DNA of 33,170 bases from Rhodocyclales bacterium. Its GTDB lineage: Bacteria > Pseudomonadota > Gammaproteobacteria > Burkholderiales > Rhodocyclaceae. Location: the NCBI GenBank assembly GCA_016235805.1, contig JACRIY010000022.1:1-33170 (forward strand). Direction: 5' to 3'. The position numbers and the translations under genes are program-made. The notes under the pieces were generated by a model. The model did not search any database and was not told the DNA's origin. It saw only the letters and a program-made list of their open reading frames with translations. This document shows positions 1-33,170 of this stretch, piece by piece (the stretch's first letter is position 1; every line of letters begins with the position of its first letter).

Positions 1-1395
1 GATGATCAGGCTGCGCGTCAGGATGTTGGCGCCCTCGACCGTGATCGCCACCGGGATCTGCTGGTAGGCGCGGCCCATGAAGTTGTTGGGGCCGAGGCAG
101 ATGCCCTTGCCGCCGAGGATGTCCATCGCGTCATTGACCACTTGGCGCGTGCGCTCGGTGACGTGGTACTTGACGATGGCGGAGACCACCGAGGGCTTTT
201 CGCCCAGGTCAATCGCACCGGCGGTCATGCCGCGCGCCGCGTCCATCAGGTAGAGGTTGCCGCCCATGCGCGCCAGCGGCTCCTCGATGCCTTCGAACTT
301 GCCGATCGCGGTCTTGAACTGGCTGCGCACCCGGGCGTAGGCGCCGGTGGCGCGCACCGCGAGCTTGGACATGCCGGTATTCGACGAGGGCAGCGAGATC
401 GAGCGCCCTGCCGCCAGGCACTCCATGAGCATGCGCCAGCCCTGGCCGGCCATTGCGGGCCCGCCGATGATCCAGTCCAGCGGCATGAAGACGTCCTTGC
501 CCGAGTTGGGGCCGTTCTGGAACACGGCATTCAGCGGAAAATGGCGGCGGCCGATGTTCACGCCGGGATGGTCGGTCGGTACCAGCGCGCAGGTGATGCC
601 CAAGTCATCGACATTGCCGAGCAAATGATCAGGGTCCTGCAGGCGGAAGGCCAGGCCGAGGAGGGTGCAGATCGGGCCCAGCGTGATGTAGCGCTTGTCC
701 CAGGTGACGCGCATGCCGATCACTTCCCTGCCCTGCCACTGGCCCTTGCAGACGATGCCGAGGTCGGGGATGGAGGCCGCGTCCGATCCGGCATGCGGAT
801 TGGTCAGGGCGAAGGCGGGGATCTCCAGGCCTTTCGCCAGGCGCGGCAGGTAGTAGTCCTTCTGTTCCTCGGTGCCGTAGTGCAGCAGCAGTTCGGCCGG
901 GCCAAGCGAGTTGGGCACCATGACTGAAACTGCGGCGGCCGAGCAGCGCGTGGACAGTTTTTGCACCACGGCCGAGTGCGCGTAGGCGGAAAACTCCAGC
1001 CCGCCGTAGCGTTTCGGAATGATCATGCCGAGGAAACCCTTGTCCTTGACGTAGGCCCAGACCTCGGGCGGCAGGTCGTGGTGGATCTGGGTCGTGTCCC
1101 AGTCGTGCGACATGGCGCACAGCGCCTCGCACTCGTTGTCGAGGAAGGACTGCTCCTCGGCGCTGAGCTTCGGCTGCGGATAGTCCAGAAGCTTGCCCCA
1201 GGCCGGCTTGCCGGAAAAGAGTTCGCCCTCCCACCAGACGGTGCCGGCCTCCAGCGCCTCGCGCTCGGTTTGCGACATGGCCGGCAACATTTTCTTGTAA
1301 AGGCCGAAGATCGGCCCGGTAAGAACCGCGCGACGCAGCGGCGGTAGCAGGAGCACGGCGGCTATTGCAGCGATCAGTACGAGGAACCAGGTCAT
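1..1395 (-). CDS. fadE: Acyl-CoA dehydrogenase FadE (C-terminus cut by window edge)
   Basis: This is the first enzyme of fatty-acid beta-oxidation, oxidising acyl-CoA to trans-2-enoyl-CoA with FAD. The visible 465 residues start at an ATG at 1395 preceded by a good AAGGAGA ribosome site. They open with a hydrophobic segment (about residues 1-20), as in E. coli FadE, which is larger than ordinary acyl-CoA dehydrogenases (about 815 residues). Recognisable FadE stretches are [12 protein letters not shown] (the acyl-CoA dehydrogenase middle-domain signature), [15 protein letters not shown] and [13 protein letters not shown], the last near the window edge. The C-terminal FadE-specific part lies outside the window. 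It is 15 bp downstream of the TetR gene on the same strand, so the two are probably one operon controlled by that repressor. Identity is secure; substrate chain length cannot be read from the sequence. Confidence 0.93.
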
Positions 1396-1410
1396 GGCGT
1401 TCTCCTTGGG

Positions 1411-2082
1411 TCAGGCGGCGCGATTGGCGCGCGGCTTCCTGGCGGGTTTGGCTAATACTTCGGGCAAGGGGGCGCGCAGGCCGCCGATGAGGAAGCTCAT
1501 CAGCCGCGCATACAGCGCCTCGGGGTCGGAATCGTCGATCGGCCCCAGCAGGCGCAGGGCATCGGCACCGGAAATCGCGTAGGACAGCGCGCCCATCATG
1601 AAATGGAAGCGCCAGAGGAATTCCTCCTGCGGTACGTCGGGCAGGGCCTTGAAGAAGGCCGCCTTGAAGCGGGCGATGACTTCGGCGTATTCGTCGGCGA
1701 GGAAGGTGCGGATGAAATCGGTGGGTTCTGTGTAGGTGCGGCCGAGCAGTCGCATGAAGGTCTGGCCGCCGTTCTTGTCGGCCGCCATGCGGATCGCCAC
1801 GCCGAAAAAGGCCTCGACGATCTGCCGTGGCTTCAGCGGTGCGCCCTTCGCTTCAGCTTCGAACGCAGTCAGCGCAGCAATGCGCTGCTCGTTGAGCCAG
1901 GTCAGGCGGCGGCGGAACACCGCCTCGATCAGCGCCTCCTTCGAGCCGAAGTGGTAATTCACCGCCGCCAGGTTGGCCTGGGCCTCGGCGGTGATCATGC
2001 GCAAGGTCGTCGCGTCGAGGCCATGCCGGACAAAAAGCCGCTCGGCGGCATCAAGGATACGGGTGCGGGTGTCGATTTCCAT
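1411..2082 (-). CDS. TetR-family transcriptional regulator, probable regulator of fadE
   Basis: This is a 223-residue TetR-type repressor. The N-terminal helix-turn-helix is clear (TRTRILDAAERLFVRHGLDATTLRMI, then NLAAVNYHFGSKEALIEAVF, about residues 3-55). It is followed by an all-helical ligand domain of the kind seen in PsrA/FadR-like fatty-acid regulators. I chose the ATG at 2082, which has a GAGG about 11 nt upstream. A longer reading from a TTG at 2103 is possible but would run up to the palindrome at 2114-2127. The gene directly precedes fadE (15-bp gap). The family and context suggest repression of beta-oxidation relieved by acyl-CoA, probably with autoregulation; this function is inference. 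The C-terminal tail is Lys/Arg/Ala-rich. Confidence 0.88.
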   Translation of the reverse strand: MEIDTRTRILDAAERLFVRHGLDATTLRMITAEAQANLAAVNYHFGSKEALIEAVFRRRLTWLNEQRIAALTAFEAEAKGAPLKPRQIVEAFFGVAIRMAADKNGGQTFMRLLGRTYTEPTDFIRTFLADEYAEVIARFKAAFFKALPDVPQEEFLWRFHFMMGALSYAISGADALRLLGPIDDSDPEALYARLMSFLIGGLRAPLPEVLAKPARKPRANRAA

Positions 2083-2113
2083 GGGCTGGCGGACCTCGGG
2101 CAAACAAAAGTTT

Positions 2114-2127
2114 CAAACGATTGTTTA
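2114..2127. promoter_or_regulatory. PsrA-like palindromic operator upstream of the TetR-fadE operon
   Basis: The sequence reads CAAAC-GATT-GTTTA, an AAAC-N4-GTTT dyad. It fits the published PsrA consensus (G/C)AAAC-N2-4-GTTT(G/C) except for the last base. It lies 32 bp upstream of the chosen start of the TetR gene, in an AT-rich pocket where a promoter would be expected. The placement suggests autorepression of the tetR-fadE operon. Confidence 0.55.
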
Positions 2128-2210
2128 AATCATGACATTTGAGGTTGAAGCGTGTCAAGCCGCCGGCGGGAAATTAGAGGGCACCCTCGGTTCATCCCCG
2201 GGTTCCTCTG

Positions 2211-2233
2211 ACTGCCTACGTAGTTTCCGCAGT
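2211..2233. promoter_or_regulatory. Candidate dyad operator upstream of the corrinoid operon
   Basis: ACTGC (2211-2215) is mirrored by GCAGT (2229-2233), with a perfect CTACGTAG palindrome (2216-2223) between them. It lies about 65-85 bp before the first corrinoid-operon gene, in the spacer shared with the divergent tetR gene. The protein that would bind it is unknown. No cobalamin riboswitch is visible in this 215-bp spacer. Confidence 0.3.
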
Positions 2234-2297
2234 TGGCCGCGCATTTCACGGATAAACAGATGGGCTACGGTCTGAGACCATGATGGGGGGGGTACCC

Positions 2298-2945
2298 ATG
2301 AACTCGCAGTCCTTATCCGATCTGATCACTCCGTTCCGCGAATCACTCGAATCGCTCGATCGCATCCGGGCCGAAAGCCTGTTCGCGGAGGCACTTTCAC
2401 GCGTTTCGCCGATCGCGGCCGTCGAGCAGCTCATCGTTCCCGCCCTCGAGCAGATGGGCAATGCCTGGCATGAAGGCAGCGTGGCCCTGTCCCAGGTCTA
2501 CATGGGCGGCCGTTTCTGCGAGGAACTGGTAGAGCGCGTGCTGCCGCCCAGCGACCCGGACCGCAAGCACCAGCCCCGTTCCGCGATCGTGCTGCTCAAC
2601 GACTACCACATGCTGGGCAAGCGCATCGTCTATTCGGTGATGCGCGCCAGCGGCTTCGAACTCTTCGACTACGGCCGCATGGACGTCGACGAACTGGTCG
2701 AACGGGCGCTGGCCGACAGGATCCGCGTGCTGCTGGTTTCGGTGCTGATGCTGCCCTCCGCCCTCAAGGTGGCCGATGTCTGCAGCCAGCTCAAGGCCCG
2801 TGGCTCGGACATCAAGGTTGCGGTTGGCGGCGCTCCCTTCCTCTTCGATGGCGAACTTTGGCGGGAAGTCGGCGCCGATGGCATGGGCCGCAGCGCCGGC
2901 GACGCGGTCACCATCGTCGACGCCTGGATGAGGGAGATGGCATGA
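2298..2945 (+). CDS. B12-binding corrinoid protein (MtbC/MttC-like)
   Basis: This is a 215-residue two-domain corrinoid protein of the type that shuttles methyl groups between methyltransferases. The N-terminal helical cap domain (about residues 15-85, with VPALEQMGNAWHEGSVALSQVYMGG) precedes a Rossmann-like B12-binding domain. That domain has the base-off/His-on motif D102-x-H104-x-x-G107 (DYHMLG), then the SVLML strand and the VGGAPF loop. The start is uncertain. I chose ATG 2298, which has a run of G as ribosome site; in-frame ATGs at 2280 and 2283 would add five or six residues. It overlaps the next gene by 4 nt (ATGA). No MttB-type substrate methyltransferase and no reductive activator (RACo) lie nearby, so a sensory rather than catabolic role is plausible. 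Confidence 0.88.
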   Translation: MNSQSLSDLITPFRESLESLDRIRAESLFAEALSRVSPIAAVEQLIVPALEQMGNAWHEGSVALSQVYMGGRFCEELVERVLPPSDPDRKHQPRSAIVLLNDYHMLGKRIVYSVMRASGFELFDYGRMDVDELVERALADRIRVLLVSVLMLPSALKVADVCSQLKARGSDIKVAVGGAPFLFDGELWREVGADGMGRSAGDAVTIVDAWMREMA

Positions 2946-4000
2946 ACTCCATGGAACGCGTGCTGACCACGCTGGGCCACAAGGAGCCCGACCGCGTGCC
3001 GCTGTTCCTGCTCGCCAACATGCATGGCGCGAAGGAACTCGGCCTGTCGTTGCGCGACTACTACGCCAGCGCCGGGAACGTCATCGATGGCGAAATGCGC
3101 CTGCTCGAAAAATTCGGCAGCGATTGCGCCTATCCCTTCTTCTACGCGTCGCTCGAAATCGAAGCCTGGGGCGGCGACACCATCTTCTCCGCCGACGGCC
3201 CCCCGCTGTGCGGCCCGCCGGTGATCCGCCGCCCGGAGGATATCGACAGCCTGCGTCCGCCGGAAGTCGAATCGTCGCCGGCCCTGCGGCGCGTGCTGGA
3301 CACCATCGCCGGGCTCAAGCAACGCCTGGATGGCCGGGTGCCGATCATCGCGGTTGCCATCTCGCCCTTTTCGCTGCCGGTGATGCAGATGGGCTTCGAC
3401 CGCTATATCGAGCTGATGCACGAGCAGCCGGACCGCTTCCTCAAGCTGATGCAAACCAACGAGGAGTTCACCGTCAATTGGGCCAACGCCCAGCTGGCCG
3501 CCGGCGCCACCGCGATCTGCTACTTCGATCCGGTGTCCTCGACCACCAACATCCCGCGCGATCTCTACCTCGCCACCGGCCAACAAGTGGCGAAACGCGC
3601 GCTGGCCAGGATCAAGGGCCCGACCGCCACCCACATGGCATCCGGCCGCTGCCTGCCGATACTTGGCGACATCGCCGATACCGGCACCGCCGTGGTCGGC
3701 GTCAGCATTCTGGAAGACCTCGCCCGACTCAAGGCGGCCGCCGCCGGACGCGTCACCCTGCTGGGCAATCTTAACGGCATCGAAATGCGGCGCTGGACGC
3801 CGGCCGACGCCGAGCTGGCGGTCAAGCGCGCCATCGCCGCGGCGGGTCCGGGCGGCGGCTTCATCCTCTCCGACAACCACGGCGAGATTCCCTTCCAGGT
3901 CGCCGATGAGACCCTTCTGGCGATCCGCGAAGCGGTCGACCGCTGGGGACGTTATCCGCTCGACTGGGTGCAGGACTGGACCGATCCCGGCCCGACCTGA
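2942..4000 (+). CDS. Uroporphyrinogen decarboxylase-family corrinoid methyltransferase (MtaA/CmuA-like) with altered zinc-site residues
   Basis: This is a 352-residue UroD-fold protein of the corrinoid methyltransferase branch, starting in an ATGA overlap with the corrinoid-protein gene. Family landmarks are an N-terminal MERVLTTLGHKEPDRVPLF, a central ISPFSLPVMQMGFDRYIELMHEQPDRF, and a C-terminal LLGNLNG followed by GGGFILSDNHGEIP. MtaA/MtbA enzymes bind catalytic zinc through H-x-C and a later Cys (in a G-C-G-I-type loop). Here H231 is kept but the H-x-C cysteine is Ala233, and the late Cys position appears to be H313 (SDNHGEIP). The protein may therefore use a different zinc set, or may bind methyl-corrinoid without classical turnover. 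It is not hemE: the true decarboxylase is organised differently and the neighbours are signalling genes. The family call is firm; the substrate is unknown. Confidence 0.85.
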   Translation: MNSMERVLTTLGHKEPDRVPLFLLANMHGAKELGLSLRDYYASAGNVIDGEMRLLEKFGSDCAYPFFYASLEIEAWGGDTIFSADGPPLCGPPVIRRPEDIDSLRPPEVESSPALRRVLDTIAGLKQRLDGRVPIIAVAISPFSLPVMQMGFDRYIELMHEQPDRFLKLMQTNEEFTVNWANAQLAAGATAICYFDPVSSTTNIPRDLYLATGQQVAKRALARIKGPTATHMASGRCLPILGDIADTGTAVVGVSILEDLARLKAAAAGRVTLLGNLNGIEMRRWTPADAELAVKRAIAAAGPGGGFILSDNHGEIPFQVADETLLAIREAVDRWGRYPLDWVQDWTDPGPT

Positions 4001-4008
4001 ACGACATC

Positions 4009-5760
4009 ATGTCCGCCCGGCACTGCATCCTTGCCTGCCACAACTTCCACCGTGAAGTGGATGCCGCCGTAAGCGCCGAAGGCTGGACCGACGTCAGCGC
4101 GGTGGCGTTCCCGGCCCGTTGCGGACGCCCGCCGCTCGCTTGGGATGAACTGCGCACGCTGCTGCCCGACGATTGCACGCAGTTGGCGGTACTCGGTCGC
4201 GCCTGCCTGCAGGGCCTGGGCGACCCGCCCGCCGGCTTCCCGCCGATCAAGCTGATGCCGCAGCAACAATGCTTCAACCTCGTCGCCGATCCCTCACTGG
4301 TGAGCGAAGCCATCGGTGAAGGCGGCTACCTGCTGACGCCGGGCTGGCTCGCGAACTGGCGCGAACGCATCGTCGAGATGGGATTCACCCCGGAAACCGC
4401 GGGCGGCTTTTTCCAGGACTTTGCGCGCAAATTGGTGCTGCTCGACACCGGCATCGATACCGAGGCCAAGACGCAACTGGCCGAACTGGCGCTTGCCGTC
4501 GGCCTGCCCGCAAAGCGCATCGCGGTCGGACTCGACCGCGTTCGCCTGCTGTTGGCGCCGGTGGTCCTGGCCTGGCGACTGGCCGAGGAGCGCAACCAGC
4601 GCGACGACGCCGAACGGCACCACAAGCGCGAACTGGCCGACCGGGTGTCGGCCATGGATCTTCTGGCGCAACTGGCCAAGGCGCGCGAGGAAGCCGAAGC
4701 CATCGCCGCCATCGAGGACGTGTTCCGCATGCTCTTCGCGCCCGATACCTGGCATTACCTGAGGGTCGAGCAGGAGCAGCCGTTGGCCGATCCGCGCGTC
4801 CCGGACGAGGTGTTCGCCGCGCTCGACGAACTGCGCTCACCCTGGGCCTGGACCCCTTCCGGCAAGGGCTTCATGCTGCGCATCGCCCACGGCGAGCACA
4901 GGCTGGGCCTCATCGCGGTCGACGGCCTCGCCTTTCCCGAGTACCGCGAACGCTACCTCAACCTGGCGCTGGCGATCAGCGGCGTCTGCGCGCTGGCCAT
5001 CGACAATGCGCGCACCCACAAGCAACTGGTGGAGGCGGAACGCATGGCCTCGCTCGCCGTCCTCGTCGCCGGCGTGGCCCATGAAATCAATACGCCGGTC
5101 GGTGTCGGCCTGGCTGCCGCATCGATACTGGAAAAACAGTCCGCCGGGCTCGCCCTGCGCTTCGCCGAGCGCCACATGACCCAATCCGACCTCACCTCCT
5201 ACCTCGGTGCGGCGCAGGAAGAGGCCAGCCTGATCCGCGCGAACCTGGAACGCATCGGAGCGCTGATCGACGCCTTTCGCCAGGTCGCAGTGCAGGGCAA
5301 GCTGCCGGAAAAGCGCCGCTGCCGGCTTGGCGCGATGTTCAGGGACATCCTTGCCACCCAGGGCGAACAACTGGCCGCCCGCAACATCGAGGTCGCGCTC
5401 GATTGCGATGAGGCCCTCGAAATCGAAAGCGTGGCCGCCGACTGGACCAGCATCCTGTCCAACCTGGTCGCCAATTCGCTGCAACACGGATTCAGGAACC
5501 GCGACCGCGGGCACATCGCAATCGACGTCACCGCCAACGCCACTCGGTTGCGGATCGACTATGCGGATGACGGATGCGGCATGACGGCAACGGCGCGCGC
5601 GCGCATCTTCGATCCTTTCTTTACCACCGACATGCAGAATGGCATGGGGCTTGGCATGCATCTGGTATACAACCTGGTCACCCATCGTTTCGGCGGCAGC
5701 ATCACCTGCACCAGCGAGCCGGACAAGGGCGCCCAATTTCACATCGAGGTGCCTCTATGA
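4009..5760 (+). CDS. Sensor histidine kinase with Cys-rich DUF1638-like N-terminal domain and GAF-like domain
   Basis: This is a 583-residue soluble kinase; no signal peptide or membrane segment is visible. Residues 1-190 resemble DUF1638, a family met beside corrinoid methyltransferases ([37 protein letters not shown]). This part has six cysteines in its first 88 residues (6, 10, 38, 56, 66, 88). A coiled linker (about 195-235) leads to a GAF-like region (about 235-345, ending [19 protein letters not shown]). Then come a HPK4-type H-box (GVAHEINTP, His358), an N-box ([11 protein letters not shown], about 485), G1 (DDGCGM) and G2 (GMGLGMHL). It starts 8 nt after the methyltransferase gene and overlaps the next gene by 4 nt. 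Context suggests it reads the state of the corrinoid/methyltransferase pair; that is inference. Confidence 0.85.
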
Positions 5761-8579
5761 GCGCGCCAGCAGAATCCGACGAATTCACCACCTTGTTCGC
5801 CCCCGAACCCGACGACGCCGAAGCGCGCGCATCCGGGCACTGGAAAGTGCTGGTGGTCGACGACGAGCCCGACATCCATGCCGTGCTGCGCCTGGCCATG
5901 CAGGACATGATGGTCGAGGGCATACCCTTGCAGCTGATCGATGCGCATTCGGCCGAGGAAGCCAAGGCGATCCTTGCCCGCGAGCCGGACATCGCCCTGA
6001 TCCTGCTCGACGTCGTCATGGAAACCGAAGATGCCGGCCTCGAACTGGTGCGCCACGTGCGCCAGGAGCTGTGCAACCGCATGGTGCGCATCGTGCTGGT
6101 CACCGGGCAGCCGGGCTACGCCCCGCAACGGGAAGTCGTGGCCAACTACGAGATCGACGGCTACCGCCTCAAGTCCGAACTGACGGCGGACCGCATCTTC
6201 GTTTCCGTCTATGCCGGGGTGCGCGCCTACCAGACGCTGGTCGAGCAGACCCTGCAGCGGATCCAGCTCGACGAAGCCGAAGACGGCCTGCGCCGGGAGC
6301 AGATGCTGAAGGCCGCCATCGTCGAGCACTCCGATGACGGCATCATCGGCCGGACGCTGGACGGGGTGATCACCAGCTGGAACCGGGCGGCCGAGAAGAT
6401 CCTCGGCTACACCGCCGGCGAAGTGCTCGGCAAGTCGATTTCCATCCTGGTGCCGGCCGACCGCGTCGACGAAGAGCGGAGAATGATCGCCTCGATATTG
6501 GCCGGCAGCGGGATCAATCACCAGGAAACCGAACGCCTGGCGCGCGACGGCAGGCGCATCCCGGTTTCGCTCACCGTGTCGCCCATCCTCGATTCCGGCG
6601 GCAGGATGATCGGCGCCTCGCAGATCGTGCGCGACATCACGGAACGCAAGAAGGCCGAAGCCGAACTCGAAAAGTACCGGCACGACCTCGAACACCTGGT
6701 CGAGGAACGCACCAGCGAACTCTCTCTGGCGAAGGACGCCGCCGAAGCTGCCAACCACGCCAAGACGCAGTTCCTGGCCAACATGAGCCACGAAATCCGG
6801 ACACCGATGAATGCCGTGCTCGGGCTCACCCACCTGCTGCATTCCGGCGCGACGCCCAAGCAGAAGGAAAGGCTGGACAAGATCAGCCAGGCCGGCCAGC
6901 ACCTGCTGGCGATCATCAACGACATCCTCGACCTGTCGAAGATCGAGGCCGGCAAGCTGCACCTCGACGACCAGAATTTTTCCCTGGTCGCGGTGATGGA
7001 CCATGTCCATTCGATGATTTCGGCGACGGCGCAAGCCAAGGGGCTGCGCATCCGCTTCGACTACGACGAGGTTCCCCACTGGCTGCGCGGCGACCCCACC
7101 CGCCTGGCGCAGTCCCTGCTCAACTATGCCAGCAACGCGGTGAAGTTCACCGAACGGGGATCCGTGTCGATTCGCGCGCAGCTGCTGGATCAGACCGAAG
7201 ACGACCTGCTGTTGCGCTTCGAGGTCGAGGACACCGGCATCGGCATCGCCGCCGACGAACTGGCGCGCCTGTTCCACGCCTTCGAGCAGGTCGATGCGTC
7301 GAGCTCGCGGCGCTACGGCGGCACCGGCCTCGGACTGGTGATCACCCGGCGCCTGGTGGAAATAATGGGGGGCGAAGTCGGCGCCGACTGCAGCCCCGGC
7401 GTCGGCAGCAAGTTCTGGTTTACCGCGCACTTCCGCCCGGGTCATGGCCTGGCACCCGCCGAGACGGTCGCGGGATCCGAGAGCGCCGAGGATGCGCTGC
7501 GGCTGCACCACATGGGCGCGCGGCTGCTGCTGGTGGAGGACAATCCGATCAATCGCGAAGTGGCGCTGGAACTCCTGCACGGCGTTCAGTTCGCGGTCGA
7601 TCTGGCGGCCAACGGCCAGGAAGCGGTCGAGCTTGCGCGTGCCCGGCACTATGACCTCGTGCTGATGGACATCCAGATGCCGGTGATGAACGGCCTCGAT
7701 GCCACGCGCGCCATCCGCGGCATTCCGGAACACGCCGGGACGCCGATCCTGGCGATGACCGCAAACGCCTTCGACGAGGATCGCGCTGCCTGCCAGGCCG
7801 CAGGCATGAACGATTTCATCGTCAAGCCGGTGGAGCCCGACGCGCTTTACGCCAGCCTGCTGCGGTGGCTGCTGGTGCCCGCCGCAAAGGGAGCCGCGCC
7901 GGAGGCAAGGCAGCCCGCTGCCGCCCCTGTCGTGGCCCCGCCCTCGCCGGCCGATACGACGCTGACCGCGGCACTGGAACACCTGGCCGGGTTGCCGGGC
8001 CTGAATGTGGAGCAGGGCCTTTCCATGGTGCGCGGCAACGGTGCCAAGTACCTGGACCTGCTGCGCCGCTTCGCCGAGAGCCATGCGGACGACATGGCCG
8101 CGTTGCAGACCAGCCTCGCCGCCGGCGATCGGCCCACCGCCCTGCGACTGGCGCACACGCTGAAGGGCGCGGCGGCCACGCTGGGCGCCAACCGCCTGGC
8201 CAGGATGGCGCGCGACCTGGAGGAGATCCTCCATGTGGAAACGGACTCGGAGAGCGTCGAATCGCGGCTGTTGCAGCAGATGACCGCGATCCGGCTGGAG
8301 TTTCCCCCGCTCGCGGCCGCCTTGCCGCCCGTCGCACCCGTCGCCACGGACGCCGGCGGCGCGCGCGACCGGGCCACGCTGCAATCCCTGCTGGGCACGC
8401 TGGAAGCGCTGCTGGAGCAGGGTGACACGGCCTCGATCGAACTGCTCGACACCCACGGCGACGCGCTGAAGCTTGCCCTTGCCGGCGACTTCGAAAAGCT
8501 CGCGGGCGACATCCGGCGCTTCGCCTTCGACGACGCCCTCAATTCGCTGCGAGCCTTGCGGCAAAAGCTCGGGGTCTAG
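5757..8579 (+). CDS. Hybrid histidine kinase/response regulator: REC-PAS-HisKA-HATPase-REC-Hpt
   Basis: This is a 940-residue cytosolic phosphorelay protein. The start is the ATG in the ATGA overlap with the upstream kinase. Domains: REC1 (about 28-150, phospho-acceptor Asp85 in LILLDVVME); PAS (about 183-300, [22 protein letters not shown]); a coiled linker; HisKA ([14 protein letters not shown], His345); HATPase_c (N-box [11 protein letters not shown]1 DTGIGI, G2 YGGTGLGL, about 440-560); REC2 (about 588-710, Asp638 in [13 protein letters not shown]); and an Ala/Pro-rich linker to Hpt (about 740-850, [13 protein letters not shown], His800). The final ~90 residues are less clear. REC1 is the natural target of the preceding kinase, which would feed this protein's own relay ending at Hpt. 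The next acceptor is not encoded nearby, so it must be elsewhere in the genome. Confidence 0.92.
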
Positions 8580-8585
8580 CGACGA

Positions 8586-8617
8586 GCGCCGGCGCCGCGA
8601 AAAACTTCCGCCGGCGC
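8586..8617 (+). terminator. GC-rich hairpin after the corrinoid/kinase operon
   Basis: A GCGCCGG / CCGGCGC stem (8586-8592 with 8611-8617) starts 6 nt after the hybrid-kinase stop. No T tract follows, so it may only pause transcription or stabilise the 3' end. Confidence 0.3.
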
Positions 8618-8640
8618 AAGCGCAAAACGGCCCAACAAGG

Positions 8641-8914
8641 CTAGCAGCCTGTCGGACTTTAGGCGCGGGATGCGTTGCCGCCCAACCGGGATGGATGCAA
8701 GGCGCGCCGCGCAGGCAATGGCTGTTCCATTGCCAAGCGGTGCAACGCCGCAGACGCCCGGTTGGGCGACAACCCTTCGGGACGGCATCAGTTTTGGCGC
8801 ATCGCGGCGTTGCGCCGCCTTGCTTGGGGGGCGCCAAAGCGTCGTCGGCGCGCCTTGCGCTGCATCCAAAACAGATACCGTCGCACCCACGCCTAAAGTC
8901 CGACAGGCTGCTAG
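8641..8914. mobile_element. MITE-like near-palindromic element with 25-bp perfect terminal inverted repeats
   Basis: The 25 bp at 8641-8665 (beginning CTAGCAGCCTGTCGGACTT) are the exact reverse complement of 8890-8914. Inside, further segments also mirror each other (GGATGCAAGGCGCGCCG near 8693 against CGGCGCGCCTTGC near 8850, and GGTGCAACGCCGC near 8741 against GCGGCGTTGCGCC near 8811). The whole 274 bp can therefore fold into one long branched hairpin. No transposase fits inside. The outer CTAG at both ends would suit a 4-bp YTAR-type target duplication as made by IS5-group elements; that assignment is inference. It sits between the kinase operon and the antiporter gene. Confidence 0.75.
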
Positions 8915-8971
8915 GATTCGGCTCCCTGCCGAAACGAACCCGCGTCCCCGGCCGAACCGACGATCCACCCG

Positions 8972-10531
8972 ATGCTGCTGCTCGAACTCGTACTGCTGCT
9001 GATGATCTGCGCCGTCGCCCTGGGCTGGCTGGCGCGCCACTTCAAGTTTCCCTACCCGATCGCGCTGGTGGTCGGCGGCGCCCTGCTGGGCCTGATTCCC
9101 AGGCTGCCGCAGTTCCCCTTCGACCCGCAGCTGATCCTCGTCGTGGTGCTGCCGCCCATCCTCTACCAGGCCGCGCTGCTGACATCGTGGAGCGACTTCA
9201 AGACCCACATCCGCTCGATCAGCCTGCTGGCGATAGGGCTGGTGATCGCCACCACGCTGGCGGTCGGCCTCACGCTCAAACTGATGGTGCCCTCGGTACC
9301 GTGGGCCGCCGCCTTCGTGCTGGGCGCCATCGTCTCGCCGCCGGACGCCGTGGCCGCCACCACCATCCTCTCGCGGCTCAACATCCCGCGCCACCTGGTG
9401 ACCATCCTCGAAGGCGAAAGCCTGGTGAACGACGCTTCGGGCCTGGTCATCTACAAGCTGGCCATCGCCGCCGTGCTGACCGGCGCCTTCCCTTTCAGCG
9501 ACGCCACGCTGCAGTTCGCCCTGGTATCGGTCGGCGGCGTGCTGATCGGCATCGTGCTGGGCTTTGTCTTCATCGAAATCCACAAGCGCCTGGGCGATCC
9601 CTTCATCGAGGTCATCACCGCGCTGGCGATCCCCTACGTCGCCTACATCGCCGCCGAATCGCTGCACGTTTCCGGCGTGCTGGGCGTGGTCGCCGCCGGC
9701 CTGGTGCGCGGCCGCTACGCGCCCGAGATCGTCTCCGCCGAAATGCGCATCATGGCGCGCTCGGTGTGGAACGTGCTGGTGTTCATGCTCAACAGCCTGG
9801 TCTTCATCCTGATCGGCATCCAGATGTCCGAGGTGATGGACACCCTGGGCCGCTACTCCCTGGCGCAGCTGGTGCTGATGGGTTCGGCGATCACCGTAGT
9901 CGCCGTCGTGGTGCGCTTCGCCTGGGTCTACCCGGCCGCCTACCTGCCGCGCTGGCTGCCCGGACTGGCGAGCAAGCAGGCGCCGCCCCTGCGCCGGCGC
10001 GAGCTGGGCATCATCAGCTGGTGCGGCATGCGCGGCATCGTCTCGCTCGCCGCCGCGCTGGCGCTGCCGGCCACGCTGCCCGACGGCCAGCCTTTTCCGG
10101 CGCGCGACCTGATCATCTTCCTCACCTTCTTCCTCATCGCCGCCACGCTGGTAGGGCAGGGGCTCACGCTCTCGCCGCTGATCCGCAAGCTGAAGGTCGG
10201 TTCCGACTGGAGCATGGCCGAAGAGCAGCGCCTGGTGCGCTCGGCGATGAGCACCGCGGCGATCAACGCTGTCGACGCCCACCTGGCGCAGGCCAAGGCG
10301 CCGCCGGAATGGGCCGACCTGCTGCGCGCCGAAATCGCCGAACGCGTCGCGCTGGCCGCGCCCGAAGGCCTCGAGCAAACCGAGCGCGACAGGCTGCTGG
10401 CCGCGCTGCGCCGCATCGCCATCGACGCCGAGCGCCGCGAACTGATCCGCCTCTGGCGCGAGAACGCGATCGGCGACGAAGTCATGCGCCACCAGGAGGA
10501 ACTGCTGGATTACCAGGAAGCGCAGCTGTAA
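8972..10531 (+). CDS. CPA1-family Na+/H+ (monovalent cation/proton) antiporter
   Basis: This is a 519-residue inner-membrane exchanger with about 12 hydrophobic segments up to about residue 405, then a charged, helical cytosolic tail of about 110 residues (AEEQRLVRSAMSTAAINAVDAHLAQ...). Diagnostic CPA1/NhaP-type stretches are VVLPPILYQAALLTSW, GAIVSPPDAVAATTIL (the Asp-containing ion-binding helix) and ILEGESLVNDASGLVIYK. The role would be sodium or pH homeostasis; ion preference cannot be judged from sequence. The ATG at 8972 has no obvious Shine-Dalgarno, and the MITE ends only 57 bp upstream, so the element may have replaced or now contributes to the promoter. The gene stands alone; the next gene is convergent and only 14 bp away. 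Confidence 0.92.
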   Translation: MLLLELVLLLMICAVALGWLARHFKFPYPIALVVGGALLGLIPRLPQFPFDPQLILVVVLPPILYQAALLTSWSDFKTHIRSISLLAIGLVIATTLAVGLTLKLMVPSVPWAAAFVLGAIVSPPDAVAATTILSRLNIPRHLVTILEGESLVNDASGLVIYKLAIAAVLTGAFPFSDATLQFALVSVGGVLIGIVLGFVFIEIHKRLGDPFIEVITALAIPYVAYIAAESLHVSGVLGVVAAGLVRGRYAPEIVSAEMRIMARSVWNVLVFMLNSLVFILIGIQMSEVMDTLGRYSLAQLVLMGSAITVVAVVVRFAWVYPAAYLPRWLPGLASKQAPPLRRRELGIISWCGMRGIVSLAAALALPATLPDGQPFPARDLIIFLTFFLIAATLVGQGLTLSPLIRKLKVGSDWSMAEEQRLVRSAMSTAAINAVDAHLAQAKAPPEWADLLRAEIAERVALAAPEGLEQTERDRLLAALRRIAIDAERRELIRLWRENAIGDEVMRHQEELLDYQEAQL

Positions 10532-10545
10532 GCGGGGCCTGAAAC

Positions 10546-11679
10546 TCAGGCCGCCAGTTGCGCCAGCCAGTCTGCCGCGCGCTCCACGGCCACGCGCCCG
10601 CGCAGTTCCGGCTGGCGCAGGTGGCGCACAAGCAGGTTTGCCCCGGCACCCGGGAAGCGTTCGGCAATGGCCGCCAGATACGGCGGCACCACCGGATCGC
10701 TAAGCTTGCATTCGGCGAAGCCGAGGGGCTCGCCGCTTTCGCAGAGGACGAAGTCGATTTCGCGTCCTTCCTTGTCGCGCACATAATTCAGGCTCATGGC
10801 GCGGCCCGCGGAATCCTGCAGGAAGTGGGCGTGGCGCAGCAGCATCGTGGCGCAGGCGTTTTCGAAGCGGACGCCGTCGTCACCCTGCACCAGGCCGGTA
10901 TCGAAGAAATACACCTTCGGTTCCTTGAGCAAGGCGCGCGCGATGTTGCGGTGGAAGGGCCGCACCGTGAACACGATGTGCAAAGCCTCCAGGATTTCGA
11001 GGTAACGGCCCAGCGTGGTCGGCGATATCTGCAGGTCGCGCGCCAGCGAAGCCAGCGACAACGGCGACCCGACGCGGCTCCTCAGCATGTCGACAAACAC
11101 GCGCATCGCGCGAATCTCGGCCACGCGCGAAAACTCCAGTATGTCGTCGCGGATCATGCCTTCGAGGTACAGTGTCCGCCAGCGCTCCGCATCCACCGCC
11201 TCCCCGGCCAGGAAGGGCTCCGGGAAACCGCCGCGTTCGAGGATGCGTGCCAGCGCCGCCTCGGGAGTGTCGCCCGAAATCGCCACCCATTCCTTCACCG
11301 TGACGGGATGCAGGCGCCAGGAAAAGTAGCGCCCGGCCAGCGATTCGCCGGCCTGGCGCAAGGTATCCAGCCGCGCGCTACCGGTAACCAGCATCGCCTG
11401 TCCTTCGCGGCGGCCGTCGTACACCCCCTTCAGCCACGCCTTCCAGCCCGCCATCTTGTGCAGCTCGTCGAACACGACCAGCCCGGCCGCCGGCGACCAG
11501 CTCTGGTCGAGCATCACGCGCCGATCCGCCGCGACATCCCAGTTGAGCACCTGCGCATTCGGCCAGGCCGCCGCCAGGGCACGCGCCAGCGTGGTCTTGC
11601 CGGCCTGGCGGGGGCCTGACAAGAAGACCATCTTGCGTTCCAGGTCGGCCTTGATGAGCGGGGCAAGTGCGCGTTCCAT
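10546..11679 (-). CDS. AAA ATPase with DUF4143 C-terminal domain
   Basis: This is a 377-residue P-loop protein of the widespread AAA_14/DUF4143 family. Walker A is at residues 22-30 (GPRQAGKTT) and Walker B at about 67-72 (LVVFDE). A winged-helix-like stretch follows (SLASLARDLQISPTTLGRYLEIL). The DUF4143 part contains YFFDTGLV and the nuclease-fold-like REIDFVL ... FAECKLSD, which has PD-(D/E)xK-type spacing. The cellular job of this family is not well settled; some members sit with toxin-antitoxin or defence genes. The start is ATG 11679; an in-frame TTG at 11727 would add 16 residues and translate part of the repeats at 11681-11746. It ends 14 bp from the convergent antiporter gene. Confidence 0.88.
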   Translation of the reverse strand: MERALAPLIKADLERKMVFLSGPRQAGKTTLARALAAAWPNAQVLNWDVAADRRVMLDQSWSPAAGLVVFDELHKMAGWKAWLKGVYDGRREGQAMLVTGSARLDTLRQAGESLAGRYFSWRLHPVTVKEWVAISGDTPEAALARILERGGFPEPFLAGEAVDAERWRTLYLEGMIRDDILEFSRVAEIRAMRVFVDMLRSRVGSPLSLASLARDLQISPTTLGRYLEILEALHIVFTVRPFHRNIARALLKEPKVYFFDTGLVQGDDGVRFENACATMLLRHAHFLQDSAGRAMSLNYVRDKEGREIDFVLCESGEPLGFAECKLSDPVVPPYLAAIAERFPGAGANLLVRHLRQPELRGRVAVERAADWLAQLAA

Positions 11680-11680
11680 T

Positions 11681-11746
11681 TTGACTATTTTCCAGTCGAA
11701 TGGAAGAAAGTCAAGACTATTTTCCAATCAACTGGAAAATAGTCAA
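11681..11746. repeat. Triple GACTATTTTCCA repeat upstream of the AAA/DUF4143 gene
   Basis: The 16-mer TTGACTATTTTCCAGT (11681-11696) is repeated inverted and perfect at 11731-11746. A third, direct copy of the core GACTATTTTCCA lies between them at 11715-11726. The cluster starts 1 bp before the AAA gene's start codon and is much AT-richer than its surroundings. It is probably the promoter/operator of that gene, conceivably autoregulatory. Confidence 0.7.
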
Positions 11747-11791
11747 GCCAGAACCGGGCGATTTCCACCCTGCCGCCGCAGCTTGTTCAGC

Positions 11792-12286
11792 TCAGCGCCT
11801 GGCCCGCTTTCCGCCGTCGAGCCGGCGCCACTGCCCGGGCGGCCTGGGCTTGTCGGTGGCGGCCTTGGGCTTCGGCACCAGCATGTTGCGGCCCGGGGCC
11901 TTGAGGAAGTTGCGGTGCGCGAGGATCGCGGCGCCGACCGCCTCCGTCGCCAGATGGATGGGCAGCCCCTCGGCCCGCGGCCGGTAATCGGCAAGCTGCT
12001 CGCGAATGGCCAGCAGGCGCTCCGCCGTTTCCGCCTTGCGCTTGTTGCGTACGCCGCCCATCAGCTCCAGCCCCTGCGGCGTCAGCGTGTAGCCGCCGGC
12101 CTCCTCGGCCAGCAGCCCCTGCGTGGACAGCCGCCCGAAGGCCGCGGCGACATCCACGTCGAGCGGGATCGAACCGTGCAGCAGGTGCATCGCCGCCATG
12201 ATCTCCACGAGCTCCGCCGGCCGCCGCTTGGTGGCGAGCGCGGTGGACATCAGGAGGAGGACATCCACGTCGTGGATAGGGTGCAT
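11792..12286 (-). CDS. Hypothetical protein, winged-helix-like
   Basis: This is a 164-residue basic protein with no family I recognise. Residues 1-75 are helical and may be a small winged-helix fold (HDVDVLLLMSTALATKRRPAELVEIMAAM, then FGRLSTQGLLAEEAGGYTLTPQGLELM, which looks like a helix plus beta-wing). Residues 76-110 are charged helix (RNKRKAETAERLLAIREQ), and the tail is Lys/Arg/Pro-rich, consistent with nucleic-acid binding. I chose ATG 12286, with AAGG upstream; longer readings to 12388 give low-complexity Arg-rich residues and are unlikely. Codon use is high-GC like the chromosome. It lies just upstream of the AAA gene on the same strand, but the repeat cluster between them argues for separate promoters. 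Confidence 0.65.
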   Translation of the reverse strand: MHPIHDVDVLLLMSTALATKRRPAELVEIMAAMHLLHGSIPLDVDVAAAFGRLSTQGLLAEEAGGYTLTPQGLELMGGVRNKRKAETAERLLAIREQLADYRPRAEGLPIHLATEAVGAAILAHRNFLKAPGRNMLVPKPKAATDKPRPPGQWRRLDGGKRARR

Positions 12287-12382
12287 GGCAGTGCCTTTGA
12301 ATGGAATGGCAGGACGGACGACCGCGCGATTTCGCCGCCGGCGAACGCGATCACGACCCCGAGTATAGACAGCGTCCGCCCG

Positions 12383-12410
12383 CGGCACGCGAAAACCTCA
12401 CCGCGTGCCG
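12383..12410. repeat. 9-bp-stem hairpin in intergenic DNA
   Basis: CGGCACGCG (12383-12391) pairs with CGCGTGCCG (12402-12410) around an AAAACCTCAC loop. It lies in the 236-bp spacer between the hypothetical gene and the antitoxin gene, and overlaps a copy of the interspersed repeat. Confidence 0.5.
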
Positions 12411-12429
12411 TGTAGCCGGCGCCGACTTT
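12406..12429 (-). repeat. Interspersed 24-bp repeat, copy 1
   Basis: Read on the minus strand this is AAAGTCGGCGCCGGCTACA followed by CGGCA. It differs from the other copies at two or three positions. See the copies at 14184, 15926, 20137 and 29578. Confidence 0.55.
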
Positions 12430-12522
12430 TTGCGGCTCGGCGCCCCGGGAAGCCGAATGACTCTTGCGCCAATTTCACTGAAGACCAGCCGGATCCGTAT
12501 TCCGGGTGGCCATTGCGAACAT

Positions 12523-12846
12523 TCAACCGGCAGACGCCGCGCGCCGCTTTGTCGCAGGGCGGCCGGTTTGTTTGGTCGCGCGCGGCTCCGCCAGGCGGCC
12601 CGTGACGTACTTGTGAAGAACACTGGCAATGAGCGTCTGGTACGGCACACCCTCTTCAAGCGCCCTGACTTGAATGTCGCTCAAATCACCGGAGGACAGG
12701 CGGATGTTGACCCGGCGGTCCTTGATACCCGTAGCGCGCGCGGCTGCCTTGAATTTGGCAAGCTCGGCCTTCGTCGCAACAGACTTCAGCTGGCCTTTCT
12801 CGAAGGCGGCCAGCACTTCATGTTCGTAGGCATCAATCTTCGGCAT
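12523..12846 (-). CDS. CopG-type antitoxin of a BrnTA-like toxin-antitoxin pair
   Basis: This is a 107-residue antitoxin. The N-terminal half (YEHEVLAAFEKGQLKSV) and the C-terminal ribbon-helix-helix half (KDRRVNIRLSSGDLSDIQVRALEEGVPYQTLIASVLHKYVTGRL) match the common CopG/BrnA-like antitoxin layout, with the RVNIRLSS beta-strand as the DNA-binding element. The start is ATG 12846, with GAGG 8 nt upstream; a GTG at 12855 is too close to that site. It overlaps the toxin gene by 14 nt, toxin first, as in brnTA-type operons. It should neutralise the toxin and repress the operon; that comes from family knowledge and context. The basic tail is unusually long. Confidence 0.8.
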   Translation of the reverse strand: MPKIDAYEHEVLAAFEKGQLKSVATKAELAKFKAAARATGIKDRRVNIRLSSGDLSDIQVRALEEGVPYQTLIASVLHKYVTGRLAEPRATKQTGRPATKRRAASAG

Positions 12847-13126
12847 CGGCTTCACCTCGATTCAAATAGTCTCGTGTTGCCTTGCGGCTCGGGATCACGG
12901 TCTTGAGGAAAAACCAGTCTTCCTCTTCGACAAACGGAACCAAAAAAACGTAGTCGTCGCAGGCGACCACGAAAACGCGCTGCCTGAGGTATTTCGCCTG
13001 GTTCGGATGAGCCAGGATGTCCAGCAATCCGCCACCCTCGATCGAGATGACGATGCTCTCGAACAAAATGCCCCACTCCGCCTTGACGGTCTGGTTCTTC
13101 TCCGGACTCCAGCGAAACGGCTTCAT
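12833..13126 (-). CDS. BrnT-like toxin of a toxin-antitoxin pair
   Basis: This is a 97-residue protein, first gene of the pair. It has FRWSPEKNQTVKAEWGILFESIVISI at the N-terminus (the K-N...G-I-x-F-E pattern of BrnT-type toxins), LLDILAHPNQAKYLRQRVFVVACDDYVFLVPFVEE in the middle, and the terminal TVIPSRKATRDYL, close to the ISARKAT signature of BrnT ribonucleases. RNA cleavage is the expected activity by family, not shown here. ATG 13126 is the only sensible start. GC content falls from here toward the cassette array, and the pair lies directly beyond the outermost, degenerate attC. It may be a cassette that lost its own attC, or simply a neighbour. Confidence 0.75.
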   Translation of the reverse strand: MKPFRWSPEKNQTVKAEWGILFESIVISIEGGGLLDILAHPNQAKYLRQRVFVVACDDYVFLVPFVEEEDWFFLKTVIPSRKATRDYLNRGEADAED

Positions 13127-13228
13127 GGCGCCAGCTTACGCCGCTGTGTGCCTTTTGTCCCCACCTTACGCAAATGCCTCGGAACCCGAACAAGAGCGGA
13201 AAGTCAAAAGACGCTGACCCCTAAGCTA

Positions 13229-13285
13229 CCTAAGCTATCCGCTGCGCGGCTTCTTGCGCAGCTCCGGTGGATTGATGGGTTGGGC
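13229..13285 (-). repeat. Degenerate integron attC site (attC1)
   Basis: On the minus strand it begins with the core GCCCAAC (13285-13279), 13 bp after the stop of the exported-protein gene. It contains the hairpin GCTGCGC ... GCGCAGC with the loop typical of the two other sites, and ends at GCTTAGG where GTTRRRY is expected (13235-13229). The damaged end core suggests an eroded or array-terminal site. Confidence 0.55.
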
Positions 13286-13297
13286 GCAGGCCAAGAG

Positions 13298-13708
13298 TCA
13301 CGGGCTGAGCTTCACCTTGAGAATTGGATAGCCTGGAACGTTTTGACGGATTTCACCTTCGTATTCTTCGACACCATCTTTCTTGTTGAGCACCATCGAT
13401 ACATTGTCGCGGCAAGGGTTTGAGTATTCCTTTGAAACTATGACCGTGATCTTGTTACCTTCCTTCGTCACGGTCGCAGGCGCTCCACTGATGGTGCAGG
13501 AGGAATTGTTTGACCACACGGTGAGCTTCCCTGTGCCGTTCGCGGAGTCGATGCTCAACGAAACGGCTTGATTTGCGCTTCCATTCGGATCGCTCCACCG
13601 CCCCGAAAGGCTGTTGGGAACGCCGGTCAACTCCGCTGCAACTGAAGTGCCGAGAATGGCAAAGGCAAAAAGTGCAGCGGAATGACGAAACGTTTTGATG
13701 CGCTTCAT
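13298..13708 (-). CDS. Integron-cassette protein, small exported protein of unknown function
   Basis: This is a 136-residue protein with a clear Sec signal peptide (MKRIKTFRHSAALFAFAILGTSVAAE, cleavage probably after A-A near residue 25). The mature part is beta-rich, about 110 residues, with two cysteines (in SSCTISG and NPCRDN) that could form a disulphide; it resembles small lipocalin-like or secreted cassette proteins only in general shape. The start is ATG 13708, with GGAG 8 nt upstream. It lies between attC2 (upstream) and attC1 (downstream) on the minus strand, the standard cassette layout. Its base composition is clearly lower in GC than the chromosome. I do not recognise a family. 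Confidence 0.75.
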   Translation of the reverse strand: MKRIKTFRHSAALFAFAILGTSVAAELTGVPNSLSGRWSDPNGSANQAVSLSIDSANGTGKLTVWSNNSSCTISGAPATVTKEGNKITVIVSKEYSNPCRDNVSMVLNKKDGVEEYEGEIRQNVPGYPILKVKLSP

Positions 13709-13744
13709 GAGTTTGTCTCCAAGGGCAGAAAGGCGATATTGCGG

Positions 13745-13814
13745 GCCCAACGTTCAAGGTCAGGGGCGCTGCGCGCCTTTATCGCGCAGCGCCCCCTGGA
13801 GCGACGGGTTGGGC
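13745..13814 (-). repeat. Integron attC site (attC2), 70 bp
   Basis: On the minus strand it runs from GCCCAAC (13814-13808) to GTTGGGC (13751-13745), complementary core sites with the correct RYYYAAC / GTTRRRY form. Between them, CAGGGGGCGCTGCGCG and CGCGCAGCGCCCCTG pair as the stem. The core GTT at the 13751 side marks the cassette boundary. Confidence 0.85.
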
Positions 13815-14161
13815 CTCGGGGGAAAAAGCAGGAACGCACGCCATGAACCCCAGCCAAGAGAAGCCGCAAAGATGAGAGAGAGAAACTCAAGCCCGGAAAT
13901 CATGCCGTGGTCGAGTGACCCAAGTAGCCACGAAAGCGGGATGGCCGAGCAAAGCAGCTTCATGCCTAAACGGCCCCAGGGCGGCAAGCGGCAGATACGA
14001 GCTGCAATGAGAAAGCCGCAGATTGCGAGAAACAGCAAGCCAATAACAATTCCAATAGCGCGCGACTGGGCCGGGATGTCACCCTCAAACACGGAGGGAG
14101 TGAACGCTATAGCGACTGCGAGATTGATAAGTAGCACGAGCGACCACACGAGCGTTTTCAC
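13760..14161 (-). CDS. Integron-cassette membrane protein; C-terminus encoded by attC2
   Basis: This is a 133-residue protein with about four hydrophobic segments: VKTLVWSLVLLINLAVAIAF, GIVIGLLFLAICGFLIAA, LLCSAIPLSWLLGSL and GLEFLSLIFAASLGW. The tail PNPSLQGALRDKGAQRP is read straight through attC2, a pattern common in cassette proteins of Xanthomonas/Pseudomonas-type integrons. The likely start is a GTG at 14161 (giving MKTLVWSLV...). A longer reading to 14299 would translate an interspersed repeat and part of attC3 and is less likely. No catalytic motif is visible and the function is unknown. Confidence 0.6.
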   Translation of the reverse strand: MKTLVWSLVLLINLAVAIAFTPSVFEGDIPAQSRAIGIVIGLLFLAICGFLIAARICRLPPWGRLGMKLLCSAIPLSWLLGSLDHGMISGLEFLSLIFAASLGWGSWRAFLLFPPRPNPSLQGALRDKGAQRP

Positions 14162-14183
14162 GTGAGCGCAACCTGTGACACGA

Positions 14184-14207
14184 AAAGTCGGCGCTGGCGA
14201 CACGGCG
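14184..14207 (+). repeat. Interspersed 24-bp repeat, copy 2 (inside the cassette)
   Basis: AAAGTCGGCGCTGGCGACA followed by CGGCG. It lies 23 bp upstream of the membrane-protein start, within the cassette bounded by attC3 and attC2. Confidence 0.65.
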
Positions 14208-14286
14208 AAACAAACACGCGAACCGCCACCGAAACAGCGGAGGAATACCAGCAGCAACGGACGGCGGCGAAGCTCATGATTGAGAG

Positions 14287-14374
14287 GCTCAACGTTCAAG
14301 GTGACCGGCGCTGCGCGGCTTCATCGCGCAGCGTCCAGTGACCGAAGGGAACGGGGTCGACCGCAGGGTTAGGA
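14287..14374 (-). repeat. Integron attC site (attC3), 88 bp
   Basis: On the minus strand it runs from TCCTAAC (14374-14368), touching the TAG stop of the nuclease-like gene, to GTTGAGC (14293-14287). The arms GGTCACTGGACGCTGCGCG and CGCGCAGCGCCGGTCACC pair imperfectly around a GATGAAGC loop nearly identical to that of attC1 and attC2. Shared arm sequences show the sites are one family, typical of a single integron. Confidence 0.82.
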
Positions 14375-15394
14375 CTAGGCAAGACGAACAAAGAACTCAC
14401 CTTCTGTTACAACAGGTGGTAGTGCGTTATTGAGAATGCGCATTTCGGAGATAAATCGGCCACGGAAGGTCTGATCTGTAAGGCTTCCAATCGCGCGCGA
14501 GATGACTTCGAATTGCATCGTGTACGGGAGTTTGACTTTCTTCCAAGTCGCCGTATCCAACGACTCGCATCCTTCGGGGAGCGTCACTACGGCTTGATAG
14601 AGAAACTCGGTCGGGTTCGCTGGATCTAACGATATTTCTGTCTGGGTGGAAGTCATCTCGAACCCGTCTAGGCCGAGGCTTTCATTCAATTCTTGGAATG
14701 ACCGAAGTGGTGATTGAGTGCGGAGATAAGCGACGAGGTGCCCTTGTTCGTCGCGCTCGACCGCGCCATCGACAATGGCAACTTGCATTTGACTAAGCAT
14801 CGGCTGAGGTAGCGTGCTCTTTTGATAAACAATCATTCCGCTAGCAACGCGAGCAAATGCCCTGAGCCCAGGCCCCAATGGCTGACCCACAACGGCTAGT
14901 TGATGCGGAAAGTCTCTTCCAATGGCGTTTGGCCCCAATACATTTTCAATCTGAGGAAATTTTTTTTCCAACTCTTCGTAGGCGACAGTTAGGAATGCAC
15001 CGACGGATGGAGCAGCTTGTGTAGCAAAGACCTTGAGTTCTGAGCCATTGCAGAGCGCGAAGTAGACTGCTCGTACTTCAGCGTGATTAGCGTAGGTCCA
15101 CGCTTGTTCAATCGAGTCGATGTCAATCTCAACTCCGGGTGCTTTTGCCTCAAGCACCCATCGGGCATGACCGGCAACCTCCAAAATGTAGTCAGCTTTA
15201 CCCCGCAACTCGGCATCCCTCTTTGGGTTTTTGCGGCCAAGAAAGACCTTGGGATAGCGAAGGGATTGTTCGCGGATAACATCGAACTTCGTGCCAGTGC
15301 GATACCCAAGCAAACGAACGAGCGGCGCGAGGACTTCTTCGCGCACGTCTGCTTCACCCATTCGGGAAAACGGAAGCGGAGGAAATTGATGCAT
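14375..15394 (-). CDS. Integron-cassette protein with type I restriction HsdR N-terminal (HSDR_N) nuclease-like domain
   Basis: This is a 339-residue soluble protein. Residues about 15-140 match the HSDR_N / type I restriction R-subunit nuclease domain: EVLAPLVRLLGY, then KADYILEVAGHARWVLEAKAPG (the D ... E-x-K of a PD-(D/E)xK active site), then SIEQAWTYANHAEVRAVYFALCNGSELKVF. There is no helicase region, so this is a stand-alone nuclease-like protein with an unrecognised ~190-residue C-terminal half. ATG 15394 is 7 bp from the cassette core site TCCTAAC (15402-15408), and the stop adjoins attC3, so the gene fills its cassette exactly. GC content is far below the chromosome. A phage-defence role is plausible but unproven. 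Confidence 0.8.
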   Translation of the reverse strand: MHQFPPLPFSRMGEADVREEVLAPLVRLLGYRTGTKFDVIREQSLRYPKVFLGRKNPKRDAELRGKADYILEVAGHARWVLEAKAPGVEIDIDSIEQAWTYANHAEVRAVYFALCNGSELKVFATQAAPSVGAFLTVAYEELEKKFPQIENVLGPNAIGRDFPHQLAVVGQPLGPGLRAFARVASGMIVYQKSTLPQPMLSQMQVAIVDGAVERDEQGHLVAYLRTQSPLRSFQELNESLGLDGFEMTSTQTEISLDPANPTEFLYQAVVTLPEGCESLDTATWKKVKLPYTMQFEVISRAIGSLTDQTFRGRFISEMRILNNALPPVVTEGEFFVRLA

Positions 15395-15401
15395 GTCAAA
15401 G

Positions 15402-15408
15402 TCCTAAC
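15402..15408 (-). repeat. Integron core site at the 5' end of the cassette array (attI or lost attC)
   Basis: On the minus strand this is GTTAGGA, 7 bp before the first cassette gene. Upstream there is no attC-like hairpin. Instead there is CAGCCGACTTTAA next to the core, reminiscent in layout of an attI site. No integrase gene is present within the following 670 bp. Confidence 0.5.
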
Positions 15409-15847
15409 TTAAAGTCGGCTGCCTAAATGATGGTAAACAACCCATCAAACGCGCCGCTTTCCACTTCCAGGATTCAAAAAAACAGCATTTCATCAGCATG
15501 TTGTCCATTTTTAGTAGCGCCTAAAATTGGGACCCGGTACCGGCGCGCTTTAGCTGAATTGGATTAGACGATTTATCCGGCATTTCCGCAAGGGCGTGGT
15601 GGCACGCGCGACGGTTTGCCTTCCCCTCTGAGCCACCGAGCGCGGATGGTCCGCCGGTGGAAGTCCGGTCGCGTTGTCCGACGACTGCCGCTTTTTGGCC
15701 GGCTGGTTTAGCGACCGGCCCGGCGGGCCTTCCGCAGCGAGGGGTGAGCGCGGGGTTTCGCGTGGCCAATTTATTGGCGCTGTGCCGCGCGAACAGGCGA
15801 GACTCCGGCGGGCCCTCCGCCCGCAGGGCCGGGGAGGCGCGGAGCGC

Positions 15848-15881
15848 GGCCTACTTTCTTGCGCGAACAAGAAAGTAGGCC
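15848..15881. repeat. Perfect 14-bp-stem hairpin (GGCCTACTTTCTTG type)
   Basis: GGCCTACTTTCTTG (15848-15861) is followed by a CGCGAA loop and its exact reverse complement (15868-15881). Similar CTACTTTCTT/AAGAAAGTAG hairpins are scattered through many proteobacterial genomes. It could act as a bidirectional transcription stop. Confidence 0.7.
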
Positions 15882-15925
15882 GCCTGCCGGGGCGAAACCT
15901 GGCGCTGCCGTGAGCGCAAAGTTAG

Positions 15926-15949
15926 AAAGTCGGCGCCGGCGATACGGTG
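15926..15949 (+). repeat. Interspersed 24-bp repeat, copy 3
   Basis: AAAGTCGGCGCCGGCGATA followed by CGGTG, in the spacer upstream of the AI-2E-family gene. Confidence 0.65.
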
Positions 15950-16076
15950 ACGAAACCGGCCATTGCTGGATTCCGGCGTTACCACCCCGCGCAGCGGAAT
16001 CCAAGGCATGCAGAGCCGCTGGCGAAAGCCGCATAATGCGGCTCGGTACTCTGCCTGACCTCACCCCTCCACCCCC

Positions 16077-17144
16077 ATGCCGAATTTCAGTTCCGACCGC
16101 GTCCTCCCCATCCTCGCCCTGGCCCTGCTCGGTGCGGGCTGCGTGCTGGTGCTGTGGCCCTTCCTCACCGCGCTGGTGTGGGCGGCGATCCTGGCGTCGA
16201 CCAGTTGGCCGGCCTTCCTCTGGCTGGATCGCGCGGTGGGCGGGCGGCGCGCTGTGGCGGCGATCCTGATGACGCTGCTGGTGACGGTGGTGCTGCTGGG
16301 GCCGATCGTCGCCGTGGCGCTGGCGATGGCCGGCAACGCGTCCGAACTGGGCCGGGCGGCGGCCGCACTGGTGAGGAACGGCCTGCCCGATGCGCCGTCC
16401 TGGCTGGCGGCGCTGCCTGTAGTGGGACAACCGATCCACGACTACTGGCAGGGTTTCGCCCACGACGGGCACAAGCTGGTGGCCGAACTGGAAAAGCTGG
16501 CCAAGCCGGCGCAGGCGGCGGCGCTGACGGCCGGCGGCGTGGTGGCCAGGGGCAGCCTGGACATGGCGGTTTCGGTGTTCATCGCCTTCTTCTTTTTCCT
16601 GCACGGCGAAGCGCTGGCTTCGCGACTGCAGGTGGCGCTGGAGCGCCTGGCCGGCGACCGCGCGACCTATCTGCTTGGCATCGTGCGCGGCACGGTGACC
16701 GGGGTGATCTACGGCATCCTCGGCACCGGGCTGGCGCAGGGGGTGCTGGCGGCGATCGGCTTCGGCATCGCCGGGGTGCCGGGCGCCGTGCTGCTGGGCG
16801 TGGCCACCTTCTTCCTCTCGGTGGTGCCGGTGGGGCCGCCGCTCGTCTGGGGCGGCGCGGCGATCTGGCTGTTCCAGGGCGGCGAGCCTGGCTGGGCGGC
16901 CTTCGTCGCGGCCTGGGGCTTCTTCCTGGTCAGCACCGTGGACAATGTCATCAAGCCCTTCATCATCAGCCGCGGCGCCAGCCTGCCCTTCGCCATCGTG
17001 TTCCTCGGCGTGCTGGGCGGCGTGCTGGGCTTCGGCGTGATAGGCGCCTTCCTCGGCCCGACCCTGCTGGCGGTAGGCTACCGGCTGGCCACGGAATGGA
17101 CCGGCGCGGCGTCGCCGGCGCCGAGCACGCCCGGCAAGGTCTGA
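16077..17144 (+). CDS. AI-2E family transporter (PerM/TqsA-type permease)
   Basis: This is a 355-residue inner-membrane protein of the AI-2E transporter family. Two N-terminal hydrophobic segments (VLPILALALLGAGCVLVLWPFLTALVWAAIL) and a third (AVAAILMTLLVTVVLLGPIVAVAL) precede a soluble stretch (about 85-150, the family's extracytoplasmic helical part). Further segments follow, with the conserved SVVPVGPPLVWGGAAIW and VDNVIKPFIISRGASLPF that mark the family. Members export or import varied small molecules (AI-2, Na+/H+ in some), so the substrate cannot be named. It starts 34 bp after a small hairpin. It probably has its own promoter, and the ABC exporter follows after 62 bp on the same strand. 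Confidence 0.92.
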   Translation: MPNFSSDRVLPILALALLGAGCVLVLWPFLTALVWAAILASTSWPAFLWLDRAVGGRRAVAAILMTLLVTVVLLGPIVAVALAMAGNASELGRAAAALVRNGLPDAPSWLAALPVVGQPIHDYWQGFAHDGHKLVAELEKLAKPAQAAALTAGGVVARGSLDMAVSVFIAFFFFLHGEALASRLQVALERLAGDRATYLLGIVRGTVTGVIYGILGTGLAQGVLAAIGFGIAGVPGAVLLGVATFFLSVVPVGPPLVWGGAAIWLFQGGEPGWAAFVAAWGFFLVSTVDNVIKPFIISRGASLPFAIVFLGVLGGVLGFGVIGAFLGPTLLAVGYRLATEWTGAASPAPSTPGKV

Positions 17145-17172
17145 GGCTCGCCGGCGGAATGTTCCAGCCGGA

Positions 17173-17201
17173 ATTGACGCCGCGCCAAGTTGTTAAAATC
17201 T
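17173..17201 (+). promoter_or_regulatory. Possible sigma-70 promoter before the ABC exporter gene
   Basis: TTGACG and TAAAAT occur in order just before the start codon at 17207, but only 14 bp apart instead of about 17. This is the only AT-rich pocket between the two genes, so a promoter here is likely even if these exact boxes are not. Confidence 0.3.
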
Positions 17202-17206
17202 AAACC

Positions 17207-19039
17207 ATGATGCGCCGCAGCCCTCCCACCATGGCCCTGCCCGGGCCGATCCCCGAGAATCGCCACGACTGGCAAACCGTAAAGACCCTGCTGCCCTACC
17301 TGTGGGCGTGGAAGTGGCGGGTGGTGTTCGCACTGGCCTGCCTGCTGCTGGCCAAGCTGACCAACGTCGCGGTGCCGATGGTGTTCAAGGAGATCATCGA
17401 CAGCTTCACCCTGCCGGGCAGCAAGCTGCAACAGGCGGTGCTGCTGGTGCCGCTGGGCCTGCTGGCGACTTACGGTGCGCTGCGCTTTTCCACGGTGCTG
17501 TTCACCGAGCTGCGCGAGATCTTCTTCGCCCGCGTCACGCAACGCGCGGTGCGCACCATCACGCTGCAGGTGTTCGAGCACTTGCATTCGCTCTCGCTGC
17601 GCTTTCACCTGGACCGCCAGACCGGTGGCCTGACGCGCGACATCGAGCGCGGCACGCGGGCGATCGGCTCGCTGATCAGCTACACGCTGTATTCCATACT
17701 GCCCACGCTGGTCGAGATCGCGCTGGTGATCGGCATACTGGCCGCGCGCTACGACTGGGATTTCACCCTGATCACCGGCACCACGCTGACGATCTACGTG
17801 ATCTTCACCATCGTCGTCACCAACTGGCGCACCGAGATCCGGCGCGAGGTGAACGAGCTGGATTCGGCGGCCAACATCCGCGCGGTGGACAGCCTGATCA
17901 ATTTCGAGACGGTGAAGTACTTCAACAACGAGCGATGGGAACACGACCGCTACGACGAACAGATGCAGAAATGGGAGGTGGCGCAGATCAGGAGCCAGAT
18001 TTCCCTGTCCTGGCTCAACCTCGGCCAGTCGCTGATCATCGCCGCCGGCGTGACGCTGATGATGTGGCGCGCGGCGGTCGGCGTCGCCGGCGGCAACATG
18101 ACGGTGGGCGACATCGTGCTGGTAAATGCCTTCCTGATCCAGCTCTACATGCCGCTCAACCACCTCGGCGTGCTCTACCGCGAGATCCGCCAGTCGCTGA
18201 CCGACATCGAGCGCATGTTCGGCCTGCTCGGCCGCAACCGCGAAATCCAGGATGCGCCGGATGCGCGTCCGCTGTTCCCCGCCGGTGAAAGCGGCCCCTG
18301 CGAGGTCGAGTTCGCCAACGTCGGCTTCGCCTACGAGGCCAACCGGCAGATCCTGTTCGATGTCGATTTCAAAGTCGGCGCCGGCCGCACGGTGGCCGTG
18401 GTCGGCCACAGCGGCTCGGGCAAGTCCACGCTGGCGCGCCTGCTGTTCCGCTTCTACGACACCAGCACCGGCTCGGTAAAGGTCAACGGCTCCGACCTGC
18501 GCGCGCTGCAACAGGCCAGCCTGCGCGCCGCGATCGGCATCGTGCCGCAGGACACGGTGCTGTTCAACGACACCATCTACTACAACATCCAGTACGGCCG
18601 GCCCACGGCCCCGCGCGAGGACGTGATCTCGGCGGCGCGGGCGGCGCACATCCACGACTTCATCGAACGCCTGCCCGACGGCTACGACACGCGCGTCGGC
18701 GAGCGCGGCCTCAAGCTTTCCGGCGGCGAGAAGCAGCGCGTGGCGATCGCGCGCGCGCTGTTGAAGAATCCGCCGATCCTGATCTTCGACGAGGCTACCT
18801 CGGCGCTCGACTCGAAGACGGAAAAGGCCATCCAGTCGGCGCTGGAACAGGCCGCCGTCGGCCGCACCACCTTGATCATCGCCCACCGCCTGTCTACAGT
18901 GATGAACGCCGACGAGATCCTGGTGCTCGACGCCGGGCGCATCGTCGAACGCGGCAGCCACCGCGCGCTGCTCGACCGCAACGGCATGTACGCCCAGATG
19001 TGGGCATTGCAGCAGCAACAGCACCTGACCGACGCCTGA
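17207..19039 (+). CDS. ABC exporter, Atm1/HMT1-type (fused permease and ATPase)
   Basis: This is a 610-residue half-transporter. An N-terminal six-helix membrane domain (about 35-320) is followed by an ATPase with Walker A GHSGSGKST (about 400), signature LSGGEKQR (about 504), Walker B ILIFDEATSALD (about 525) and H-loop IIAHRLSTV. The sequence style (NRHDWQTVKTLLPYLW, LTRDIERGTRAI, INFETVKYFNNE, TIYYNIQYGRP) is that of the Atm1 group, whose bacterial members export glutathione-linked metals or persulfides. The start may be ATG 17207, 17210 or 17231; the last begins at the conserved part. It ends 14 bp before gltI, but gltI has its own strong ribosome site and unrelated function. Confidence 0.92.
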   Translation: MMRRSPPTMALPGPIPENRHDWQTVKTLLPYLWAWKWRVVFALACLLLAKLTNVAVPMVFKEIIDSFTLPGSKLQQAVLLVPLGLLATYGALRFSTVLFTELREIFFARVTQRAVRTITLQVFEHLHSLSLRFHLDRQTGGLTRDIERGTRAIGSLISYTLYSILPTLVEIALVIGILAARYDWDFTLITGTTLTIYVIFTIVVTNWRTEIRREVNELDSAANIRAVDSLINFETVKYFNNERWEHDRYDEQMQKWEVAQIRSQISLSWLNLGQSLIIAAGVTLMMWRAAVGVAGGNMTVGDIVLVNAFLIQLYMPLNHLGVLYREIRQSLTDIERMFGLLGRNREIQDAPDARPLFPAGESGPCEVEFANVGFAYEANRQILFDVDFKVGAGRTVAVVGHSGSGKSTLARLLFRFYDTSTGSVKVNGSDLRALQQASLRAAIGIVPQDTVLFNDTIYYNIQYGRPTAPREDVISAARAAHIHDFIERLPDGYDTRVGERGLKLSGGEKQRVAIARALLKNPPILIFDEATSALDSKTEKAIQSALEQAAVGRTTLIIAHRLSTVMNADEILVLDAGRIVERGSHRALLDRNGMYAQMWALQQQQHLTDA

Positions 19040-19053
19040 CCAAGGAGACCGCC

Positions 19054-19962
19054 ATGCATCCTCGCACCCGCCTGTTGTTCCCCCTGTTCCTCGCCACCCT
19101 GGCCGCGCCCGCGCTGGCGCAAGAGACAGGCACGCTGAAGAAGGTACAGGACAGCGGCAGCATCACGCTGGGCATCCGTGAATCATCGGACCCGCTGTCC
19201 TACCTCGACGAGAAGCAGCAGCCCGTCGGCTACCACATCGACGTCTGCAACCGCATCGTGGATGCGGTCAAGGCGAAACTCAAGCTGCCGAACCTCAAGG
19301 TGCAGCACCAGGCGGTGACCTCGCAGAACCGCATCCCGCTGGTGGCGAACGGCACGGTGGACCTCGAGTGCGGCTCGACCACCAACAACGAGGCGCGCCA
19401 GAAGCAGGTCGCCTTCGCGCCGACCACCTTCGTCACCAACGTGCGCATGGCGGTCAAGAAGGCTTCCGGCATCACCAGCCTGAGCCAGCTGGGCGGCAAG
19501 CCGGTGGCCACCACCACCGGCACCACCAGCGTGCAGCTGATGCGCGCCCACGAGAAGGGCAAGGGCATCGACTTCAAGGAGGTCTACGGCAAGGACCACG
19601 CCGATTCCTTCCTGATGCTGGAAACCGACCGCGCCGTGGCCTTCGTCATGGATGACAACCTGCTCGCCGGACGCATCGTCAGCGCCAAATCGCCGGCCGA
19701 CTACGCCATCGTCGGCGAGGTGCTCAGCATCGAGCCGATCGCGATCATGTTCCGCCGCGAGGATCCGGCCTTCAAGAAGCTGGTCGATGACACCGTCACC
19801 GGCCTGATGAAGAGCGGCGAACTGGAGAAGCTCTACGCGCGCTGGTTCATGTCGCCGATCCCGCCGAGGAACGTGAACCTCAATTTCCCCATGAGCGAAG
19901 CCCTGAAGGCGCTGATCAAGGCGCCCAGCGACGCGCCCGCCGAGAGTTTCAACAAGAAGTAA
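19054..19962 (+). CDS. gltI: Glutamate/aspartate ABC transporter periplasmic binding protein
   Basis: This is a 302-residue secreted solute-binding protein. A Sec signal (MHPRTRLLFPLFLATLAAPALAQ) ends at an ALA-Q cleavage site. The mature part starts ETGTLKKVQDSGSITLGIRESSDPLSYLDE and continues DLECGSTTNNEARQKQVAFAPTTFVTNVRMAVKK and GTTSVQLMRAHEKGKGIDF, which are close to E. coli GltI. The start is ATG 19054 with AAGGAGA 7-8 nt upstream. It captures glutamate/aspartate in the periplasm for GltJK-GltL encoded just downstream. A 224-bp spacer with a hairpin and a repeat separates it from gltJ. Such a spacer often lets the abundant binding protein be made in excess. Confidence 0.93.
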   Translation: MHPRTRLLFPLFLATLAAPALAQETGTLKKVQDSGSITLGIRESSDPLSYLDEKQQPVGYHIDVCNRIVDAVKAKLKLPNLKVQHQAVTSQNRIPLVANGTVDLECGSTTNNEARQKQVAFAPTTFVTNVRMAVKKASGITSLSQLGGKPVATTTGTTSVQLMRAHEKGKGIDFKEVYGKDHADSFLMLETDRAVAFVMDDNLLAGRIVSAKSPADYAIVGEVLSIEPIAIMFRREDPAFKKLVDDTVTGLMKSGELEKLYARWFMSPIPPRNVNLNFPMSEALKALIKAPSDAPAESFNKK

Positions 19963-20056
19963 GCCCTGCGCCCTTTGCTCCGATGAACCGCGCCACTTCA
20001 TGAGATGCGGAGCCTTTGCGACGCATCGGGCTTGCAAATGGGCCCACCCCTCCCAT

Positions 20057-20074
20057 CCTCCCCTCAAGGGGAGG
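20057..20074 (+). repeat. Hairpin CCTCCCCT-CA-AGGGGAGG after gltI
   Basis: Perfect 8-bp arms around CA, in the gltI-gltJ spacer. It may stabilise the gltI message or attenuate read-through into gltJ. Confidence 0.5.
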
Positions 20075-20136
20075 CTACCAGTCAGCTCGCTGCGCTCGAT
20101 AATCACCAAGCGCGGCAAACAATGTCCTTCAGGCTA

Positions 20137-20160
20137 AGAGTCGGCGCTGACGATACGGCG
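20137..20160 (+). repeat. Interspersed 24-bp repeat, copy 4
   Basis: AGAGTCGGCGCTGACGATA followed by CGGCG, 26 bp before the gltJ start codon. Confidence 0.6.
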
Positions 20161-20186
20161 ATTCGGGGACAGGCAGCCTTCGGCGC

Positions 20187-20924
20187 ATGAACTACCACTG
20201 GAACTGGGGCATCTTCGGCGAGCAGGTCAAGTCGGGCGACGAGACCTACCTCGACTGGCTGATCACCGGCCTCGGCTGGACGCTGGCGGTGTCGCTGACG
20301 GCCTGGCTGCTGGCGCTGTCCATCGGCATCGCGGTGGGCGCGCTGCGCACCACGCCGTCGCGCTTTCTGGTGGCGCTGGGCACGGCCTGGGTCGAGCTGT
20401 TCCGCAACGTGCCGCTCCTGGTGCAAATGTTCCTCTGGTTCTTCGTCGTGCCCGAGTTCCTGCCGCGCGACTGGTCGTTGTGGGTCAAGCAGGAGATGCC
20501 GGCCAAGGAGTTCGTCACCGCCGCGCTGTGCCTCGGCTTCTTCACCTCGGCGCGCGTCGCCGAGCAGTTGCGCGCCGGCATCATGAGCCTGCCGCGCGGC
20601 CAGCGCGACGCGGCGCTGGCGCTCGGCTTCACCCTGCCGCAGGCTTATCGCCACGTGATCCTGCCGCAGGCGCTGCGCATCGTGATCCCGCCGCTGACCT
20701 CGGAATTCATGAACGTGTTCAAGAATTCCTCGGTCGCCTTTGCCATCGGCGTCATGGAGCTCACCTTCCAGGCGCGGCAGATGCAGGAGGATTCGGAGCA
20801 GGGCATCGAGACCTACCTCGCCGTCACCTTGCTCTACTTCATCTGCGCCTTCACCGCCAATCGCGGCATGGCCTGGATCGAGGCGCGCACGCGCGTGCCG
20901 GGCCTGATTGCGAGGACAAGCTAG
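20187..20924 (+). CDS. gltJ: Glutamate/aspartate ABC transporter permease GltJ
   Basis: This is a 245-residue inner-membrane permease of the HisMQ/GltJK group. The opening MNYHWNWGIFGEQ is typical of GltJ. Hydrophobic segments surround the conserved AWVELFRNVPLLVQMFLWFF, and the EAA loop reads RGQRDAALALGFTLPQAYRHVILPQALRIVIPPL, contacting the ATPase. It ends SSVAFAIGVMELTFQARQMQEDSEQGIETY, also GltJ-like. It forms the membrane channel together with GltK. The following gltK does not overlap it as is usual; 242 bp of structured DNA lie between (20925-21166). Confidence 0.93.
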   Translation: MNYHWNWGIFGEQVKSGDETYLDWLITGLGWTLAVSLTAWLLALSIGIAVGALRTTPSRFLVALGTAWVELFRNVPLLVQMFLWFFVVPEFLPRDWSLWVKQEMPAKEFVTAALCLGFFTSARVAEQLRAGIMSLPRGQRDAALALGFTLPQAYRHVILPQALRIVIPPLTSEFMNVFKNSSVAFAIGVMELTFQARQMQEDSEQGIETYLAVTLLYFICAFTANRGMAWIEARTRVPGLIARTS

Positions 20925-20951
20925 GATGAAACTTGGCGTCTGCTACGCGAA

Positions 20952-21095
20952 CGGGATACGCCGTGGGTTTTTGGCGGCCAGGAACCGCGGCCGTATCCCG
21001 CCGGGGGTGGCAGGGGGCCGACATGGCGAGGTAAAGAAGGAGGGCCGGGCGCAGCCCGGTCCGGGTGACACGAGCAATGGCGGCCCCCTGCCACC
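20952..21095. repeat. Structured spacer between gltJ and gltK with nested inverted repeats
   Basis: Three stems are visible: CGGGATACG (20952-20960) with CGTATCCCG (20992-21000); GGTGGCAGGGGGCCG (21006-21020) with its exact complement at 21081-21095; and, inside that, GCCGGGC (21044-21050) with GCCCGGT (21054-21060). No gene fits. It interrupts what is normally a compact operon, so it may be an inserted palindromic element or a processing/attenuation structure. Confidence 0.6.
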
Positions 21096-21166
21096 TCCGG
21101 CGCCCGGCGCTGCCAGCCAACCAACAAGGTGTTTCAGGAATCACGAAGCGCGCTGGGACAACCGGG

Positions 21167-21829
21167 ATGGGTGAGTTCGACTTTTCGGTGTGGGGTCCGA
21201 GCCTGCCTTTCATCCGCGACGGCCTGCTGTTCACGCTGCGCCTGACCCTGATCGCGATGACCGGCGGCATCGTCTTCGGCACCCTGCTGGCGTTGGCGCG
21301 GCTGTCGCCGATCGTGCCGCTGTCGCGCGTGGCCGGCGCCTATGTGGACCTGATGCGCTCGGTGCCGCTGGTGCTGGTGATCCTCTGGTTCTTCCTGGTG
21401 ATTCCCTACCTGACCGGCAAGCCGGTCGGCGCCGAGGTCTCGGCCATCATCACCTTCACCGCCTTCGAAGCGGCCTTCTATTGCGAGATCATGCGTTCCG
21501 GAATACAGAGCGTCTCGCGCGGCCAGGTGCATGCCGCGCATGCGCTGGGCCTGACGCAGGCGCAGGCGATGATCCACGTAGTGCTGCCGCAGGCGTTGCG
21601 CAACATGCTGCCGGTGCTGCTGACGCAGACCATCGTGCTGTTCCAGGACACCTCGCTGGTGTATGCGATCGGCGCCAAGGACATGCTCAAGGCCGCCGAC
21701 GTGGTGGGCAAGAACTACAATCGCCCGGTGGAGATGATCGTGCTCTCCGCCCTGATCTATTTCGCCATCTGCTTCAGCCTGTCGCTCGCCGTGCGACAGT
21801 TGCAAAAGCGCGTCGCCATCGTTCGCTGA
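21167..21829 (+). CDS. gltK: Glutamate/aspartate ABC transporter permease GltK
   Basis: This is a 220-residue partner permease. It starts at ATG 21167 (MGEFDFSVWGPSLPFIRDGLLFTLRLTL), which fits the usual GltK length; earlier in-frame starts run into the structured spacer. The EAA loop is RGQVHAAHALGLTQAQAMIHVVLPQALRNMLPVL, and the GltK-like end is TSLVYAIGAKDMLKAADVVGKNYNRPVEM. It precedes the ATPase gene by 13 bp. It forms the transmembrane channel with GltJ. Confidence 0.93.
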   Translation: MGEFDFSVWGPSLPFIRDGLLFTLRLTLIAMTGGIVFGTLLALARLSPIVPLSRVAGAYVDLMRSVPLVLVILWFFLVIPYLTGKPVGAEVSAIITFTAFEAAFYCEIMRSGIQSVSRGQVHAAHALGLTQAQAMIHVVLPQALRNMLPVLLTQTIVLFQDTSLVYAIGAKDMLKAADVVGKNYNRPVEMIVLSALIYFAICFSLSLAVRQLQKRVAIVR

Positions 21830-21842
21830 AGGTATCCGTCCC

Positions 21843-22571
<729 letters not shown>

Positions 22572-22651
22572 TCGGACGATCGAAGACAGTGATTGCCGCC
22601 GACATCGGCACGGGTAGGATTTCCCATCCCCCAGCGCCAAGGAAATCGCCC

Positions 22652-23140
22652 ATGTCCTTCCCGATCCGGCTGGCCGGCATGTTCGCCGCCGCCCTGTGTT
22701 TCAACGCGACGCCCGCCCTGGCCAAGCCGCCGGCCGAGGCCCTGACCGAAGCCCGCGACCTCGCCGCCGAGGCGCGCCAGGCCGCCGCGCGCGGCGTGCC
22801 GCTGGTGGTGCTCTACAGCCGCGACGACTGCAGCTGGTGCGCGAAACTGCGCCGCGAACACCTGGGGCCCCTGTCGCGCAACCCGGCGACGCCGGCCGTG
22901 ATACGCGAACTGCACATGGACCGCGCCACGCCGCTGGTGGATTTCGCCGGGCGCCGTACCACCAGCGCCGACTTTTCGAAACAGATGCAGGCGAGCTTCG
23001 CGCCGACCGTGATGTTCCACGGCCCCGACGGCGCGCAGCTTGCCGAATCCATCGTCGGCTATCGCCTGGCCGACTTCTACGGCGCCTACCTCGACCGCGC
23101 GATCGAGGAAAGCCGCGATCGACTGAAAGCCCGCCAATGA
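22652..23140 (+). CDS. Thioredoxin-like periplasmic protein with CSWC motif
   Basis: This is a 162-residue exported protein: a signal peptide ([24 protein letters not shown]) precedes a thioredoxin fold. The redox motif C60-S-W-C63 follows strand [11 protein letters not shown], and the cis-Pro loop is [13 protein letters not shown]. This looks like the Thioredoxin_7/SoxW-type family; the partner protein is unknown. The start is ATG 22652, with AAGGAA upstream. The stop overlaps the ppc start by 4 nt (ATGA), so the two are translationally coupled, an odd pairing of a periplasmic redox protein with a cytosolic carboxylase. Confidence 0.82.
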
Positions 23141-25908
23141 CCATGGACTCGAACACCGACAAGGACCAGCCGCTGCGCGAGGACATCCGCCTGCTCGGGC
23201 GTTTGCTCGGCGACACGGTGCGCGAACAGGAGGGCGCCGAGGTCTTCGATCGCGTCGAGCATATCCGCCAGCTCGCGCTGCGCATCCACCGCGACGACGA
23301 CCGCGCGGCGCGCGGCGAGATGGACGCGGTGCTGCGCGAACTGCCGCGGGAGCGGACCAACATGGTGGTGCGCGCCTTCAGCTATTTCTCGCACCTCGCC
23401 AACATCGCCGAGGACCAGCACCACATCCGCCGCAGCCGCACCTACGCGCGCGCCGGCGCCGCGCCGCGCGAGGGCAGCCTGGCGCATTCGCTGGCCCGCG
23501 CGCAGAAGGCCGGCATCGACGCGAAGCAACTCGCCGCCTTTTTCGCCAGCGCCCAGGTGCGCCCGGTGCTGACCGCGCACCCGACCGAAGTGCAGAGGAA
23601 GAGCATCCTCGACTGCCAGTGGAAGATCGCGCGCCTGCTCGACGAGCGCGACCGCACCGAGTTGTCGCCCGAGGAGCAGGCCGAGCACGACGAGGCGCTG
23701 CGCCGCGCCGTGCTGCGCATGTGGCAGACGCGCATGCTGCGCCGGGCCAAGCTGTCCGTCATGGACGAGGTGAACAACGCGCTGTCGTTCTACGACATGA
23801 CCTTCCTGCGCGAACTGCCGCGCCTCTACAACGCCAGCGAGGACCATCTGGCGCAGGCCATCCCCGGCTGGCGCGAGCAGGGCCCGGCGGAACTGCCGCC
23901 CTACCTGCGCCCCGGCTCCTGGATCGGCGGCGACCGCGACGGCAATCCCTTCGTCACCGCCGAGGTGCTGGAAACCGCGATGCGCGCGCAAAGCCGCAAG
24001 GCCATCGGCTACCTGCTGGAACAGCTGCATCAGCTCGGCGCGGAACTGTCGACCACCACCTCGCTGATCGAGGTGCCCGACGTCGAGCTGATGCGCCTCG
24101 CGGAACTGTCGCCCGACCGCAGCCCGCATCGCCTCGACGAACCCTATCGTCGCGCCATCGCCGGCTTCTATGCGCGGCTGGCGGCGACCGCGCTGCTGCT
24201 CGACGGCCTCGAAGCGCCGCGCCACGCCGTCGGCGCGGCCGAGCCCTATGCCAGCGCCGCCGAGTTCGCCGCCGACCTCGACGTGCTGCATCGCTCGCTG
24301 CTCGGCCACAAGTGCGGCCTGCTCGGGCGCGGCCGCCTGCGCCGCCTGCGCCATGCCGTCGCCATCTTCGGCTTCCACCTGGCGCCGCTCGACCTGCGGC
24401 AGAATTCCGACGTCCATGCGCGCACCGTCGCCGAACTGCTGGCCATCGCGAACCCCGGCACCGACTATCTGGCGCTGGACGAGAACGGGCGCATCGCCCT
24501 GCTGCTGGAAGAACTCGCCACGCCGCGGCCGCTGACTGCGCCCGGCGTCAACTATTCGGACGAAACACGCGGCGAGCTGGCGATCTTCCACACCGCGCAG
24601 AGCATCCACCGCCGCTTCGGCCGCGCCGCGATCGAGAACGTGATCATCTCCAAGACCGACGGCGTCTCGGACATCCTCGAAGTCGCCGTGCTGCTCAAGG
24701 AAGTCGGCCTGCTGCGGCCGCTGGAACACGCGCTGGACGTGAACATCGTGCCGCTGTTCGAGACCATCGGCGACCTCGCCAATGCCGGCCCGACCATGGA
24801 CCGCTTGCTCTCGATCCCGCTCTACAACCGGCTGCTCGGATCACGCGGCGCCCTGCACGAATGCATGCTGGGTTATTCCGACAGCAACAAGGACGGCGGC
24901 TTCCTCACCTCGGGCTGGGCGCTGTACCGCGCCGAGATCGCGCTGACCGAAGTGTTCGCCCGCCACGGCATCACGCTGCGCCTGTTCCACGGCCGCGGCG
25001 GTTCGGTCGGGCGCGGCGGCGGCCCCAGCTACCAGGCGATACTCGCCCAGCCGCAGGGCGCGGTGCAGGGCCAGATCCGCATCACCGAGCAGGGCGAGGT
25101 GATCGCCTCGAAATACGCCAACCCGGAACTCGGCCGCCGCAACCTGGAAATCCTCGCCGCGGCGACGCTGGAAGCCACCTTGCTGGCGCACGAACACGAC
25201 GCGCCGAAGCCGGAATTCCTCGCCGCGATGGAGGAGCTATCGACCAGCGCCTTCGCCGCCTATCGCAGGATGGTGTACGAGACGCCGGGCTTCGAAGCGT
25301 ATTTCTGGGAATCGACGGTGATCGCCGAGATCGCGGCGCTCAACATCGGCAGCCGGCCCGCGTCGCGCAAGAAGACCACGGCGATCGAGGACCTGCGCGC
25401 GATTCCCTGGGTGTTTTCCTGGGCGCAATGCCGATTGATGCTGCCGGGCTGGTTCGGCTTCGGTTCGGCAGTCGCCAAATTCCGCGAAACGCACGGCGAG
25501 CGGGGCATGGCGCTGCTGGCCGAGATGCACCGCGACTGGGGATTCTTCCGCACCACCTTGTCCAACATGGACATGGTGCTGGGCAAGAGCGACATCGTGA
25601 TCGCCGAGCGCTATTCGATGCTGGTCAAGGATGCGGCACTGCGCGAGGCGATCTTTCCGCAGATCAAGGCCGAGTGGCAGGCCTCGATCGCCGCGCTGCT
25701 GGCGATCACTGGGGAAAAGGAACTGCTCGACCTCAACCCCCTGCTTAAGCGCTCGATCCGCAACCGCTTTCCCTACCTCGACCCGCTCAACCATATCCAG
25801 GTCGAACTGCTGCGCCGCCACCGCGCCGGCGCGACCGACGACCGCGTCCAGCGCGGCATCCACCTCACCATCAACGGCGTCGCCGCCGGCCTGCGCAACA
25901 GCGGCTGA
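23137..25908 (+). CDS. ppc: Phosphoenolpyruvate carboxylase
   Basis: This is a 923-residue cytosolic enzyme making oxaloacetate from PEP and bicarbonate, an anaplerotic entry to the TCA cycle. Hallmarks are [13 protein letters not shown] (catalytic His148), [49 protein letters not shown] and the C-terminal RNSG (E. coli has QNTG). Length is normal for the bacterial enzyme. The start may be ATG 23137, overlapping the upstream gene, or ATG 23143 two codons later. Downstream lies a series of hairpins ending in a T-rich stretch. Confidence 0.96.
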
Positions 25909-26087
25909 CCTGCATGATGCGGGAAACGTCGCCCCGCACCATGAAGTTCCGCCATTTTTCGAATGCCCGCCCCCTTCGCCCCGCTCTCAGGGGGTTCCGG
26001 ATTTGCGCGCTACGCTCGATATCACCCTGCGTGCTTTCCGTTGGCTTCACGTCAAGGGCGGATGCTTCGAAATTTCGGGGTGGGGTT

Positions 26088-26197
26088 CCGGACTTGTGTC
26101 CGGAGGGGTGACAAACGAGGTGTCACACGCGGTGGCAAGCTCGGAACCGGGCCGCTTGCCACCCACCGGGACGGACGCAGGCTTCCGCCCGTCCCGG
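26088..26197. repeat. Run of four consecutive hairpins downstream of ppc
   Basis: CCGGAC-TTGT-GTCCGG (26088-26103); GTGACA with TGTCAC (26108-26126); GGTGGCAAGC with GCTTGCCACC (26131-26163); and CCGGGACGG with CCGTCCCGG (26166-26197). They follow one another with almost no gaps in the 300-bp gene-free stretch between ppc and the small exported-protein gene. The earlier part, 25909-26087, shows nothing I can name. Confidence 0.55.
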
Positions 26198-26205
26198 CTT
26201 TGTTT
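26166..26205 (+). terminator. Probable rho-independent terminator of the ppc transcript
   Basis: A 9-bp GC stem (CCGGGACGG / CCGTCCCGG) is followed by CTTTGTTT. It lies about 260 bp after ppc and ends just before the stop codon of the convergent small gene. Confidence 0.5.
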
Positions 26206-26209
26206 CGGA

Positions 26210-26413
26210 TTACCGCTTGATGGAACGGCTCACGCGGCGGTGTGCGACGTACAGCATCAGGCCGACGCCAGCCACGACCATGTCGCTGGTCCCGGTGGGC
26301 GGGGTCGAAAAATAGGTCTGGATTGCGCCTGGAGCGTCGAGCGCCAAATCGGAGAATGCCATCGCCGCGCCCGTGCTGACCAAACCTGCCATCAGCGCCA
26401 GTAGTGTTTTCAT
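26210..26413 (-). CDS. Small exported/membrane protein of unknown function
   Basis: This is a 67-residue protein starting MKTLLALMAGLVSTGAAMAFSDLALDAPGAIQ. It has an N-terminal signal-like helix ending AMA, a short polar stretch with TPPTGTSD, a second hydrophobic segment (MVVAGVGLMLYVAHR) and a basic end (RRVSRSIKR). The hydrophobic-then-Arg ending recalls sorting tags such as PEP-CTERM, but the VPEP-type motif is missing. ATG 26413 has GAGG about 8 nt upstream; ATG 26419 would be too close to it. The gene stands alone between convergent ppc and the clsB operon. Real expression is uncertain. Confidence 0.5.
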   Translation of the reverse strand: MKTLLALMAGLVSTGAAMAFSDLALDAPGAIQTYFSTPPTGTSDMVVAGVGLMLYVAHRRVSRSIKR

Positions 26414-26670
26414 TGCCATGCCCTCAAGAATTTTGCTGTTCGTGGCAGCGTTTGCTGCGTTGATTGCATCCTAGGCGGCGCGACGTGGCGGGCCAATAGT
26501 CCGTTCGGACCTACGCGTGACTTATTTCACGGCCCCGGCAAGCAATCGCGTCGCACGGTGTCGGCTGCCATGGCGCGTGGCCTGGCACTTTTCCACAACC
26601 CGTTGATTTATCAGTAGTTCGGCCAAGGAGACGCGTTCATGGCGCCGGCCACCCGATTCGCGCGGCGGCG

Positions 26671-27864
26671 CTAACCGCGGTACTGGTTCCCGGCGTAGCG
26701 CGTGACGCCGACCATGAAGCGCACCAGACCGTAGGCGGCGGCGCTGGCGACCCGGGTCAGCCAGGAACGGTGGCGATGATCCTTGTGGTGCACCTCGCGC
26801 GCGGCACCGGCCATCGCCGCATCGAGGCTGGCCAGCAGTTGCGCGGCGAACTCGGCGCCGCGCACCACGACATTGGCCTCGCGCGCCAGCAGCAGGCTGA
26901 AAGGGTCGATATTGGAAGACCCGACCGTGGCCCAGTCGCCATCGACCACGGCCACCTTGGCGTGCAGGTAGGCCTTTTCGTATTCGAAGATGCGGATCCC
27001 GGCCGCCATCAGGCGATCGTAGAGGGACAGGGTGGCGAAATGGAGCATGAGGTGGTCAGGGCGGCCCTGCAGCAGCAGGTCGACGCGGACGCCGCGCCGC
27101 GCCGCCGCCACCAGCGCCTTGCGGAAGGTCCGGCCGGGCAGGAAATAGGCGTTGGCGATCACCACCCGCTGCCGCGCGCCCTCGATCGCCGCCAGATAGG
27201 CGTTCTCGATGTCGCGCCGGTGGCGCAGGTTGTCGCGAACCAGCAGGGCGGCGGACGTCGTGCCGGCCACCGGCGGCGGCGGCGGCAGGGCGGCCGGCGG
27301 CGGCGGGCGGCGGCCCAGGCGCGCCCAGCGCACCAGGCGCCAGACGTGCCGCACCGCGTGGTGCACGGTCGCGGCGAGCGGTCCTTCGATGCGAACCGCG
27401 TAGTCGAAACGCGGCGCAAGCTCCCTGCCGTCGTCGAAATCATCGATCACGTTGATGCCGCCGACGAAAGCCGTGCCGCCGTCGACCACCGCCAGCTTGC
27501 GGTGCATTCGGCGCAGGCGATGGCGACGGAATGCGTAGCGCCCGGCTTCCGGCCGATAGGCCATTACTTCGACGCCGTCGGCCGCCAGAACCGCGCCGAG
27601 GCCGGCGGTGAAATCGCGCGCACCGAAGCCATCCACCAGCACCCGCACGGCGACGCCGCGCCGCGCCGCGCTCGCCAGCGCGGCCGCCACGCGGCGGCCG
27701 GTGACGTCGTCGTCGAAGATATAAGTTTCCAGATGCACTTCATGGCGCGCCGCGTCGATCGCGGCGATCAGCGCCGGAAAGTATTCGCCGCCTGATTCGA
27801 GCAGCTGCAGGCGGTTGCCGGCGACCAGGCCGGGCGCGGCCGTCGGCCAGAAGTCGGCGCTCAC
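26671..27864 (-). CDS. clsB: Cardiolipin synthase B (phospholipase D family)
   Basis: This is a 397-residue membrane-associated phospholipid synthase with two HKD motifs: HRKLAVVDGG (H121, K123, D128) and HAKVAVVDGD (H301, K303, D308), each followed by the conserved GG/S-x-N. No N-terminal membrane helices are present, which with its length (E. coli ClsB 413) and partner gene separates it from ClsA. It starts at a GTG (27864) in a GTGA overlap with the upstream nuclease-like gene, exactly the ybhP-clsB arrangement of E. coli. A Pro-rich linker (about 187-199) joins the two halves. It makes cardiolipin from phosphatidylglycerol and a second phospholipid. Confidence 0.9.
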   Translation of the reverse strand: MSADFWPTAAPGLVAGNRLQLLESGGEYFPALIAAIDAARHEVHLETYIFDDDVTGRRVAAALASAARRGVAVRVLVDGFGARDFTAGLGAVLAADGVEVMAYRPEAGRYAFRRHRLRRMHRKLAVVDGGTAFVGGINVIDDFDDGRELAPRFDYAVRIEGPLAATVHHAVRHVWRLVRWARLGRRPPPPAALPPPPPVAGTTSAALLVRDNLRHRRDIENAYLAAIEGARQRVVIANAYFLPGRTFRKALVAAARRGVRVDLLLQGRPDHLMLHFATLSLYDRLMAAGIRIFEYEKAYLHAKVAVVDGDWATVGSSNIDPFSLLLAREANVVVRGAEFAAQLLASLDAAMAGAAREVHHKDHRHRSWLTRVASAAAYGLVRFMVGVTRYAGNQYRG

Positions 27865-28631
27865 GGGCTGCGCGTAGCGGCGCCGAACCGAAACTCGGCG
27901 GAAAGCGCCGCATGGTCGGAGATGCCCGACCACGGCGGCCCGGCGTGGACAATCGCGGCATCCAGTTGCAGCCCGCGCTGGTAGATCCGGTCGAGGCGGA
28001 ACATCGGCAAGACCGCCGGATAGCTGCGCGAAGGCCGCTGCGCGTTGCCGGCAAACACTTCGGTGAGGCCGAGGCGCTGCGCCAGCAGGTCGTCGGCGTG
28101 GTTGCGCCAGTCGTTGAAATCGCCCGCGATCAGCAGCGGCGCGCCGTCCGGCACGACATCCTCGATGCGCCGCGCCAGCGCATCCATCTGGCGCCGCCGC
28201 GAACGCGCGAACAGCGACAGATGCACGCACACGCAATGCAGGGCCTGCCCCAGCCGCGGCACCTCCACCGCGCAATGCAGCAGGCCGCGCTTCTCGAAGC
28301 GCAGGTGGGTCACGTCCTGGTTGTGCTCGTGCAGGATGGGATGGCGCGACAGGATCGCGTTGCCGTGGTGGCCATGGTCGTAAACCATGTTGCGGCCGTA
28401 GGAATGGTTGGCCCAGACATCCTCGGCGAGGAACTCGTGCTGCGGCAGCAGTGGCCAATCCGGGTGCCTTTCGGCATGGCCCAGGTGCAGGCCCTGCACT
28501 TCCTGCAGGAAGACGATGTCGGCCGACAATTCGCGCAGGCGATCGCGCAGCTCATGCACCATCATGCGGCGATTGAACTGCGAAAACCCCTTGTGGATGT
28601 TCCAGGTGGCGATGGAAAGCGTTTGCGTCAT
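27861..28631 (-). CDS. Endonuclease/exonuclease/phosphatase family protein (YbhP-like)
   Basis: This is a 256-residue member of the EEP superfamily of metal-dependent phosphodiesterases. Motifs in order are LSIATWNIHKGF, ADIVFLQEVQG (metal-binding Glu), the HGNAILSRHPI stretch, LLIAGDFNDWRNH and the terminal SGISDHAALSAEF (catalytic Asp-His). The stop overlaps the clsB start by 4 nt. The same pair occurs in E. coli (ybhP-clsB), so a role in phospholipid or lipid-headgroup metabolism rather than DNA cleavage is likely, though its substrate is unknown. The ATG at 28631 is a good start; no signal peptide is seen. Confidence 0.87.
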   Translation of the reverse strand: MTQTLSIATWNIHKGFSQFNRRMMVHELRDRLRELSADIVFLQEVQGLHLGHAERHPDWPLLPQHEFLAEDVWANHSYGRNMVYDHGHHGNAILSRHPILHEHNQDVTHLRFEKRGLLHCAVEVPRLGQALHCVCVHLSLFARSRRRQMDALARRIEDVVPDGAPLLIAGDFNDWRNHADDLLAQRLGLTEVFAGNAQRPSRSYPAVLPMFRLDRIYQRGLQLDAAIVHAGPPWSGISDHAALSAEFRFGAATRSP

Positions 28632-28657
28632 GCGGCGATGGGCATCCGGCTCCGGTG

Positions 28658-29551
28658 TCAGGCGAGCATGAAGCGGTCACCGTCGGCAGCCACCCGCCCC
28701 TGCGCGGCGAGCTCGTCGAGATGCATGCGGATCGAGTTGAACTCGGCGCTTTCGACGTAGGGCAGGCTCACGCCCTGCGGGTAGAGCAGGCGCCGGTCGA
28801 CCAGTTCGGGCAGTGTGTGCGGCCGCTCGCGCAGGTAGCCGAGCAGCTTCTCGTTGCGTTCGTCGATGCGGCCGGCGAAACGCGCCAGGTCGGCGAGGAA
28901 CTGGGCGCGATCGGTGATCACCGCGCGATGGTGGGAGGTCACCCAGACGTCGGCGTCGAGTTTCGCGACCTCGACGAGGCTCTTGCGGAAGGCGGCGAGG
29001 CTCGACGTGGCGTCGCCGTAGTAGGGGCCGAAGCCGGTCAGGTCGATGTCGCCGATGAAGGCGACGCCCTCGCTTTCGATCACCAGCGCGCAATGCCCCG
29101 AGGTGTGGCCGGGCAGGTGGTGGGCGCGGACGCGCACGCCGCCGCCGAGATCCCACTGCTGGTCATGGACGTAGGCGGTGGCGTCGGGCCGCGGGTGGTA
29201 ATGGAAATCGCGGTCGATCATTTCGCGCACGCGGGCCAGCACGTCGTCCGCGTAGCCGTAATGCGCCGCCAGCCCCTCCCAGGACTGCACCGCGCGCAGG
29301 TCCGCCGCGTGCACCTCGACCCGCGCCCGCGGCACGCGATGCAGGCCGGCCATGTGGTCTTCGTGGGCGTGGCCGAGCAGCACCAGGTCGACGTCGTCGA
29401 AGTCGGCACCGATCCGGTTCGATGCCAGCGGCGTATCGAAGGCGGCGCGCGTGTCGGCGCCATGCACGATGACCTGGTTGCCGTCGGGATACTTTCCGGA
29501 CTTGTCGCCGAGATGGATGGACACGGCGCCGAAGCGCAGGACATCATTCAC
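28658..29551 (-). CDS. MBL-fold metallo-hydrolase
   Basis: This is a 297-residue metallo-beta-lactamase-fold hydrolase. The metal site reads GHAHEDHMAG (H61, H63, D65, H66), with the later HHLPGHTSGHCALVIES and FIGDIDLTGFGPYYGD supplying His and the bridging Asp. A C-terminal part (about 225-297, RNEKLLGYLRERPHTLPELVDRRLLYP) looks winged-helix-like, as in LACTB2-type hydrolases. The start is a GTG at 29551. The substrate is unknown; thioester, lactone and nuclease activities are all found in the fold. It follows nadA on the same strand after 51 bp containing an interspersed repeat, and sits 26 bp before the nuclease-like/clsB pair. Confidence 0.86.
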   Translation of the reverse strand: MNDVLRFGAVSIHLGDKSGKYPDGNQVIVHGADTRAAFDTPLASNRIGADFDDVDLVLLGHAHEDHMAGLHRVPRARVEVHAADLRAVQSWEGLAAHYGYADDVLARVREMIDRDFHYHPRPDATAYVHDQQWDLGGGVRVRAHHLPGHTSGHCALVIESEGVAFIGDIDLTGFGPYYGDATSSLAAFRKSLVEVAKLDADVWVTSHHRAVITDRAQFLADLARFAGRIDERNEKLLGYLRERPHTLPELVDRRLLYPQGVSLPYVESAEFNSIRMHLDELAAQGRVAADGDRFMLA

Positions 29552-29577
29552 GGCGATCGTTGCCTTGGGCTTGCACG

Positions 29578-29601
29578 AAAGTCGGCGCCGGCGACACGGC
29601 G
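29578..29601 (+). repeat. Interspersed 24-bp repeat, copy 5
   Basis: AAAGTCGGCGCCGGCGACA followed by CGGCG, ending one base before the nadA stop codon and starting 26 bp upstream of the MBL gene start. Confidence 0.65.
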
Positions 29602-29602
29602 T

Positions 29603-30700
29603 TCAGGACACCGCGAGCATGCGCTCCAGCGAAACCTTGGCCAGCTTCGCCTCGTGCTCGGGCACGCTGATCTGGTTCACCACCTTGCCGTCGACCAGGT
29701 TTTCCAGGGTCCAGGCCAGGTGCTGCGGGTCGATGCGCTGCATGGTCGAGCACATGCAGATGGTGCTGGCCATGAACTGCACGATCTTGCCTTCGTGCTT
29801 CACTTCCTGCGCCAGGCGCTCGACCAGGTTGAGTTCGGTGCCGACCAGCCAGCGCGTGTTGGGCGGGGCAGCCTTGACCGTCTGCAGGATGGTTTCGGTG
29901 CTGCCGATGTAGTCGGACTGCTTGCAGACCTCGAAACTGCACTCGGGGTGCGAAATGACAAAGCCATCCGGATGCTGGTTGCGGAATTTGATGATGTCCT
30001 TGGGCTGGAACATCTGGTGCACCGAACAGAAGCCGTGCCAGAGGATGATCTTCGCCTTCGCTATCTGCTCGCGAGTGAGGCCGCCCTGTTCCTGGTCGGG
30101 GTTCCAGATCACCATCTCGTCGAGCGGAATGCCCATCTTGTAGCCGGACCAGCGACCGAGGTGCTGGTCGGGGAAGAACAGCACCTTCTCGCGCTGGGCG
30201 AAGGACCATTCGAGGATCTTCGGCGCATTCGACGAGGTGCAGACGATACCGCCATGCGCGCCGCAGAAAGCCTTGAGGTCGGCCGCGGAGTTGATGTAGG
30301 TGACGGGGGTGACCTTCTGGTCGGGATCGAGCACGGCGGACAGTTCGCGCCAGGCGCGCTCGACTTTCGCCAGGCTGGCCATGTCGGCCATCGAGCAGCC
30401 GGCGGCGAGGTCGGGCAGGATCGAGATCTGCTCGGGACGCGAGAGGATGTCGGCCACCTCCGCCATGAAGTGCACGCCGCAGAAGACGATGTGCTTGGCC
30501 TCCGCCTGCGAAGCCAGGCGCGACAGCTTGAGCGAGTCGCCGGTGATGTCGGCATGGGCATAGACGTCGGCGCGCTGGTAGTGGTGGCACAACAGGACGA
30601 CGTCCTTGCCGAGCTTGGCTTTCGCGGCGCGGATGCGCTCGCCGGCGTCCTTGTCGGCGAGGCTGTTGAAACGGTCGAAGGAGATGGTGGCGGTTTGCAT
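29603..30700 (-). CDS. nadA: Quinolinate synthase A
   Basis: This is a 365-residue enzyme of de novo NAD synthesis that condenses iminoaspartate with dihydroxyacetone phosphate to quinolinate, using an oxygen-sensitive [4Fe-4S] cluster. Probable cluster cysteines lie in AGCSMADM (about residue 102), SHPECSFE (about 253) and ICMCSTM (about 314-316), the spacing of the family. Other marks are CHHYQRADVYAHADITGDSL, CGVHFMAEVADIL and VCTSSNAPKILEW. ATG 30700 has GAGG upstream. It starts 10 bp downstream of the rhodanese gene, so the two are likely co-transcribed; a sulfur-transfer protein beside an Fe-S enzyme is sensible. nadB and nadC are not in the window. Confidence 0.96.
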   Translation of the reverse strand: MQTATISFDRFNSLADKDAGERIRAAKAKLGKDVVLLCHHYQRADVYAHADITGDSLKLSRLASQAEAKHIVFCGVHFMAEVADILSRPEQISILPDLAAGCSMADMASLAKVERAWRELSAVLDPDQKVTPVTYINSAADLKAFCGAHGGIVCTSSNAPKILEWSFAQREKVLFFPDQHLGRWSGYKMGIPLDEMVIWNPDQEQGGLTREQIAKAKIILWHGFCSVHQMFQPKDIIKFRNQHPDGFVISHPECSFEVCKQSDYIGSTETILQTVKAAPPNTRWLVGTELNLVERLAQEVKHEGKIVQFMASTICMCSTMQRIDPQHLAWTLENLVDGKVVNQISVPEHEAKLAKVSLERMLAVS

Positions 30701-30710
30701 GGTGATGGCC

Positions 30711-31163
30711 TCAGGACTGGTTCCAGGGCAGGCCGGCGTGGCGCCAGCCGCCCGTGCGGTTCCGCTGGCCGTTGGCGTCCTTGTTGCCCTCGAAACCTTC
30801 GAGGATGTTGTAGCAGTCGGGAAAGCCGGCTTCGGTGGCGGCCTTGGCGGCAAGGGTCGAGCGCTGCCCGGAGCGGCAGAGGAAGAGCAGCAGCGATTCG
30901 CTGACCACGCTGTGCTTCAGCGTCTGCAAAAAGTAGGGGTTCAGATGCTTGGCCGGGTAATCCTGCCATTCGATCTCGATCGCGCCGGGCACGCGGCCGA
31001 CCCAGTCCAGCTCGGCCTTGGTGCGCACGTCGATGAGGCGCGCATTCTTCGCCAGTTGCAGCACTTCGCTGGCCTCGAGCGGCGTCAGCGCGCCCTCGAA
31101 GGCCAGCTTCAGTTCGCGCGCTCGCGACTGGGCGAGGGAGAGGATTTCGTTCAGGCGTCCCAT
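30711..31163 (-). CDS. Rhodanese-like sulfurtransferase domain protein
   Basis: This is a 150-residue single-domain rhodanese. The persulfide-carrying loop is LLLFLCRSGQRS (Cys96), preceded by ARLIDVRTKAELDWVGRVPGAIEIEW and followed by GFPDCYNILEGFEGNKD, the typical CDC25/rhodanese order. No signal peptide is present, so it is cytosolic. The start is ATG 31163. It is upstream of nadA (10-bp gap) on the same strand and divergent from the cation exporter, with a 60-bp shared promoter region. It probably delivers sulfur, perhaps for the NadA cluster; this is inference. Confidence 0.88.
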   Translation of the reverse strand: MGRLNEILSLAQSRARELKLAFEGALTPLEASEVLQLAKNARLIDVRTKAELDWVGRVPGAIEIEWQDYPAKHLNPYFLQTLKHSVVSESLLLFLCRSGQRSTLAAKAATEAGFPDCYNILEGFEGNKDANGQRNRTGGWRHAGLPWNQS

Positions 31164-31223
31164 GGCAGGCGCTGCCGGAGCAGGAGAATAGAATTGGGGA
31201 ATCGAGTATACCCGCCCGCAACG

Positions 31224-32417
31224 ATGTCCCGCGATCCCCTCCCACACGACTTCAACGGCGACCGCCGCGATGCCGCCGACACCGGACCCGGCTCGCGCTT
31301 CGCCGAAGGCCAGCGCATCACCTGGGTCAGCGTCGCGGTCAACGTCGTGCTGACCACGATGCAGATCGTCGTCGGCCTCATCGCGCATTCGCAAAGCCTG
31401 ATCGCCGATGCCATGCACACGCTGTCGGACATCGTCGCCGATGCCTTCGTCCTGTTCGCCAACCGCAAGGGCGCGGAAGCGGCCGACGCCGACCATCCCT
31501 ATGGCCACGGCCGCTACGAAACCGCCGCCTCGCTGGTGCTGGGCGTGTTGCTGGCCGGCACCGGCGCCGGCATCCTGATCGCCGCCGCCGGTCGCCTGCA
31601 GGACATCGGCAGCGCGCCGCCGGTCGGCGTCGCCGCGATGTGGGCGGCGCTGATCACGCTGGCCGCCAAGGAAGGACTGTTCCGCTACATGCTGGCCACC
31701 GCCGAACGCCTGCGCTCGCCGATGCTGGTCGCCAACGCCTGGCACGCGCGCGCCGACGCGCTGTCCTCGCTGGTGGTGGCGGCGGGCATCGCCGGCGCGC
31801 TGGCCGGCTTCAACTTCGCCGACGCGGTGGCCGCCATCATCGTCGGCGCCATGATCGTGCGCGCCGGGCTCAAGTTCGGCTGGGAAGCGATCCGCGAATT
31901 AATTGACACCGGCCTCGCGGCCGGGGAGGTGGCTGCGATCCGCCACACCATTACCAGCACCCCCGGCGTGCTCGGCATGCACGAGTTGCGAACGCGGCGC
32001 ATGGCGCACCAGGTGCTGGTCGACGCGCACGTCCAGGTGAATCCGCGCATCAGCGTCTCGGAGGGCCACCGCATCGCCGAATCGGCGCGGCAGCGCGTGC
32101 TGGTCAGCCACCCCGAAGTGCTCGACGTGCTGGTCCATGTCGATGCCGAGAACGACCTGCAGGGCAACGCCGCCGTTTCCCTGCCGGACCGTGCCGCCCT
32201 GCTGGCTCACCTGCGCGAACTGCTGGCGGCCGATCCGCCCGACTTCGAACGAACCATCCTGCATTACCTTGGCACCCGCGTCGAAGCGGAAATCTTCCTG
32301 CCGCCCGGCTTTGCAGACGCGGCGCGGCTGGCCCGATTCCGGCAGCGGCTGGATGCCGCCCTGCCGAACGATCCGTGGTTCGTGGCAATCCGGCTCAATC
32401 AGCACATTGCACCATAG
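31224..32417 (+). CDS. Cation diffusion facilitator (CDF) metal exporter
   Basis: This is a 397-residue inner-membrane metal/proton antiporter. Six hydrophobic segments carry the transport site: H65-xxx-D69 (DAMHTLSD) in TM2 and H174-xxx-D178 (HARADALSS) in TM5. HxxxD/HxxxD is the form usually linked to Zn/Cd rather than Fe/Mn. The HPYGHGRYE loop follows TM2. A cytosolic CDF dimerisation domain (about 230-310, MHELRTRRMAHQVLVDAHVQVNP) is followed by about 85 extra residues (DRAALLAHLRELLAADPPDFERTILHYLG), longer than FieF. The stop lies inside the first NtrC site of glnA. Confidence 0.92.
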   Translation: MSRDPLPHDFNGDRRDAADTGPGSRFAEGQRITWVSVAVNVVLTTMQIVVGLIAHSQSLIADAMHTLSDIVADAFVLFANRKGAEAADADHPYGHGRYETAASLVLGVLLAGTGAGILIAAAGRLQDIGSAPPVGVAAMWAALITLAAKEGLFRYMLATAERLRSPMLVANAWHARADALSSLVVAAGIAGALAGFNFADAVAAIIVGAMIVRAGLKFGWEAIRELIDTGLAAGEVAAIRHTITSTPGVLGMHELRTRRMAHQVLVDAHVQVNPRISVSEGHRIAESARQRVLVSHPEVLDVLVHVDAENDLQGNAAVSLPDRAALLAHLRELLAADPPDFERTILHYLGTRVEAEIFLPPGFADAARLARFRQRLDAALPNDPWFVAIRLNQHIAP

Positions 32418-32424
32418 AGGTGCA
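32408..32424. promoter_or_regulatory. NtrC-binding site 1 upstream of glnA
   Basis: TGCACC-ATAGA-GGTGCA is a perfect match to the NtrC (GlnG) dyad TGCACY-N5-GGTGCA. It overlaps the stop codon of the CDF gene and lies about 128 bp before the predicted glnA start point. Confidence 0.85.
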
Positions 32425-32438
32425 TACTCGCCAGAACA

Positions 32439-32455
32439 TGCACCGTCGGAGTGCA
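32439..32455. promoter_or_regulatory. NtrC-binding site 2 upstream of glnA
   Basis: TGCACC-GTCGG-AGTGCA is one base off the NtrC consensus. Its centre is 31 bp from site 1, three helical turns, as in the paired enhancer sites of enteric glnAp2. Confidence 0.8.
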
Positions 32456-32517
32456 TACATCCCCCTATCGTGAAGCAAAAAGACTTGTGGCACAATCGCT
32501 TCCCTTCGTGGTGCGAA

Positions 32518-32533
32518 TGGCACGCTACCTGCT
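32518..32533 (+). promoter_or_regulatory. Sigma-54 (-24/-12) promoter of glnA
   Basis: TGGCAC-GCTAC-CTGCT has the invariant GG-N10-GC spacing. Transcription should start near 32544, giving a leader of about 67 nt before ATG 32611. With the two upstream NtrC sites this predicts induction under nitrogen limitation. Confidence 0.8.
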
Positions 32534-32610
32534 ACCGGAACGCTGCACCGTTGCATTCCGGTATCGACTACCTACCCCGCATTTGCCATTAATTTTCAGG
32601 AGAGCAGCTC

Positions 32611-33170
32611 ATGACCCCCCAGGACGTAATCAAGATGGTCGAAGAGAAGGAAGTCAAGTTCGTCGACTTCCGCTTTACCGACACCCGCGGCAAGGAACAG
32701 CACGTCGGCGTGCCGGTTTCGGCCTTCAGCATGGACAAGTTCGAAGACGGCCACGCTTTCGACGGCTCCTCGATCGCCGGCTGGAAGGGTATCCAGGCCT
32801 CGGACATGCAGCTGATGCCCGACGCCGCCACCGCCTACATCGACCCCTTCTTCGACGAAACCACCCTGGTCCTGACCTGCGACGTGGTCGAGCCGGCCGA
32901 CGGCAAGGGCTATGACCGCGATCCGCGCTCGATCGCCAAGCGCGCCGAGGCCTACCTCAAGTCCTCCGGCATCGGCGATACCGCCTACTTCGGTCCCGAG
33001 CCCGAGTTCTTCATTTTCGACAGCATCGAGTGGGGCGTGGACATGTCCGGCGCCCACGTCAAGATCTACTCCGAAGAGGCCGCCTGGTCGTCCTCCGAGA
33101 AGTTCGAAGGCGGCAACACCGGCCACCGTCCCAACGTCAAGGGCGGCTACTTCCCGGTGCCCCCGGTCGA
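32611..33170 (+). CDS. glnA: Glutamine synthetase, type I (C-terminus cut by window edge)
   Basis: The first 186 residues of the ammonia-assimilating enzyme (glutamate + NH3 + ATP to glutamine) are visible. [35 protein letters not shown] is the beta-grasp N-terminal domain, with the [12 protein letters not shown] loop. The catalytic domain begins with [12 protein letters not shown], containing the metal-binding Glu residues. ATG 32611 has AGGAGA 7 nt upstream. The usual length is about 470 residues, so the adenylylation-site Tyr lies outside the window. Two NtrC sites and a sigma-54 promoter precede it, so it is controlled by nitrogen status. Confidence 0.96.

Follow-up and report, generated by a model that had tools for sequence, protein, structure and literature searches.

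A corrinoid/UroD gene pair as the probable input to a bacterial sensor not yet described

Closest described systems and the four-gene locus

Two-component systems such as H-NOX/kinase and NosP/NahK take a separate cofactor protein as their input. The locus described here resembles these in having the gene for the cofactor protein beside the kinase gene, not within it, but differs in that the module would use a cobamide together with a second, enzyme-like subunit. B12-binding domains are described as sensory elements in CarH, AerR and the photocobilins, sometimes together with a diguanylate cyclase, whereas our module fails the photoreceptor signature, has an enzyme-like UroD partner and places its corrinoid on a separate polypeptide. 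Among metabolic systems, the MtaA/MtbA-CmuA-CdmB methyltransferases share with the module the fold, an MtbC/MtaC-like corrinoid partner and the adjacency of the two genes; unlike them, the module lacks the MtaA zinc ligands and a methyl acceptor, often sits in a genome without RACo, and is linked to signalling. In the widespread Type 1 mlp gene clusters, too, a corrinoid protein accompanies MtaA-like UroD proteins, but as described these clusters hold several Mlp genes plus Ram/RACE and belong to obligate anaerobes, and the main text of that study mentions kinases twice, in a figure legend and for metabolic enzymes only (PMC10418091). DUF1638 itself occurs in Phaeobacter inhibens as part of a split methionine synthase/DUF1638/RamA-like set, where it lies beside an MtbC-like corrinoid protein and is needed, as is the RamA-like protein, for B12-dependent methionine synthesis; that set differs in being metabolic, with a free DUF1638 and no kinase in its published description (PMC5764234). 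We found no description of a corrinoid-UroD-kinase module in the open-licence literature, judged by titles and the beginnings of abstracts among the matches listed.

The locus lies in the window, by which we mean the whole stretch of 33,170 nucleotides that was analysed, and comprises the following features.

2298..2945, plus strand: corrinoid (B12-binding) protein, MtbC/MtaC-like, 215 aa; Pfam B12-binding_2 and B12-binding, both above cut-off
2942..4000, plus strand: MtaA-like member of the UroD superfamily that lacks the zinc-thiol site of MtaA, 352 aa; URO-D match at E 2.9e-51
4009..5760, plus strand: DUF1638 - divergent GAF - HisKA - HATPase sensor kinase, 583 aa; H358
4009..4590, plus strand: DUF1638 domain of the sensor kinase, from conservation and modelled secondary structure; C10, C38, C66, C88 and E16
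4624..5043, plus strand: divergent GAF domain of the sensor kinase, without a Pfam match; fold from the predicted model
5757..8579, plus strand: REC-PAS-HisKA-HATPase-REC-Hpt hybrid kinase, 940 aa; D85, H345, D638 and H800

The initial annotation of this DNA had described the four genes and their joins from the sequence, and our analysis recovered all of them at the same positions with motifs intact: ATGA overlaps join the corrinoid and UroD-like genes (2942-2945) and the DUF1638 kinase and hybrid kinase genes (5757-5760), with an 8-nt spacer (4001-4008) between the UroD-like gene and the DUF1638 kinase gene. The architecture it gave for the hybrid kinase was likewise correct, as was the DUF1638-like N-terminus of the sensor kinase, which scores 31.3 bits against a gathering cut-off of 27 for PF07796. 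The sensor kinase has a further input domain (approximately residues 206-345), placed between DUF1638 and its kinase core, that was absent from that annotation. The residues of a two-component phosphorelay are all intact, namely the phosphoacceptor histidines, ATP-binding motifs, receiver aspartates and Hpt histidine; the sensor kinase (4009-5760) matches HATPase_c, and its HisKA match falls below cut-off (21.9 versus 26.9) but has a clear H-box at H358.

The corrinoid protein possesses the cap and B12-binding domain of methyltransferase corrinoid proteins, with the motifs DxHxxG (D102-Y-H104-M-L-G107), SxL (S148-x-L150) and GG (G177-G178), and its nearest solved structure in a profile search was the trimethylamine corrinoid protein 7xcn. 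Conservation of the B12 motifs in 87 or 88 of the 88 aligned copies (those above 150 bits among 95 matching ORFs) makes it likely, judging from its sequence, that the protein binds a cobamide.

Conserved linkage and interchangeable outputs

Searching 369 genomes of the class with the DUF1638 kinase revealed matches in six, the window's own included, and in six neighbourhoods from the other five genomes the DUF1638 kinase gene was immediately preceded by those for the corrinoid and UroD proteins. The UroD alignment from these neighbourhoods was scanned against one genome per species for 84,980 species, which matched 452 stretches, 395 of them encoding a relative, and the best 80 of these 395 confirmed relatives were kept (L015-L094), a sample that leans to close relatives. 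Profiles run on 87 sources (the window, L009-L014 and L015-L094) covered 89 UroD copies, with a corrinoid gene directly upstream in 88 and fused to UroD in the remaining one (L049), which is counted among the 89 and may belong to a sister type. An ORF with DUF1638 and/or the divergent GAF domain followed in 84 of the 89 copies, starting at most 700 nt past the UroD stop, and in 58 of the 89 that ORF also carried a kinase or GGDEF domain. The five misses comprise three copies at or near a contig edge (L048, L073 and L082), the first of a tandem pair (L012) and one true absence (L043). Record titles place this gene order in several phyla. One carrier is Zoogloea ramigera NBRC 15342, whose copy (L037) has the DUF1638-GAF-HATPase form. 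As a control, 13 low-scoring UroD-profile loci, presumably HemE, revealed no B12, DUF1638, GAF, HATPase, REC or RACo match (0/13) within flanks of up to about 1.5 kb.

A draw of 398 genomes from the phylum, again including the window's own, showed a clear gap in UroD scores. Ten genomes other than the window's own scored at E < 1e-120, all with a corrinoid gene upstream (10/10) and nine with DUF1638 downstream, eight of these with GAF in view; the tenth locus (L105) ends near a contig edge. At least two of these ten loci (L098-L107) are not independent of the earlier sample, as L102 appears to duplicate L065, and L105 to duplicate L082. The earlier claim that the corrinoid/UroD pair is wired to signalling is borne out by both sets of counts, and the search of genomes for a conserved gene order that accompanied this claim returned a corrinoid-UroD-DUF1638/GAF order that recurs widely. 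The same annotation had named what would instead indicate an ordinary catabolic system, namely a pair that usually occurs without the kinases or together with MttB-type enzymes and RACo, and neither pattern was found for the window's type (type A). The association, its breadth and the modularity of the corrinoid/UroD unit are firm for the relatives sampled.

What follows the conserved front end varies. The 71 modules with a readable output divide into histidine kinases (37), kinases with a receiver (HK-REC, 16), a small Cys-rich domain (13) and GGDEF (5, called by a short motif, not by profile), with 18 other UroD copies, many of them at contig ends, left unlabelled. DUF1638 is missing and the GAF domain kept in 12 of the 13 modules in which the Cys-rich domain comes next. 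Parsimony on the UroD tree gave 17 output changes, though the figure comes from a quickly built tree whose 96 inner branches include 35 with weak support, and the well-supported branches force fewer changes (1 to 4 for single labels). We conclude that the module is a sensory unit built around a corrinoid, in which one output can take the place of another.

The initial annotation had also proposed a phosphorelay through two kinases, and this stood in part. Among 38 receiver-less kinases, a receiver-first gene lies directly downstream in 25, a receiver-bearing gene upstream in 7, a contig edge intervenes in 2, and neither arrangement occurs on that strand in 4. Because 25 of the 38 adjoin a receiver-first gene, a relay from the kinase to REC1 is supported, and the hybrid kinase is likely the phosphoacceptor of the kinase upstream of it; however, the front end is not tied specifically to a two-kinase phosphorelay, as it is also found fused to GGDEF and to the Cys-rich domain.

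The 398-genome draw also yielded a sister type B, made up of ten loci whose UroD scores are intermediate (E 1e-40 to 1e-54) and set apart in the UroD tree by a branch with 100% SH-aLRT support. All ten share the order RACo, corrinoid, UroD, free DUF1638 and then PAS and/or histidine-kinase proteins, with corrinoid and UroD in one ORF at L134. RACo was called in these loci by a profile built here, and was confirmed by Pfam at L127 and by whole-genome search in three type B genomes. At four loci (L127-L130) the genes after DUF1638 encode, in order, a PAS-type protein, an NMT1/SsuA-like binding protein and hybrid kinases; binding proteins from L127 and from L010 were examined with Pfam. Since type B carries its own RACo, corrinoid turnover is plausible within a signalling operon.

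Candidate sites and the distribution of RACo

The AlphaFold2 model of the UroD-like protein (pLDDT 93.6) is a UroD barrel of the MtaA type, superposing on MtaA 4ay7 with TM 0.85/0.89 and rmsd 2.3, which is the highest TM-score among the fold matches listed and rank 4 by E-value. Three HemE structures have slightly better E-values, but at TM of about 0.8 and rmsd of about 3. We rejected a HemE (uroporphyrinogen decarboxylase) identity for the protein, as its TM-score is nearer to MtaA and the set of the phylum draw that is HemE by presumption scores far lower. The best NCBIfam match, mtaA_cmuA, is under the family cut-off, and the scores for MtaA/CmuA membership are 91.2 bits against 235.4 for TIGR01463 and 70.2 against 400 for NF040654.

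The MtaA zinc ligands, His-x-Cys...Cys, are not conserved: the histidine aligns with H231, the MtaA cysteine falls on Ala/Ser, and the third ligand fell outside the HMMER alignment. Conserved instead are H231-x-A233, H313 and E315 (A233, H313 and E315 in 88/89 copies each), with H313 and E315 placed after the last barrel strand of the model, and we know of no zinc site that these residues match. Zinc-free MT-I enzymes of the UroD superfamily have been described, for example CdmB (PMC13222342); the missing zinc site therefore speaks against a methyltransferase acting on thiols but does not speak against methyl transfer as such.

The second input domain of the sensor kinase matched no Pfam family at E 0.01. 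In an AlphaFold2 model of DUF1638 and the part following it (mean pLDDT 93.5) this domain takes a GAF fold and matches GAF structures such as KdpD and NLH1. The fold search with this model returned mainly GAF and phytochrome-type matches and no clear structural relative for the DUF1638 half, and a sequence search found no solved structure related to DUF1638. In the DUF1638 alignment (67 of 71 matches, those longer than 120 residues), Cys10 and Cys66 are each found in 65 of the 67 type A domains, and Cys88 and Glu16 in all 67; all four are kept in 10/10 type B domains. Free DUF1638 proteins of the phylum share these residues with the window's domain, with Cys10, Cys66, Cys88 and Glu16 kept in 20, 20, 20 and 19 of 20 proteins (from 30 loci out of 46 matches listed, 10 of the 30 being type B), and a corrinoid gene lies in the fetched flank of 14 of these 20 free genes. 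Cys38 is a cysteine in 62/67 type A domains and elsewhere gives way to a His-bearing stretch whose exact register varies between two alignments. In the model the conserved residues sit at or just past the C-terminal ends of successive beta strands. A putative metal or cluster site in DUF1638 is a reasonable inference.

The absence of an MttB-type enzyme and of RACo from the operon, reported in the initial annotation, extends to the whole of the window's own genome (80% complete), where neither MttB (PF06253) nor RACo gave a match. Neither hallmark of a catabolic operon that we looked for, a RACo/RamA activator or an MttB-type methyltransferase, was thus matched in that genome, whereas the activator is present in type B. 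RACo was sought in 47 type A genomes, 35 from the 80 kept loci and 12 others, of which 26 gave no match and 21 gave one or more; within the 12 type A genomes of known high completeness it was absent in nine, and in the other three it lay within a type B operon. Within the fetched flanks a RACo profile match appears in just one of the 87 sources, upstream of the fused corrinoid-UroD copy of L049. Methyl transfer requires Co(I), and the usual route to remake it is therefore missing in the 26 genomes without RACo, which favours redox sensing over methylation. For the window's type, the missing RACo is the chief objection to a reading by methyl transfer, as some other reductant would have to supply Co(I).

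When recurrent neighbours were looked for, the large clusters consisted mainly of antisense ORFs of conserved genes, and one cluster, an ABC-transporter-like protein recognised by eye, occurred in 7 sources. Beside the module we identified no recurring metabolic partner, methylated substrate, methyl pathway, methyl acceptor or MttB-type enzyme, which is a weak negative, drawn from ORF clustering.

What the pair may sense

The corrinoid/UroD pair is very likely a sensory input. That what it senses is a methyl donor is our preferred reading, which we hold at about even strength for and against. From the observed gene content, motif integrity, conserved linkage and output swapping we infer the chemistry, contacts, direction of phosphotransfer and stimulus as follows. 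The corrinoid protein, with its intact motifs, would carry a cobamide, and its UroD-like partner would bind a small molecule, for which a methyl donor is the likeliest candidate, and present it to the cobalt in the manner of UroD-superfamily MT-I enzymes. The methyl-corrinoid, or the cobalt state left behind, would persist as the signal because the four genes include no methyl-accepting second methyltransferase. The DUF1638-GAF part of the kinase would dock on the pair and read the cobalt/methyl state, as its strict linkage and the genetic tie of DUF1638 to corrinoid reactivation suggest. The kinase would then autophosphorylate at H358 and pass the phosphate, presumably in this direction, to D85 in REC1, the first receiver of the hybrid kinase; the hybrid kinase would relay it via its own H/D/Hpt residues to an unlinked regulator. 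Going by sequence and linkage, we give an even chance to a dedicated sensory module in which a UroD-presented ligand or methyl-corrinoid state is the signal and the DUF1638-GAF kinase its reader. Counting against this are the pair at L043, which has no DUF1638/GAF ORF beside it, and UroD residues that are unlike any zinc site known to us.

A serious rival to methyl sensing, though on balance a rather unlikely one, is that the module senses redox state or oxygen, with the cobalt toggling between Co(II) and Co(III) (or Co(I)), UroD acting as a cap or scaffold, and the DUF1638 cysteines reading or setting the cobalt state. Such a sensor would fit the type A genomes without RACo, the non-conserved MtaA zinc-thiol ligands, and the three cysteines and one glutamate near strand ends that are common to the kinase-fused, type B and free forms of DUF1638. 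It is also consistent with the hosts, many of which are by record title Zoogloea, Beggiatoa kin, methanotrophs, sulfate reducers and magnetotactic bacteria, presumably dwellers at oxic-anoxic boundaries. However, a pure redox sensor would have no need of a UroD barrel whose identity stays at 55% or above and whose barrel-mouth residues are conserved, and type B retains the activator.

That the genes are an ordinary corrinoid methyltransferase pathway carrying its own regulator we consider improbable. The parts do belong to enzyme families, type B has RACo, and 21 of the 47 type A genomes have it somewhere, but the neighbour search (a weak test) identified no recurring methyl-accepting or MttB-type enzyme beside the module, the window's own genome matches neither MttB nor RACo, DUF1638 is fused to a kinase, and the outputs switch between kinase and GGDEF. 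More doubtful still is a sensor of cobamide supply, where the apo or holo state of the corrinoid protein would set kinase activity; this needs no reductive activator and so fits the genomes without RACo, but leaves the UroD partner unexplained. Least credible is a light sensor using adenosylcobalamin in the way of CarH or photocobilins, for although a B12 domain lies within a signalling operon and photocobilins with a diguanylate cyclase have been described (PMC11796333, PMC10979010), we rejected a photoreceptor identity because, of the published signature of GxxW, EH, GxxH and GxxxP (PMC11796333), the corrinoid copies show GxxW in 83/88 but EH at the expected place in 0/88 and the glycine at -3 of the cobalt-ligating histidine in 1/88, and because the UroD partner has no evident photoreceptor role.

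The corrinoid/UroD pair probably provides the input to a bacterial sensor not yet described, which we take to be a variant of cofactor-based two-component sensing; it would be a new class if methyl transfer is the signal. We put forward only tentatively, at somewhat less than an even chance, that it is such a class, with methyl transfer to a protein-bound cobamide as the signal, generated by a pair that lacks a methyl acceptor, read by a DUF1638-GAF part bearing a metal or a thiol, and passed to interchangeable kinase or cyclic-di-GMP outputs in several phyla. If true, an organometallic class of sensor would be added to bacterial signalling, and enzyme-like UroD-family genes (395 relatives confirmed, the best 80 examined) would gain a regulatory role. 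DUF1638, for whose function its discoverers, in the account they published, offered no specific proposal (PMC5764234), would gain one as a domain that reads or sets the state of a corrinoid. The module would also bear on how bacteria regulate their use of methyl compounds, a subject called largely unexplored in a 2026 study (PMC13222342).

Surroundings of the module in the window

Evaluating the sequence on either side of the module, we found the following features:

1411-2103, minus strand, TetR-type regulator, flanking gene
8641-8914, 274-bp element in the gap that separates the hybrid kinase from the gene after it
8972-10531, plus strand, sodium/proton exchanger, flanking gene

Neither the regulator nor the exchanger has an evident link to the module. 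The 274-bp element has the look of a small repeat element. It is bounded by 29-nt terminal inverted repeats that are 97% complementary, and its terminal sequence has one further copy, on contig C79.

Module arrangements among relatives

Comparison of the relatives' loci revealed that in 12 of them (L050, L062, L074, L079, L081, L083, L084, L086, L088, L089, L090, and L093) a small protein stands after UroD, where the kinase would be, and consists of the GAF domain followed by a conserved Cys-rich domain of the C..CK.IRD type. One example, that of L093, had no family match in Pfam or NCBIfam.

Other loci varied in gene organization. At L028 (718-4458), UroD is followed by two ORFs with DUF1638 in head-to-tail order, the second of them fused to a hybrid kinase. 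L049 has RACo (the corrinoid reductive activator) and a fused corrinoid-UroD ORF, with a second corrinoid-UroD-DUF1638 set, separate from these, downstream. Through a frameshift or an assembly error, UroD is in two ORFs at L107, as is the corrinoid gene at L048 and L082/L105 (apparently the same locus).

Periplasmic binding proteins near signalling genes

An NMT1/SsuA-like periplasmic binding protein occurs amid the signalling genes in four of the ten sister (type B) operons (L127-L130). These were recognised by eye, with Pfam and NCBIfam run on the L127 protein, which scored below the family cut-off for NCBIfam SsuA_fam. A similar protein was found by Pfam beside a type A module, the window's kind:

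L010 8678-9712, NMT1-like binding protein, between two kinases and just upstream of the module

The binding proteins of L127-L130 may point to the ligand.
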